A DNA stretch of 64,000 nucleotides from Chitinophagaceae bacterium (GTDB lineage Bacteria > Bacteroidota > Bacteroidia > Chitinophagales > Chitinophagaceae): positions 19,750 through 83,749 of the forward strand of contig CANBQT010000007.1 in NCBI GenBank assembly GCA_947371755.1, given 5' to 3'. Positions 1 to 64,000 of this stretch are shown one piece after another. The notes below the pieces were generated by a model. That model was given only the letters and a program-made list of their open reading frames with translations, was not told the DNA's origin and searched no databases. Within the stretch, counting starts at the first letter, position 1. Every line of letters starts with the position of its first letter. The position numbers were made by a program, and so were the translations under genes.

Positions 1-24
1 GTAAAAGTTAACTTTATAAAAAAA

Positions 25-60
25 TTAAAAAAGTTTCCCATGTTGAGGAAACTTTTTTAA
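25..60. terminator. Rho-independent-type hairpin, probably bidirectional
   Basis: Perfect 14-nt inverted repeat ttaaaaaagtttcc / ggaaacttttttaa with an 8-nt loop and A/T tracts on both sides. Confidence 0.75.
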
Positions 61-76
61 TTTCAGGCATTACAAA

Positions 77-1936
77 ATGCCATTTATGAAAAAATTACTG
101 ATTGTAATTTGCCTGATTCCCCTGATTGGATTTTCGCAAAATTCCGATTCACTTTGGTTTGTGTCTAATTACACTAAAAAGGAAATTCTAATTCCTATGC
201 GAGATGGAGTAAAACTATTTACATCCATTTATAGTCCGAAAGATCAATCCGAAAAACATCCTTTACTAATTACCCGCACACCTTATAGTTGTGCTCCATA
301 CGGTGAAAATAATTTTTCAGGATTATGGCGTAGCCCGAGAAAATATTTTGCAAAAGAAAATTATATCATCATTCAGCAGGACGTACGTGGAGCATGGATG
401 AGTGAGGGAAATTTCGTTGATGTGCGTCCATACAACCCAAAAAAATCAACCACAAAAGATGTTGACGAATCATCTGACACATTTGACACGATTGATTGGC
501 TGATTAAAAATCTGGAGAATAATAATGGAAACGTGGGAGTATATGGTACTTCCTATCCCGGATTCTATGCGGCAATGGCTGCGCTCAGTAATCATCCTGC
601 ATTAAAAGCGGTAAGTCCACAAGCACCTGTAACAGATTGGTTTATTGGAGACGATTTCCATCACAATGGTGCATTAATGGTAATGGATGCTTTTGGTTTT
701 TATTCATCATTTGGAAAACCAAGGCCAAAACCAACTACCATTGGCCCTGATGGATTTAATTTTCCTATTCAGGATAATTATGAATTTTTCTTACGCAATG
801 GTACACTTCCTCAATTAAGTAAATTAATGGGCGACAGTATTTCCTTTTGGAATGATTTGATGAATCATCCAACGTATAGTGATTGGTGGAAAAACAGAAA
901 TGATCGTAATTATGTACAAAACATTTCTTCAAAAATCCCTACCCTCATAGTAGGTGGATTATTTGATGCAGAAGATTGCTGGGGTGCATGGAATTTGTAT
1001 AAAGCAATCGAATCAAAAGCAAAAAATAAAAACCAATTGGTGATGGGTCCATGGTTTCACGGACAATGGGGCACAAAAGACGGCACACATTTAGGTAATG
1101 TGTCTTTTGGATCTAATACGAGTGACTGGTATCAACAAAATATTGAACTTCCATTTTTCAACTATTATTTAAAGGGAAAAGGGTCTATTGAAAACATTTC
1201 GGAAGCCACCATTTTCTTCTCTGGTGAAAATCAATGGCGTAAATTTTCTGAATGGCCTTCCTCTAAAGTACAAGCACATGACCTATTTCTAACTGCAAAT
1301 GGCGGGCTTAGTTATATCACCAATAAGATGGCTCCCTTATCCAGTTTCACAGAATATATAAGTGATCCAGCAAAACCTGTTCCCTATACAGAAGACGTGC
1401 ATATGGGAAGAACCAGAGAATACATGACAGATGATCAAAGATTTGCAGCAAGAAGGCCGGATGTATTAGTTTATGAAACCCCAATATTAACCGAAGACTT
1501 AACGGTTGCAGGAACTGCTACAGCAGACTTAATGGTTAGTATCAGTGGAACAGATGCTGACTTTATAGTTAAGATTATTGATGTATTTCCGGATGATTTC
1601 AAATACTCTGATCATGATAACTATACCATGAATGGTTATCAAATGTTAGTTCGAGGGGAAGTGATGCGTGGTAAGTTTAGAAACAGTTATGAAATTCCTG
1701 AAGCATTTACACCTGGTAAACCAACACAGGTAAAATTTGCGCTTCCAGATCTGGCTCACACTTTTAAAAAAGGACATCGTTTAATGATCCAGATTCAAAG
1801 TTCTTGGTTCCCTCTCGTTGATAGGAATCCACAAAAGTTCGTCGATATCTACCATGCAACCCCTGGTGATTTTCAAAAAGAAAATATAAAAATATTTAAT
1901 AATCAGTCAAAAATCATTCTACCTATTTTAAAATAA
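77..1936 (+). CDS. CocE/NonD family hydrolase (X-Pro dipeptidyl-peptidase S15-like), secreted; start may be at 92
   Basis: Signal peptide MKKLLIVICLIPLIGFSQ; IPMRDGVKLFTSIYSP, nucleophile motif GVYGTSYPGF, C-terminal X-Pro-type beta domain. Confidence 0.9.
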   Translation: MPFMKKLLIVICLIPLIGFSQNSDSLWFVSNYTKKEILIPMRDGVKLFTSIYSPKDQSEKHPLLITRTPYSCAPYGENNFSGLWRSPRKYFAKENYIIIQQDVRGAWMSEGNFVDVRPYNPKKSTTKDVDESSDTFDTIDWLIKNLENNNGNVGVYGTSYPGFYAAMAALSNHPALKAVSPQAPVTDWFIGDDFHHNGALMVMDAFGFYSSFGKPRPKPTTIGPDGFNFPIQDNYEFFLRNGTLPQLSKLMGDSISFWNDLMNHPTYSDWWKNRNDRNYVQNISSKIPTLIVGGLFDAEDCWGAWNLYKAIESKAKNKNQLVMGPWFHGQWGTKDGTHLGNVSFGSNTSDWYQQNIELPFFNYYLKGKGSIENISEATIFFSGENQWRKFSEWPSSKVQAHDLFLTANGGLSYITNKMAPLSSFTEYISDPAKPVPYTEDVHMGRTREYMTDDQRFAARRPDVLVYETPILTEDLTVAGTATADLMVSISGTDADFIVKIIDVFPDDFKYSDHDNYTMNGYQMLVRGEVMRGKFRNSYEIPEAFTPGKPTQVKFALPDLAHTFKKGHRLMIQIQSSWFPLVDRNPQKFVDIYHATPGDFQKENIKIFNNQSKIILPILK

Positions 1937-1942
1937 TCAGAA

Positions 1943-3619
1943 ATGAAAAAAATCGCAAGCTTATTATTATTTGTGCTGTGTTTAAAAATCACATATTCAC
2001 AAGAGGTTTCTATTATACCTCAACCAACTAAATTGGTGGCATCTAAAGGAAATTTTAGTATCAATAGTAAAACGCAAATAGTATTAGCCGGAAGCGGTCT
2101 GGAGAATTCTGCCAATTTCTTAAATGATTTCTTACAAAAATTTTATGGGCTTACATTAAAAGTTGTTACGAAAGGAGATTTCAAAAACAATATAGTCCTG
2201 AATTATTTTAAAATGGAATATCCTATAGCAGGGGCCTATAATATGCATGTAAATAAGGATGGGATTATTATTGAAGGAGACAATGCAACCGGAACTTTTT
2301 ATGGGATCCAATCTTTAATACAGTTATTGCCTACTACAAAAGTAACTACCCTTCCCGTTCCTTTTGTGGAGATTGAAGACAAACCAAGATTTGCTTATAG
2401 AGGAATGATGCTGGATGTGGGTCGCCATTTTTTTCCTGTTTCCTACATCAAAAAATATATCGACTTTATTGCTATGCATAAATTAAATACCTTTCAATGG
2501 CATTTAACTGAAGATCAGGGATGGAGAATTGAGATCAAAAAATATCCAAAACTAACTTCAGTGGGCAGTCATAGAAATGGTACGATTGTTGGAAGATTCC
2601 CTGGCAAAAGTAATGATGGTTTAAAAGAGGGTGGATTCTATACACAGGAAGAAATAAAAAAGCTGGTTAAATATGCATCAGATCGTTATGTAACTATTAT
2701 TCCTGAAATTGAAATGCCCGGGCATGCCTCTGCTGCAATTGCTGCCTATCCGCAATTGAGTTGTTTCCCGGATTCTTCTACAAAACACTCTTCAAAAACA
2801 CCATGGTTTGGCCCAGAAAATGGCAAACAAGTGCAACAAACCTGGGGTGTTTTTGAAGATGTATTTGCCCCAACAGAATATACCTTCCATTTTATTGAGG
2901 ATGTATTAGATGAAGTGTTACCATTATTCCCTTCAAAGTTTATTCATATTGGTGGAGATGAGTGTCCAAAAACAGCATGGAAAAAGTCTGCTTTCTGTCA
3001 GCAAATGATAAAAGATCATAACCTAAAAGATGAACATGGACTGCAGAGTTATTTTATACAAAGAATAGAAAAATATTTAAATGGGAAAGGAAGACAGATT
3101 ATAGGATGGGATGAGATATTAGAAGGCGGTCTGGCCCCCAATGCGGCAGTTATGAGCTGGAGAGGAGAAACAGGGGGAATTGAAGCAGCAAAACAGAAAC
3201 ATAAGGTGATCATGACACCCACAACTTATGTTTATTTTGACTATTCTCAAACAAAACACGAAGATTCTGTTACAATTGGTGGATATTTAACCTTGAAAAT
3301 GGTGTATAATTATGAGCCCATTCCTCAGCAAATATCAAAGGAAGAAGAAAAGTATGTGATTGGAGCACAGGCGAATTTATGGACAGAATACATTTCAAAT
3401 TCAAGCAAATTGGAATACATGCTTTTCCCTAGATTAACTGCATTGAGTGAGGTATTATGGAGTTCAAAGGAAAATAAGAATTGGGAAAGTTTTCAAAAGA
3501 AACTAACCACTCAATTTAAGAGATATGATTTTTGGAATTGGAATTATAGCAAAGCATCACTGGATCCAACATCTAAAATAATGGAACCACAAAAAGATCT
3601 AACAATAGTTAAAAAATAA
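1943..3619 (+). CDS. Beta-N-acetylhexosaminidase (GH20), secreted
   Basis: GH20 signatures YRGMMLDVGRHFFP, HLTEDQGWRIEIKKYP, PEIEMPGHA, IHIGGDECPK, WRGE. Confidence 0.95.
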   Translation: MKKIASLLLFVLCLKITYSQEVSIIPQPTKLVASKGNFSINSKTQIVLAGSGLENSANFLNDFLQKFYGLTLKVVTKGDFKNNIVLNYFKMEYPIAGAYNMHVNKDGIIIEGDNATGTFYGIQSLIQLLPTTKVTTLPVPFVEIEDKPRFAYRGMMLDVGRHFFPVSYIKKYIDFIAMHKLNTFQWHLTEDQGWRIEIKKYPKLTSVGSHRNGTIVGRFPGKSNDGLKEGGFYTQEEIKKLVKYASDRYVTIIPEIEMPGHASAAIAAYPQLSCFPDSSTKHSSKTPWFGPENGKQVQQTWGVFEDVFAPTEYTFHFIEDVLDEVLPLFPSKFIHIGGDECPKTAWKKSAFCQQMIKDHNLKDEHGLQSYFIQRIEKYLNGKGRQIIGWDEILEGGLAPNAAVMSWRGETGGIEAAKQKHKVIMTPTTYVYFDYSQTKHEDSVTIGGYLTLKMVYNYEPIPQQISKEEEKYVIGAQANLWTEYISNSSKLEYMLFPRLTALSEVLWSSKENKNWESFQKKLTTQFKRYDFWNWNYSKASLDPTSKIMEPQKDLTIVKK

Positions 3620-3646
3620 TTTTCACCCACAAAAAATACATACAAG

Positions 3647-5548
3647 ATGGTTGACTCTTTCGAGAAAATTGCCGTAAAAATTTTCCAAAATGCAAAACAA
3701 GGATCTATTCAAGCTGCAAAAGAAATAGCTGAATTAATCAGGAGCAAACAGGCTTCGAATGAAAATTGTGTATTGGGTCTGGCTACAGGTAGTACTCCTA
3801 TTTATTTATATGCAGAATTGGTTAGAATGCATCGGGAAGAAGGTTTAAGTTTTAACAATGTAATTAGTTTCAATTTGGATGAATACTATCCCATTGAAAA
3901 AGAGGCCTACCAGAGTTATTGGAGTTTCATGCATCGACATTTGTTCAACCATGTAGATATTGATCCAAACAATATCAATCTTCCCTCTGGCACGGGAACA
4001 AAAGAAGACGTAAAAAAATTCTGTCTTGAATATGAGAATAAAATTGAGGCAGTGGGTGGTATTGACCTGCAAATTCTTGGAATAGGTTTGAACGGTCATA
4101 TTGGATTCAATGAGCCAGGTTCCAGCATCTTTTCCAAAACAAGGATGGTAAATCTTGAGATCAATACTCGTCTGGCTAATACTTATGAATTTCAGAATAT
4201 TTCAAAAGTTCCCAGAAGGGCTGTTACAATGGGAATCAGCACCATTTTGAAATCCAAGAAAATAATTTTGCTGGCATGGGGATCCAAAGCAAGTATCGTA
4301 GCAAAAGCTGTGGAAGAAAATGTTACTGAACAAATTCCTGCAAGCATTTTGCAACAACATCATGAATGTACTTTTATATTAGATGAAATTGCTTCCGCAG
4401 AATTAACACGTATTAAATCTCCTTGGCTTACTGGAGATTGCGATTGGACAACTGGCATGATCAAAAGAGCCGTAATCAATCTTGCTTTAAAACTTGGCAA
4501 GCCAGTTTTGAGTTTGAATACCAATGACTACAATGAAAATGGTTTGTCTGATCTTTTAGTAGAGAAAGGAGATGCCTATGAAATTAATATGCAGGTATTT
4601 TATTTGCTAAGAGATAGTATCACAGGATGGCCTGGAGGCAAACCACACATACAAAATCCAACACATCCGGAAAGGAGTACTCCTTATCCTAAAAAATGTT
4701 TGATCTTCTCTCCTCACCCAGACGATGACATCATTAGTATGGGTGGAACATTTATGCGTTTACATGATCAAGGTCATGAAGTACATGTGGCTTATCAAAC
4801 CAGTGGAAACATTGCAGTTACAGATGAGTTTGTAACCAGATTTATTGACTTTGCCGTTGGATTCGAAGAGATGTTTGGAATAGATAATCAAAAGAGTCAG
4901 GGTATATTAACTGAGGCTAGAAACTTTATTGCCAGCAAGAAAAAAAATCAGGTGGATACTGGTGCCATCAGAGAGATCAAAGGTTTGATCAGACGATGTG
5001 AAGCAAAAGCAACCTGTCGTTACGTTGGGCTTCCTGATGATAGTCGGTGTCATTTTCAAAATCTACCTTTCTACGAAACTGGAACCATCGATAAACATCC
5101 AATGGGAGAAGCCGACGTAATTAATACGATGGCATTATTGAATAAAATCCAACCACATCAAATTTTTTGTGCCGGAGATCTTGCCGATCCTCATGGAACT
5201 CATAAAGTATGTTTAGATGTTGTTTTTGAAAGTATACGCAGATTGAAGGCTGCAGGTGAACCTTGGGTAAATGATTGTTGGGTATGGTTATATAAAGGTG
5301 CATGGCAGGAATGGGATATTTCTGAAATAGAAATGGCCATTCCAATGAGTCCAGATCAGGTTATGAAAAAAAGGTTCGGCATTTTCATTCATCAATCTCA
5401 AAAAGATTCTGTACCATTTCAGGGAACTGATAGCAGAGAATTCTGGCAGAGAGCAGAAGATAGAAATGGAAATACTGCCAATATTTATGCGGCTTTAGGC
5501 CTTACTAAATATGCAGCAATGGAAGCTTTTGTTAGGTGGCATTTTTAA
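3647..5548 (+). CDS. nagB: Glucosamine-6-phosphate deaminase fused to a C-terminal PIG-L/LmbE-like deacetylase domain
   Basis: N-terminal half: VLGLATGSTPIYLYAEL, NLDEYYP, GIGLNGHIGFNEPGS. C-terminal half: CLIFSPHPDDDIISMGGT and FCAGDLADPHGTH. Confidence 0.92.
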   Translation: MVDSFEKIAVKIFQNAKQGSIQAAKEIAELIRSKQASNENCVLGLATGSTPIYLYAELVRMHREEGLSFNNVISFNLDEYYPIEKEAYQSYWSFMHRHLFNHVDIDPNNINLPSGTGTKEDVKKFCLEYENKIEAVGGIDLQILGIGLNGHIGFNEPGSSIFSKTRMVNLEINTRLANTYEFQNISKVPRRAVTMGISTILKSKKIILLAWGSKASIVAKAVEENVTEQIPASILQQHHECTFILDEIASAELTRIKSPWLTGDCDWTTGMIKRAVINLALKLGKPVLSLNTNDYNENGLSDLLVEKGDAYEINMQVFYLLRDSITGWPGGKPHIQNPTHPERSTPYPKKCLIFSPHPDDDIISMGGTFMRLHDQGHEVHVAYQTSGNIAVTDEFVTRFIDFAVGFEEMFGIDNQKSQGILTEARNFIASKKKNQVDTGAIREIKGLIRRCEAKATCRYVGLPDDSRCHFQNLPFYETGTIDKHPMGEADVINTMALLNKIQPHQIFCAGDLADPHGTHKVCLDVVFESIRRLKAAGEPWVNDCWVWLYKGAWQEWDISEIEMAIPMSPDQVMKKRFGIFIHQSQKDSVPFQGTDSREFWQRAEDRNGNTANIYAALGLTKYAAMEAFVRWHF

Positions 5549-5566
5549 TACAAAATTACCATTCAT

Positions 5567-5597
5567 AAAAACGCTGTTATGCACTAACAGCGTTTTT
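5567..5597. terminator. Rho-independent terminator
   Basis: aaaaacgctgtta - tgcac - taacagcgttttt perfect hairpin followed by T-rich sequence, just after the nagB fusion. Confidence 0.8.
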
Positions 5598-5610
5598 TTA
5601 TTTTTGTAAG

Positions 5611-6252
5611 ATGTTTATAATCAACAAATCAAAAATCAATCAAGTCTGGAAAGATGCAATGGCTGATCCCTTTTATAAAAAGAGACTTCAGTTTGGATTG
5701 ATTATTTGGATTATGGTACTGATTGCATTTCCCTTTTTCTTCAATTTCATCGAAAATAGAGAGGGTATCATGCTTAAAGATTTTATCATTGATAGCATAC
5801 CAGCATATGATGTTTCGATTCCAACTTTTTTAATTATATGGTCGATGTTTTTGCTTTTTTTATACCGTGCGATCAATGAACCTGAGCTTTTGTTATTGTT
5901 TCTATGGGGGTTTATTTTTTTAAGTCTTTCCAGATTCGTCAGCATCTATTTGCTTCCCTTGAATCCTCCGCAACAATTAATAGCATTAAGAGATCCCATT
6001 ACCAATATTTTTTACGGTAAAAAACATGGATTTATCACCAAAGATTTATTTTATTCCGGACATACTTCCACCCAGTTCTTAATGTGTTTATGTTTCAAAA
6101 AAAGGACTGATAAAATACTAGCTCTGATTTCCACAATCTTTGTGGGAACATTTGTTTTAATACAGCATGTTCACTATTCGATAGATGTATTAGCAGCTCC
6201 TATTCTTACTTATTTGGTTTATTTATTGAGCAAACAAATTGTGAAGCGTTAA
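5611..6252 (+). CDS. Multi-TM PAP2_C / sphingomyelin-synthase-related phosphatase-transferase-like membrane protein
   Basis: Several TM helices; motifs DLFYSGHTSTQFL and HVHYSIDVLAAP match the SGHT...H.HY.IDV pattern of the PAP2_C/SMS family. Confidence 0.7.
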   Translation: MFIINKSKINQVWKDAMADPFYKKRLQFGLIIWIMVLIAFPFFFNFIENREGIMLKDFIIDSIPAYDVSIPTFLIIWSMFLLFLYRAINEPELLLLFLWGFIFLSLSRFVSIYLLPLNPPQQLIALRDPITNIFYGKKHGFITKDLFYSGHTSTQFLMCLCFKKRTDKILALISTIFVGTFVLIQHVHYSIDVLAAPILTYLVYLLSKQIVKR

Positions 6253-7364
6253 AAGGCTTCTCCCAGTTCAAAATAAAGACCATGGTTCTTACCAGGACCA
6301 ATCCCATAATCAAGTCGGAGGTTTAACTTTTCAGATTTATTGATGGCATATCTTAGTCCAGCTCCATACGTGTATTTCAAATCCTTTAAGGCAAAGTCAG
6401 AAATATTATGGCCAACATCTCCAAAGTTGCCAAATCCAACAATACCAAAACGTTTATTGATACTATGTCTAAATTCAGATTGGAAAACTAATTGTTGCTT
6501 ATCACGATATCTTCCATCATAATAACCACGCATACTACTCATTCCACCCAGTGTAGCCAAACTTCTTAAAGGCACTTCATTTCCCATATTACTAAAACTA
6601 TATGCTTGAAAAGCCAATACATTATTTTTACCAATTGGGAAATATTTGCGAAGATCAATCACTAAATTAGTATATGAGAAATCCGAACCTATTGCTTTAT
6701 CAAAATGGTTAAAATAGATTTGTGCGAAATTCCCTTTATTAGGAGAAAAAGCATTGGTCCGATCATCATAAGTAAGACTAAGACCCAACCCTGAGATTTT
6801 GTAAGGATTTCTGCCAACTATTTGTTGCTGATCAAATACGCCTCCATTTTTATAATCAACTTCCATTAAATTTTGAAACTCGTACAATAATCCAACATAA
6901 ATATTATTACCAAGATGCCGCATTAAATGCAAATAAATGTAATACTGCTTAAAATTATAATCCTCCTCAGCACTATCTGGTGAATGCTTTCCTAATCCCC
7001 AAAATTTATCCGGAAAAGAACTATAAGATATCTGTTCATTTAAAATGTATTGTTCATTTTTAAAATATTGTGCCCCATTAATTGCAGCAATAAATTGTTT
7101 CTTTAAGGAATACAACATGATGGCCTGCAAATTAGAAGTACGTGAAGCAGTATCATTTTTAGAAAAACGAAAAGTTGACGAACCTGCAACACCAAATGAC
7201 CAGCTTGTTTCTATTGAACGTGTCAATACAGGGAATAACAATATCTGATGCGATTTAATACTATCCTTCTGAGCCGATACAGTATCAGAAAATATAGATT
7301 GAGCAATCAATAAAATGATAATAACAATAAAACGGGAGTTCTTTCGAATCATATAGTAGTGCAA
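6249..7364 (-). CDS. BamA/TamA-like outer-membrane surface antigen (bacterial surface antigen D15 type)
   Basis: Signal peptide; LTYDDRTNAFSPNKGNFAQIYFNHFD, GGMSSMRGYYDGRYRDKQQLVFQSEFRH (RGY motif), GAGLRYAINKSEKLNLRLDYGIG. Confidence 0.82.
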   Translation of the reverse strand: MHYYMIRKNSRFIVIIILLIAQSIFSDTVSAQKDSIKSHQILLFPVLTRSIETSWSFGVAGSSTFRFSKNDTASRTSNLQAIMLYSLKKQFIAAINGAQYFKNEQYILNEQISYSSFPDKFWGLGKHSPDSAEEDYNFKQYYIYLHLMRHLGNNIYVGLLYEFQNLMEVDYKNGGVFDQQQIVGRNPYKISGLGLSLTYDDRTNAFSPNKGNFAQIYFNHFDKAIGSDFSYTNLVIDLRKYFPIGKNNVLAFQAYSFSNMGNEVPLRSLATLGGMSSMRGYYDGRYRDKQQLVFQSEFRHSINKRFGIVGFGNFGDVGHNISDFALKDLKYTYGAGLRYAINKSEKLNLRLDYGIGPGKNHGLYFELGEAF

Positions 7365-7498
7365 AATACTGCCCTTATCTGATTATTGAACAAAACTCTT
7401 GACAAAATTGCGTATTTTTGCCGCCCTGCAATAACAATTACAGGTAACATTTGAAAACCCCATAGTAACAAATAGTTTACTTTTAATTAATATCACAC

Positions 7499-8311
7499 AT
7501 GAATAAATGGGAAAGTAATTTTCAATTGGGAGAAACACTTACCCAGGATCAGTTGGATTTCTTTGATAAACACGGAGTAATTGTCTTTAGAAATTTCCTC
7601 ACGCCTGAAAAAATTTCCACATATCTACAAGAGATAAAGCGATTAGAAAATACCTGGATAGAAGAAAAGCGTGAAAAGATCAATGGTATTCCCCTCAAGT
7701 TCGGTAAGGATGAAAACGGAAATACGACTATTCAAAGATTATGTTTCACTTCCCTATATAGTGATTCCTTGCATGCCATTTTAAGCGACCCTCGCCTATC
7801 TGAACTCTCTGGTTTTTTAGGACCGTATGAAGGAAGAATTGCAGAAAACGAAAAAGATGGCTTAGTAGTTAATAACTATCTCAATACCCCGAATAGCAGT
7901 TTTAGTCAAATGGGTTGGCATACTGATAGTCCGAGAGATCTTTTTCTTGGACAAAAAATAATGCCCATGTTAAATGTTGGCATCCACTTAGATGAATGTT
8001 TATTTGAAAACGGTGGTTTGAGAATTTTGCCAGGAACACATAAGCAGGGTGTATTAAAATTATTGTTTGGGAAAAAATATTTTATCGACAATAATGACGA
8101 TAAAGATGAAGTAGGTTTTGATATTCATCCTGGTGATCTTACAGTTCATGATGGCCGACTCTGGCATCGGGTAAAACAATCTCCTAAATTCGGGGAAGAA
8201 AGCAGAAGAAGAGTGATGTATGTTCCAATTGTAACAGGAAAGTATAAGCCAAAAGATGATAAGAGTAAAACTCCGTTTTATCATTTATTTACTTCGAAGG
8301 TTCATAAATAA
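7499..8311 (+). CDS. Phytanoyl-CoA dioxygenase (PhyH) family protein
   Basis: WHTDSPRD (HxD), GGLRILPGTHKQGVL, VHDGRLWHRVKQSP (distal His). Confidence 0.88.
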   Translation: MNKWESNFQLGETLTQDQLDFFDKHGVIVFRNFLTPEKISTYLQEIKRLENTWIEEKREKINGIPLKFGKDENGNTTIQRLCFTSLYSDSLHAILSDPRLSELSGFLGPYEGRIAENEKDGLVVNNYLNTPNSSFSQMGWHTDSPRDLFLGQKIMPMLNVGIHLDECLFENGGLRILPGTHKQGVLKLLFGKKYFIDNNDDKDEVGFDIHPGDLTVHDGRLWHRVKQSPKFGEESRRRVMYVPIVTGKYKPKDDKSKTPFYHLFTSKVHK

Positions 8312-8330
8312 CTGAACTAATACCCCCTTT

Positions 8331-9110
8331 ATGAAATACGCTTTAATTACAGGTGCAAGTAAAGGCATCGGAAAGTCGATGGCTGAAATTTTAGCCTCTA
8401 AAAAAAGAAATCTCTTATTAGTTGCCAGATCTAGTGATCTATTGCAGAGCCTTGCTCAAAATTTAAAGCAACAATATCAAATTGAAACAGATTGGTTAGC
8501 GGTTGATTTTACCCAAGCAGGTGCTGGTGAGAAAATTTTTCAATGGTGCATAGAAAAAAATTATTCCATCGATATTCTAATTAATAATGCTGGTTATGGT
8601 TTAAGTGGCGATTTTGAAAAGTATTCCGCAAAGGAGCATACGGATATGATGCAGGTGAATATGAATATGGTGGTTGAATTAAGTTCTTTGTTTCTACCTG
8701 AATTAAAAAAAGCCACTTCGGCACATATCCTGAACATAGCTAGTTCTGCTGCCTATCAGGCAGTGCCTGGTCTAAATGTGTATGCTGCAAGCAAAGCATT
8801 TGTATTAAGCTTTGGAAGGGGCTTACAATACGAATTAAGGCGTTCGAATGTACGAGTTACTACAATTTGTCCAGGAGGTACTGATACAGACTTTGCAAAT
8901 AGAGCTAATTTGATAGATAAGGCACGTAAAGCAGGAGAAAAATTGAATATGACATCTGAAGCAGTTGCAAAGCAAGCGATAGATGCCATGTTTGCGGGGA
9001 AAACAGAAAAGATAACAGGCATTGTTAACCAAATTGGTGCAGCTTTCGTATGGTTATTACCCAAAAAGCTCGTTGAAAAGACTGCTGCAGGTTTATACAG
9101 TCAGGATTAA
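8331..9110 (+). CDS. SDR family oxidoreductase
   Basis: TGASKGIGKSMA Rossmann motif, NNAGYG, YAASKAF (YxxxK). Confidence 0.93.
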   Translation: MKYALITGASKGIGKSMAEILASKKRNLLLVARSSDLLQSLAQNLKQQYQIETDWLAVDFTQAGAGEKIFQWCIEKNYSIDILINNAGYGLSGDFEKYSAKEHTDMMQVNMNMVVELSSLFLPELKKATSAHILNIASSAAYQAVPGLNVYAASKAFVLSFGRGLQYELRRSNVRVTTICPGGTDTDFANRANLIDKARKAGEKLNMTSEAVAKQAIDAMFAGKTEKITGIVNQIGAAFVWLLPKKLVEKTAAGLYSQD

Positions 9111-9132
9111 TCTACCAAAATTGATTTTGGTT

Positions 9133-9162
9133 TTGGAATTTCTGAAATTGCTCTTATATTTG
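9133..9162 (+). promoter_or_regulatory. Bacteroidota sigma-ABfr-type promoter of the tRNA gene
   Basis: TTG (9133-9135) - 19 bp - TATATTTG (9155-9162) fits the Bacteroidetes TTG/TAnnTTTG consensus, about 17 bp before the tRNA 5' end. Confidence 0.65.
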
Positions 9163-9179
9163 CAGCCCATTAGGCGAAT

Positions 9180-9256
9180 GGCTGCGTAGCTCAACTGAAT
9201 AGAGTACCTCACTACGGATGAGGGGGTTTTAGGTTTGAATCCTAACGCGGTCACCA
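9180..9256 (+). tRNA. tRNA-Arg(ACG), CCA encoded
   Basis: Cloverleaf by hand: acceptor GGCTGCG/CGCGGTC, D-stem GCTC/GAGT, anticodon stem CCTCA/TGAGG with loop CTACGGA, T-stem TTAGG/CCTAA, discriminator A + CCA. Confidence 0.93.
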
Positions 9257-9262
9257 CATAAT

Positions 9263-9300
9263 AGCCACTTATAACAAATTAGTTATGAGTGGCTTTTTTT
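9263..9300 (+). terminator. Rho-independent terminator after tRNA-Arg
   Basis: agccacttataac / gttatgagtggct hairpin (one G-U) followed by a T run. Confidence 0.85.
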
Positions 9301-9480
9301 TGTGTTCAAATATTAATCAAAGAAATTTTATTGTCTTACGATTTTCGTTCACATATTATTGTTTAATCTCATTAACAGTTATTTGTGATTTTATTGAACG
9401 CTTTTTCAAAATCAAAAGCAACTCCTTTTCAAAGCATAGCGTATCAGGTTACAAAATCTCATCATTCAAAAAAAACAACA

Positions 9481-9764
9481 TGAAAAAAATCTTTTTAGGA
9501 GTTGCATTATTCGTAACATTTGGTAGTATCAATGCTACAACTTTAACTACAGCATCAAACGTTCTTCACATTTCAAAGGGCAACCCAAGAAGAGCAGCTC
9601 ACAGTCCAGCGAGTATTGCCACTTTTAATGCAATGTTCCCAGGAGCAACTAATGTTAAATGGCAAATCAAAGGAGAACTGGGCTACGGAGTAACATTTGT
9701 ATATAACGGTGTTAAAATGACAGCAGTATTTAGCTTTTTCACTGGAGCTTATATTGGTGCATAA
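9481..9764 (+). CDS. Small secreted PepSY-like protein, paralog 1 (supplied ORF starts at 9285; start at 9481 preferred)
   Basis: MKKIFLGVALFVTFGSINA signal peptide begins at 9481; FNAMFPGATNVKWQIKGELGYGVTFVYNGVKMTAVF resembles PepSY-like repeats (YPgA..vkW). Confidence 0.75.
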
Positions 9765-9956
9765 ATAATAAAAGTATTATTCAAATAGTACCATTCCCCT
9801 ACACATAATTTGTTGGGTATATAAATTAGATCACAAACTTTTAATGTCTATTTTATTTTTTTGACTTTTTGAATTTATTAAAATTATTAAAAGCAACTAG
9901 TTTTAAAAGAAAGGCGTATAAAGGTTATATAAATAATATTTTCAAAAAAACAAACA

Positions 9957-10234
9957 TGAAGAAAATCATTTTGGGAGCCGCATTACTTGTTACTATTGGT
10001 AATACTTATGCAAATACTTACACAACTTCTAGTGCATTACACATTTCTAAAAAAGGACCATTGAGACCTTCACATAATGATGCTAGTGTTGCAGCATTCA
10101 ATGCAATGTACCCTGGTGCAGTTTTAATTAAATGGCAGGCTAAGGGTGAAGGTGTTTATTGGGTTAGCTTTATATATAACGGAGTTAAAATGTCTGCAAA
10201 ATACAACTACTTAGGTGTGTATCTTGGAGCATAA
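9957..10234 (+). CDS. Small secreted PepSY-like protein, paralog 2 (supplied ORF starts at 9869; start at 9957 preferred)
   Basis: MKKIILGAALLVTIGNTYA signal peptide; clear paralog of 9481..9764 (FNAMYPGAVLIKWQAKGEGVYWVSFIYNGVKMSAKY). Confidence 0.75.
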
Positions 10235-10301
10235 TTGTATTCTTCAATAAGAAGTTTACAAAATCATTATACGGTTTAATCCCCTACTCGGTTTTATTAT
10301 A

Positions 10302-10340
10302 AAAAAGCACTTAGCAAGTTAAATTGACTAAGTGCTTTTT
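10302..10340. terminator. Rho-independent-type hairpin
   Basis: aaaaagcacttag ... ctaagtgcttttt inverted repeat. Confidence 0.75.
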
Positions 10341-10462
10341 CATTTCCAACATATAATTCTAAGGCTTTCTAAAACAATTCCCTCAATTCTTGCAATATTT
10401 TTTAATTTTTTCATCATTTTTATTTGATAACCTATATTTTAGTTTCAAATAAAATCAAAAAA

Positions 10463-11260
10463 ATGAAAAATTGGCAATTAGCATGTTTGATGCTTTTAGT
10501 TTCCTGTACGCAAACAAAAACACCATTGAGCACAATAGATCAGTTAAAATGGGTTGATCTTACATATAGTTTTGACAGCACCACTCTTTACTGGCCCAAC
10601 AATGTAAAACCATTTGAACACAATAAAGAATCAGAAGGTATTACAGCCTTAGGTTATTTTTATTCTTCATACTCTTTTTTCACGCCAGAACATGGAGGAA
10701 CCCATTTAGACGCACCAATCCACTTTTCCGCGAATAAATATACGGTTGATCAATTACCAATTGAAAGTTTAAAAGGCAACGCAGTAGTTATTGATGTTTC
10801 AGAAAAAGCATTAGCAAATAGGGATTATCAGGTACAGATCGAAGACATATTAAATTGGGAAAAAACAAATGGAACTATAGCAGAACAATCGATCATTTTA
10901 TTTAGAACAGGATATGGCAAATTCTATCCAAATCGAAAAGAATATTTCGGAACAGAAAAAACTGGTCCCATTGCAATTCCAGAACTTCATTTTCCCGGGG
11001 TTCATCCTGCAACGACTGAATGGTTATTGAAAAATAGAAATATCAAAGCCCTTGGACTCGATACACCAAGTATGGATTTTGGTCAATCCAAAGATTTTAA
11101 AACACATCAAATTCTTTTAGGGGCGAATAAAGTAGGTTTTGAAAATGTGGCTAATTTAGATCAATTGCCTGCAAAAAATATTTATGTCATTGCCTTACCT
11201 ATGAAAATCGGCAAAGGCAGTGGTGCTCCCCTGCATATCATTGCAGGAATAGCCAATTAA
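10463..11260 (+). CDS. Cyclase family protein (kynurenine formamidase/polyketide cyclase-like), lipoprotein
   Basis: Lipobox-like LLVSCTQT after the internal Met; HGGTHLDAPIHF cyclase signature; LGLDTPSMDFG. Confidence 0.88.
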   Translation: MKNWQLACLMLLVSCTQTKTPLSTIDQLKWVDLTYSFDSTTLYWPNNVKPFEHNKESEGITALGYFYSSYSFFTPEHGGTHLDAPIHFSANKYTVDQLPIESLKGNAVVIDVSEKALANRDYQVQIEDILNWEKTNGTIAEQSIILFRTGYGKFYPNRKEYFGTEKTGPIAIPELHFPGVHPATTEWLLKNRNIKALGLDTPSMDFGQSKDFKTHQILLGANKVGFENVANLDQLPAKNIYVIALPMKIGKGSGAPLHIIAGIAN

Positions 11261-11333
11261 TAACCCTCAAGATGAACTAAAATTCCTGAAAAACAGGTTA
11301 CACGAATAGGATTTCATAGTAAGCTCATTGCAG

Positions 11334-11362
11334 AAATAGTATCTAAATAGTAGATACTATTT
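11334..11362. terminator. Hairpin with T tract
   Basis: aaatagtatct - aaatagt - agatactattt followed by T run; lies between convergent genes. Confidence 0.6.
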
Positions 11363-11390
11363 TTTTTTAAAAATAATTGAGGGAAGGGAT

Positions 11391-12842
11391 CTAATGCAAA
11401 TGCCTCTTTCTTATTATTCCCCCTGATGTTTCTTTGATAGTACTTGCAAAAACAAATGCATTAGGATCTATTTCAGTAACCATGTTTTTCAGCTTTCTTA
11501 ATTCAAGCCTAGAAATAACAGTGAAAATAATATCGCAATCATCATGAACATCGAATTTTCCAGGCAAATACCCTCTCTCCCCTTTGTAAATGGTAATACC
11601 TCTTTTTAAATCGTTTACCAAGCTGAATTTAATTAGTTCACTTTTACCAGAAATAATAGTAACACCTGTAAATGCATTCATTCCTTCTATCACATAATCA
11701 ATTGTTTGAGATGCTGTGAAATAGGTTAACATGGAATACAAGGCGGTTTGAATTCCAAATTGTGTAGCTGCTAAAGAGAATATAATTATATTGATTCCTA
11801 ATATAATTTCACTGATCGTAAAACTTGAACGTCTAAGCGTATACAACGCCAGTACTTCAATCCCATCAACTGCACAACCAGCCCGCATCGTTAATCCAAT
11901 TCCAACGCCTAGAAAAAATCCACCAAAAATTGAAATCAATAACTTGTCGTTGGTGATTACTGGAAATTCAGGATACAGCAAACAAATACCCAGCAACACA
12001 ACCGTGAAAAATGTTTTAAATGCAAAACCTTTATTGATGGAGAAAAATGAGATGGCAATAAAGGGAAGGTTTGCCAGAACAATGACATATCCCAATGGAA
12101 AATCATACACTTCATGTATCAAAAGTGATATTCCTGTAATACCACCGTCAAAGAAATGATTGGGCATGAGAAAACCCTTTAAAGCGAATGAAGTAATGAT
12201 TACACCAAATAGTATAAGTAGCATGTCCGAAATATTGGATTCATGATTTTTGATGGTATGTGGACTTTCAATGCTTGACTGTAATACAATCAAATTTTTA
12301 TCCTGTTTGGCTGCCAAATGATTGATGGCTGTTTTGGTAAAATATCGATGAGACATTAAAAATTGTACCTGTTGCTCCTGCCATTCATATTTATTATTTA
12401 CAATTTTTTGATCTAAAAACTCCAAAAAAAGTGACTCAGCAGTAAGTGTATAATCATCTGTTCCCAAATAATATAAATCTGCATCACATAAAATTTGAGC
12501 TAGATGAGATTGGGGCGATTGGGGCAACTTCGTGGCCATGATGATCGAACAGATGGATTCAATGTCCTCCTCAGAAAAATGAAACTGTGGAAGACTTTCA
12601 CGAGCAATTCGACAGGATTCTTCTTCATGTCCTATATAAACTTCTAAAAAACCAGCATCATGATAAGCAGCTGCTGTTAACAGGATTTCTAATTGTTTTC
12701 CAGTTACCCTTTCAGCATCTGCAAGTAACGCTGCATGCATAATTACTTTTTCTGTGTGGCTGATATCGTGATAAGAAATATTGGGAGGCAACTCTCTACT
12801 TAAAATATCTAAAATATATGATTGAGCTGCTGCAGATTGCAT
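11391..12842 (-). CDS. Fusion of an N-terminal HD domain with a C-terminal YitT-type membrane protein (DUF161 + DUF2179)
   Basis: N-term YHDISHTEKVIMHA...AAYHDAGF...CDADLYYLG (HD pattern). C-term multi-TM MPNHFFDGGITGISLLIHEVYDFPLG, RAGCAVDGIEVLAL, then GKFDVHDDCDIIFTVISRLELRKLKNMVTEIDPNAFV. Confidence 0.85.
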   Translation of the reverse strand: MQSAAAQSYILDILSRELPPNISYHDISHTEKVIMHAALLADAERVTGKQLEILLTAAAYHDAGFLEVYIGHEEESCRIARESLPQFHFSEEDIESICSIIMATKLPQSPQSHLAQILCDADLYYLGTDDYTLTAESLFLEFLDQKIVNNKYEWQEQQVQFLMSHRYFTKTAINHLAAKQDKNLIVLQSSIESPHTIKNHESNISDMLLILFGVIITSFALKGFLMPNHFFDGGITGISLLIHEVYDFPLGYVIVLANLPFIAISFFSINKGFAFKTFFTVVLLGICLLYPEFPVITNDKLLISIFGGFFLGVGIGLTMRAGCAVDGIEVLALYTLRRSSFTISEIILGINIIIFSLAATQFGIQTALYSMLTYFTASQTIDYVIEGMNAFTGVTIISGKSELIKFSLVNDLKRGITIYKGERGYLPGKFDVHDDCDIIFTVISRLELRKLKNMVTEIDPNAFVFASTIKETSGGIIRKRHLH

Positions 12843-13212
12843 AAGTATGAAAGTTATTATTAATATAAATGGGGGATCCTCAACAAATTTGTAAAATCAA
12901 ACAATTTTATGAAAATAGTTTTAAATGTATAGAAAATCAAATTGCGGCCTTCTATTATCAAATATTTTCTCCAAAAAGATACTATTTATATTTAATGGCA
13001 TATCATCAGACTAGCATATATAATTGTACTATTTGATCAATTTGTTAAATTCGTGAAGAAATTAATATAATATATGCTTTAAAATTCTTAATATGCAATA
13101 AGTAAACATATATAATAAATTTACTTATTGATGTTTACACCCCCCTATAACTGGTATTTGAATCTTTAAACTAAAGATTCAGTTTAATAGAATTTATCCA
13201 AGCCAACTGCTT

Positions 13213-16200
13213 ATGAGACAATTAAATACTGTACTCCGATTTTGGTATGTGTCAATACCATTGTTTCTATTTATTCTTAGTGCACCAAAAACAGTTGGGG
13301 CTCAACAATTAGTAATAGACAGTTTCGCAGTATTTGGAGGTAACGGACTCTGCCCTTTTGATAAAGGACAAACCACATGCTTAAGTCCTGGATGCTCAGT
13401 AATTATTGGTTCATCCACCAATATTACAGGTGGATCAATAGGTAGTTATAAACTGATACAAGCAAATGGTAGCAATATTTTATCGAGTAATTTAGTTAGC
13501 GGTGGCTCTATTGTTCTAAAAAACAATAGTAGCATGAAAGGAAAAATATCCATTACAAATATTCTTTCCAATACCGGTATTGTTTTTCAGGCAGGAACTT
13601 CAACCAAAATTGTTGGTGATCTTGATATTGCAGGGAATAGTACAATTGCAACTAGCGGCAGTAGTAGTGTTACAGGAAAAGTTACCCATCCAAACGGAAC
13701 TACATATACTGGACCGCTTCCAAGCCTTGGTAATGTTTTAGCTACTCCTAGCCTTCCCACCTTACCTATCATGCCACCTATCACTGTTTTTCCTGCAGCA
13801 GGAACAACAAATATTACTGCTACCAAAACAATAAGTCCAGGCTCTTATGGCAACATTACACTTACCGGTAGTCAAACCATCACATTATCTGGTACCGGCA
13901 TATATGTATTTAACAGCATTCAGTGCACAGGGGCTACAAATAATTTTGTTTTTGATTTTAAAAATGACCCAACAGGAACTATTAAAATATTAGTGTATGG
14001 AGATGTGAATTTGAACAAATGTGCCGCAACATTACTCAATGGCGGAAGTGCAAACAGGATTTATTCCGAAACACATGGTAACGGCAAATCATATAACGAT
14101 GCAACCTGTGCCTGGAATATTGCAAATGGCGCTACCACTTCTGTATCCAAATGGCTTGGTACTATCTGGTCTCCGTATGCAGCTGTATATATAGGAACGG
14201 GTGCTGGACAGACAAATTATACAGGTGCGATCTGGAGTGGCACACAGGTTAGTATTGGGAATTCGGTCAACATTACTTTCGCACCTTTTCAAAATTGCAG
14301 TACCCCAAATGTAAATGCCGGTTTAGATCAGCAATTAACCTGCGCTAATCCCTCTATACAATTGCATGGATCATCAACTTCAAATAACGTATCATATAGT
14401 TGGACAGAATTGAATGGTATAGCCATCACTAATGGCGCCAATACGGCGAATCCTACAGTATCAAATGAAGGAACTTATATTTTAAAAGTAACCAATCTCA
14501 ACGGTGGGTGCAGTGCAACTGATACTGTTGTGGTTAAATTCATTCCTTGTATTTTACCGTATTATCCACCTCCTGTAAATGGTAAAGTGGCCACTACAAA
14601 TCTAATAGGTGCTGAATTAAGCTCCTTGGCTGCAAATTTTGGTAATGTCTTAGATACAGCCAAAGCAATTTTTATCATTCAAGGGAATAATGTTTTTGTA
14701 GAAGTAATTTCATTACTAGGTCAAACCCAAACATTATCGAATCTTTTACAATCCAGTTATGGATTAACTGATACAGTTGATAATGGACCTAATTCCCTTA
14801 TCATCACTGGAAAGATTCCCATTGCAAATCTTACTTCTTTAAATAGCCTTACCAATTTAATAGATTTCGTTCGACCTTTATCACCACCACTTCGAAATAT
14901 TGGAATTATTACATCACAGGGAGATAGTGTGATCCATAGTAATTTTGTACGTGGAGGTTATGATATTAGTGGAAAAGGAGTTAAAATTGGAGTCATTTCT
15001 GACAGTTATAATTCTTTATTGGGTAATCCTGAACAAACTGATATACTAAATGGCGACTTGCCAGGTATTGGTAATACAAAACATAATATTCCAGTAAAAG
15101 TGCTTAAGGAATATCCTTATGGCAGCTCTACAGATGAGGGGAGGGCTATGTTGCAGATTATTCATGATATAGCTCCTGATGCTACTTTGGATTTTAGAAC
15201 AGGATTTATTTCAGCAGGTGATTTTGCGCAAGGTATATTAGAATTACAAAAAGATGGATGTAACATTATTGTAGATGATGTAACCTATATTAATGATCCA
15301 TTTTTTCAAGATGGACCTATCTCTAAAGCAATAGATAGTGTGGCAGCAAAAGGCGTAACTTATTTTGCAGCTGCTGGAAATTATGGATCACAATCCTATG
15401 CAGCAACATTTAATCCAGTCCCTGCTCCAAATGGCATTGTAGGATATGCACATAATTTTGGTGGTGGATCAATATTTCAAAATGACTCATTGTATGCAGG
15501 TACTTATACCCTGGTATTACAATGGCAGGATTCGGTCTATTCCCTTGGGCAAACCAGTCCGGGAACATCAACAGATCTGGACATTTATCTGACTGATGGA
15601 AATGGTAAAACTTTGTTTGGCTTTAATAGAAATAATGTAGCGGGAGATCCAATTGAGATTTTACCTTTTACCGTTACTGCCTCTACCGCAGCCAATTTGA
15701 TGATCATCCAAGCGAATGGTAACAAACCTGTTAATTTCAAATATGTTGTATTCAGGGGTAAATTAAAAATGAACAACTTCAGTTCAGGTAATTCAACCAT
15801 TGTTGGTCATGCAAATGCACAAGGTGGGATGGCTGTAGGAGCTGTACGATATACAAGAACACCAGCATATGGCATTAATCCTTCTGAATTAGAAACCTTT
15901 TCTTCACTCGGAGGGACTATAGTGAATGGTACAGTAAGAAATAAACCTGATTTTGTTGCTCCAGACGGAGTAAGCACTACTGTTAATTTTGGTTCGATTA
16001 ATATAAGCGGAACATCTTTCCCTAGCTTTTTCGGCACATCTGCCGCTGCACCGCATGCTGCTGCAGTAGCCGCATTATTGATAGAAGGAAAGAAAAAATT
16101 TGCAAATGAAACAATCAGTCCAGAAAAAATAAAAGCACTATTAATCAATTCAGCACTTCCTATTCTTGCTTCTGGTTTTAATTTTAATAGCGGGAATGGA

Positions 16201-19200
16201 TTAATTCAGGCTGACTCTGCGATGAAAACATTTGCCGCCCCCAAACCGGTTGCTACTAAAATAATTGTAACCAATCCAGATCCAACCATCGTTCCCGGTA
16301 CTCAACCATTAGATGTTACCATCAAAGGAAATTATTTTGATAACAATACACAGGTATTATTCAGAGGTGAGGCACTACCTACCGCCTTAGTGAATTCTAC
16401 TACTGTAAATACAACTATTCCAACTTTCTTGGGCAATCCTCCTATTCAAACTTTTAATGCCCCTAAGTCGAGTGTTAAAAATGATGGAGGTGCTTCTGAT
16501 ACCTTGCGTTTTTTTACTCCGCTAAAAAAGACAATTACCGTAACTGCTGAGAATAAAACAAAAAAATATGGAGAGAAATTACCAGTCTTTACGTCAACTA
16601 TTTTGGTGGATAGTATTCCCTTAGATCAAACAACTTTCACACTGCAGCAACTAGGATTAGATGAAATTTCATATACCACACCTGCAACAAGTTTCAGTAA
16701 TACCGGCATCTATTTTATTGCGCCATCAATGAGAATTTTGAACTTGACGGATCCTTTTGATATTTCATTAACTGAGAAATTTAATTATGTATTTACTAAT
16801 GGCGAATTGAATATTCAAAAATTGCCTTTATTAATTACACCAAAAGACACTACGATTACTTATGGCAGTAGAATAGCTAATATAGGATTCAATTACAATT
16901 TCGTCGACACTAGTGTGTCCTCAGATGATAAATTAAAATTATTAGATTCAATTTCTACCATTCATCAATCATTCATAAATGATACAATTATTGCTTTGGT
17001 TAGCGGAAAAGCCATTGTAAGTGGGCAAACACTTTCTGATGCAGCGCTCAATAGCCTAAGTTTTATGGCTAGTGGTAAAGCAATTGTAAGTGGTAAAGCC
17101 ATCGTTAGCGGTAAAGCCATTGTAAGTGGGAAAGCCATTGTGAGCAATCTTCAGGTTTCTGATACAACCTGGGCTATAGATGTTCCCGCCACTACAATAC
17201 TTAATTATCAAAACAATGATTCAGTTGTTAATTTGGTAAATGGCAAAGCCATTGTGAGTGGAAAAGCCATCGTTAGTGGAAAGGCAATTGTGAGTGGGAA
17301 AGCCATTGTAAGCGGTAAAGCCATAGTAAGTGGCCTGACAATTTTAAATAGCGCCAATACAAATGACACAACGAATAATCATTTGGTAGTAATTGTGGAT
17401 TCAACAGATGTAGCTGGATCTTCTAATGAATTATCAGATATTAAATCAATCAATTTGATCACTGGATTAAACGTAGGTGCCAATACAATTGTTCCAGGAG
17501 CGATGCTTTCAAATAATTTTGAAATCAGATACGGACTTGGCCACCTCAATATTTTACCCGCTGAATTAACGATAAAAACAAATGACACTGCATTCTATTA
17601 TGGCAATAACCCGGTTTATGCTGATAGTATCACAGGTTTTCTTTATGAAGATACTATAGCTAATACCATCAATGGATCAGCAACACATCAGATATTGGAT
17701 ACAGTTAATCATGTCATAATCAATTCCAATCCGGTTCCTGCAGGTGTTTATAAAGTTATCCCTTCTAATTTGCCTTTGATTAATCCATCGAATTACATTG
17801 TAAATTATATATCTGGAATCCTTACAATTAAACAGGATACCATTATCGCCAAAGTAGTTGACACATCCCGTTTCTATGGCTATGCCAATCCAGCATTTAC
17901 TATTCAATACAAAGGATTTATCAATGGTGAAAATGAAAATAATGCCTTCAGCACTTTGCCCATCGCTTCTACAAATGCTTTGATCAATTCGAATGTAGGC
18001 CAATACCCTATCAATTTAACGGGTGGACTTTCTAAAAATTATTGGGTGATAAATTCTTCTGGTATTTTAACGATTAAACAAGATACTTTAATTGCAAAGG
18101 CAGTAGATACTTCACGTGCATATGGTGCCGCCAATCCGTTGTTCAGAATCGAATATGCAGGATTTGTAAATGGAGAAAAACCAAGTAATAGTTTGAGTAT
18201 TATTCCTATAGCATCAACTGTAGCAGGTACTAATTCGCCAGTTGGAACATATGATATCAATTTGTCTGCTGGTTCCGCAACCAACTATACTATCCTTAAT
18301 AGTAAAGGGGTTTTAACTGTGAATCCTACTACACTTACAGTAAAAGTAAATGACAAATTTATAATTGATGATGTTGCCTCACCTAGCTTCACTGTAACCT
18401 ATTCAGGATTTTTGAATAACGACAGCCTGAATGCAATTGTTTCAGGGCCAATATTCACTATCTCTCCCATCTATAAAGTTGAGCAACCTGGTATTTACAA
18501 TGTGTCTGCATCTGGTATTACATTATCCAATAATGCAAATTATTCGATCAATTATTTACCAGGAAAGCTCTATGTTAATTCAGATGATGGATATGGGGTT
18601 ACAGTTAGTTTAAAATGTGTTCAAGTTTTAACCAATAGCCCAACTGGATTTGGTTATGTAGCTCAATTTGCATACAATAACCCTAATAAATATTCGGTGT
18701 ATGTTCCTTTAGGTACTAGCAACCAAATAACAACAGTTACCGGAGGTAAATTTAGCGGGCAGCCACCTTATATATTCACACCTGGAACAGGCACATTCAA
18801 TGTATATTTCAATGGAAGTACCATTACTTGGAAATTAATAACACCTATTAAAAACAATACAAGTGTTTCTAATGCGAGTGCAAATTCATCCTCTCCAAAA
18901 TGTTCCATTCCAATTATATTGCAAGCGGCGAATCTTGCAACTATCAACATGGTGAATGCTGATATGAATCAAAATGAAGGAGATAAAAATTTCATCCCTT
19001 ATCCTAATCCTACAAAAGGTTTGGTACAGTTTAATATCCCTAATTCTATTATCACTGAAAAAGATGTAGAAGTATTTGGGGAAACCGGTATCAGATACTT
19101 TGTAACACTTAATGGGAATCCAGCTAATGGCAAATTCTCTTTAGACTTTTCAAGACTAGTAAATGGAATTTATTTAATTAAGGTCAAAACAAATAATGGA

Positions 19201-19230
19201 TTTAAAGAATATAGAATTATAAAACTTTAA
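13213..19230 (+). CDS. 2005-aa T9SS-exported multidomain protein: N-terminal beta-rich domain, S8/S53-like peptidase domain, IPT/TIG-like segment, about six MBG domains, GKAIVS hexapeptide blocks, T9SS type A sorting domain
   Basis: Signal peptide; DISGKGVKIGVISDSYN, DEGRAMLQIIHDIAP, FFGTSAAAPHAAAVAALL; repeated YG..NP.F...Y.GF.NGE MBG motifs; C-term YPNPTKGLVQFNIPN...GIYLIKVKTNNGFKEYRIIKL. Confidence 0.88.
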   Translation: MRQLNTVLRFWYVSIPLFLFILSAPKTVGAQQLVIDSFAVFGGNGLCPFDKGQTTCLSPGCSVIIGSSTNITGGSIGSYKLIQANGSNILSSNLVSGGSIVLKNNSSMKGKISITNILSNTGIVFQAGTSTKIVGDLDIAGNSTIATSGSSSVTGKVTHPNGTTYTGPLPSLGNVLATPSLPTLPIMPPITVFPAAGTTNITATKTISPGSYGNITLTGSQTITLSGTGIYVFNSIQCTGATNNFVFDFKNDPTGTIKILVYGDVNLNKCAATLLNGGSANRIYSETHGNGKSYNDATCAWNIANGATTSVSKWLGTIWSPYAAVYIGTGAGQTNYTGAIWSGTQVSIGNSVNITFAPFQNCSTPNVNAGLDQQLTCANPSIQLHGSSTSNNVSYSWTELNGIAITNGANTANPTVSNEGTYILKVTNLNGGCSATDTVVVKFIPCILPYYPPPVNGKVATTNLIGAELSSLAANFGNVLDTAKAIFIIQGNNVFVEVISLLGQTQTLSNLLQSSYGLTDTVDNGPNSLIITGKIPIANLTSLNSLTNLIDFVRPLSPPLRNIGIITSQGDSVIHSNFVRGGYDISGKGVKIGVISDSYNSLLGNPEQTDILNGDLPGIGNTKHNIPVKVLKEYPYGSSTDEGRAMLQIIHDIAPDATLDFRTGFISAGDFAQGILELQKDGCNIIVDDVTYINDPFFQDGPISKAIDSVAAKGVTYFAAAGNYGSQSYAATFNPVPAPNGIVGYAHNFGGGSIFQNDSLYAGTYTLVLQWQDSVYSLGQTSPGTSTDLDIYLTDGNGKTLFGFNRNNVAGDPIEILPFTVTASTAANLMIIQANGNKPVNFKYVVFRGKLKMNNFSSGNSTIVGHANAQGGMAVGAVRYTRTPAYGINPSELETFSSLGGTIVNGTVRNKPDFVAPDGVSTTVNFGSINISGTSFPSFFGTSAAAPHAAAVAALLIEGKKKFANETISPEKIKALLINSALPILASGFNFNSGNGLIQADSAMKTFAAPKPVATKIIVTNPDPTIVPGTQPLDVTIKGNYFDNNTQVLFRGEALPTALVNSTTVNTTIPTFLGNPPIQTFNAPKSSVKNDGGASDTLRFFTPLKKTITVTAENKTKKYGEKLPVFTSTILVDSIPLDQTTFTLQQLGLDEISYTTPATSFSNTGIYFIAPSMRILNLTDPFDISLTEKFNYVFTNGELNIQKLPLLITPKDTTITYGSRIANIGFNYNFVDTSVSSDDKLKLLDSISTIHQSFINDTIIALVSGKAIVSGQTLSDAALNSLSFMASGKAIVSGKAIVSGKAIVSGKAIVSNLQVSDTTWAIDVPATTILNYQNNDSVVNLVNGKAIVSGKAIVSGKAIVSGKAIVSGKAIVSGLTILNSANTNDTTNNHLVVIVDSTDVAGSSNELSDIKSINLITGLNVGANTIVPGAMLSNNFEIRYGLGHLNILPAELTIKTNDTAFYYGNNPVYADSITGFLYEDTIANTINGSATHQILDTVNHVIINSNPVPAGVYKVIPSNLPLINPSNYIVNYISGILTIKQDTIIAKVVDTSRFYGYANPAFTIQYKGFINGENENNAFSTLPIASTNALINSNVGQYPINLTGGLSKNYWVINSSGILTIKQDTLIAKAVDTSRAYGAANPLFRIEYAGFVNGEKPSNSLSIIPIASTVAGTNSPVGTYDINLSAGSATNYTILNSKGVLTVNPTTLTVKVNDKFIIDDVASPSFTVTYSGFLNNDSLNAIVSGPIFTISPIYKVEQPGIYNVSASGITLSNNANYSINYLPGKLYVNSDDGYGVTVSLKCVQVLTNSPTGFGYVAQFAYNNPNKYSVYVPLGTSNQITTVTGGKFSGQPPYIFTPGTGTFNVYFNGSTITWKLITPIKNNTSVSNASANSSSPKCSIPIILQAANLATINMVNADMNQNEGDKNFIPYPNPTKGLVQFNIPNSIITEKDVEVFGETGIRYFVTLNGNPANGKFSLDFSRLVNGIYLIKVKTNNGFKEYRIIKL
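17002..17331 (+). repeat. 18-bp / GKAIVS hexapeptide repeats: one isolated copy, a block of 4 (17071-17145) and a block of 5 (17242-17331)
   Basis: Direct reading: amino acids GKAIVS repeated with varying wobble codons (ggt/gga/ggg/ggc; gca/gcc; att/atc/ata; gta/gtt/gtg; agt/agc). Confidence 0.97.
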
Positions 19231-19256
19231 TTAAAATCAGTTATTTTGATCAATCT

Positions 19257-19288
19257 AAAATTGAGGTATTGAATGATACCTCAATTTT
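19257..19288. terminator. Rho-independent-type hairpin
   Basis: aaaattgaggtat - tgaatg - atacctcaatttt perfect 13-bp stem. Confidence 0.8.
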
Positions 19289-19337
19289 ATTTTACTGTTA
19301 GATTGTCATTTTCAATTATTTTGAATTTTGTAACGTT

Positions 19338-21287
19338 ATGAATTTGACTAAAGGTTTTCTTTTTATCTGCTGCATTGCAACATCCACTATTTCAATAGCC
19401 CAGGATGAAAAAGCAACATTACTTTTAAATGATTTATCCAAGTCAAGCATAGATAGCCAAAAAGTAAACATTCTAAATAATCTTAGTAAGTACTATTTAG
19501 ATTCCTCACCTGAGAAAGCCAAAAATTATGGTATCATATCCATGCAGCTTGCAGAAAAAATAAAATACAATAAGGGGCTTGCGCTGGCTTATAAAAACAT
19601 AGGTCTTGCCGATTATACCCTTGGAAAATATGCTGAAACCATTGAGTATTTTGGCCAATCTTTAAAAGTGTATGAATCCATTGGTGATCTGGATGGCAAA
19701 GCAAAAATTCTTAATAATTTTGGTAGTGTTTATTATAATAGAGGTGAAGATGACAAAGCACTTGAGAGTTATTTCAAATCTCTTGAAATAGCTCAATTAC
19801 TGGGCGACAAAATGAGAATTGCTACCGCACTAAGCAATATTGGGAATGTGTATCATAATAAAGTTGCAACCAAACACCAAGCACTTGAATATTTTTTAAG
19901 ATCACTTAAACTAGCCGAAGAATTAAAGGATAAAAATGTAATTGGTGGTGCCAGTGTAAATATTGGGGAAGTATACCAGGAAATGAATAAAGACGATTCA
20001 GCCATTTATTATTTCAGAAAATCACTGGATGCCTATAAGAATACGGTTGATATATCTTACCCATTGAATGATATGGGGAATGTTTACGAAAAAAAAAGAG
20101 ATTATAATAATGCACTTACATTTCACAACCTAGCCTACGTTACAGCAAAAAAATTTGATTCTAAACTGGATATGGCGCAATCACAGTTAGGACTTGGAAG
20201 AACTTATTTAAAATTATCTGAATTCACTAAAGCATTAAAATCATTTACTGAAGCACAGGAAATATCTTTAGAAATTAGTTCAAGTAAAGAATTAGATAGT
20301 GCTTTTTCAGGATTGGCAAGTTCTTACTCCCATTTAAAAGATTTCAGCAACGCATATAAATATCAAAAACTTTACAGCAATCTTTCCGATACTTTAAATA
20401 ATTTAACCCTTGCTGAAAAGTTAAGCAGCCTTGAAATCCAACAAAGGCAGAGCCAGATCAACCTTCTAACAAAAGATAAAGCATTACAATCTTTAGCACT
20501 GGAGCGACAAAAACTTATAAAAAATTCATTCGCTGTAGGCTTAACACTTATTCTATTTATTACAATAATCATCTATCGCAACTATAGAACAAAGGTCAAA
20601 ACCAATTTATTATTGGATAAACAAAAGGATCAAATTGAACATCTTTTATTAAATATTCTACCTGCTGAAATTGCAGCTGAATTACAAAATAAGGGAATTG
20701 CATCACCAAGATATTACGATAGTGTTTCTGTTCTTTTTACTGATTTCAAAGGTTTTACAAGAATTGCAGATCGCCTCTCCCCACAAGATGTTGTTTCTGA
20801 ATTGAATGATTGTTTTATTGCCTTTGATGATATCATTGAAAAATATGGTCTAGAAAAAATCAAAACAATTGGAGATGCCTATATGTGCGCAGGTGGAATT
20901 CCAGCTACTGATCCTGATCATTCTCTTAAAATGATAAAAGCCAGTATTGAAATACGTGATTTTATGCAAAATCGAAATCAAATGCGTATAGAAAAACAGG
21001 AAGAACCTTTAGAGATCCGGATTGGTATTCATGTTGGGCCAATCGTTGCGGGTGTGGTAGGAAGAAAAAAATATGCTTATGATATTTGGGGCAGCACAGT
21101 AAATATTGCCAGTAGAATGGAGAGTAATGGAGAAGTTGGTCAAATTAATATTTCAGCAGAAACCTATCACCTGATAAAGGAATATTACAATTGTACTTAC
21201 AGAGGCAAAATTTATGCAAAAAATATTGGAGACATCGATATGTATTTTGTATCAAATCTTAAAGAAGACATTCAGTTATATCAATAA
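19338..21287 (+). CDS. TPR-repeat sensor with TM helix and C-terminal class III adenylate/guanylate cyclase domain
   Basis: Signal peptide, many TPR units, TM NSFAVGLTLILFITIIIY, cyclase VSVLFTDFKGFTRIADRL, EKIKTIGDAYMCAGG, YDIWGSTVNIASRME. Confidence 0.95.
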   Translation: MNLTKGFLFICCIATSTISIAQDEKATLLLNDLSKSSIDSQKVNILNNLSKYYLDSSPEKAKNYGIISMQLAEKIKYNKGLALAYKNIGLADYTLGKYAETIEYFGQSLKVYESIGDLDGKAKILNNFGSVYYNRGEDDKALESYFKSLEIAQLLGDKMRIATALSNIGNVYHNKVATKHQALEYFLRSLKLAEELKDKNVIGGASVNIGEVYQEMNKDDSAIYYFRKSLDAYKNTVDISYPLNDMGNVYEKKRDYNNALTFHNLAYVTAKKFDSKLDMAQSQLGLGRTYLKLSEFTKALKSFTEAQEISLEISSSKELDSAFSGLASSYSHLKDFSNAYKYQKLYSNLSDTLNNLTLAEKLSSLEIQQRQSQINLLTKDKALQSLALERQKLIKNSFAVGLTLILFITIIIYRNYRTKVKTNLLLDKQKDQIEHLLLNILPAEIAAELQNKGIASPRYYDSVSVLFTDFKGFTRIADRLSPQDVVSELNDCFIAFDDIIEKYGLEKIKTIGDAYMCAGGIPATDPDHSLKMIKASIEIRDFMQNRNQMRIEKQEEPLEIRIGIHVGPIVAGVVGRKKYAYDIWGSTVNIASRMESNGEVGQINISAETYHLIKEYYNCTYRGKIYAKNIGDIDMYFVSNLKEDIQLYQ

Positions 21288-21335
21288 AAATGATAGTAAG
21301 CTTTAAAGAGAGGGATCTCTAATCAATAGCACAAA

Positions 21336-22664
21336 TTATTTTTTTCCCGATTTCTTAATGGGCTTTCCGTATTTTTTCATCATGATATCCTTTCTACTCA
21401 CTTTCACATTTACTTTTCTATTCTTTGCAGATTTTTCATGAAAGGCAGGACCTGCTTCATCTTTTTTCTTGATTTTGATATCCGGTATTTTCATATATAC
21501 TTTAGGGATCTCATCATCAATTAATTCAGTAGAAATAATCAAATCTTCAGGCAATGAAAGAACCGGGATCTGATATTTCATCAATCCTTCTGCGGCTTCG
21601 ATAAATGGCCATTCTTTTTCTGTTGAAAAAGTGATAGCAATACCTTTTTTATCAAAACGACCAGTACGACCTATTCTATGAATATAATTCTCAGACACTT
21701 CAGGTGTATCAAAATTAATTACATGCGTTACTTCAGCAATATCAATACCTCTTGCCACAATATCTGTGGCAATGATAAATCGAAAAGTACCTTCTTTAAA
21801 TTGCTTAACTGTATTAAAACGGTGGTTTTGCTCTTTATTAGAATGTATTACACCCACTTGATCTGGGAACCTTAAAGTAAGTTCTTCAAATAAGAGGTCT
21901 GCCAGTTTTTTGGTAGCTGCAAACACTAATACTTTGGTCATAGATGCATCAGCCTTTAGCAAATATTCTAACAGGTTTACTTTTGTAAAAAAGTTAGGGA
22001 CATGATATCTTGTTTGCAGAATGTTTTCCAAAGGAGTACCTGTGGGTGCCGCTTCTACCATCACTGGTTCATTGAAATAGGTATCAATTAAAGCTTCAAC
22101 ATCTTCAGTGATCGTTGCAGAAAAAAGTAAATTCTGCCTCTTTGAAGGCAGCATATCAATGATATTTTTGAGTTGAGTACGGAACCCTAAGTTTAGCATT
22201 TCATCCATTTCATCGATCACCAGCTTTTTGATCATCTTTGTTTTAAATGCTCCATTCATCGCTAGGTCGAAAAATCTACCAGGTGTTGCCACAATAACAT
22301 CTACTCCTTTCTCTAATTCAATCGCTTGCGTATTGATATTAACGCCGCCATATATACCAGTAACAATCAAACTCATGTAAGATGTTAATTGCTTCACTGT
22401 CTCAACAACCTGAGCAACCAGTTCTCTCGTAGGAACTACTATAAGGATCTGAGGGTCTTTATTTTTATCAAATTTCCATTGTCTTAAGCAAGGTAATAAG
22501 TAGGCTATTGTTTTTCCTGTCCCAGTTTGGGCTATACCGCAAACATCTTTACCAGACATGGCAATAGGAAAAACCTTATGTTGAATGGTGGTGGGCATTT
22601 TGTACCCCAAATCATCCAGAGCAGTCCAAAGAGCCGTATTTAAATTTAAATCATCGAATGTCAT
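21336..22664 (-). CDS. DEAD/DEAH-box ATP-dependent RNA helicase
   Basis: AQTGTGKT, PTRELVAQ, TPGR, VIDEMDEM (atypical DEAD motif II), SATI, HRIGRTGRF. Confidence 0.95.
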   Translation of the reverse strand: MTFDDLNLNTALWTALDDLGYKMPTTIQHKVFPIAMSGKDVCGIAQTGTGKTIAYLLPCLRQWKFDKNKDPQILIVVPTRELVAQVVETVKQLTSYMSLIVTGIYGGVNINTQAIELEKGVDVIVATPGRFFDLAMNGAFKTKMIKKLVIDEMDEMLNLGFRTQLKNIIDMLPSKRQNLLFSATITEDVEALIDTYFNEPVMVEAAPTGTPLENILQTRYHVPNFFTKVNLLEYLLKADASMTKVLVFAATKKLADLLFEELTLRFPDQVGVIHSNKEQNHRFNTVKQFKEGTFRFIIATDIVARGIDIAEVTHVINFDTPEVSENYIHRIGRTGRFDKKGIAITFSTEKEWPFIEAAEGLMKYQIPVLSLPEDLIISTELIDDEIPKVYMKIPDIKIKKKDEAGPAFHEKSAKNRKVNVKVSRKDIMMKKYGKPIKKSGKK

Positions 22665-22795
22665 AATTCTGCAAAGGTAGTTGATTGAGGTAGGATTGGG
22701 GAATTACAAATCATTCCATGGTCATTAATTGATAACATTAGTATCATCCGGAATAACTTAATAAAAATTAATTTTACTCAATTAAAATCGTAAAA

Positions 22796-23479
22796 ATGAT
22801 CAAATTGGCCGTTTTTGACATGGCAGGTACCACTGTAAATGAGGATAATGTAGTGTATAAAACGCTTCAAAAAGCTATAAACGAAGCAGGCTTTGATTTT
22901 ACTTTAGACCAGGTATTAGCAGAAGGAGCTGGTAAAGAGAAATTACAGGCTATCAAAAGTGTTTTAAGTGTCTATGGCAGAATTGAAGATGATGTATTAG
23001 CTAACACCATCTTCCAAAATTTTATTCAGCAGCTTGAAACTGCTTACAATAACCTGAACATACTCCCACAGGATAATGCTGAAGAACTATTTTATGAATT
23101 AAAGAAAAGAGGCATCCTTGTTGTTTTGAATACAGGTTATAACGCTCAAACAGCCAATTCATTGATAACAAAGTTAGGATGGACAATTGGAGCCCAAATA
23201 GATGGACTTGTAACGGCTTCGGATGTAAAGAAAAATCGCCCAGAACCTGATATGATTCTTTTAGCAATGGAAAAATTTCATATTACAAACCCACTGGAAG
23301 TATTTAAAGTAGGTGATTCAACCATTGATATTGAAGAAGGCAGAAACGCTGGATGCAGATATAATATTGGAATTACTACAGGTGCCCACACTATGGAACA
23401 ATTAAGTAGTGTGCATCCTGATTTTATCATTCACAACCTTCTTGAACTTTTGCCAATCATTGATCATACCAGTATTTAA
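22796..23479 (+). CDS. Phosphonatase-like HAD hydrolase
   Basis: LAVFDMAGTTVNEDNVVY (DMAGT), VVLNTGYN, KNRPEPDM, VFKVGDSTIDIEEGRNAG. Confidence 0.9.
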   Translation: MIKLAVFDMAGTTVNEDNVVYKTLQKAINEAGFDFTLDQVLAEGAGKEKLQAIKSVLSVYGRIEDDVLANTIFQNFIQQLETAYNNLNILPQDNAEELFYELKKRGILVVLNTGYNAQTANSLITKLGWTIGAQIDGLVTASDVKKNRPEPDMILLAMEKFHITNPLEVFKVGDSTIDIEEGRNAGCRYNIGITTGAHTMEQLSSVHPDFIIHNLLELLPIIDHTSI

Positions 23480-25761
23480 AAATTAACTACTGGTTTAGGA
23501 TTCACTATAATGGTAATCACATTTGAAGCAATACTTCCATCCACTGCAGTTCTTGCAAGACGTTTATAGTAAGAAGTCTGGGTAGGTGGTACAGGATTAT
23601 AGGAAGCACTTGTAGCACCAATGATATTATTATACGTAACATTATCCGTAGAAATTTGCCATTGATAGGTGATAGTACCAGTGCCCCCAGAAGCTATCAC
23701 AATGCTGGTAAAAGGATCCAGACTTTGTCCTACACAATAGGATTGATTAGAACCAATACTCCCGGAAAAAAGTGTTCCATTAATCGTTGCAATCACAGGT
23801 GTTCTCAAATCTGAAACACAACCAGTGGTTGTATTTCTTGCTTCAGCAAAATAGGTTGTTGTAGAAGAAATAATGCCAGTGGTATAAGATAAACTTCCTG
23901 AAATTAATGCAGAACCTCCTGAAGGGTTTTGATACCAGTCAATGGAAGTGCCAATAGCCGGCGTAACTGTGCCTGAAATTGTTAAAGAACCTGCACCGGT
24001 TCTTGCAGCTCCAGTGGTTGTTGCAATCAATGGTAAAGGATTGATTGAACCAGTTACTGCAATAGACTGACTAATGGCACCTGTGGAACTTAACACAATA
24101 TTGCCTGAAACAGTTCCACTAACGCCAACTCCAACTCTCACATAAATAATAGTAGACGTGATAGTTCCTCCTACACCAGCTAATGCAATGGAATTAGCAA
24201 AGCCTGTTCCAGATGCTAGCGATATTTCGAAGCCTGTTGGTGCAGTTATGATCACATCGTTCGTAAGACTTGTTCCTACAATAGACAATGTTTGAATTCC
24301 AGAAACCACTCCTGAACATGTTACAAATGGATTCAATGTTCCTGAAACTGTAATAGTTGGCTGTGTGTTTGAACAATCAAAACTGATTGTGGCAGGCGCA
24401 TCTAATTTAGCAGTAACAGCACTACTGATCACTGCAGTGGTATTGGATGGAATACCTATGGACCCACCTATATTATGACCAACATACCAATACTGATCAA
24501 TATTCAAAGCTAGATTAGTATAAAATGCAATAGTAAAGTGACCGGAAATACTAAAATCGCTAAACCCTCCTACTCCATAAATATCTACAGGTGTACTGTT
24601 GGTATAAGTTGCTGTAAAACTAGATTGAGATGCAATCCCCAGCATAGATGCTACACCATTACCCCATCCGTACACGTGACCTGAAGTAGACATCGCTCCC
24701 ATTGTGAATAATCCTGCCTCAGTATTACCATCGATGCGTACAATATTAGAAAGCGCACTGATTACTTGAAATTTTGGTTGATTAAAACTAGTAGTACCAT
24801 TCCCAACACCTAATATTCCTTGAGTATTTAATCCACAACTGTATACCCTTAAATTATTTCCTAAAAGAAATAAAACATTGGGAGCGTTGTTTCCTGATTG
24901 ACCAAGTGTTACAATATCAACGACAGTTATCCCTGCTGGAATTTGAGCAGACATGTCGTATGCATAGTTATAACTGGTTGCAGTATTTACCACACCATTT
25001 ACATTTGCTGGAGAACCCCAATAATATATATGACCAGTAGCAGTAAGAGCAAAAGCTCCAGAATTGGAAAGTGAAAATTTAACTACTCCGGAAAGGAATG
25101 TAGATCCGTTTGATAAAGTAACATGATGCCAAATTGCTGGTCCCGCTACTGCCTTATCCCCTTGTAGATTCACCACTTTAGTAAGCATATACACATGCCC
25201 CAATTTGGTAACGATGGCAATCGCTGTAGGTGAAATTTCAAATTGTGCTACATCAGAAATAGATATACCCGCTGGTAATTTAAGTGAGACATTACTTCTA
25301 CTATCAACCAATGATGGTCCACCAAAATTAGCCATAGAAGTTATTGCGCTAATATTTGGCATGTCACCGAAAATATATAAGTTGCTGGATGTTCTCAACC
25401 CCATCACACTTGGCCCTGTACCACCGCCAGTGCTGGAAGATTTAACTTCATAAGGTATACCAGCATAACTTGAAGTAGAAACAAACACGGGTGCTAATAT
25501 ATCTCCTGTTACACCAGTAACATAGGTATTCATATTCTGCCCCCAGGCAAGCAATACATTGGTACCTACCTGATTGCCTATATATAAATTAGAATGGTAC
25601 GAACCAGTAAACCTATTAAAAGTAAGAGGATCACAGGTTGAACCTGAACCCAGAGGTAAATTTTCTATTCCCATCTGAGCAGAAACTGGGGCCAGACTTA
25701 CCAATAAAAAAATAATTACTAATAATCGTTTCGAACTTCTTGAAAATTGTTGCAGTTTCAT
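23476..25761 (-). CDS. Secreted RCC1-like repeat protein with Ig-like/beta C-terminal region; no sorting domain visible
   Basis: Signal peptide; repeated VYGWGNG/ IYYWGSPAN/ LGVGNGTTS motifs like RCC1; TYQWQISTDNVTYNNI Ig-like; ends IIVNPKPVVNF. Confidence 0.7.
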   Translation of the reverse strand: MKLQQFSRSSKRLLVIIFLLVSLAPVSAQMGIENLPLGSGSTCDPLTFNRFTGSYHSNLYIGNQVGTNVLLAWGQNMNTYVTGVTGDILAPVFVSTSSYAGIPYEVKSSSTGGGTGPSVMGLRTSSNLYIFGDMPNISAITSMANFGGPSLVDSRSNVSLKLPAGISISDVAQFEISPTAIAIVTKLGHVYMLTKVVNLQGDKAVAGPAIWHHVTLSNGSTFLSGVVKFSLSNSGAFALTATGHIYYWGSPANVNGVVNTATSYNYAYDMSAQIPAGITVVDIVTLGQSGNNAPNVLFLLGNNLRVYSCGLNTQGILGVGNGTTSFNQPKFQVISALSNIVRIDGNTEAGLFTMGAMSTSGHVYGWGNGVASMLGIASQSSFTATYTNSTPVDIYGVGGFSDFSISGHFTIAFYTNLALNIDQYWYVGHNIGGSIGIPSNTTAVISSAVTAKLDAPATISFDCSNTQPTITVSGTLNPFVTCSGVVSGIQTLSIVGTSLTNDVIITAPTGFEISLASGTGFANSIALAGVGGTITSTIIYVRVGVGVSGTVSGNIVLSSTGAISQSIAVTGSINPLPLIATTTGAARTGAGSLTISGTVTPAIGTSIDWYQNPSGGSALISGSLSYTTGIISSTTTYFAEARNTTTGCVSDLRTPVIATINGTLFSGSIGSNQSYCVGQSLDPFTSIVIASGGTGTITYQWQISTDNVTYNNIIGATSASYNPVPPTQTSYYKRLARTAVDGSIASNVITIIVNPKPVVNF

Positions 25762-25961
25762 GGTTATCCCTTTATTGAATTTGAAACATTAAAATCTTTT
25801 ACTAACTAAAGTCAACTGATGCTATCTACTATCTGCATAAGCAATTGCTTCATTAGCACAAAAAAATATTGGGATTACAAACACTGAATTCAAACAATAT
25901 AAAATTAGCAAATAAATTCGACTAGTACATTTACTACATAGAATAGTATGAATGAGGTCTC

Positions 25962-27317
25962 TTAATACTTAAAAATCTTACCACCAGCCATTACTTCCTG
26001 CGTCTTCTCATCAAAAGTTACTTTCTGCCCCGTTCTGCATGCGGCATTTGCCATGATTGTTGCTATAGAATGATTATAACCGGCTTCAACAGGAGCATTG
26101 GGCTGCTTTCTACTTCTAATACATTCCATCCAATTTTTAACGTGAGCAGTTGTTAGTACGTCTCCACCGGTATTTGCTCCAGCTTCCACTTTTATATAGT
26201 CAGACAAACTGATTTCTGGCAATAAATTAGGTTGCATTTTCATCACAGAAGCTGCTCCAGCTTTTAATCCGCCTGTAGGAGAAACCTTATTAGTAATTAA
26301 ATTTAATTCCCCGCCATTACTATAATAAATTTCACTTGGATTTTCATCACCATTATGCATTCTGCTCATGAACACAACCTGAAATCCTGTTGTAGGATCA
26401 TTCACAGGGCCATATTCAAATACGGCTGCTGTTGTATCCCAATTTTTTCTACCATCTTTCCATTGATAAATTCCACCATTTGCAGTTACACTTCTAGGAT
26501 GAGATAAACCACTGAACCAGTTTACCGTATCAATCTGATGACTCATCCATTGTCCGGGCATTCCTGAGGAATAAGGCCAAAACAAGCGATACTCAAGATA
26601 TTTTCTCGGATCGAAATTTTCAAAAGGACGGTTCATTAAAAATCTTTTCCAATCAAGGTCTTCTTCTTTGCATTGAGCCACTAAATCTGGCCTTCTCCAT
26701 CTTCCTGGTTGGTTTACATTCCAGGTTAATTCAACCATTGTGATTGGTCCAAACTTTCCAGATTGTATAAAGTTCGCAGCTGCCGTATAATTTGCTCCAC
26801 TTCTTCTCTGAGACCCAATCTGAACAATACTTTTTGAAGCCTTCACTGCTTTTAATGCTGCCCGATTATCTTCCATCGTTTCAGCAAAGGGTTTTTCACA
26901 ATAAACATCCATCCCTGCTTTTACAGCTTCAATGGTATGCAATGCATGCTGAAAATCCGGGGTACTTATGAATACTGCATCGCAGGTTTTAGAAGCATAC
27001 AGTTCATCATTATTTCTAAACACATTAATATCATGACCCATTTTCGATTTCAAATAGGCTGCACCTTCCTCTCTTCTTTTTTTCCAGAGATCAGAAACGG
27101 ATACAATATCAAAATTCATATCCTTATAAAACTGCATAAAGGGAGGAATATGAGAACTCCGATGGCGATCAGAAAATCCCACTACACCTACCCTTACTCT
27201 ATCATTTGCGCCTATGATTCTGGCGTAGCTTTTCGCACTAATCCCAATACTTGCTATATATGCACCAGCGGCGGCCTTTGTGGATTGTTTAATAAAATTT
27301 CTTCTAGTATTTGACAT
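25962..27317 (-). CDS. Gfo/Idh/MocA family oxidoreductase, exported (Tat-like N-terminus)
   Basis: MSNTRRNFIKQSTKAAAGAYIA leader; RVGVVGFSDRH, YCEKPFAETM. Confidence 0.92.
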   Translation of the reverse strand: MSNTRRNFIKQSTKAAAGAYIASIGISAKSYARIIGANDRVRVGVVGFSDRHRSSHIPPFMQFYKDMNFDIVSVSDLWKKRREEGAAYLKSKMGHDINVFRNNDELYASKTCDAVFISTPDFQHALHTIEAVKAGMDVYCEKPFAETMEDNRAALKAVKASKSIVQIGSQRRSGANYTAAANFIQSGKFGPITMVELTWNVNQPGRWRRPDLVAQCKEEDLDWKRFLMNRPFENFDPRKYLEYRLFWPYSSGMPGQWMSHQIDTVNWFSGLSHPRSVTANGGIYQWKDGRKNWDTTAAVFEYGPVNDPTTGFQVVFMSRMHNGDENPSEIYYSNGGELNLITNKVSPTGGLKAGAASVMKMQPNLLPEISLSDYIKVEAGANTGGDVLTTAHVKNWMECIRSRKQPNAPVEAGYNHSIATIMANAACRTGQKVTFDEKTQEVMAGGKIFKY

Positions 27318-27341
27318 ATGGAAGTATTTAAATTTAAAACT

Positions 27342-28727
27342 TTAAAGAAGTTCTTTGATTTTGATTGATCTAAAAGCAACTTGTGTTCCATGTTCCTGTA
27401 ATAAAATATGGCCTTTCTCAGCCATCCCAAAATTAGGATAAGGAACATATTTACTTCTTGCAACAAGCGCATAGAAATATTGAGTGCCTCGTTGGTATTC
27501 CAACACTTTCCAACCATTTAACCAATGTTCTACCCTGCCGTCTGGATATACTGTTATCCGACCTCTATTCCATTCTCCTATGGGCAATTTCTCTCTGCCG
27601 TTTTTCTTTGCTGGAATCAAATCGTACAAAGAAGCAAGGGTTCTGTTACCAATAGATCCGAGTTTAGCGTCAGGGTGTTTATCATCATCTAAGATCTGAT
27701 ATTCAAGTCCGATTGCTGAACCAGCGGTTTTCTCTTTTTCAGTAACAAAGTATTTGACCCCAGAGTTAGCAGTATCGGTCATTTGAAATTCAAACTGTAA
27801 ATCAAATGCCGCATATTCATGGACGGTTACTATATCACCCCCATTTTGGGATTCTGCACTTTGGCCTTTTGTAACTATTAAATTACCATCTCTGATAACC
27901 CATGTCTTATCCGGGAAATAATCTTTGTTTGCTCCTCTCCAACCCTTCGTGGTTTTACCATCGAAAATTAAATGAACGCCCTTCCTTTTCTCATCTTCAG
28001 AAATATTATTCACCAATAAATTCAAAACAAAAATAGAATCAGGAGGAGAAGCTTGCAAATGCTTGGTTTGAATACGAATATTTTTCCATCGAATTTCCTC
28101 TCCAACATTTTTAGGATCATAAACTGCATGTACTTGCAAGGCTATAAAACCCTTTGCCGTCATATCGTCTATCAAATGTGCACATGCAACGCCATTAACC
28201 CAGGTTCTTATATCGTTACCGATACATTCAATTCTGTAATGATTCCAATCTTTGTGTTTAAATGCCTTCTTTGCTGCTGGATTATTTTCAAGTGAATAAA
28301 GCCAATCTCTTCTTGCTTCATCATAAATACCACCGCTCCATGCTCTATTAGAAGGATCAATTTCCATTTGATAACCATGAACCCTATTCGGTGTTTTTAA
28401 GTCCGTTACTTTACACTTATCGTTTGTATCATTTTGTTCACTACGAAATTGAATTCCTGAATTCATTTGATCATCAACCTTAAAATCTACTTCAAATATA
28501 AAGTCGCTGTATTCTTTTTCGGTAGCTAAAAAACTGTTGGGTTGATTCAAAACAGTAGTACCAATCAACTCACCATGTTCCACCCGATAGGAAGCCTTTC
28601 CATTTAATTGTCGAAAACCTTTCAGGTCTTTCCCATTGAATAAATATTCCCATTGGGGAATGCTCTTATTTTGTGCAGATAAACATAGAACAGTAATCAG
28701 TGATAGAATAAATAATGGCAGTTTCAT
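27342..28727 (-). CDS. Secreted protein with two DUF1080 (3-keto-disaccharide hydrolase-like) domains
   Basis: WEYLFNGKDLKGFRQLNG...NSGIQFRS and again HLIFDGKTTKGWRGAN...NSGVKYFV, EYQILDD. Confidence 0.9.
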   Translation of the reverse strand: MKLPLFILSLITVLCLSAQNKSIPQWEYLFNGKDLKGFRQLNGKASYRVEHGELIGTTVLNQPNSFLATEKEYSDFIFEVDFKVDDQMNSGIQFRSEQNDTNDKCKVTDLKTPNRVHGYQMEIDPSNRAWSGGIYDEARRDWLYSLENNPAAKKAFKHKDWNHYRIECIGNDIRTWVNGVACAHLIDDMTAKGFIALQVHAVYDPKNVGEEIRWKNIRIQTKHLQASPPDSIFVLNLLVNNISEDEKRKGVHLIFDGKTTKGWRGANKDYFPDKTWVIRDGNLIVTKGQSAESQNGGDIVTVHEYAAFDLQFEFQMTDTANSGVKYFVTEKEKTAGSAIGLEYQILDDDKHPDAKLGSIGNRTLASLYDLIPAKKNGREKLPIGEWNRGRITVYPDGRVEHWLNGWKVLEYQRGTQYFYALVARSKYVPYPNFGMAEKGHILLQEHGTQVAFRSIKIKELL

Positions 28728-28930
28728 GAAATGAGGTTAAGGTGCAATCGTTTATATTTCAATATTTAATAACATTAAAATTGCAAATTCAATCTTCTAT
28801 GAATTTGACCTTTTTTTTCCAATTTTAGCCATCTCACTGCTATTTATTTTATTAATAATTCTTTTTAGAGCAAATTGATTCTAAATTATAATAGTTATTT
28901 TGTGTTGACCCTAACCATAAAGCTATAGCC

Positions 28931-30274
28931 ATGAAAAATCTCATGCCCAAAATTGCGTTTTGCTTATTTATTATTTTTAGTTCAAGTTTATCCAAAGTAT
29001 ACGCTCAATCAAAAATCCAATCTGATAGTATTCAGGATAAAATGCAATGGTTCGCAGATGCCAAACTTGGAATCTTTATACATTGGGGCATATATGCTGT
29101 AAATGGGATTAGTGAATCCTGGAGTTTCCATAATAAAGAAATTTCATACCCAAACTACATGCAACAACTTCAGGGATTTACTGCATCAAAATATGATGCA
29201 AATGCATGGGCAGAACTTATTAAACAATCTGGTGCACGCTATGCAGTACTTACTACTAAACATCATGATGGTGTGGCACTTTGGCCAACAACCGCAAGTA
29301 AATTGAATGTAGTTGAATCGAGCCCGGCAAAAAAAGACCTGTTGTTACCCTTTTATAAAGCTTTAAAAACTAAAGGCATAAAAGCTGGCACCTATTTTTC
29401 TTTATTAGATTGGAGCTATCCAGATTATCCTGGATTTCTAAATGACAGCAGTAGGTACAAGGTTTCCGATGAGCCTCAGAGGTGGAGCCGTTTTCAATCA
29501 TTTCTAAATCATCAGTTATCTGAAATAATGGAGCAATATAAACCGGATTTAATGTGGTTTGATGGCGACTGGGAGCATAGTGCAGAAGAATGGGATGCAC
29601 CTGGCATTAGAAAGAAATTATTACATTATAATCCAAACCTGATCATTAATGGCAGATTAATGGGCTATGGAGATTACGAAACTCCTGAACAGAATTTCCC
29701 AGTAACCAGACCACAATTCAGATGGTGGGAACTTTGCATGACAACCAACAACAACTGGGGATACCAACAAAAAGATACAAATTGGAAAACACCTTATGAA
29801 ATTATCAGCATTTTTGTTGATGCAGTTTCTAATGGAGGGAATTTATTACTTGACATAGGACCAAAACAAGATGGCAGCATTCCCGATGAACAAATAAATA
29901 TCTTAACAGAATTAGGAAAATGGAATAAAAGAAATGGAGAAGCCATATTTAACCAATTAGGGGGCATTGCGCAAGGGCATTTTTATGGCCCCACCACTCT
30001 TTCAAAAGATAGTACCACCTTGTATCTTTTTTTACAAGGGAAAGCAAGTGGACAAATCATGCTGAAAGGACTAGAATCTAAAATTGAAGAAATTGAAGTA
30101 CTTGGGAATGGTACAAAACTTCCGCACAAAATTGTTGGAAAAATCTCATGGAGTAAAGTTCCAGGTCTTGTTTATATAGATGTTCCTGAAAATGTATTAG
30201 ATCCTTACATCACTGTTCTAAAACTGAAACTAGACAAACCAATTAGATTATATAGGGGTAAAGGAGGGCTTTAA
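28931..30274 (+). CDS. Alpha-L-fucosidase (GH29), secreted
   Basis: KLGIFIHWGIYAVNG, TTKHHDGVALWPT, DLMWFDGDWEH, NGGNLLLDIGPKQDG. Confidence 0.95.
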   Translation: MKNLMPKIAFCLFIIFSSSLSKVYAQSKIQSDSIQDKMQWFADAKLGIFIHWGIYAVNGISESWSFHNKEISYPNYMQQLQGFTASKYDANAWAELIKQSGARYAVLTTKHHDGVALWPTTASKLNVVESSPAKKDLLLPFYKALKTKGIKAGTYFSLLDWSYPDYPGFLNDSSRYKVSDEPQRWSRFQSFLNHQLSEIMEQYKPDLMWFDGDWEHSAEEWDAPGIRKKLLHYNPNLIINGRLMGYGDYETPEQNFPVTRPQFRWWELCMTTNNNWGYQQKDTNWKTPYEIISIFVDAVSNGGNLLLDIGPKQDGSIPDEQINILTELGKWNKRNGEAIFNQLGGIAQGHFYGPTTLSKDSTTLYLFLQGKASGQIMLKGLESKIEEIEVLGNGTKLPHKIVGKISWSKVPGLVYIDVPENVLDPYITVLKLKLDKPIRLYRGKGGL

Positions 30275-30626
30275 AATTTAGACTACAAATCACTTTCCAT
30301 GTTTACAATGCCTATCATATAGGTAAGACAACTTTATGCGGGTAATAAAAACCGCCTGAATAAAGAGTTACTTATTTGTACTATTTTCATAATCTGTCAA
30401 TTTTATCTCTAAAAAAGGATAGTAATTATTGTAGTCCTACTCTCTCAGATTTGGTAATTGCTGGATAAAATAGCCCTTAATTAGTCTAATTACAGTTTTT
30501 TGTAGGCATACTACTACAAAAACAAAAAGGCACAACCTACAAGTGCTGCATTGAAACTGTATTTCCTTTACAGTAGAAATTAAGCAATACAAGCAGCATT
30601 TAATAACAATCAAAAACCTCCAGGTC

Positions 30627-31067
30627 ATGTTGGAAAAAGTTTTAGTGGTGAACGATAACGAGCTTTTATTAATGATTGCCAAGAAGATGATTAACATGAA
30701 TCATTTTGCTAAAGAAACCATTACTGCAACAGATGGATTGGAAGCATTAGAGTACTTTGATGATCTTCTACAAAACGAGTCGGATCCTTCAAGTAGCGCA
30801 CCTGAATTCATGTTTTTGGATCTTCACATGCCAAATATGAATGGCTGGGAATTCTTGAAGATTTTTACAGAAAAATACAGTACACATTTTCCAAATTTAA
30901 GAGTAGCCATTTTATCAGCTTCTGTTGAAATGGATGAAATTTTACTTTTATTAAAATATCCTATCGTAGTTGATTTTGTTTCTACACCTATTTGTGATGA
31001 GGTATTGGAAAATATAAAAAACAAATATTTCCTAAAGGAATTTCAGCGTGCACCAGCGATAATTTAA
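30627..31067 (+). CDS. Stand-alone response regulator receiver protein
   Basis: VLVVNDNELL, EFMFLDLHMPNMNGWEFL (phospho-Asp), VAILSAS; no output domain. Confidence 0.92.
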   Translation: MLEKVLVVNDNELLLMIAKKMINMNHFAKETITATDGLEALEYFDDLLQNESDPSSSAPEFMFLDLHMPNMNGWEFLKIFTEKYSTHFPNLRVAILSASVEMDEILLLLKYPIVVDFVSTPICDEVLENIKNKYFLKEFQRAPAII

Positions 31068-31119
31068 CTTATTCGTCAACAAATAGAACGTACCGTCAGG
31101 TTTTTCATCTGAAATTGAT

Positions 31120-31158
31120 AATACGGTGTTTTACTCGCCTAAATACGGTGTTTACACG
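31120..31158 (+). promoter_or_regulatory. Direct repeat AATACGGTGTTTTACTCG / AATACGGTGTTTACACG upstream of giant adhesin
   Basis: Two TACGGTG cores at 31122 and 31144 (22 bp apart); an inverted-orientation taccgt at 31091. Confidence 0.4.
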
Positions 31159-31339
31159 AAGCTAAAATCTTTTGACTTAATTTAAATTTGTTTACAGGTT
31201 TTCTGTGTTAAAAAAGGGCATATATATTTCAATTATGGTTTTGTTTTTGTATCATATTATTTGCTTCAGAAAATCAATCTTCAGGATGTTTTTATGAATC
31301 ACTTCAGTTTAAAAGCTAATTCTTCATTCCAAAATCAAA

Positions 31340-34300
31340 TTGCATGTGATCATTTCTACACTCTATAAAAGATTATTTCGATTTCATCTATTGCCAAAAG
31401 CAACAACAGTGTTTTTTTGTGTGGCAATGTTATGTTCGATGAATGGAGTGGCCTCAGAAGGACCCAAAAATATAAATAAAGAAATATCCTTCTCAGCTTC
31501 AAATGAAGAGATAAAAAACAATAAGAAAGATCATACCCTTCGAAATACAGATCATCAAACCTTAAACTTAAATTTCTTTTCAGGAAGCAGTCAATGTTTA
31601 TCCGGGAACAGTTTTGATTTTACAAGTACTTCTTCTATCAGTTCAGGATCTATTACTAATCAAACCTGGGATTTTGGGGATGGGAAAACTGCCATTGGAG
31701 TATCAGCAACCCATAGTTATTTTTCACCCGGCAACTATCAGGTAAAATTGATTGTTACTTCTGATTTAGGTTGTACCGATAGTTTAAGCAAAACAATTAC
31801 TGTTTACCCTCAACCACTGGCTTCTTATATCATACCTTCTAATCAATGTTTAACAGGAAATACATTTTCATTTATAAGTAATGCCTCTATTGGATTTGGA
31901 GGAGGCATCAGTTCACAAGTATGGAATTTTGGTGATGGCAATACTGCTTCGGGCACAACGGTTACTCATTCTTTCTCCACTGCAGGTAAATATCCTGTAA
32001 ACCTCCAAGTAACTTCTAACAATGGATGTATAGATTTAGTTACAGATACAATTACTGTTTATCCATCTCCTTCCGTTACGGCTTCAAATATGAGTGCCCT
32101 TTGTTTAGGGAATACTTTAAACTTTAGTTCCGCAGTAATTGGAGGGGTTTCGCCATATCAATATGCTTGGTCTGGTCCTAATGGATTTAAAGCTAATACC
32201 GCTAACCCTGCTATTACAAATATTACTAGTAATGCTACGGGTAATTATGCAGTATCCGTAACAGATAGTAATGGATGTGCTGGATCATTTACAACGAGTG
32301 TAAATGTAAAATTACCACCTGTAGTTGCATCAATTACTGGCCCTATTGGAGGCTGTGTAGGCAGTTCCATTTATTTATCCAACATTACCCCAAATGGAAT
32401 CTGGAGTTCAAATAATCTTTCCGTTTCTACAGTAGATCCTATAACAGGGAAAGTAAATTTTATCAGTGCCGGAACATCCAATATTCAATATGATGTTACA
32501 GTAAATGGCTGCACTAGCAGTGTAAATACCAATATAACAGTAAATAGTGTTACCCTTCATCCAGATATCATTGAGTGCAATAATGGAATAACACATTTTA
32601 ATGCAAATGATATTTATTATGGCGTAACTTATAGTAATAATAATCCTGGAAATACCTATCAATGGAATATTACTGGAGGACCATTCTCTTATCAAGGCTC
32701 ATCCACTGCTAATAGCCAATACCCATCAGCACAATTGCAAACGGGACATGCATTTACAGTAAATGTGCAGTTCATTTCAAATGGAGTAAGTTGTTCTGCG
32801 CAACAAAAGATCTATAAAAATACAGTTGCTGCAGACACAATTCTAGGGTCGCACGATACTACTGTTTGTAGCAATACCTCTCCTATTTCTTTAGCTGCAA
32901 CTGCTTCAGCAGTTGCTAATGCATTCCAATGGACTAGTTCTGGAACTGGTACTTTTTCGAATAGTAATTCATTGTATACTTCATACACAGTAAGTAATGC
33001 AGATAAATTAGCAGGACTAATAAAATTATATTTTACTGCCAGCTCCAATATCAATGCTACTGGAAGTTGTGGCAATTCCTATGGAAAAGATTCAATGATT
33101 TTAAGAATCTATCCTCCTAATATGGCGGCTGATGCTAGTGTGACCATCTGTTCCAATCAAATTATAAATTTCACTCCCATCAGTTCAATACCTGGAAGCT
33201 TCTATTCCTGGTCTTCCTCTATTAATGCTGGTGTTCTTTATGGAAACGCTTCTTCTGGAACTGGTAATATTAATGATTCATTGGTTAACGGCTCAAATGT
33301 CTCTGATGCAATAGTTGTTTATAATATCACACCATTTGCATTTACCCCATCACGTGCTACATGCATTGGCAATCCATTCAATTATACAGTCATCATAAAA
33401 CCAAAACCTGCTGTTAGCATTTCGAATAATGCTGCAATCATCTGCAGTGGAAATTCTACCAATATTCAATTTAATAGTGGTATTTCTGGTTCATTATATA
33501 CCTGGAGTTCTGAAAACATCATTGCTGGCGTAAATGGCAATTCATCTAATCTCATAGTAAGCGCAAGCAATTTAATAACAGATCAGCTAAATAATAATTT
33601 TAATTCCAATTCAAAAGTTAGATACTATATCAACGCTATCTCTAATTCGGGGTGCATTGGAACTGATTCCACAGATGTCTACGTTGATGCTAATGCTACA
33701 CCAGCAAATGCAGGCCCAGATCAAATACAATGTAATATTACCAGCAGTATATTATCCGCTAATATCCCTGGAATTGGCATTGGGAATTGGGCACAATTAT
33801 CAGGACCAACTTCTGTTATTTTGGGTACCATTTCTTCTCCTTTCAGTACAATTTCAGGTTTAACAAGTGGTACATATCAATTGATCTGGTCTATAACTAA
33901 CGGATCATGTGCTGCCACTAAAGACACTGTTCAAATTATGATCTCTCCTGAATCAAATGGTGGGTCTATTTCAACTAATGCAACTGTTTGCGAGGGTTTA
34001 AATTCAAATACATTAACGCTGTCTGGATATGTAGGAAATATTGTCAATTGGGAATATTCAACCGATGGCGGAATACTTTGGACTTCTTTAAATCATACTT
34101 CTAATACCTACACCTATACAAATCTTTTAAAAACCACTTTATTCAGAGCATTGGTACAGAGTGGAAATTGCAGTATAGCTTATTCAGATTATGCAACTAT
34201 TAAAGTAAATGCATTATCAATTCCCGGAACAGTTTCATCTGATACTATTGTTTGTGTTACAAGTAATAGCGGCACTCTGCATTTAAATGGATTTGTTGGA

Positions 34301-37300
34301 AGCATACTTCAATGGGAATATTCAACTGATGCTGGTGCAACATGGCCAGTCATTCATAATACTAGCAATAGTTTTTCATTTAGTAATTTATCAAGTACTA
34401 CGTTATACAGAGCTGTAGTTCAAAATGGTGTTTGTAATACAGTAACTAGTAATTATGTAACTGTTAATGTAAGTCCTCAAACAATAGCAGGAACACTTGC
34501 AACAAATGCAACAGTTTGTGCCAATAATAATAATGGATTACTGACGCTTTCTGGTTTTACTGGAAATATATTAAACTGGGAATTATCGAATAACAATGGA
34601 ATTAATTGGACTAGCATTTCAAATACATCTAATCAATACTCCTATAATAACCTTGCATCATCAACTATATATAGGGCGAATGTACAAAGTGGTATATGTC
34701 CAGCTTTAATTAGCAACGAAACTTTCATTACAGTTTTACAACCAGTTACTGCAGCGAATGCAGGACCTGATCAGGTCTTATGCAACAATAACATTACTGC
34801 TCTATCTGCAAACTCACCTGTGATTGGAACAGGAGTTTGGTCCTCAATAATCACGAACCCATCAATTGCCAACATTATCAATCCTGCAGATCCAAATACT
34901 TTGGTAAATGGTTTAGCTATAGGCAGCTACCAATTTGTATGGACTGTTTCTAATGGTGCTTGTTTTGTTTCAAAAGACACAGTTGAGATAAAAATAAATG
35001 CACAAACCATTCCGGGTACTGTTTCAGGCTCAAATACTGTTTGTAAAAATTCCAACTCTGGTACGCTTATATTGTCTGGTTATATAGGCAACATAATAAA
35101 TTGGGAATCATCCACTGACAATGGAAATAATTGGACGATTATATCTAACAATACCAATACCTTAACTTATATAAATTTAACTACTTCTACTATGTACCGA
35201 GCTGCAGTGCAAAGTGGCTCCTGTTCTCCTATTTATTCAAATAATGCCATTATAACTGTTTTGCCCCCTGTATCAATTGCAAATGCTGGAATTAATCAGG
35301 CAATTTGCAATGCAACAGATGCAACTCTTGCCGCTTCAATACCAATTTCAGGTACTGGAATATGGAGCGCTATCCCCGGAAATCCTTCCATGGTAACTTT
35401 TACAAATCCATCTGATGCAAATACAACAATCAATGGATTAATCACTGGCACTTATCAATTCATATGGACAGTTGAGAATGGTGTATGTAATTCCTCAATA
35501 GATACTGTTCAAATAATTGTATACCCCAATTCTGTTCCAGGTACATTAAGTGCAGACGCTACAGTTTGTGCAAGTTCCAATAACGGAACACTTTCGTTAA
35601 ATGGATATTCAAGTACCATTACACAGTGGGAATCATCCACTGATGGTACTAATTGGAATTCCATAGCCAATACAAGTAATTTACAAAATTATTCTAACCT
35701 TACAAGTTCTACCTATTTTAGAGTTTCGGTGAAAAATGAAGTGTGTCCTTCTTTATATTCTAATTTAGTTCGCATTACAGTAACACCAGCAACAACCATT
35801 GCAGATGCTGGTCCGGATACTACTTTAATCAATGGATTTTCTAGTTACAAACTAGAAGGAAACATGCCAAGTGCAGGTGTTGGTGTTTGGACTATTATCC
35901 CACCCTATGGTCCTTCAAATATAATCTTTACAGATACCTCAGACCCTGGGGCTACCATTAGAAAATTGGCATATCATTTAGGTGATTCAACTTCCATTCC
36001 AATAATTCCACCATCAGATGGAGTATATCATTTAAAATGGACCATTACAAATGGCATTTGTCCACCTTCAGAAAGCGATATGGTAGTAACAGTTCAACCT
36101 CCTACAAATCCAGGAGTAGTTGGAATTGATACTATTGCTTGTACAGGAAGCAATAATGGCTATATATCAGTAAATGGTTATTTCGGAAATATTCTTCAAT
36201 GGGAAGATTCTACTTCAAATTCCACAAACTGGAATATCATTCCTAGAACATTAGGTACTAATCAAGATACTTTGCATTATGAAAATCTTACTAAAACTAC
36301 TTATTACCGGGCTTTAGTTAAAAATGGTGTTGGACTATCATTGTATTCTGGAATAGCAGCAACAGTAACTATTTTAGATGCGGTTACAGCATCAGACGCT
36401 GGAAAAGACAGTAGTATTTGCAATACAAGTTCTATTCAGTTATATGCTAATAGACCTACTTCAGGTACCGGCACATGGAGCTTTGTTCCGGGATCTCCAA
36501 GTACTCCTACGTTCAGCAACGTAAAAGATCCAAACGCAATGGTATCTGGACTAACATTTGGTACCTACCAATTTATTTGGACCATTTCAAACGGAAGTTG
36601 TAGTAATTCTGTTGACACGGTTAAGATTACAATTGATGTACCAACAATTCCTGGTACTATTATTTCTTCGAACACAGTTTGTGCCAATAACAATCATGGA
36701 ACTTTACATTTGAATGGATATACTGGGTCAGTTTTATCAGGCTACTATTCAACAGACAACAGTCTCAATTGGTTCCCCGTTACAAATACCGCAGGCAAGG
36801 ATAGTTTGGTATACAACAATCTGCCTGCTACAACACAATTCAAGGCAGAAGTTAAAAATGGTTCTTGTCCGTCTTTATTTAGTAATATAGTAACAATCAC
36901 AGTTCTTCAAACAGTAACGAATTCAAATGCCGGCATTGATCAAAAATTATGCAGTCAAACTTCAACCACACTAACCGCTAATTCACCAATTTTAGGTACT
37001 GGAACTTGGACATCTTTACCAGGAAATCCATCCACCGTAAATTTTACAAACACACACAATCCGAATAGTTCTGTATCTGGTTTGATAAATGGCACTTATC
37101 AGTTCGTCTGGACTATATCGAATGCACTTTGCAATGATTCAAGAGATACTGTTCAGGTTTCTGTATATGCTTCTACCCTTTCGGGAAATCTTAATTCTGA
37201 TGCGGTTGTTTGTTCAAATGCTAATAACAACACATTAACCCTTTCTGGTTTCAATGGTTCGATTCTGCAATGGGAATCATCTATCAATAACGGAAGCAGT

Positions 37301-40252
37301 TGGGATATAATTAATAACAGTAACAATATTTATCAGTATAACAATCTTTCAAATACAACAATTTATAGAGCACTAGTACAAAATAATATTTGTCCTTCTG
37401 TTTATTCAAACACAGTTAATATAAAAGTGCTACAAGATGTAACGAAAGCAAATGCGGGAGTAGATCAAAAAATATGTAATCAATATTCTACAATTCTTGC
37501 TGCGAATACGCCTCTTTCGGGAACAGGATTCTGGAGTGGTTCTCTAAATAATCCATCACCAGTAAGTTTTAATAATTCCAGCGATCCTAATACTATGGTA
37601 TCAGGCCTTGTTCCAGGATTATATCAATTTATCTGGAACATTACAAATACACTTTGTTCCGAATCAAAAGACACTGTTAACATCACAGTATTCCCTAACA
37701 CTGTTGCAGGAAATCTTATTGCAGATAATTTTGTATGTGCTGATGCCAATTCGGGGAAATTAAAATTATCCGGATTTAACGGAAACATTATTCAATGGGA
37801 ATCTACGATTGACAATGGAATCAACTGGAATGTAATTACTGCAACTAGCGACACCTATGACTATTTAAATTTGATCAGCAATACAAAGTTTAGAGTACTT
37901 GTACAAAATGGACCATGTAATATAAAATATAGCAATGAAATCAGCATCAATGTAAATCCCATTTCCATTCCCGGTAATTTAACCTCTTCAGATACTTTGG
38001 TTTGCGAAAGTTATAATAGTGGCACTATCAATCTAACTGGAAATACTGGCTCTATCATTCATTGGGAATTTTCAGAAGATAATGGCAAGAATTGGACCAT
38101 CATTAATAATTCAGGGAACCATTATTCATTTACGAATCTTGTTAACCCAACATCATTTAGAGTTTTAGTGCAAAGCGGAATTTGTTCATCTGCCTATTCA
38201 AATATTTTAACAGTTGCGATTAACCAGGCTACTATTGCCGGCAAGATTAGCGGCAACTCAACAGTTTGCTTAAATACAAACAGTGGTAGTATTCAATTAA
38301 CTGGAAACAGAGGATCCATTGTACATTGGGAATCATCCATTGATAATGGCAATAGTTGGACTATTATACCAAATATAAATAATACACTAACCTACCAACA
38401 ATTAACCACTACAACAATTTTTAGAGCACTTATCCAAAATGCTGTATGTGCTATGATGTATAGCAATAATGTTGTAATAAATGTTGTAGAACCAGTAACA
38501 ATTGCAGATGCCGGAAATAATCAAGTTATCTGTAACCCTTCAACTTCATCACAATTACAAGGAAATACTGCTATAAATGGACAAGGAATATGGACTATGA
38601 GTAAAGGACCTTCAGATATATATTTCAACAATGCAAATATTTCGAATACGGTTGTAAACGGGCTTGTTCCAGGCACCTATGAATTTAAATGGACCATTGA
38701 TAATGGAGTTTGTGCCAGTTCTTCAAGTAATGTTACCATCATAATAGACAGATTGAAGGCTGACTTCAGTTTAAGTGCAATTAATAATTGTGGAAGCACT
38801 ACTTACAATTTTATTGATGCATCAAAAGCATTGTTTGGCATTGCCAATTGGAAATGGTCTGGCGCTCCATCCGATACAGCAAATACAAAAAATTATAGCA
38901 AAACTTATCCGTTAGCTGGACAGAATAAAATAAGTCTGATAGTACAGAGTAATACTGGATGCACTTCAACAACCAATGCAAATTTCCAGGTGAAGGTATT
39001 TTCAGTGCCAAAGGTTAATATCAACGCCATTAGTGAGGCATGTAAAAGCCAATTAATGCAAATGTCATCCAACCTAAATTCAAAAGATAGTATTTTCTCT
39101 ATCCTATGGAATTTAGGAAATGGCATCAATTCAAAAGATAGCATTGTTACTGTACAATACTTTAGTGAAGGAAAATATACTATTAAACTACTGGTCTCTA
39201 CAGTTAATAATTGTTATGATTCTACTTATAAATCTTTAACCATTCATCCATTACCAATAATAGCAGTACCATCTGACAATCTCGTTTGCAAAGGCGATAC
39301 ATTAAGTTTAATTGCTTCAGGAGCCATGAATTATATATGGATGGATCAACAAAATAATATCATTTGCAATTCATGTGAAATCATTAAAATTGCCCCAATT
39401 GCCAATAGTAATTTTAGTGTTATTGGTTATAATCAATATGGTTGTAGTCAGATTACAAATACAAGCGTAAGAGTTGTACAACCTTTTAAAATTAAGGCAA
39501 ATCTTCTTGATACGCTATGTTTAGGTTCGTCGATAAATTTACCAGTAGTAGGTGCAGAAAAATATACATGGCTACCTGACCCTGGATTAAGTAATAATTT
39601 CAGTAGTGACCCAGTTGCAAGTCCAAAGAATACAACTACATTCACTGTTATAGGCAGTGATAATCATTCATGCTTCACAGATACTGCAAAAATTAAATTA
39701 GTAGTGGGTGAGCCTACCATATTTAAACTTGCTTCAGATACAGCTGTTCAAGCAGGAGTACAATTTATGCTTGTACCATTTAGTAATAAAATAGAAAATA
39801 TTAGAAAATGGCAATGGACAGGTAATGCCATTTTCACTTGTGATAATTGTCAAACAACGATTGCTAAAGTTTCTAATGATGCCGAAATAATATGCACTGC
39901 AACTAATATATACGGATGTAGCACTATCGATACTATAGCAATCAAAACGTTTTGTCCTAATTCTGAAATATTTATACCCAACGCGTTTTCACCTGATGGA
40001 GATGGAATTAATGATGTATTATTTGTACAGGGAACAGGAATTAAAATCATTAAAAGCTTTAAAATCTATAGTAGATGGGGAGAGCTAGTATTTGAGAAAA
40101 CCAATTTCCTACCTGGAGATCAGTCATCGGGATGGGATGGAAAAATAAGAGGAAAAGCAGCTGCACAGGATGTATTTGTGTATATCTGTGAAGCTATTTG
40201 TGAAAGAGGGATACCTGCCACTTTTAAAGGCAATGTTGCTGTATTAAAATAA
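31340..40252 (+). CDS. 2970-aa SprB-like adhesin: PKD domains, long Ig-like repeat array, T9SS type B (CHU/gliding-motility-associated) C-terminal domain
   Basis: WDFGDG.(T)...HSY PKD motifs; repeated WE.S.DNG..W..I and NAG.DQ..C modules; C-term IFIPNAFSPDGDGINDVLFVQG...IYSRWGELVFE...GWDGKIRGK. Confidence 0.93.
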   Translation: MHVIISTLYKRLFRFHLLPKATTVFFCVAMLCSMNGVASEGPKNINKEISFSASNEEIKNNKKDHTLRNTDHQTLNLNFFSGSSQCLSGNSFDFTSTSSISSGSITNQTWDFGDGKTAIGVSATHSYFSPGNYQVKLIVTSDLGCTDSLSKTITVYPQPLASYIIPSNQCLTGNTFSFISNASIGFGGGISSQVWNFGDGNTASGTTVTHSFSTAGKYPVNLQVTSNNGCIDLVTDTITVYPSPSVTASNMSALCLGNTLNFSSAVIGGVSPYQYAWSGPNGFKANTANPAITNITSNATGNYAVSVTDSNGCAGSFTTSVNVKLPPVVASITGPIGGCVGSSIYLSNITPNGIWSSNNLSVSTVDPITGKVNFISAGTSNIQYDVTVNGCTSSVNTNITVNSVTLHPDIIECNNGITHFNANDIYYGVTYSNNNPGNTYQWNITGGPFSYQGSSTANSQYPSAQLQTGHAFTVNVQFISNGVSCSAQQKIYKNTVAADTILGSHDTTVCSNTSPISLAATASAVANAFQWTSSGTGTFSNSNSLYTSYTVSNADKLAGLIKLYFTASSNINATGSCGNSYGKDSMILRIYPPNMAADASVTICSNQIINFTPISSIPGSFYSWSSSINAGVLYGNASSGTGNINDSLVNGSNVSDAIVVYNITPFAFTPSRATCIGNPFNYTVIIKPKPAVSISNNAAIICSGNSTNIQFNSGISGSLYTWSSENIIAGVNGNSSNLIVSASNLITDQLNNNFNSNSKVRYYINAISNSGCIGTDSTDVYVDANATPANAGPDQIQCNITSSILSANIPGIGIGNWAQLSGPTSVILGTISSPFSTISGLTSGTYQLIWSITNGSCAATKDTVQIMISPESNGGSISTNATVCEGLNSNTLTLSGYVGNIVNWEYSTDGGILWTSLNHTSNTYTYTNLLKTTLFRALVQSGNCSIAYSDYATIKVNALSIPGTVSSDTIVCVTSNSGTLHLNGFVGSILQWEYSTDAGATWPVIHNTSNSFSFSNLSSTTLYRAVVQNGVCNTVTSNYVTVNVSPQTIAGTLATNATVCANNNNGLLTLSGFTGNILNWELSNNNGINWTSISNTSNQYSYNNLASSTIYRANVQSGICPALISNETFITVLQPVTAANAGPDQVLCNNNITALSANSPVIGTGVWSSIITNPSIANIINPADPNTLVNGLAIGSYQFVWTVSNGACFVSKDTVEIKINAQTIPGTVSGSNTVCKNSNSGTLILSGYIGNIINWESSTDNGNNWTIISNNTNTLTYINLTTSTMYRAAVQSGSCSPIYSNNAIITVLPPVSIANAGINQAICNATDATLAASIPISGTGIWSAIPGNPSMVTFTNPSDANTTINGLITGTYQFIWTVENGVCNSSIDTVQIIVYPNSVPGTLSADATVCASSNNGTLSLNGYSSTITQWESSTDGTNWNSIANTSNLQNYSNLTSSTYFRVSVKNEVCPSLYSNLVRITVTPATTIADAGPDTTLINGFSSYKLEGNMPSAGVGVWTIIPPYGPSNIIFTDTSDPGATIRKLAYHLGDSTSIPIIPPSDGVYHLKWTITNGICPPSESDMVVTVQPPTNPGVVGIDTIACTGSNNGYISVNGYFGNILQWEDSTSNSTNWNIIPRTLGTNQDTLHYENLTKTTYYRALVKNGVGLSLYSGIAATVTILDAVTASDAGKDSSICNTSSIQLYANRPTSGTGTWSFVPGSPSTPTFSNVKDPNAMVSGLTFGTYQFIWTISNGSCSNSVDTVKITIDVPTIPGTIISSNTVCANNNHGTLHLNGYTGSVLSGYYSTDNSLNWFPVTNTAGKDSLVYNNLPATTQFKAEVKNGSCPSLFSNIVTITVLQTVTNSNAGIDQKLCSQTSTTLTANSPILGTGTWTSLPGNPSTVNFTNTHNPNSSVSGLINGTYQFVWTISNALCNDSRDTVQVSVYASTLSGNLNSDAVVCSNANNNTLTLSGFNGSILQWESSINNGSSWDIINNSNNIYQYNNLSNTTIYRALVQNNICPSVYSNTVNIKVLQDVTKANAGVDQKICNQYSTILAANTPLSGTGFWSGSLNNPSPVSFNNSSDPNTMVSGLVPGLYQFIWNITNTLCSESKDTVNITVFPNTVAGNLIADNFVCADANSGKLKLSGFNGNIIQWESTIDNGINWNVITATSDTYDYLNLISNTKFRVLVQNGPCNIKYSNEISINVNPISIPGNLTSSDTLVCESYNSGTINLTGNTGSIIHWEFSEDNGKNWTIINNSGNHYSFTNLVNPTSFRVLVQSGICSSAYSNILTVAINQATIAGKISGNSTVCLNTNSGSIQLTGNRGSIVHWESSIDNGNSWTIIPNINNTLTYQQLTTTTIFRALIQNAVCAMMYSNNVVINVVEPVTIADAGNNQVICNPSTSSQLQGNTAINGQGIWTMSKGPSDIYFNNANISNTVVNGLVPGTYEFKWTIDNGVCASSSSNVTIIIDRLKADFSLSAINNCGSTTYNFIDASKALFGIANWKWSGAPSDTANTKNYSKTYPLAGQNKISLIVQSNTGCTSTTNANFQVKVFSVPKVNINAISEACKSQLMQMSSNLNSKDSIFSILWNLGNGINSKDSIVTVQYFSEGKYTIKLLVSTVNNCYDSTYKSLTIHPLPIIAVPSDNLVCKGDTLSLIASGAMNYIWMDQQNNIICNSCEIIKIAPIANSNFSVIGYNQYGCSQITNTSVRVVQPFKIKANLLDTLCLGSSINLPVVGAEKYTWLPDPGLSNNFSSDPVASPKNTTTFTVIGSDNHSCFTDTAKIKLVVGEPTIFKLASDTAVQAGVQFMLVPFSNKIENIRKWQWTGNAIFTCDNCQTTIAKVSNDAEIICTATNIYGCSTIDTIAIKTFCPNSEIFIPNAFSPDGDGINDVLFVQGTGIKIIKSFKIYSRWGELVFEKTNFLPGDQSSGWDGKIRGKAAAQDVFVYICEAICERGIPATFKGNVAVLK
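33690..38740 (+). repeat. Protein-level tandem repeat array within the adhesin (about 11 'WExSxDxGxxW' modules and about 8 'xAGxDQxxC' modules)
   Basis: Counted by eye in the supplied translation; units are diverged, not identical at DNA level. Confidence 0.85.
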
Positions 40253-40256
40253 CTGG

Positions 40257-41285
40257 ATGATGAAAAAGTATGTAATTATTATGATCTTATTGTTAGGAGG
40301 TTTATTTCAAAACCTCCTTGCACAAGATTTTACTTTTTCACAATTCTATGAACAACCAATATTACGAAACCCTGCCTTGGCTGGAGTATTTACTGGGGAT
40401 ATAAGAATCTCTACTGCTTATCGTGATCAATGGTCAAGCATCACAGTGCCATTCCGTACAACATCATTAAGTGTTGAATATAAAGTGCCAGTCAACGAAA
40501 AAAATGACTATCTCACTTTATCTTCTCAAATGAGTGTAGATGCAGCTGGCGATATAAATTTGAAACGAACTCAATTTAAACCAGCCTTGAATTTCCACAA
40601 ATCCCTTAGTGGAAATAGAGATACCTATTTGTCTGGAGCATTCATGTTTGGAATAGTTTCAAGTCATTTCGATGCATCTAAATTAATATTAGGCGATCAA
40701 TATCGAAATAGTGCCTATAGTTCCTCTAACCCTACTTCACAACCCATCGTAAATACAGGATATTCATATTGGGACCTTTCTTCAGGCTTATGTTTTAGTA
40801 CAAATATTAATGCAAGAACAAACTTTTATATAGCCACTGGAATGACGCATGTTACTAATCCAGTGATCAAATCAACAACAGGTTCTGTGCCAGATGCAGT
40901 TCCTCCAAAATATTCCATAAATACAGGCTTACATTCACAATTCGGTTATAAAAATCATGTAAAGGTTTTTGCTGATTATTTTGCCCAAGGCGGAAATAGA
41001 CAGTTTTTAGGTGGATTGTTGTATGGAATGAACATTACTGAATATAACAATGCAGAACCAGATATATTTTATTTTGGTAGTTTTTTAAGATGGGGTGATG
41101 CTGTTATACCTGCAGTTAATATTGGGCTTAGCCATTTTAATATTGGTGTAAGTTATGATATTAATATTTCGAAATTGAATGTAGCCTCGAATTGGAGGGG
41201 CGGTTTAGAAGTATCACTTTCTTATATCGACTTCTTAAAGATCAGGAATACTTCTATTGACAAAGTAAGGTGTACAAGGTTTTAA
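40257..41285 (+). CDS. PorP/SprF family type IX secretion system outer-membrane protein
   Basis: FTFSQFYEQPILRNPALAGVFTGDIRISTAYRDQWSSI N-terminal motif; beta-barrel; 4 bp downstream of the adhesin. Confidence 0.93.
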   Translation: MMKKYVIIMILLLGGLFQNLLAQDFTFSQFYEQPILRNPALAGVFTGDIRISTAYRDQWSSITVPFRTTSLSVEYKVPVNEKNDYLTLSSQMSVDAAGDINLKRTQFKPALNFHKSLSGNRDTYLSGAFMFGIVSSHFDASKLILGDQYRNSAYSSSNPTSQPIVNTGYSYWDLSSGLCFSTNINARTNFYIATGMTHVTNPVIKSTTGSVPDAVPPKYSINTGLHSQFGYKNHVKVFADYFAQGGNRQFLGGLLYGMNITEYNNAEPDIFYFGSFLRWGDAVIPAVNIGLSHFNIGVSYDINISKLNVASNWRGGLEVSLSYIDFLKIRNTSIDKVRCTRF

Positions 41286-41290
41286 ATCCT

Positions 41291-43984
41291 TTATTTTTTT
41301 TGCCCCTTATTGAGTTTAATGAAATAAATCACAACATTGGAATTCAAGTCGCTCGATACGCTAACCTCCGTTCTTTTATTATCTGCATCTGTAATAACCA
41401 TTAATGCAGAATTGGGAGGTGTTAACCCGAGATTTTCAGCAAAAAATATCATCTCATTCTTACTTTGATCATTATCTAATTTTACAAAGAAACTGATCGG
41501 TTTATTCACCTGAAGTAATTCTTTGTATACAAGGATTTGCTTATTAAAAATAACCGAAACAGTATCGTAATCGAATACCCCGTTATCATACAGATCAATC
41601 CGAACAAAGTCAGAAGTCGAATAAATCTGTAATGGCTTTTTAGGAATCCTTTTTGTCATTTCATTGATGATATCGGTCTCTTTAAGCCTTGGTGTCATAT
41701 CCAGCATTTCGATCATCTGTATTTTTTTACCAGCTGCTACTGCTACTATTTTCTCATTTTTATTTTCAATGAGAGTTGGAATCTTTTCTACCTGAGCATT
41801 GGTTTTTTTAGCTCTCTTGATATTTGTTTCAGTACTTATTAAATAAGCCGAATCTTTTGTATCTGGCACAACAGGAATTGATTTTTTTATTTCCTCTTTG
41901 AATGGGGTAACAGTTTTAAGTGCCACGGAAGTTTCTACACTCTTTTTTTCAGTTTGAACAAAATTTGTATCAACATCCAATTTCAATTTTTTAGTGATTG
42001 CATAAAATTCTGGGGAATGATAATTGGAATCTGCTTTGATTTTAGTTATATCAAGCTCCCTTCCTGAAGGAATCCATTTTGGTTTTGTTCCTTTGGTGAT
42101 AATCAGATCAGATCTTCTATTAGCCAATTGTTTACCACTATTATAAGTAGTATCTTCTTTACATTGCATGATAAAGTGCTCTTTACCAAAAAAGTCGATA
42201 TTGATTCTCGAAGTATTAATTCCTTTACTCATCAAATACCACCTTACGGATTCAGATCTTTTTCTAGATAACCGAATATTTGCTTCAATAGAACCTTTAC
42301 AATCTGTAAATGACGCAACCAATATATTTAATTCAGGGTTCTTCGCTAAAACAGAAACTATTTCATCCAGTTGAGAAAAATCCTCATTTCGAACTTTAGA
42401 ACTGGCGAAGTTATAATAGACATTTCTTCTAATAAAGGTGATTGCATTGATAGAATCCATGGAATGTTTCTCAACACTTTCTTTTCCAATTGGCTTTTCA
42501 GTAATTACAAGCTCTGGCTCAGGCAATGCAGCTACGACCATTGTCATAATAGCAGTATCATTTTTAATGGTATCTTTTTTAAGAGCAATATTTTTTACGC
42601 TATCAACACTTTTAATTTTTACCGTTTTAAAAATCTCTAAACAACAAGAAGAAAATCTGTCTGAACTCAGATAACCTGTATCTGATCCATATATTTTATA
42701 ATATTCATCATCTTTCACAGAATTATAAGGTGCACCTAAATGCATTACTGGATCATTCCATTGGTTTTGAGTAATAGATCCAGTGGTTTCAAAAATATCT
42801 AAGCCTCCCATGCCCAATCTTCCATCTGTACTAAAAGTGAGTGTTGATTCAGGTGCATAATAAAATGGGGTCACTTCGTTTGCTGCAGTATTAATATTAG
42901 CTCCTAAATTCAACGCATTCCCTATAGGTTTATCTCCTTCCATTGCAACCAACCATAAATCGTATTTTCCATAACCACCAGGTTGGTTAGAAGAAAATAA
43001 AAGATATTTTCCATCAGATGAAATAAATGGTTGTTTAGATTGGTAACCTTTTACATTAACTGGTGAAGGCAACATTATTGGGTTTGACCATTTTGAATTG
43101 GCATCTGGCCTTTTCATAATATAAATGGCAAATGGCTGTACTCCAGATTTAACATCTTCCTTCCAAGCAGTAAGGAATACAGTATTTCCATCACTAGAAA
43201 AAGAGTTTGCTGCCATGTTTACATCATCTGCAATTTGATCAATTGCCTTATTTACATAGCCCCTTACAAAATCTCCTTTATATAATCGTAATGGGTAAAT
43301 TTTTTGTTGTTGTTTATTTACTTCATGTCTAGAGCTACTAAACCAATATTCTTTTTCATTCAATTTTTCTAAAGCAAAATTTGAACCATCCTCAGAGGAA
43401 GTTGCTTTTAATTTAGAAATAGTAGCAGCTGGCTTCAGTGATTTATTAGAAATAATAAGATTACAAGATGCAATTCCTTGTAATGCCTTATCAACATAAC
43501 TGTCTTTGTTGTGATATTTTTTCAAAAAGGAATCAAATGCAGTCAATGCTTTTTCAGGATCATTGTTTGCAAGTAAACAATACCCGTACCATAATTGCGC
43601 TAAGGGAAATTGAGGATCTCTTGATGCTATATATTGCTGATACTGAGTTGCAGCATCCTGATAATGTTCATATAATCTATATGATTCTGCAAGTTTATAA
43701 GTTACTCGATTAATGCCCGACTCCTCAACTTTGTGGATCGGAGTTTTTGAATATGACTGAACAGGAAAAACTAATGATTCGGATGCTTCAGTTATCGGAG
43801 TTTCATATAGGATACTAGAGTATAATATTGCTGCATTATAATAATTCTTTTTTTGAAAACTTTCATCTGCCTTACGCTCAATTTTCTTAGCAGACTGTGC
43901 CCAAATATATCCAGTACCTGCCATTGAAAATATCAATGCAGTAACTGTAAGGATAATATATTTTTTATTTATAGTCTTGGGCAT
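41291..43984 (-). CDS. TPR + PD40 (WD40-like) + OmpA-family protein (PorE-like)
   Basis: PD40-like FISSDGKYLLFSSNQPGGYGKYDLW; OmpA VYYNFASSKVRNEDFSQLDEIV...RLSRKRSESVRWYLMSKGI...NRRSDLII; N-terminal TPR. Confidence 0.88.
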   Translation of the reverse strand: MPKTINKKYIILTVTALIFSMAGTGYIWAQSAKKIERKADESFQKKNYYNAAILYSSILYETPITEASESLVFPVQSYSKTPIHKVEESGINRVTYKLAESYRLYEHYQDAATQYQQYIASRDPQFPLAQLWYGYCLLANNDPEKALTAFDSFLKKYHNKDSYVDKALQGIASCNLIISNKSLKPAATISKLKATSSEDGSNFALEKLNEKEYWFSSSRHEVNKQQQKIYPLRLYKGDFVRGYVNKAIDQIADDVNMAANSFSSDGNTVFLTAWKEDVKSGVQPFAIYIMKRPDANSKWSNPIMLPSPVNVKGYQSKQPFISSDGKYLLFSSNQPGGYGKYDLWLVAMEGDKPIGNALNLGANINTAANEVTPFYYAPESTLTFSTDGRLGMGGLDIFETTGSITQNQWNDPVMHLGAPYNSVKDDEYYKIYGSDTGYLSSDRFSSCCLEIFKTVKIKSVDSVKNIALKKDTIKNDTAIMTMVVAALPEPELVITEKPIGKESVEKHSMDSINAITFIRRNVYYNFASSKVRNEDFSQLDEIVSVLAKNPELNILVASFTDCKGSIEANIRLSRKRSESVRWYLMSKGINTSRINIDFFGKEHFIMQCKEDTTYNSGKQLANRRSDLIITKGTKPKWIPSGRELDITKIKADSNYHSPEFYAITKKLKLDVDTNFVQTEKKSVETSVALKTVTPFKEEIKKSIPVVPDTKDSAYLISTETNIKRAKKTNAQVEKIPTLIENKNEKIVAVAAGKKIQMIEMLDMTPRLKETDIINEMTKRIPKKPLQIYSTSDFVRIDLYDNGVFDYDTVSVIFNKQILVYKELLQVNKPISFFVKLDNDQSKNEMIFFAENLGLTPPNSALMVITDADNKRTEVSVSSDLNSNVVIYFIKLNKGQKK

Positions 43985-44958
43985 ACAAATTTTGTAACAG
44001 GTGTATTTTTAGGATTTACGAAACTTATCGACAATTCATAACCTCCATTATTTGTAGACGCAGTTTTTAGTTGCGATGTATTAAAGTCATAACTAAAACC
44101 AATGGTTAATCCATTAATATGTATTCCCACATTCGGTGCAATTGCATCTTTAACTCTATAATTAGCACCAAATATTAAGTCTTTATACGGATCGATTTTT
44201 AAATCAAATGAAAGTCCTGCAATTAATTCATTGCTTCCTCCCTGATTCAGATAAATAGCATTAGGTAAAATATCTATCTGGTCATACATATGTATTCTAA
44301 ATCCACCATGAAATGAATATCTTATGGGCACTTTATTACTATTCGCGCTAGAAATGAATCTGTTTTCAGGTTCTGTTGGATGATAAACACTAAATCCAAA
44401 AAATGGATTAAGTGTATGATTAGGATCGCCATCAAAATACAATAAACCAAAACTTCCATCCAAAGAAGTGGCAGAAGGATAATTAAAATTCTCATTGGAT
44501 GGAATAGTGGGATCAAAACCAATCAAGGGATTGAATTGATTGCCAAATTGAAAATTTCCAGGATCGACTCTCCTGTTCAAAAATCCAAATTGAAATCCGC
44601 TTGACAATATTTGATATTGTGTAAGATGTACCTGATAAGAAAGGGATACATAACCACTAGTATAATGGTAGCCACCATCCTCAGTTTTTTGATTAAATAA
44701 AGTAACACCCAATCCGAAATTTCTTGGAAGAGATAAATCAGCTGAAATACCCTGAGACAATAGAGCCGAATTTACACTAGGCCATTGCTTTCGATAATTT
44801 CCAGTTACTCTATAACTTCCATTCATTGCACCTGTAAATGCAGGATTTAGCCACTGAGGGTATGCATAGAATTGAGTGAAATGCGCATCAACTTGAGCAT
44901 TCGTCTTTTCGTGTGTCACGAAAAGTAGAACAAGTATGAAAAAAATAAATTTGCGCAT
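43969..44958 (-). CDS. PorP/SprF family type IX secretion system outer-membrane protein
   Basis: DAHFTQFYAYPQWLNPAFTGAMNGSYRVTGNYRKQWPSV; overlaps the downstream OmpA/PD40 gene by 16 bp. Confidence 0.94.
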   Translation of the reverse strand: MRKFIFFILVLLFVTHEKTNAQVDAHFTQFYAYPQWLNPAFTGAMNGSYRVTGNYRKQWPSVNSALLSQGISADLSLPRNFGLGVTLFNQKTEDGGYHYTSGYVSLSYQVHLTQYQILSSGFQFGFLNRRVDPGNFQFGNQFNPLIGFDPTIPSNENFNYPSATSLDGSFGLLYFDGDPNHTLNPFFGFSVYHPTEPENRFISSANSNKVPIRYSFHGGFRIHMYDQIDILPNAIYLNQGGSNELIAGLSFDLKIDPYKDLIFGANYRVKDAIAPNVGIHINGLTIGFSYDFNTSQLKTASTNNGGYELSISFVNPKNTPVTKFVCPRL

Positions 44959-44982
44959 CTAATTATTATTAAGTTCTGATTT

Positions 44983-47304
44983 TTATCTAATTAAAGTAAA
45001 TGTTCCTTTTTTAATCACCTCTGTACCATCTTGCATTTTAGCCTCTAAAGTATAGGAATAGACACTAGCTGGCGACTTATTCCCTTTATAATTTCCATCC
45101 CAACCATTCACCAGATCAGTAGAACTAAAAACTAATTCGCCCCATTGATTGTATACTTTTAAAAGAATACTATTAATTGCTGTACCATATACTCGAAACA
45201 CATCATTACTTCCATCAGCATTTGGTGTAAATGCATTAGGTATATAAATTCCATTCCCAAAAGGATTGATCGTTGTTGCAATGATCATACTTGTATTACT
45301 AGGAGGACAACCTACAAATCCAAGTGCTTTTAAAATTATTTTTTGAGACTGTCCTGCTGGAATCCCATTTACCACTTCTTTTAATGCTAAATTCCCATCA
45401 GTTGGGTTTTTAAAACTTAAGCCATTATCGACACTAATTAAATAAGCAGTAGCATCAGGAACTGCATTCCAACTTACAATGATTGTATTGGCACCTAATG
45501 AATCGAGTTTAAGTGCTGGTTTTGTAATTTGAGGCCTTACAACGATTTGCGCTGTCGCGCTTTTTGATAAACAAGCTGCAGGAACGCTATTACCAGTTAT
45601 CACGTAACTAGCATTTTTAGTCACATTTGTTAATCCATAATAAATTCCAGAATTGATCTTAATAGAACTACCCGGCAAATACCATGAATAGACTACCCCT
45701 ATTTGTGGTGAAATCACATTTAAAGTATCTGATTCTCCATAACAAACAGTATCTTTCTGCGCCTTCACTAAAAAATCAAAAACAGGAGATGCCAATTGAA
45801 CTGTGCTACTATCTTTAGAAGCACATAGCCCTTTGGTGATTGAAAGATTATAAACCCCATTTTTATTAACGGTTATACCTTGTGTTGACTCCCCTGTACT
45901 CCATGAATAAGTATCAAACCCAGGTCCTGCATCTAATCTAGCAGTATCTCCACAAACATTTACTGTATTCAATAAAGTTGTTTGCATTGATTGTACTGAA
46001 ATTAAAATACTATCAGTACAAGAAAAACCGCCACTTGTTCTTGTTATTTTATAAGGTGTGGTAACATTTGGTTTTACATTGATAAATGCGGCTGTATCTC
46101 CTGTAGACCATAAATAAGATTTCAATGTGAGAGGAATACTTGTTGAATCAGGATAATAAGCCCAAATACCATCATTCCTTGCCCAAATCATTCTCTTATT
46201 TAATGGATCATAATATGCAAGACCATTTAATTCTGTTCCAACTGCTGCCGGAGGCAGATCCCCTTGTCCAATAAACTCCACAAAACCAGCATCAATTGAT
46301 GTGCGGAAACGAAATGTTTTATTTGTGTTAGGCAATGTTTGATTCTGTAAGTAATTATCAGTTGGTTGATAACCGCCAAACAAAAAGAATCTTGACTTAT
46401 CATAATCATAACCCACAGTTCCCTGATATTTTATACTTGCATTATTGACCGGTAAAATGTTTGTAAAGCTATAAGTTGTTAAATCAAGCTCCCATAGATC
46501 TTTTAACCAACAAAACATTCCAGACTGGCTAGCCCAAGGACTCCCTAAAGTACAAGACCCTGCTAATTCATTACCACTATAACTGCCCTGACCAGCAAAT
46601 AAATAAAGTTTGGTACCATTTGCATTTGATGCAACCAGATTTCCACCTTTAGGAGGTAAGGAATCAATTAAAGGATTTGTTTTTCTAAGCGCCCAACCGC
46701 TAAGGTTACTTTCATAAATCCAGCTCTTCATTTGATTAAAGCCAAATCCGCCATAAAATCCAGGTTGTTGTGTAGTGGGATTCCAATACGAGGATGAGCC
46801 AAAAGATTCCCTATCAATTGAGCCAGTTCCAATTAAGGTCCAACTACCTCCAGATGCAGGAAGCGCATAAACACTATCGCGACCACCTCTCCAATAAATC
46901 AATCGATTATTTGTATAGTCGAATGTAAACTCTGTAAAATCTCCAGGCCAATTAGTTGCATTGATGGATGCAACAGAATTGTTTTTTAAATCATACCGAA
47001 TAATTTGCTGATGAATAATACTATACAAATATTGATTCACGCGATCGTATCCAAAAGGCTTGATATTAAATAAAACAGAGTCTATTGCATTTTTTGAAAT
47101 CAGTTGTTTCCATACACCTGGCAAAACAGTATCTGGCGCTGGAGCAGGAACTACATTCAGGAGAACTGTTGAACCAGAACATATGAGTGTGTCTTTTTGA
47201 TAAAGTAATTTACCACAAGCTGCATTCTGCCCATTCACTTCCTGAGTAGCGATGAGGGTAAAGCCGACTATTGAATAAAAAAAATATCGTACTACTTTAT
47301 TCAC
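44983..47304 (-). CDS. Secreted Kelch-like/Ig-like protein with gliding-motility-associated (T9SS type B) C-terminal domain
   Basis: Signal peptide; C-term IYIPNAFTPNADGSNDVFRVYG...VYNQWGELVFSS...GWDGNYKGN; Ig-like SYLWSTGDTA, YSWSTGEST. Confidence 0.88.
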   Translation of the reverse strand: MNKVVRYFFYSIVGFTLIATQEVNGQNAACGKLLYQKDTLICSGSTVLLNVVPAPAPDTVLPGVWKQLISKNAIDSVLFNIKPFGYDRVNQYLYSIIHQQIIRYDLKNNSVASINATNWPGDFTEFTFDYTNNRLIYWRGGRDSVYALPASGGSWTLIGTGSIDRESFGSSSYWNPTTQQPGFYGGFGFNQMKSWIYESNLSGWALRKTNPLIDSLPPKGGNLVASNANGTKLYLFAGQGSYSGNELAGSCTLGSPWASQSGMFCWLKDLWELDLTTYSFTNILPVNNASIKYQGTVGYDYDKSRFFLFGGYQPTDNYLQNQTLPNTNKTFRFRTSIDAGFVEFIGQGDLPPAAVGTELNGLAYYDPLNKRMIWARNDGIWAYYPDSTSIPLTLKSYLWSTGDTAAFINVKPNVTTPYKITRTSGGFSCTDSILISVQSMQTTLLNTVNVCGDTARLDAGPGFDTYSWSTGESTQGITVNKNGVYNLSITKGLCASKDSSTVQLASPVFDFLVKAQKDTVCYGESDTLNVISPQIGVVYSWYLPGSSIKINSGIYYGLTNVTKNASYVITGNSVPAACLSKSATAQIVVRPQITKPALKLDSLGANTIIVSWNAVPDATAYLISVDNGLSFKNPTDGNLALKEVVNGIPAGQSQKIILKALGFVGCPPSNTSMIIATTINPFGNGIYIPNAFTPNADGSNDVFRVYGTAINSILLKVYNQWGELVFSSTDLVNGWDGNYKGNKSPASVYSYTLEAKMQDGTEVIKKGTFTLIR

Positions 47305-47579
47305 AAAAACTTTTTAATCAAATTTCAATGCAAGAAAATTTCCTTTAAAGGATTTAACTGCAATCAACTAACTGAAAAGGCATCATTTAAAATGCCAAAT
47401 TAACAGCAAGTAGGAGTAACATTGGGGTAGCAGAAAAAGAATAGGTCAATTAACCTATTAACTTATTCCTACAAAGTTATGAATAATACTACGAATCACC
47501 CTCGAAACTGTGGTTTTTAGTTTATTCTAAATAAGAACGATTGTAGCCCTGTTTTATTGTACAAAAGCAGCAAAAAGCA

Positions 47580-48371
47580 CTATGCATTCGCCAACGCTCT
47601 GTCCAAATGAACATAGCCCCCATCTACATACACGATTTGACCGGTGGTATGACTAGAAACAGGTGATAAAAGAAATGCCACCATATTAGCAATTTCATCG
47701 GCGGTGGTCATCCTTTGCTGGAATGGAATATGCGAAGTTATTTCTTTCAATTTTTTCTCAGGTTCAGAAAGCGTTTTGATCCATTTTTCATATTGAGGGG
47801 TCATACATTCGGCAACAACTACCGCATTTACCCGAATATTATACTTAAGAAGCTCTACTGCCCACTCTCTGGTTAAGGCATTTCTGCCGCCATTTGCAGC
47901 TGCATATGCTGAAGTATTCCCCTGACCAGTTTCTGCAGTCTTTGAACTTATATTAACAATGGAGCCTTTACTTTTAATCAAAGCGGGTAATGCATGATGT
48001 GCCAACAGGTAATAATGAACGAGGTTACGATGCAAACTTTTCATGAATCCGTCATAATCCCCATGCTCCAATCCAATGCCATCGTTCATACCGGCATTAT
48101 TTACTAAACCGTCTATTCTATCAAACTTTTCCAAGACAGCGTTAATCGTTTCAAGAGAGGATTCGGGGTCAGATAATTCAGCCACATATTGCCAGGCTCT
48201 ACCTCCAGCTGCTTCCACTTCACTAACCAATTGTAAATTATCTGCTTCATTTCTGCCTACAATAACGGGAATCGCAGATTCTGCAGCCAGCAATTTTACA
48301 ATTCCCGCTCCAATACCTTTAGCACCACCTGAAACAATGATTACTTTATTTGAAAGTTGTAAGTCCATCAA
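47580..48371 (-). CDS. SDR family oxidoreductase, candidate L-fucose dehydrogenase
   Basis: VSGGAKGIGAGI, NNAGMNDG, YAAANGG region; position in fucose operon. Confidence 0.8.
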   Translation of the reverse strand: MMDLQLSNKVIIVSGGAKGIGAGIVKLLAAESAIPVIVGRNEADNLQLVSEVEAAGGRAWQYVAELSDPESSLETINAVLEKFDRIDGLVNNAGMNDGIGLEHGDYDGFMKSLHRNLVHYYLLAHHALPALIKSKGSIVNISSKTAETGQGNTSAYAAANGGRNALTREWAVELLKYNIRVNAVVVAECMTPQYEKWIKTLSEPEKKLKEITSHIPFQQRMTTADEIANMVAFLLSPVSSHTTGQIVYVDGGYVHLDRALANA

Positions 48372-48379
48372 CGTAAATT

Positions 48380-49204
48380 TTAAATTTGATAAAACCTTTT
48401 TGCATTTCCCCCAAAAATCAGGGCGATATCCTTTTCTGAATAATTACCAAAATACTGTTTATAAATAGCATATTGCTGATGATAGTCTGCTGCTAATAAA
48501 CAAACTGGCCAATCAGATCCATAAATCAATCGATCTGCTCCAAATGCTTTGATGATTATATTAAGATAAGCATCAAAATCAGCAGATGTCCAATTCTTCC
48601 AATCTGCTTCGGTAACCATACCACTGATTTTACAATATACATTAGTTTGCCTCCCAAGTAATTCAATACCCTCCTGCCAATCAGAAATCTTTTGATCTTT
48701 AATATTTGGTTTGGCAATATGATCAATCACAAATCGCATATCCGGAAATTGCTTCACTAAAGTTAAAGCAGCAGATAAATGTTTGGGATAGATGAGAAGT
48801 TCGTAGCAATAATTGAATTTTTGCAAAGCAGCTATTCCTCTTATAAATTCAGGGGCAAGCATAAATTCAGGCTCTTCGGATTGAAGTATATGCCTGAAAC
48901 CTTTTAACACTGGTGTATGCTTCAAATTCAAGAGTTGCTCTTCAATATCATTTGCCTTTAAATCAATCCATCCTATTACGGCTTTGATCCAATTATGTTG
49001 ATTGGCTAACCCAATCAAAAATTCAGTTTCCTCAAGTGATTGATCTGCCTGAACTGCTATGCAACCATCAATTCCATTATTATTCAAAATGGGGCCTAAA
49101 TCATTGGGTAAAAAATTGTTCTGAAGAATTTGCATAGTCCCATCAATCCATACATGTTTATCAGGATTGTAATTCCAAAAATGTTGGTGTGCATCGATGA
49201 TCAT
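48380..49204 (-). CDS. Amidohydrolase family protein, candidate L-fuconolactonase
   Basis: MIIDAHQHFWNYNP, FVIDHIAKP, LIYGSDWPVC; 4-bp overlap with upstream gene. Confidence 0.88.
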   Translation of the reverse strand: MIIDAHQHFWNYNPDKHVWIDGTMQILQNNFLPNDLGPILNNNGIDGCIAVQADQSLEETEFLIGLANQHNWIKAVIGWIDLKANDIEEQLLNLKHTPVLKGFRHILQSEEPEFMLAPEFIRGIAALQKFNYCYELLIYPKHLSAALTLVKQFPDMRFVIDHIAKPNIKDQKISDWQEGIELLGRQTNVYCKISGMVTEADWKNWTSADFDAYLNIIIKAFGADRLIYGSDWPVCLLAADYHQQYAIYKQYFGNYSEKDIALIFGGNAKRFYQI

Positions 49205-50067
49205 AAATTTGTTTTAGGCTGATAAGCCTCTGCTATTTGTTTTGATGTTCCCAAACCATCTATTCCCAATTCTACAATATCTCCAGGTTTTAAATAGCAA
49301 GGAGGATTCATGCCCAGACCAACTCCCGCAGGGGTACCCGTAGATATGATATCTCCAGGCAATAAAGTCATAAACTGACTGATATAGGAAATTAAAAATG
49401 GTATATTAAAAATCAAGTCATCTGTATTACTATCCTGTACCGTTTTACCATTTAAACTAAGCCATAAACGTAGATTATGAGGATCTTTAATTTCTTCTTT
49501 GGTAACCAACCAAGGCCCTAAGGGAGCGAAGCTATCACAACCTTTTCCTTTATCCCAGGTACCTCCCCTTTCTAATTGAAATTCTCTTTCACTTACATCA
49601 TTATGTAAACAATAACCAGCCACATAGTTCATTGCATCATTTTCATCTACATAACTTGCCTTCTTGGCAATCACAACTGCAAGTTCCACTTCCCAATCAG
49701 TTTTTACAGAATTTTTAGGAATGATGATGGCATCATTGGGGCCGACAATTGAAGTGGTAGATTTAAAGAATATAATGGGTTCAGATGGAATAGCCGCATT
49801 CGTTTCTTTTGCATGTTTAGCATAATTCAAGCCTATACAAACAATCTTAGAAGGCTTTGCTACAGGGCAGCCCAATCTAGTTCCTTCAGGTATTTCTTCT
49901 AATGTTGCTAGGCTGTTCGTTACTTCATGAGATAATTTTTGCAATCCATTATTTGCAAAGAAAGCTTCGTCATAATCACCTACCCAATTGCTCACATCAT
50001 AGTTTTTCCCATTGAAATGAACACCTGGCTTTTCATTTCCAATTGTACCGAATCGAATTAATTTCAT
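49201..50067 (-). CDS. Fumarylacetoacetate hydrolase family protein, candidate 2,4-diketo-3-deoxy-L-fuconate hydrolase
   Basis: KIVCIGLNYAKHAKE, DWEVELAVVI, GTPAGVGLGMNPP. Confidence 0.9.
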   Translation of the reverse strand: MKLIRFGTIGNEKPGVHFNGKNYDVSNWVGDYDEAFFANNGLQKLSHEVTNSLATLEEIPEGTRLGCPVAKPSKIVCIGLNYAKHAKETNAAIPSEPIIFFKSTTSIVGPNDAIIIPKNSVKTDWEVELAVVIAKKASYVDENDAMNYVAGYCLHNDVSEREFQLERGGTWDKGKGCDSFAPLGPWLVTKEEIKDPHNLRLWLSLNGKTVQDSNTDDLIFNIPFLISYISQFMTLLPGDIISTGTPAGVGLGMNPPCYLKPGDIVELGIDGLGTSKQIAEAYQPKTNL

Positions 50068-50079
50068 AAAACAATTTCT

Positions 50080-51405
50080 CTAATTAAGTTGAATAATGGT
50101 ATCTATATCATTTAATTGTATACCATCTAAATTTATAAAAACACCTTCTGCAACCTGTTTGAATTTTACTGAGGTATTGGTATTAAAAAGATTAGCAGAA
50201 TTTATTTTTTCATTTAATTGAGGGATAAAAATAAAATTGTTCTTATCTTTTTTATCCAGAAGGTGTACATAAATAGTTTTTCCTTTTTGAGTTAGTACAC
50301 CCCAATCCAGTGCAGCAACTATATTACCACGCGTTCCACGAATACTTGCAGCATTTTTATCCATCCACTTTCCAATAATAGCCAATGTATCAATGAATTC
50401 CTTTTGAATAATTCCATTGGGTTGAGGTCCTACATTTAAAAGAAAATTTGCATTTCGGCCTGCAGCATTTACTAAATAATGAATAAGCGATTTAGAAGAT
50501 TTGAAATTTCTATCAGTGATATTATATCCCCATGCTTCATTCATAGTTTCACAGGTCTCCAGGGGCAACTGAGAAATATCTGCGCCACCAAATCCTGTTG
50601 TATTTATTCCTGGCAGATCTTTTTCAAACATCTGAAAATCTTCTCCTGCAATGGGTAGTAAATGATGGTTATTACCAATCAAACATTGTGGTTGTAAGCG
50701 ATGGATTAAACTATAAATCTCATCATAATGCCAATTTACTTTAGACTGTAGGGTTTTATCTACATCATTATCCAACTGATCCCAATGGCCATCAAACCAG
50801 ATGGTAGAAATTTCACCATAATTAGTCAACAATTCAGTTAATTGTGCTTTCATAAAGCTGATATAAGAATCCCAATTACTCTTTTCAGTTCTGCCAGATT
50901 TTTTTCCTGTCTTACCTGTCTCCCATTGATAATCTGAACGATACCAATCCAGTAACGAATAGTAAAAACAGATTTTTATTCCCTGACGGTGACATTCATC
51001 TGCAATTTCCTTAACGATATCTCTTCCAAACTTTGTATTTGTTATTTTCCAATCTGATGCTTTTGTATCAAAATTGCTGAAGCCATCATGATGGCGTGTG
51101 ATAAGGGTTATATATTGCATTCCTGCATTTTTAGCAATAGATACCCATTCTTTTGCATTGAAAGAAGTTGGATTAAATACTTCCTGCAAAACCTTATAAT
51201 CTTCTTGTCTTATTCCTCTATTATTCATTACCCATTCGCCATTTGCCAATACACTGGATGCACCCCAATGGATAAACATTCCAAATTTCATATCCTGAAA
51301 TATTTGACGAGCAGCCAGATTTTCTTGAGTAGGTTGATAAGATTGCTGGGCAAATGTTGAAACAGCCAAAATAAAAAGCAGAACAAATAGCAGTAACTTT
51401 TTCAT
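50080..51405 (-). CDS. Alpha-L-fucosidase (GH29), secreted
   Basis: KFGMFIHWGASSV, TRHHDGFSNFDT, TIWFDGHWDQ, NANFLLNVGPQPNG. Confidence 0.95.
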   Translation of the reverse strand: MKKLLLFVLLFILAVSTFAQQSYQPTQENLAARQIFQDMKFGMFIHWGASSVLANGEWVMNNRGIRQEDYKVLQEVFNPTSFNAKEWVSIAKNAGMQYITLITRHHDGFSNFDTKASDWKITNTKFGRDIVKEIADECHRQGIKICFYYSLLDWYRSDYQWETGKTGKKSGRTEKSNWDSYISFMKAQLTELLTNYGEISTIWFDGHWDQLDNDVDKTLQSKVNWHYDEIYSLIHRLQPQCLIGNNHHLLPIAGEDFQMFEKDLPGINTTGFGGADISQLPLETCETMNEAWGYNITDRNFKSSKSLIHYLVNAAGRNANFLLNVGPQPNGIIQKEFIDTLAIIGKWMDKNAASIRGTRGNIVAALDWGVLTQKGKTIYVHLLDKKDKNNFIFIPQLNEKINSANLFNTNTSVKFKQVAEGVFINLDGIQLNDIDTIIQLN

Positions 51406-51415
51406 GAAAATAATT

Positions 51416-52180
51416 TTAAGTATTCAATTTAATAAATCCTCCATCAATTGGGTAATCATTACCTGTGATAAAGCTTGCCTCATCGCTACATAAATAAAGG
51501 GCTAAGGCAGCAATTTCATTCACGTTACCCATTCTGCCAATTGGCTGGCTTTTTGATAATTTATCAAACATTTCTGCTTGTTTATCAGGATAATTCTTTG
51601 CTATAAACCCATCCACAAAAGGTGTGTGTACACGAGCTGGTGAAATGGAATTACAACGAATATTTTCAGCTAGATAGTCCTTAGCAACACTTAAGGTCAT
51701 GGCATAGATTGCTCCTTTACTCATACTATAAGCAAAACGATCAGAAAGACCCACAATTGCAGCAATAGATGCTACATTTAGAATCACACCCGTCTTATTT
51801 TTTTTCATCCCTGGAATAGCGCAATGAATGGCATTATAAGCACCTTGAACATTTACACGGAAAATTCTTTCAAAATCTTCCGTACTCGTGTTTTCTACAT
51901 TTCCAACATGTGCAATTCCGGCATTATTCACCAAAATATCAATTGAGCCAATTGCTTCGAAAACTTTCAGCATTGCTTGCTGATCACTAACATCAGATTG
52001 ATATGCTTTTGCAGATCCTCCAATACCTTGAATTTCAGAAACCACATTTTGTGCTGCTTCCAGATTAAATTCAATGATGTGAACTGTGGCACCTTGTTTT
52101 GCAAAGAGAATGGCGATTGCTTTTCCAATTCCACTTCCTGCTCCAGTTATAACAGCAGATTTATCTTGTAGACTAAACAT
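51416..52180 (-). CDS. SDR family oxidoreductase, candidate 2-keto-3-deoxy-L-fuconate dehydrogenase
   Basis: VITGAGSGIGKAIA, NNAGIAHVG, YSMSKGA. Confidence 0.87.
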   Translation of the reverse strand: MFSLQDKSAVITGAGSGIGKAIAILFAKQGATVHIIEFNLEAAQNVVSEIQGIGGSAKAYQSDVSDQQAMLKVFEAIGSIDILVNNAGIAHVGNVENTSTEDFERIFRVNVQGAYNAIHCAIPGMKKNKTGVILNVASIAAIVGLSDRFAYSMSKGAIYAMTLSVAKDYLAENIRCNSISPARVHTPFVDGFIAKNYPDKQAEMFDKLSKSQPIGRMGNVNEIAALALYLCSDEASFITGNDYPIDGGFIKLNT

Positions 52181-52185
52181 ATGAT

Positions 52186-52518
52186 TTATTTCAGTGAGAA
52201 TATTTCATTCATAAGAACCCATTTTTCACCAGGTTTTGCAAAAGGTAATGGCCTTTGATAATGCCACATCAATTGCTCCCATTCTTGTACTTTTTCATTG
52301 GCGAGGTCTGACTTTGCTTTTGCGTCAAAACTAAATTGATCATTCACATCCATGATCATAAATAGCCGATCACTAACCCTGAAAATCTGCATGTCATCAA
52401 TTCCCGACGAACGGATGCTTTCAATTATTTCTGGCCATACTTTCTGATGCCAATCTTCATATCCCTTGATCAATTCAGGATCGTTATGAAGATCTAATGT
52501 GAAACAGTATCTATTCAA
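52186..52518 (-). CDS. L-rhamnose/L-fucose mutarotase-like protein
   Basis: CFTLDLHNDPELIKGYEDWHQKVWPEI...RLFMIMDVNDQFSFDAKA, RhaM-like fold family. Confidence 0.85.
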   Translation of the reverse strand: MNRYCFTLDLHNDPELIKGYEDWHQKVWPEIIESIRSSGIDDMQIFRVSDRLFMIMDVNDQFSFDAKAKSDLANEKVQEWEQLMWHYQRPLPFAKPGEKWVLMNEIFSLK

Positions 52519-52529
52519 TGTCTAACTTT

Positions 52530-53789
52530 TTATTGATGTGATTGTATCGGAACAACACGATATCCTTTCCAACCAAAATAAAATACAATACTAAAACAAA
52601 CAAAAGGTACAAAATACCCCAGTTGAATATCTCCGGTTATATCACTTATCAATGCAAGTACTGGAGGCATGATAGCGCCACCAACTATCGACATAACAAT
52701 CAAACTACTTCCCATTTCAGTATCAGCATCCAGTTCTTTAATACCCAACGAAAAAATGGTTGGAAACATGATTGACATAAAGAAAGCAATAGCAATAACA
52801 ATATAAACTGCAGGCATTCCATGAACAAACATAGCAGCTAGTGATAAAAGAACATTTATTGCTGCATAAATTGCTAACAAATTAGCAGGCTTGATGAATT
52901 TCATAAAGAAAGTTCCAGCGAATCTACCAATCATAAAAGCAACACCACAACCCATCCCTAAATAATCTGCAGCTTTTATTTTGTCAATCCCAGAAGCTTT
53001 CATAGCATAAAGTATAAAAAAACTCAACACACATACTTGGGCGCCTACATAAAAAAACTGCGCAGCAATTGCCCATCTCAAATGCAAGTGTCGCAAAGTG
53101 TGTTTAATACTTTTTCCTGATACTGTAGCATCTTCTGGTTTTATTTCTGGCAATTTGATCATTGCAAAAATAATAGCAATTAAAACGATGATACTTCCTA
53201 ACACAAAGTAGGGTGTCTTTACAGAAGCAGCTTCTGAGGCAAGTGCAATTTTCCTAGCAGTTTCAGTCATACCCGCCAATGCTTCATCACTGCTTCCTTT
53301 TGTCAGGATCATCCTTGCACCAATGATAGGCGCTAATGTAACAGCCAACCCATTAAAGGATTGTGCAAAATTTAAACGTTGTGTTGAAGTAGCAGGATCT
53401 CCTAATAATGAGGCATAGGGATTAGCTGCAGTTTCTAGTATAGTTAATCCGCAGGCAATGATAAAAAGAGCAGCTAAAAAGAACAAATATTGTTGCGTGT
53501 CTGCAGCGGGTATAAACAAAAAGGAACCAAGGGCAAATAAACCAAGCCCAGTTATAATTCCTGCTTTATAGCCATATGTCTTCATGATATACCCTGCAGG
53601 TAATGCCATTACAAAATAGGCAATGAAAACCGATGAATCAATTAAAGAAGATTGAAGTGTGGTTAAACTAAACGACTTCTTTAGATGCGGTATCAAAATT
53701 GGGTCAAGATTATGAACAAACCCCCACATAAAAAACAGGGAGGTTATCATAATAAAAGCAAAGCGGGTGGAAGCAGCTTTATTAGGCAT
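52530..53789 (-). CDS. fucP: L-fucose:H+ symporter-like MFS transporter
   Basis: 12-TM-type; FFMWGFVHNLDPILIPHLKKSFSLTTLQSSLIDSSVFIAYFVMALPAGYIMKTYGYK; LETAANPYASLLG motif typical of FucP. Confidence 0.9.
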   Translation of the reverse strand: MPNKAASTRFAFIMITSLFFMWGFVHNLDPILIPHLKKSFSLTTLQSSLIDSSVFIAYFVMALPAGYIMKTYGYKAGIITGLGLFALGSFLFIPAADTQQYLFFLAALFIIACGLTILETAANPYASLLGDPATSTQRLNFAQSFNGLAVTLAPIIGARMILTKGSSDEALAGMTETARKIALASEAASVKTPYFVLGSIIVLIAIIFAMIKLPEIKPEDATVSGKSIKHTLRHLHLRWAIAAQFFYVGAQVCVLSFFILYAMKASGIDKIKAADYLGMGCGVAFMIGRFAGTFFMKFIKPANLLAIYAAINVLLSLAAMFVHGMPAVYIVIAIAFFMSIMFPTIFSLGIKELDADTEMGSSLIVMSIVGGAIMPPVLALISDITGDIQLGYFVPFVCFSIVFYFGWKGYRVVPIQSHQ

Positions 53790-53872
53790 AGCAATAGTTA
53801 GTTATGAAAATACATAGTGCCTCTCGGCACTTTTGTAAAGAAATAGAAATTTCCATAAAAGATAGCAAAATA

Positions 53873-54151
53873 TTACAAGTTAGATTTTGAATTCGTTTTA
53901 AAGTGTTTTTCTAACTTATTAATGATGGCTTGCAACACATAACTATTATGTAATTCTCCTTCCACTAACTTCCAATCAATTCTCTTCGATTTTAATCCTC
54001 GTGCCTTCAAGAGAGGACGATTATTCTGTAATACGATGCACCTATTCTTTCCTGTGATTTTGATTCGCTCAATTTGATCTGAGCTATAAATAATATTAGC
54101 ATTTAAGTGTATGTATTGTTGATCATACCTTATGATTATTTGCCATTCCAT
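53873..54151 (-). CDS. Hypothetical 92-aa protein
   Basis: Plausible non-overlapping ORF between annotated genes; no recognised motif. Confidence 0.55.
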   Translation of the reverse strand: MEWQIIIRYDQQYIHLNANIIYSSDQIERIKITGKNRCIVLQNNRPLLKARGLKSKRIDWKLVEGELHNSYVLQAIINKLEKHFKTNSKSNL

Positions 54152-54215
54152 TATTCTAAATTACTAATTTATTTAGCAATTTAGACTATAACTTCGAATT
54201 AAACTGATTTTGTTA

Positions 54216-54968
54216 TTACAATTTTGCAGGGGGGCATTTAATTCCATTATTAAATAAATGGTAATTGAGGCCAATGCTTACACTATAGTAAGAATCATTA
54301 GCCCGAGGGTTAGCAGATTTACTAAACCCGTCTATATAATCAGAAAAACTATACCTATAATTAAGTTCTGCCGTCATTGACCAATGTGGATTGATTGTAT
54401 ATCTCAAACCTGCACCTATTGGAATAACAGGTAAAATACTGGGCGCTTTATGAAGCGTGTCCTGACCAAGCCCTACCAAGATTGGTGATTTTGAATCTAT
54501 AGCAGTCACATTAAACTTAGACCAATCACGATGGATATTTAGAAAACTTACTGCTGCACCTGCAAACAAGTAGGGACTTATCCTCCCCGAATTATCGAAC
54601 GTTTGATCAGCAAAATCAAAAACCAATGCCCCAGAAACTTCAGTTAAAGAGGAGCTGAAATTGAAGGCCCTGATTTTCCGCCAGGAAGGAGAGTCATATA
54701 CAGACTCATCTGCACTGATTTGCCCGGTGGCAATACTGGCTCTTATAGAAAAATTATTCGCAATTGTTTTATTAACGTGCAAAGAAATCATTGGCTTTGC
54801 AGTTCGGAAGGACCCAGCAAAACTAGGAACAAGATCACCCTGGTAAATGAATGTGCCTAATTGTACACCAATACTGATGGGTGCATTGGAATTTTGAGTT
54901 CTTCCATTAAAATGCAACAAAAAAGCAGAAATAATTAATACTACTAGTTTTTTCGGAATAGTTAACAT
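54216..54968 (-). CDS. Outer-membrane beta-barrel protein
   Basis: Signal peptide; GVQLGTFIYQGDLVP, PYLFAGAAVSFL, IPIGAGLRYTINPHWSMTAELNYRYSFSDYIDGFS. Confidence 0.8.
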   Translation of the reverse strand: MLTIPKKLVVLIISAFLLHFNGRTQNSNAPISIGVQLGTFIYQGDLVPSFAGSFRTAKPMISLHVNKTIANNFSIRASIATGQISADESVYDSPSWRKIRAFNFSSSLTEVSGALVFDFADQTFDNSGRISPYLFAGAAVSFLNIHRDWSKFNVTAIDSKSPILVGLGQDTLHKAPSILPVIPIGAGLRYTINPHWSMTAELNYRYSFSDYIDGFSKSANPRANDSYYSVSIGLNYHLFNNGIKCPPAKL

Positions 54969-55128
54969 GACAGTTGATTTTGATGATCGTTAAAAATGTC
55001 AAGTAAAATTCAATCCGATGTTTAGTATATTTATAGTAGAAGAGTGAATAAAACAGAACCTTTACAATTTTGCTGCCGAGTTCTGTGAATGAAATCACAA
55101 AGAGCAATAGAAACTCAATTTTTGCTAT

Positions 55129-55602
55129 ATGAAAATTTTATTTATCTCTGTTGGCAAATCAAACGAACCTTATGTAGATGAGGGTATCAAAGATTTCACT
55201 GGAAGAATAAGTAAATACTTTCCAGTAAACTGGCAGATCATAGCTCCGCCCAAAATTGCAGCGAGTCTTTCAGAATCTGGCCTTAAAAAAGCTGAAGGTC
55301 TTCTTATCCTACAACAAATAACGCAGGATGATTACCTTGTTTTATTAGACGAAAGGGGCCAGTTATTCGATTCCCCCGGTATAGCTCAATTGATTCAACA
55401 GCGAGCAAATGAAAGTTGTAAGCGCCTAATATTTTTGATAGGGGGAGCATTTGGGGTAGATGACCCTGTTTTTAAAAGAGCAAATACCACCTGGAGTTTG
55501 TCGAAACTCGTTTTTCCACATATGCTGGTAAGACTTATTTTATCTGAACAGATTTACAGAGCCTGTAGCATTTTAAGAAACGAAAAATACCATCATTTTT
55601 AA
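55129..55602 (+). CDS. rlmH: 23S rRNA (pseudouridine1915-N3)-methyltransferase
   Basis: LDERGQLFDSPGIAQLI, LIFLIGGAFGVDDPV, SLSKLVFPHMLVRLILSEQIYRA. Confidence 0.95.
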   Translation: MKILFISVGKSNEPYVDEGIKDFTGRISKYFPVNWQIIAPPKIAASLSESGLKKAEGLLILQQITQDDYLVLLDERGQLFDSPGIAQLIQQRANESCKRLIFLIGGAFGVDDPVFKRANTTWSLSKLVFPHMLVRLILSEQIYRACSILRNEKYHHF

Positions 55603-55678
55603 TCCTACATTAATAATTCTAACATAATATTCATGTATCTTTTTGATATTCCTATATAGAATATATTAAATTGCCTGC

Positions 55679-56323
55679 ATGTTTACTATTACTGTCATCA
55701 TTCTTGCCATTACTTGCATTGTTTCATTTTCAGCATTTTCCAATGAAAAATTAATGGACGATCTGATCTTCTATCCTCCTGCTGTTACCAATAGGAATCA
55801 ATGGTACCGATTTATTACAAGTGGCTTTATTCATGCAGACATTATGCATTTGGCATTTAATATGTATTCTTTTTATCTCTTTGGAAGAATGGTGGAAGAT
55901 GCATTCATCCAAATATTTGGAGTAAAGGGAAAACTAATTTATATATTATTATACATCATCGCGCTTGTTGTTTGTTTATTACCAACTTATTTAAATAATA
56001 AAGACAATTACCACTATAAAAGTTTAGGTGCATCAGGTGCTGTATCTGCCGTTATATTTGCTGGCATATTCATCTATCCAACAATGAAAATGGGATTATT
56101 TCTAATCCCTGTAATGGTGCCAGGTTTTGTTTTTGGTCCTATCTTTCTATTACTATCTGCGTATTTAGCCAAAAGAGGTCATGGAAATATTAATCACTCG
56201 GCACATATCTGGGGTGGCATTTTTGGTATTGTTTTCTTAATAGTATGTAGTCAGTTTTTGAGCGACTACCGTCCAGTTGAAATGTTTGTAAGTCAGGTTT
56301 CAGATTATATTAGAAATCTGTAG
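55679..56323 (+). CDS. Rhomboid family intramembrane serine protease
   Basis: HADIMHLAFNMYSFYLFG, SLGASGAVSAVIFA (catalytic Ser), HSAHIWGGIFG (catalytic His). Confidence 0.95.
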   Translation: MFTITVIILAITCIVSFSAFSNEKLMDDLIFYPPAVTNRNQWYRFITSGFIHADIMHLAFNMYSFYLFGRMVEDAFIQIFGVKGKLIYILLYIIALVVCLLPTYLNNKDNYHYKSLGASGAVSAVIFAGIFIYPTMKMGLFLIPVMVPGFVFGPIFLLLSAYLAKRGHGNINHSAHIWGGIFGIVFLIVCSQFLSDYRPVEMFVSQVSDYIRNL

Positions 56324-57671
56324 GCATTAGTTGCAATTGTAAAATATTGTCAGCCTTTATTGGCAATTTGAATCGGTCATCAATTCTATACCCAACCACC
56401 CAAACAATTTTTTTATTGCTTTCAATGACCCAGCAATTTTCCTTTTGGGTTTTAGACAATTTAAGATCAATTAGGAATCGACTAATTTTCTTTTTTTTCT
56501 GCATCCCTAATGGATAAAAATAATCTCCAGGTTTTGACTTTCTTAACAATAAAGGGAATTGTATTTTACCCAAATCTATCATGGCAATTGCAGGATCTGG
56601 ATTAATGGAATGATCTCCATTAAATAGTTTTGAAACATGCAAATTACCCAATGAAAAACACATTATTTTTTCGTCTTCTTCAATCAGGTGTATTTGTGCA
56701 TTCGATTGTTCTTTTTCCGCAATGATTAACCATTTTCTATTTTTAATCACACGATGTGTCGATGATGATACATGGGCAGCATTTTCTGCGTCCATGAGTT
56801 TGATGATTTCATGGGTTTGTGCAGCATTAAAACTGAAGTTTTTAACCAATTCCCAGATAATCGTAGTTAATGAATTCTCCTGTTTAAGTTTTAAAATTGG
56901 GATGTGGGTCTCAGCTCCTTTTCTCTCACACAAATTTTTCAATTTCACAGCTATAGCTTCCTGATAGATATTTGCCACTTCTTTTATCCGTTCAATATTG
57001 TCTAAAATATTTTCTTCAGTCCCAGGATAAATACTCTGAATTTGGGGAATCAATTGATTCCTAAAGAAATTTCTAGTATACTTATCTGAATGATTAGAAA
57101 CATCTTCTACAAATTGCAAGTGCTGTTCTTTTGCATATTCTATGAGCTGTTGCTTTCTAATTAAAAGTAAAGGCCTAATCAGAGAACCCTCAGACTGAAA
57201 TGGTAAAATACCACGAAGACCTAATATTCCTGTTCCCCTAAAAAAATTCATGAGCACAGTTTCGATATTATCATCCGCATGATGCGCTGTAACCAATAAT
57301 ATTTGTTTTTTAATTTGAGTTTGCATGATTACCAACAACTCTGCAAACCAATCGTAACGTAATTTCCTAGCAGCTTCTTGAATTGCTATTTTATGTACAG
57401 TAGCATAATCTGAAGTTGTAAACTTCTTCACAAAAATATCAGTTGCACCTTCTATAGATGACACAAATAATTCGTCGCGTTCACTATCTGAACCCCGAAG
57501 CTGAAAATTACAATGTGCTATACTGAAAGAGAACCCAGCATTTTTTATTACATCTACAAGAACTACACTATCTACCCCACCACTTACTGCCAGCAGTAAA
57601 TGAACATTATTTTGATTCCAGTTGGGAAATTGTTTTTCCCAATGGCTTATAAATTGATTAGTTAAATTCAT
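56310..57671 (-). CDS. tilS: tRNA(Ile)-lysidine synthase
   Basis: LLAVSGGVDSVVLVDVI PP-loop, AHCNFQLRGSDSERDE, THADDNIET-type TAHHADDNIETVLMN. Confidence 0.96.
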   Translation of the reverse strand: MNLTNQFISHWEKQFPNWNQNNVHLLLAVSGGVDSVVLVDVIKNAGFSFSIAHCNFQLRGSDSERDELFVSSIEGATDIFVKKFTTSDYATVHKIAIQEAARKLRYDWFAELLVIMQTQIKKQILLVTAHHADDNIETVLMNFFRGTGILGLRGILPFQSEGSLIRPLLLIRKQQLIEYAKEQHLQFVEDVSNHSDKYTRNFFRNQLIPQIQSIYPGTEENILDNIERIKEVANIYQEAIAVKLKNLCERKGAETHIPILKLKQENSLTTIIWELVKNFSFNAAQTHEIIKLMDAENAAHVSSSTHRVIKNRKWLIIAEKEQSNAQIHLIEEDEKIMCFSLGNLHVSKLFNGDHSINPDPAIAMIDLGKIQFPLLLRKSKPGDYFYPLGMQKKKKISRFLIDLKLSKTQKENCWVIESNKKIVWVVGYRIDDRFKLPIKADNILQLQLMPTDF

Positions 57672-57679
57672 GGGATTTG

Positions 57680-59341
57680 TTAAGCTTTCTTTGCTTCTTT
57701 AGCCCATCCGTCTTTTAAGCTGACCGTTCTATTAAAAACTAAATGTTCATTAGTACTGTCCCTGTCTATTACAAAATATCCTTTCCTGATAAATTGAAAT
57801 GCTACGCTTGGATCATCCGATTGTAAAGCAGGTTCTGCATAGGCGTTTGAAATAACCTGTAAAGAATCCGGATTAATATAATCTTTAAAATCACCCTCGG
57901 CATTTGCAACATCTTCTACTTTAAATAAACGATCATACAATCTGATCTCAGCTTTAATGGCAGTTGCTGCATTCACCCATTGTAATGTTCCTTTCACATT
58001 AATTCCTGAAGTATCCGAGCCACTTTTACTTTCTGGAATGTAGCTACAATGTAATTCAGTAATATTCCCATCAGAATCTTTAATCGCCTCGTCACACTTG
58101 ATGATGTAAGCACTTTTTAGACGCACCATTTGACCAGGTGAAAGTCTAAAATATTTTTTTGGTGCCACTTCCATAAAATCATCCTTTTCTACAAAAATCA
58201 CTTTACTAAAAGGAATTGATCTGGTTCCAGTAGCAAGGTCCTCAGGGTTATTTTCACTCTCTAAATATTCTGTAGTATCAGGATAATTGGTGATCACAAT
58301 TTTTAATGGATCGAATACCACCATTCTTCTTAGCGCAGTTTTATTGAGTCTTTCACGCACACAAAATTCTAAAAGGCTTAAATCAATCAAATTTTCTCTT
58401 TTCGCAACCCCTATTTTGTCGCAAAACTCACGAATACTTTCTGCAGGATATCCTCTCCTTCTCATTGCTGAAATCGTACTCATTCTAGGATCGTCCCATC
58501 CATTTACATGATTTTCGTTTACAAGTTGCAATAGCTTTCGCTTACTCATCACCGTATACGTCATGTTCAAGCGGGCAAACTCATATTGTTTGGATGGAAA
58601 TATTTCAAGCTTTTCGATGCACCAATCGTAAAGTGGACGATGGGGAATAAATTCCAATGTACAAATTGAGTGAGTGATATTCTCTATAGAGTCGCTTTGA
58701 CCATGGGCAAAATCATACATCGGATAAATACACCAAGCATCCCCTGTTCTATGATGATGGGCGTGCTTGATACGATATATAATAGGGTCGCGCATGTGCA
58801 TGTTGGGACTAGCCATATCAATTTTTGCACGAACTACTTTTTCACCGTCTTTAAATTTACCCGCACGCATGTCTGCAAACAACTGAAGGTTTTCTGCTAC
58901 TGTTCTGCTTCTAAACGTATTTTCAATTCCAGGTTGGGTGGGTGTTCCTTTTTCCAATGCGATGGTCTCGCTATTGCTATCATCCACATAGGCTAATCCT
59001 TTTTCAATCAGTTGAACAGCAAATTGGTAAATCTGCTCAAAATAATTGGAGGCATATAATTCTTCAGCCCAATCAAAACCTAACCATTTAACATCTTCCT
59101 TAATGCTTTCTACATATTCGGTTTCCTCAGTAATTGGATTAGTATCGTCAAAACGAAGGTTAGTGCGACCACCATATTTTTTTGCCAAACCAAAATTCAG
59201 GCAAATGCTCTTGGCATGCCCAATATGCAGGTATCCATTAGGTTCAGGAGGAAATCTGGTTAAAATGGAATTGTATTTTCCACTATTCAAATCAGCTTCT
59301 ACAATCTCTTCAATAAAATTCAGGCTCTTTTCTTCACTCAT
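57680..59341 (-). CDS. glnS: Glutaminyl-tRNA synthetase
   Basis: RFPPEPNGYLHIGHAKSICLNFG (HIGH), VMSKRK (KMSKS-like), class Ic GlnRS layout. Confidence 0.96.
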   Translation of the reverse strand: MSEEKSLNFIEEIVEADLNSGKYNSILTRFPPEPNGYLHIGHAKSICLNFGLAKKYGGRTNLRFDDTNPITEETEYVESIKEDVKWLGFDWAEELYASNYFEQIYQFAVQLIEKGLAYVDDSNSETIALEKGTPTQPGIENTFRSRTVAENLQLFADMRAGKFKDGEKVVRAKIDMASPNMHMRDPIIYRIKHAHHHRTGDAWCIYPMYDFAHGQSDSIENITHSICTLEFIPHRPLYDWCIEKLEIFPSKQYEFARLNMTYTVMSKRKLLQLVNENHVNGWDDPRMSTISAMRRRGYPAESIREFCDKIGVAKRENLIDLSLLEFCVRERLNKTALRRMVVFDPLKIVITNYPDTTEYLESENNPEDLATGTRSIPFSKVIFVEKDDFMEVAPKKYFRLSPGQMVRLKSAYIIKCDEAIKDSDGNITELHCSYIPESKSGSDTSGINVKGTLQWVNAATAIKAEIRLYDRLFKVEDVANAEGDFKDYINPDSLQVISNAYAEPALQSDDPSVAFQFIRKGYFVIDRDSTNEHLVFNRTVSLKDGWAKEAKKA

Positions 59342-59416
59342 TTCTATTTCGTTTCTAGATTGCGAATGTACGAAATTGAGGGCTTCTTAGAAAATTGCCA
59401 CTGACCATATCATAAC

Positions 59417-59456
59417 AAAATTGCCGCTCCACATATTAAAATATGCAAAGCGGCAA
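59417..59456 (-). terminator. Rho-independent-type hairpin for the 59477..59998 gene
   Basis: ttgccgct ... agcggcaa stem with extended inner atat pairing; on the minus strand followed by a T-rich stretch. Confidence 0.65.
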
Positions 59457-59476
59457 TAAAAAATTAATGAAAAGTC

Positions 59477-59998
59477 TTATTTAGAAATTACAACAGATTC
59501 AAAGAATGCAGTTGCATCTTCTTTTTTTGCTGCCGGTTCTGAAGAATAATAAAGCACTTGATGAAGAATCGCCCCACTAAAGAACAAATATCCAAAAGCT
59601 TTCTTTCCTTTTAATTGGGGAGCTGTAGAACCAGAACCATCAATTTCAAGATATAAAGCACTTTTACCTTTAAATTGAACCACTTCGTCTTTTACAAGAG
59701 AAGCTCCGGCCATCTGTCCCATCATGCCTCCTTTAATTTGATCCCATAAGCCGTCTCCTGCAGATGCAATTACATCTTCAGTTAATCCCATTGGGCTTAA
59801 ATCGAAAGCCATACCCATATATGCAACGGCACTATCCTTTTTAAAAGAAAATACTTTTGGACCATTTGGCAAATCTGTTGCTTCAGGCTTACCAGGGAAT
59901 ACCAATTTAACTTTTTCAGAAAGGTTTTGTTCAGTTGCTTGAGCAAATGATGCTACTGTAATACAAGTAGCGACTAAAAACGATAAGATTTGTTTCAT
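59477..59998 (-). CDS. Hypothetical secreted protein
   Basis: Signal peptide MKQILSFLVATCITVASFAQA; no family recognised. Confidence 0.75.
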   Translation of the reverse strand: MKQILSFLVATCITVASFAQATEQNLSEKVKLVFPGKPEATDLPNGPKVFSFKKDSAVAYMGMAFDLSPMGLTEDVIASAGDGLWDQIKGGMMGQMAGASLVKDEVVQFKGKSALYLEIDGSGSTAPQLKGKKAFGYLFFSGAILHQVLYYSSEPAAKKEDATAFFESVVISK

Positions 59999-60060
59999 AT
60001 AGATTATTTACAGCGAAAAAATAATACTTATTCTGTTGAAAATGAGAAAATATAGATGAT

Positions 60061-61563
60061 TTATTTACTAAATACTTGATAGTCGGTCATAAACTCAATT
60101 GAGCGTTTCATATCATCGTGAAGCAATCGGTCTACTTCATTAAAACTAACCACTTCCCTGAATCCTTTCATTAGTGCTTCTACTTGTGTTGAACTCTTTA
60201 AGGGTCTACGAAAATCAAGGGCCTGAGCGGCACTCATTAGCTCGATAGATAATACTTTCTCCACATTTTTGATAACTCTTAAGCACTTAGTAGCGCCATT
60301 AGCACCCATACTTACATGATCTTCCTGATTATTACTGGATGAGATGCTATCAACAGATGAAGGAGTGCAAAGTTGTTTATTTTCGCTTACGATACCCGCC
60401 GCAGTATATTGTGGTATCATAAATCCAGAATTCAACCCTGGGTTTTTCACAAGAAATAAAGGCAGGTCGCGTTGACCACTGATCAATTGATACGTTCTTC
60501 TCTCTGAAATATTTGCTAGTTCACTCATTGCGATGGCTAAATAATCGAGTACAAGTGCCAATGGTTGACCATGAAAATTACCCCCACTAACAATTAAATC
60601 ATCTTCTGGGAAAATATTTGGGTTATCAGTTACAGAATTAGCCTCTCGCAAAAAAACAGATTGAACATGTTCGAATGCATCTTTAGTTGCACCATGTACC
60701 TGGGGGATACATCTAAATGAATACGGGTCCTGCACCTGTTTTTTTGAAACTTTGGAAATTTCACTATCCTTCAAATAATTTCTCAAAGCACTGGCTGTTG
60801 TTACCTGTCCTTTGTGAGCTCTTATCGCATGAATATGTGGGTCAAGTGGTTCTTGTATACAATTAAATGCATCGAAAGACATGGCACTAATTAAATCAGC
60901 CATGGCAATCAAATGCTCCGCTTTTTTTAAACAGTACAAACCATAGGCACTCATAAACTGGGTACCATTAATTAAGGCCAAACCCTCTTTACTTTGTAAT
61001 TGGATGGGTTTCCAATTAAATTTTTCCATCACAGCATTACTTGGTTGTTTTAGCCCTTTATAATAAACCTCACCCAATCCTAATAATGGCAAACTTAAAT
61101 GACTCAATGGTGCCAAATCACCAGATGCGCCTAAGGATCCCTGTGTATAAATGACTGGTGTAATATCATGATTGAACATATCAATAAGGCGTTTCACAGT
61201 ATCTATTTGAACGCCACTATTGCCATAACTTAAAGATTTCACTTTAAGCATCAACATTAATTTGACTATTGGAGTTGGCACTTCTTCACCTAAACCACAA
61301 GCATGAGAAACCAATAAATTATATTGAAGTTGCTCGATAGATCCAGCATCGATTTTTACATTTTGTAAAAATCCAAATCCTGTATTGATGCCATAATAAA
61401 GGTTATCAGCCTCCTCCATTTTCGAATCGAGATAGGTTCTGCAGGCAGTGATTTTCTCATGAGCATCAAAAGTGATGGAAATCTGCTGGTTAAAATCTAG
61501 CAGGTCTTTTATTTGTTCAAAGTTCAACCAATTGTGATCGAGCGGTAAATAATTATAACTCAT
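60061..61563 (-). CDS. hutH: Aromatic amino acid ammonia-lyase, most likely histidine ammonia-lyase
   Basis: GSLGASGDLAPLSHLSLPLLG (MIO-forming ASG), NLLVSHACGLGE (SH selectivity position as in HAL), NGTQFMSA. Confidence 0.92.
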   Translation of the reverse strand: MSYNYLPLDHNWLNFEQIKDLLDFNQQISITFDAHEKITACRTYLDSKMEEADNLYYGINTGFGFLQNVKIDAGSIEQLQYNLLVSHACGLGEEVPTPIVKLMLMLKVKSLSYGNSGVQIDTVKRLIDMFNHDITPVIYTQGSLGASGDLAPLSHLSLPLLGLGEVYYKGLKQPSNAVMEKFNWKPIQLQSKEGLALINGTQFMSAYGLYCLKKAEHLIAMADLISAMSFDAFNCIQEPLDPHIHAIRAHKGQVTTASALRNYLKDSEISKVSKKQVQDPYSFRCIPQVHGATKDAFEHVQSVFLREANSVTDNPNIFPEDDLIVSGGNFHGQPLALVLDYLAIAMSELANISERRTYQLISGQRDLPLFLVKNPGLNSGFMIPQYTAAGIVSENKQLCTPSSVDSISSSNNQEDHVSMGANGATKCLRVIKNVEKVLSIELMSAAQALDFRRPLKSSTQVEALMKGFREVVSFNEVDRLLHDDMKRSIEFMTDYQVFSK

Positions 61564-61662
61564 ATGGCAACATTAAGGAAAGAAGCGTGAATTCAAATAC
61601 AAGGTTAGTATACTAATGTCAAAATTGATAGATTATCATAAGAATTTTTATCGCCTGCATGT

Positions 61663-61712
61663 CTATCAACAAAAAAACCTGAATGGAGACATTCAGGTTT
61701 TTTTGTTGATAG
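61663..61712. terminator. Bidirectional terminator with perfect 22-bp stem
   Basis: ctatcaacaaaaaaacctgaat - ggagac - attcaggtttttttgttgatag. Confidence 0.88.
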
Positions 61713-61723
61713 TATTTAAGAAA

Positions 61724-63568
61724 TTAGTTTGTAGTAAAACTTCTAGTTGAAGTCCAGGCGCTAGTACCTGCAGCATTAGTGGCATTTACTCTCCAATAAT
61801 ATTTGGTTTTAGTAATCAATCCAGATGATACAATGGTTGAGGTAGTGGTAATTCCAGAAACATTATATACTAAATTACTTGCGGCAGTAAAACTTGTAGT
61901 TTTAGAAACCTGCACCGTATAGGAAGTTGCACGTGCAGCTGCAGTCCAAGAAAGCGTAGCAGGTATTGTAACTGCAGTAGCATTATTTGCTGGAGCGCTG
62001 AGTGCTGGAGCACTAGGAGCAGTTAAAGGAGTTGCTGTAGTAAAACTAAATGCAGTAGAATAGGCACTGGTTCCTCCTAAATTTGTAGCACTTACCCTCC
62101 AATAATATACTTTGTTTCCTGTTAATCCTGAAATGGAAAGGCTTGTGCCGGTAATTCCAGTTGATGTTAATGCGATAGTTGCAAAAGTTGCACTGGTTGA
62201 AACTTGCACAGTATAGGTATCGGCTCCAGTAGCAGGATTCCAGGTAAGTGTGGTAGCAGTGGCAACACCCGTTGTAGCATTGGCCGGTGTTGCAAGAGTT
62301 GGTAGAGATGGAATGGCCGGAAGAACAGGCACAGTTCCAATCACTGAAGACAATAGTTTATTAACAGTTCCAGTTTTTAAAGCGGTTATTTTACCTGTAT
62401 TTGAATTGCTGGTAATTGCTGCCTGAATTTGAGCCGGACTTGCAGTGGGATTACTTTGAAGATATAATGCGGCAACACCTGTAACATGTGGGGTAGCCAT
62501 TGAAGTACCAGATATAGTATTGGTAGATGTTGTAGAAGTAATCCATGCAGAAGTGATATTTACACCTGGAGCAGAAACGTCTACTAATGATCCATAATTC
62601 GAAAAAGTAGCAAAAGCATCATTAATATCGGTAGCACCAACTGTTATGGCTTCTGGCACATCTGCTGGTGATGAAGTTGATGCAAGCGCTGCAGAATTTC
62701 CAGCTGCAATACAATAAGTAACTCCATCTGCTATAGACCTTTTAACTGCATCATCAAGAGCAGTAGAAACACCACCACCTAAAGACATATTTGCTACGGC
62801 CGGATGTGTGGAGTGATCACTTGTTACCCAATCTACTCCAGCAATAACGCCAGAAATTGTTCCTGAACCCGTAGCATCTAATACACGAACAGCAATTAAT
62901 TTTACATTTTTTGCTATCCCATAAGCCGATCCACCAACTGTACCTGCCACGTGCGTACCATGACCGTTACCATCAATTGCTAATCCACCGGCAGTAACAG
63001 CATCAAAACCAGTTACAGCTCTACCTCCAAAATCTGTATGAGAAAGTAGAATTCCACAGTCTATGATATAAGCATCTACTCCAGTTCCATCTTGTGCATA
63101 GGAATAAGCATTATCTAAAGGTAAATTGATTTGATCTACTCTATCCAACCCCCAAGAAACAGGGTTTGATTGTGTAGCAACCAGATGTACTATCTGATCT
63201 TGTTCCACATATGCCACCCTTGCGTCATTTCTTAAATCAGCAACTGCTGCATCTGATAGCTTTCCAGAAAAACCCTTAATTGCAGACTTAAAACGGTGTT
63301 CTGTTCTAAACCCATGCTTTCTGCTAAATTCATCTGCATCAGCATCCACTTCCGTTTTTGAAGTATTTTCTTTTAAAACAACGATATAAGAACCGGGAAT
63401 ATATTCTGGTGCATTAGCTGCAATTGTTCCCATGGCAATTGCTTGTTGCGAATTTGCAACAGATGCTGAAGATGCATCTGCCATCTTTAAATTTTGTTTA
63501 GTACAACTGATCATCAAAATAGATAATGAAATTGTAGCTAAGAATACACGACTAAAAACTGATTTCAT
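61724..63568 (-). CDS. Proteinase K-like S8 peptidase lipoprotein with I9 propeptide and two Fn3-like domains
   Basis: Lipobox-like LMISCTKQ; PGSYIVVLKENTS propeptide; YIIDCGILLSHTDFGG, GNGHGTHVAGTVGG, SGTSMATPHVTGVAAL; two repeats LTWNPATGADTYTVQVSTS / LSWTAAARATSYTVQVSKT. Confidence 0.94.
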   Translation of the reverse strand: MKSVFSRVFLATISLSILMISCTKQNLKMADASSASVANSQQAIAMGTIAANAPEYIPGSYIVVLKENTSKTEVDADADEFSRKHGFRTEHRFKSAIKGFSGKLSDAAVADLRNDARVAYVEQDQIVHLVATQSNPVSWGLDRVDQINLPLDNAYSYAQDGTGVDAYIIDCGILLSHTDFGGRAVTGFDAVTAGGLAIDGNGHGTHVAGTVGGSAYGIAKNVKLIAVRVLDATGSGTISGVIAGVDWVTSDHSTHPAVANMSLGGGVSTALDDAVKRSIADGVTYCIAAGNSAALASTSSPADVPEAITVGATDINDAFATFSNYGSLVDVSAPGVNITSAWITSTTSTNTISGTSMATPHVTGVAALYLQSNPTASPAQIQAAITSNSNTGKITALKTGTVNKLLSSVIGTVPVLPAIPSLPTLATPANATTGVATATTLTWNPATGADTYTVQVSTSATFATIALTSTGITGTSLSISGLTGNKVYYWRVSATNLGGTSAYSTAFSFTTATPLTAPSAPALSAPANNATAVTIPATLSWTAAARATSYTVQVSKTTSFTAASNLVYNVSGITTTSTIVSSGLITKTKYYWRVNATNAAGTSAWTSTRSFTTN

Positions 63569-64000
63569 ATTTTGAAAAAATTAAATTTTTAAAAAGTCTA
63601 AATTAGATATTAATTGATTACTTAAATCACTAAGAGTTGTAATTAAAACAAATTCCGTTTATAAAAGTCTCCCATTTTAGGTTTTCTATTTCTAAATGAT
63701 TTTTGTGGTGGGTGTAATAAAAACATAAAAATGGTAAAACCTAAGGTGAAAGAATAGATTTCAATGGTTATCATAAAACAAAATTTGGGTACATCAGTAA
63801 AACACGCGAAAGTGAATCATGTATGATGCCCCTTCAATACCTACTTTTTTGTATTTATTAAATTAAAAACCAAAGAAAAAAAATAAAATTTTACTTCCTA
63901 TAAAAAGCATAAATAATTGCTTATTAACTCATTACATGTTCACCCTTATTTTTTGACGAAATAGTTACACTTATTGAATTGTTACTGAAAAAGAATATTA

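Follow-up and report, generated by a model that had tools for sequence, protein, structure and literature searches.

The hexapeptide GKAIVS, repeated in a secreted protein of a Chitinophagaceae bacterium, is quite probably, to judge from comparative sequence analysis, a multi-copy peptide ligand for the TPR ectodomain of a receptor cyclase encoded downstream. The genes lie in the window, a stretch of 64,000 nucleotides. We observed the array, homologs that carry words of their own, the pairing of the array gene with a receptor gene, and a covariation between word and receptor that is localised to the TPR groove. We infer that word and groove bind each other directly, and the data suggest that array and receptor form an undescribed peptide-and-receptor signalling pair.

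The product of the array gene consists of a signal-peptide-like N terminus, a PKD-like domain, an S8/S53-like peptidase, MBG domains with the array, and a T9SS tail, in this order. Its features are located as follows in the window.

13213..19230, + strand: array gene, encoding a 2005-aa secreted protein (open reading frame plus Pfam and NCBIfam matches)
15682..16200, + strand: C-terminal half of the S8/S53-like peptidase, with the Ser of GTSAAAPH (PF00082, residues 824-996)
16525..16824, + strand: MBG-type domain preceding the array (MBG_2 stretches; alignment A2)
16825..17577, + strand: MBG-type domain interrupted by a large insertion bearing the word array (alignment A2; profile searches)
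17005..17022, + strand: single GKAIVS unit, residue 1265
17074..17145, + strand: block 1, four tandem GKAIVS units, residues 1288-1311 (also found by Tandem Repeats Finder)
17146..17241, + strand: conserved 32-residue spacer between the blocks, of the type [VI]D[VL]xxxSI[FL]xY in homologs
17242..17331, + strand: block 2, five tandem GKAIVS units, residues 1344-1373 (also found by Tandem Repeats Finder)
19000..19206, + strand: T9SS type A sorting domain (PF18962, TIGR04183)

The initial annotation had described ten GKAIVS copies in a 1+4+5 arrangement with blocks about 32 residues apart. This arrangement was recovered in the open reading frame, and Tandem Repeats Finder gave an independent call of each block (17071-17141 and 17236-17333, period 18). 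The similar lead-ins it had pointed out before the isolated copy and the second block are present (NDTIIALVSGKAIVSG and NDSVVNLVNGKAIVSG), and its description of a T9SS-exported MBG protein agrees with the MBG_2, S8 and T9SS matches, the C-terminal type A sorting domain scoring 32.4 bits with TIGR04183 for a cut-off of 23. A pattern search of the genome detected the GKAIVS motif at no other site, and the control, the same pattern reversed, gave 0 matches. In alignment A2, the flanks of the array insertion are kept throughout the order (SINLITG..AG..IVPGA..S.NFE..YG.G.L.I).

Arrays in genomes of the same family and order were first located with the DNA pattern G-x-A-[ILVMF]-V-x, and profile searches then identified about 60 genes with the same insert. 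Homologs of A2, a profile of the domains flanking the array, were present in 30 of 399 order genomes and in 44 of 399 family genomes; as the two samples overlap, these counts add up to more than the number of distinct genomes. In the phylum outside the order, the DNA pattern found arrays to be essentially absent, its sole match (G961, one match) looking like chance, and a phylum-wide dispersal was rejected on this ground.

Between the conserved flanks, nearly every lineage has a repeated word of its own, present in 3 to about 80 copies. The words include GKAIVS, GKAIVA, GRALVS, GYALVN, GTALVN, GKSIMN, GKAIMN, AKSIIN, ARTIIN, AKPLVN, ARPLVN, GKAAVN, ARAAVN, ARQAVN, SRALVN, SRAIVN, SKAVAN, IKSVVN, AHAIVN, PAYLVN, LRGIVS, EEAIIN, GIPLVN, GVPLAN, GVPFVN, GLSLVN, GLALVD, GVVRAN and PKVVTN. 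They follow a common pattern of a small, a variable, a small and two aliphatic residues, then Asn, Ser, Ala or Asp. Octamers such as GQLQALVN, GTLVQLVN, GQAVTIVN and GQPVAISN occur in G107, G121 (L219), G084 (L271), G976 (L275), G269 (L277) and G981 (L276). An octapeptide at the hexapeptide site is also used by L274 (G125), and the receptors of octamer-word relatives, where present, mostly cluster on the receptor tree. Words are mostly uniform within a protein, even across blocks split by unique spacers, and differ between species; mixtures of related variants within one protein were seen in G526, G550, G291 and G981. Mapping the words on a tree of 27 protease domains gives 20 changes of word, and a single genus (g6) uses five different words. 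Identical words occur in close relatives (the window and L030; G462, G491 and G364; G009, G236 and G983). The largest array seen belongs to a 4010-aa relative (L045, G526), in which about 75 copies of [GA]-x-ALV-[DN] units extend over some 600 residues (about 1219-1800). The closest relative of the window's receptor (L255, G044a) accompanies a degenerate GKAIFS array of 3 exact copies and decayed units, which is perhaps in decay or change.

The gene that follows the array gene encodes a signal-peptide-like N terminus, TPRs, one membrane helix and a class III nucleotide cyclase, in this order.

19338..21287, + strand: receptor gene, 107 bp downstream of the array gene (PF00211, E 1.3e-55; TPR_12, E 4.1e-33)
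19404..20447, + strand: TPR ectodomain, predicted periplasmic; residues 61-160 carry the word covariation
19704..19706, + strand: receptor residue 123, Lys in the window, position 2 of TPR3 helix A
19947..19949, + strand: receptor residue 204, Gly in the window, position 2 of TPR5
20712..21254, + strand: class III adenylate/guanylate cyclase domain (PF00211, residues 459-639, 188 bits)

The TPRs are predicted to lie in the periplasm because a signal peptide precedes them and a membrane helix with basic residues after it follows; the cyclase probably produces cAMP. Among the 61 loci with enough sequence, 54 have a TPR-cyclase gene on the same strand within 300 bp downstream of the array gene, and 7 have no receptor in this position. 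Such pairing is not due to abundance, since the twelve genomes tested contain only 1 to 9 TPR-cyclase homologs each (E<=1e-40). Five TPR-cyclase homologs lie on one strand within about 11 kb in G403 (contig C17:14133-24836; L315, L318), possibly as a tandem receptor cluster. Elsewhere in the window, two adjacent, similar small ORFs with signal-peptide-like starts (9285-9764 and 9869-10234, + strand) have a stretch in common (GNPRRAAHSPASIATFNAMFPGA / GPLRPSHNDASVAAFNAMYPGA) and are probably a tandem duplication. On the - strand, 23479-25761 encodes a protein that looks secreted and combines RCC1-like repeats with an Ig_7 (CHU_C-associated) domain.

The distance between words was compared with the distances between segments of the receptor and of the array protein by partial Mantel tests, which are known to be liberal with related sequences and which, for 16 loci, gave a correlation of word with TPR distance of r 0.43 (p 0.0008) when cyclase and protease were controlled. 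Extra controls (n 13-15) located this signal in the N-terminal half of the TPRs. With 44 loci, word distance was correlated with receptor residues 61-110 (partial r 0.28, p=0.001) and 111-160 (partial r 0.37, p=0.001), that is with the TPR2-3 region, and weakly with residues 211-260 (p 0.05, or 0.02 with octamers). The C-terminal TPRs (TPR6-8), the linker and the cyclase showed no significant correlation with the word in the same tests (n=44). Coevolution of the word with protease, cyclase, pre-array or post-array domains was not supported overall by partial Mantel tests.

Per-site comparison, for which words had been assigned by hand beforehand, singled out receptor residue 123, whose partial r with word position 6 was 0.97, the next of 579 columns reaching 0.50. 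Residue 123 is Asn in 45 of 45 scored loci with a word ending in Asn, one of which (G107) has mixed word endings, and Lys, Arg, Leu or Thr in 7 of 7 with a word ending in Ser or Ala. All 52 scored loci thus have Asn123 when, and only when, their word has a final Asn; G1002 and G1039 (Asp123, with an Asn-containing long unit) were left out of this scoring. On a receptor tree built from columns outside TPR1-5, residue 123 and the word ending change four times, at the same places (the window plus G044a; G161; G046; the LRGIVS clade). The chance that four random, branch-length-weighted changes would be co-located in this way is about 1.1e-6 per column, or about 0.004 after 579 x 6 tests, for independent changes that are few, only four; an independent-pairs test found 2 pairs on supported branches, too few for significance.

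Receptors outside the fit mostly follow the same rule. Asn123 was found at 5 of 6 loci with an Asn-ending word (G308, G503, G345, G388 and G403b), some of these five receptors sitting on another contig so that their pairing with the array is assumed; at the sixth, G017, the nearest receptor is 8 kb away and has Ser123. A strict rule fails at G526, because a mostly Asp-ending word there accompanies a divergent receptor with Asn123. Eight of nine paralogs that are not paired with an array lack Asn at residue 123.

We take residue 123, at position 2 of a TPR helix A, to be a concave-groove position. Groove positions 2, 5, 6, 9, 12 and 13 of TPR2-4 covary more strongly with the word than the other positions (0.182 vs 0.064, p=3.9e-4), and in TPR6-8 no such difference between groove and non-groove positions was found (p=0.8). 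Residue 204, at position 2 of TPR5, is associated with word position 5 (partial r 0.54). TPR5 follows TPR3 at an offset of two repeats, so that the receptor could read position 6 of one unit and position 5 of its neighbour together; the distance between these repeats may be about that of one extended hexapeptide, which would favour the intact tandem array as the ligand. The words proper to each lineage and their covariation with the receptor go beyond the single-protein view of the initial annotation.

The receptor TPRs gave a single-sequence AlphaFold model with block-mean pLDDT of 86-98 over model residues 1-210 (receptor residues 23-232) and an overall mean of 73.0. The nearest solved folds are LGN/Pins TPR-peptide complexes, followed by KLC, Rap with CSF (4gyo) and O-GlcNAc transferase, and LGN/Pins (GPSM2) is the closest TPR fold both by sequence and by structure. 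The TPRs of LGN/Pins bind extended peptides in their concave groove. Several repeats of the receptor consensus carry Asn at TPR position 6 (NIG), as does the Asn ladder of O-GlcNAc transferase; this Asn is typical of Asn-ladder TPRs, a term that appears alongside TPR and peptide backbone in the literature.

The array could instead be structural, a stacked beta solenoid or an extended stalk in which like residues stack, linked to a cyclase that does not read the word; we consider this unlikely. The common word pattern is compatible with a short strand plus a turn, a length of 6 or 8 residues keeps strand parity, and the conservative variants within G526, G550 and G291, like the several words of G526, G550 and G981, would fit a looser structural constraint. 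In addition, the YdcK profile PF18836 matches the GKAIVS array stretch with E 5e-7 and 29.6 bits, just under its curated cut-off of 30 (16.5 bits on the whole protein and 23.4 bits on the bare array). However, of nine other words tried, the same profile recognises essentially none, and a structural role would not account for the covariation of the word with the TPR2-5 groove or for its match with residue 123. Structure prediction for the array region with AlphaFold (the window plus L030) gave an unusable model (mean pLDDT 31.5, pTM 0.22). The beta-solenoid suggested by the initial annotation was not supported, and its six-residue period stood for the window and many words but not for several relatives with an 8-residue word. 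Membership in the YdcK/left-handed beta-helix family was rejected, with GKAIVS below the cut-off, the other words unmatched and octamers breaking the six-residue period; as far as the sequences tell, the YdcK look of GKAIVS is the resemblance of one word. YdcK arrays, which are common in phages, likewise consist of tandem G-x-A-x-V-x hexapeptides (for instance viral GRAIVS and GKAMVN), but positions 2 and 4 vary freely in phages, and octamer words occur in the present family. Viral contigs such as L068, L163, L079, L056 and L129 contain arrays of this type, G-[NDKRYES]-A-x-V-[SYFC], and at least 120 stretches of phage-type contigs matched one degenerate hexapeptide pattern. Profile A2 found no relative among the viral contigs, and we regard the phage arrays as look-alikes.

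A quite improbable alternative is that the S53-like protease of the protein itself, or the T9SS, uses the words as signals for cleavage or sorting, the receptor correlation reflecting shared ancestry only. The full peptidase domain begins upstream of the PF00082 match, at an ISDSYN motif, and a DEGRAM motif (TDEGRAML...HDIAP, window 15000-16200) places Glu where subtilases have their catalytic His. The Asp of ISDSYN, the Glu of DEGRAM and the Ser of GTSAAAPH are kept in most homologs testable by motif search, so that this protease, despite matching an S8 model, looks like one with a Ser-Glu-Asp (sedolisin/S53-like) triad. Such conservation, and two protease columns that correlate with word position 5 (r 0.81, n=25), would suit this alternative. 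Against it, the protease domain does not predict word distance after correction for the receptor segments (partial r 0.05, p 0.30, n=30), the receptor signal being unchanged, and TPR6-8 and the cyclase, which have the same ancestry, show no signal. Variation of a surface structure, by which words would escape phages, predators or host recognition with the receptor link being secondary, is highly improbable: words are indeed very divergent between species, but close relatives share identical ones and the copies within a protein are kept alike.

The ten 18-bp units are all distinct at the DNA level with 0 amino-acid differences, in line with the divergence at wobble positions reported in the initial annotation. 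Codon identity among them is 0.50, where the codon usage of the gene would predict 0.40, and neighbouring units resemble each other in codons no more than distant ones do. The units share descent, because their Ser codons are always AGY despite TCN making up 59% of the Ser codons across the ORF. A comparison of copy number with a close relative, as had been proposed, showed that L030 (88% protein identity) keeps an identical 1+4+5 array. Over the whole protein, the window and L030 have a codon identity of 0.61 at unchanged residues. Silent sites differ no less between their orthologous than between their non-orthologous units (permutation p 0.71), a result that was repeated with G491/G364 and G009/G236. 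In most homologs, codon identity among copies is near the codon-usage expectation, for example in G532b (32 copies, 31 of them DNA-distinct, 0.31 observed vs 0.34 expected). Constraint on the protein sequence of the units has lasted so long that their silent sites are close to saturation. Invariant amino acids, near-saturated silent sites, the array retained in L030 and the orthologous-unit test bear out the earlier proposal of selection on the peptide, and recent DNA slippage was rejected on codon saturation and the orthologous-unit test. DNA-level repeat expansion without a selected function therefore deserves next to no credit and is largely refuted already by the codon data: a few relatives have units with similar codons that point to recent expansion (codon identity 0.81 in G345 and 0.65 in G537) and copy number differs between genera and slightly within one genus, but codons are near saturation with invariant amino acids in most homologs, including the window, and copy number is conserved in L030.

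If GKAIVS is a ligand, the secreted protease-like protein would reach the type IX secretion system by way of the periplasm, where the array, or a peptide cut from it, would occupy the concave groove of TPRs 2-5, and this occupancy would set the activity of the cytosolic cyclase of the inner-membrane receptor. Word and groove would evolve as lock and key, which could explain why copies within a protein stay alike, silent sites drift and words differ between species. The chances that the intact array is the ligand seem a little better than even; the receptor would then monitor secretion by reading, in the periplasm, the array that its own cargo carries. The chances of a released peptide fall somewhat short of even; the protease or another enzyme would free it to act between cells. 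It is a tentative and rather doubtful extension that Bacteroidota possess a multi-copy pheromone, a species-specific word freed by a T9SS-exported S53-like protease and sensed by kin through the co-encoded TPR cyclase, with private signalling channels arising as word and groove coevolve.

Known systems resemble this pair in part. Repeated identical peptide units in one secreted protein and a candidate membrane receptor recall the yeast alpha-factor, whose precursor contains several identical peptide units and which is secreted and sensed by a membrane receptor; the present pair differs in being bacterial, in its receptor class and in that no processing sites were identified here. LGN/Pins and O-GlcNAc transferase are eukaryotic scaffolds or enzymes, have no species-specific hexapeptide arrays and, unlike the receptor described here, are not membrane cyclases. 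PADLOC gave partial matches of the cyclase to the Pycsar cyclase PycC and of the subtilase to IetS, at the level of domains only, and an anti-phage system was rejected. The RRNPP(A) family of Bacillota comprises Rap-Phr, PlcR-PapR and AimR-AimP (PMC11343458, PMC10075063, PMC6458997), and Phr propeptides can carry several pheromone copies (PMC11343458). As in RRNPP(A), ligand and TPR-receptor genes are adjacent (here in 54 of 61 loci), words are short and lineage-specific, TPRs and peptide covary, and a precursor holds several peptide copies; Rap-CSF (4gyo) is among the structural neighbours. As opposed to the cytosolic HTH/phosphatase-type receptors of that family, the receptor here has a signal-peptide-like start, a membrane helix and a class III cyclase. 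The candidate ligand lies in a 2005-aa protease-like T9SS cargo instead of a short secreted propeptide, in up to about 80 copies, and the hosts are Gram-negative Bacteroidota. The pair would thus work like RRNPP quorum sensing but fails the features of membership.

Searches of open-licence PMC papers found no description of this array or gene pair, although one may exist elsewhere, and no peptide signalling system of this kind was found for Bacteroidota in the open-access literature. Selection on a ligand would give a reason for repeats that are identical in protein while their DNA diverges. If our reading is correct, Bacteroidota would possess a coevolving ligand-receptor pair with some 30 natural word/receptor combinations at hand, and a readable TPR-peptide code in which word position 6 corresponds to position 2 of TPR3 and word position 5 to position 2 of TPR5. 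GKAIVS and its counterparts would then be the first candidate ligands for periplasmic TPR-cyclases.
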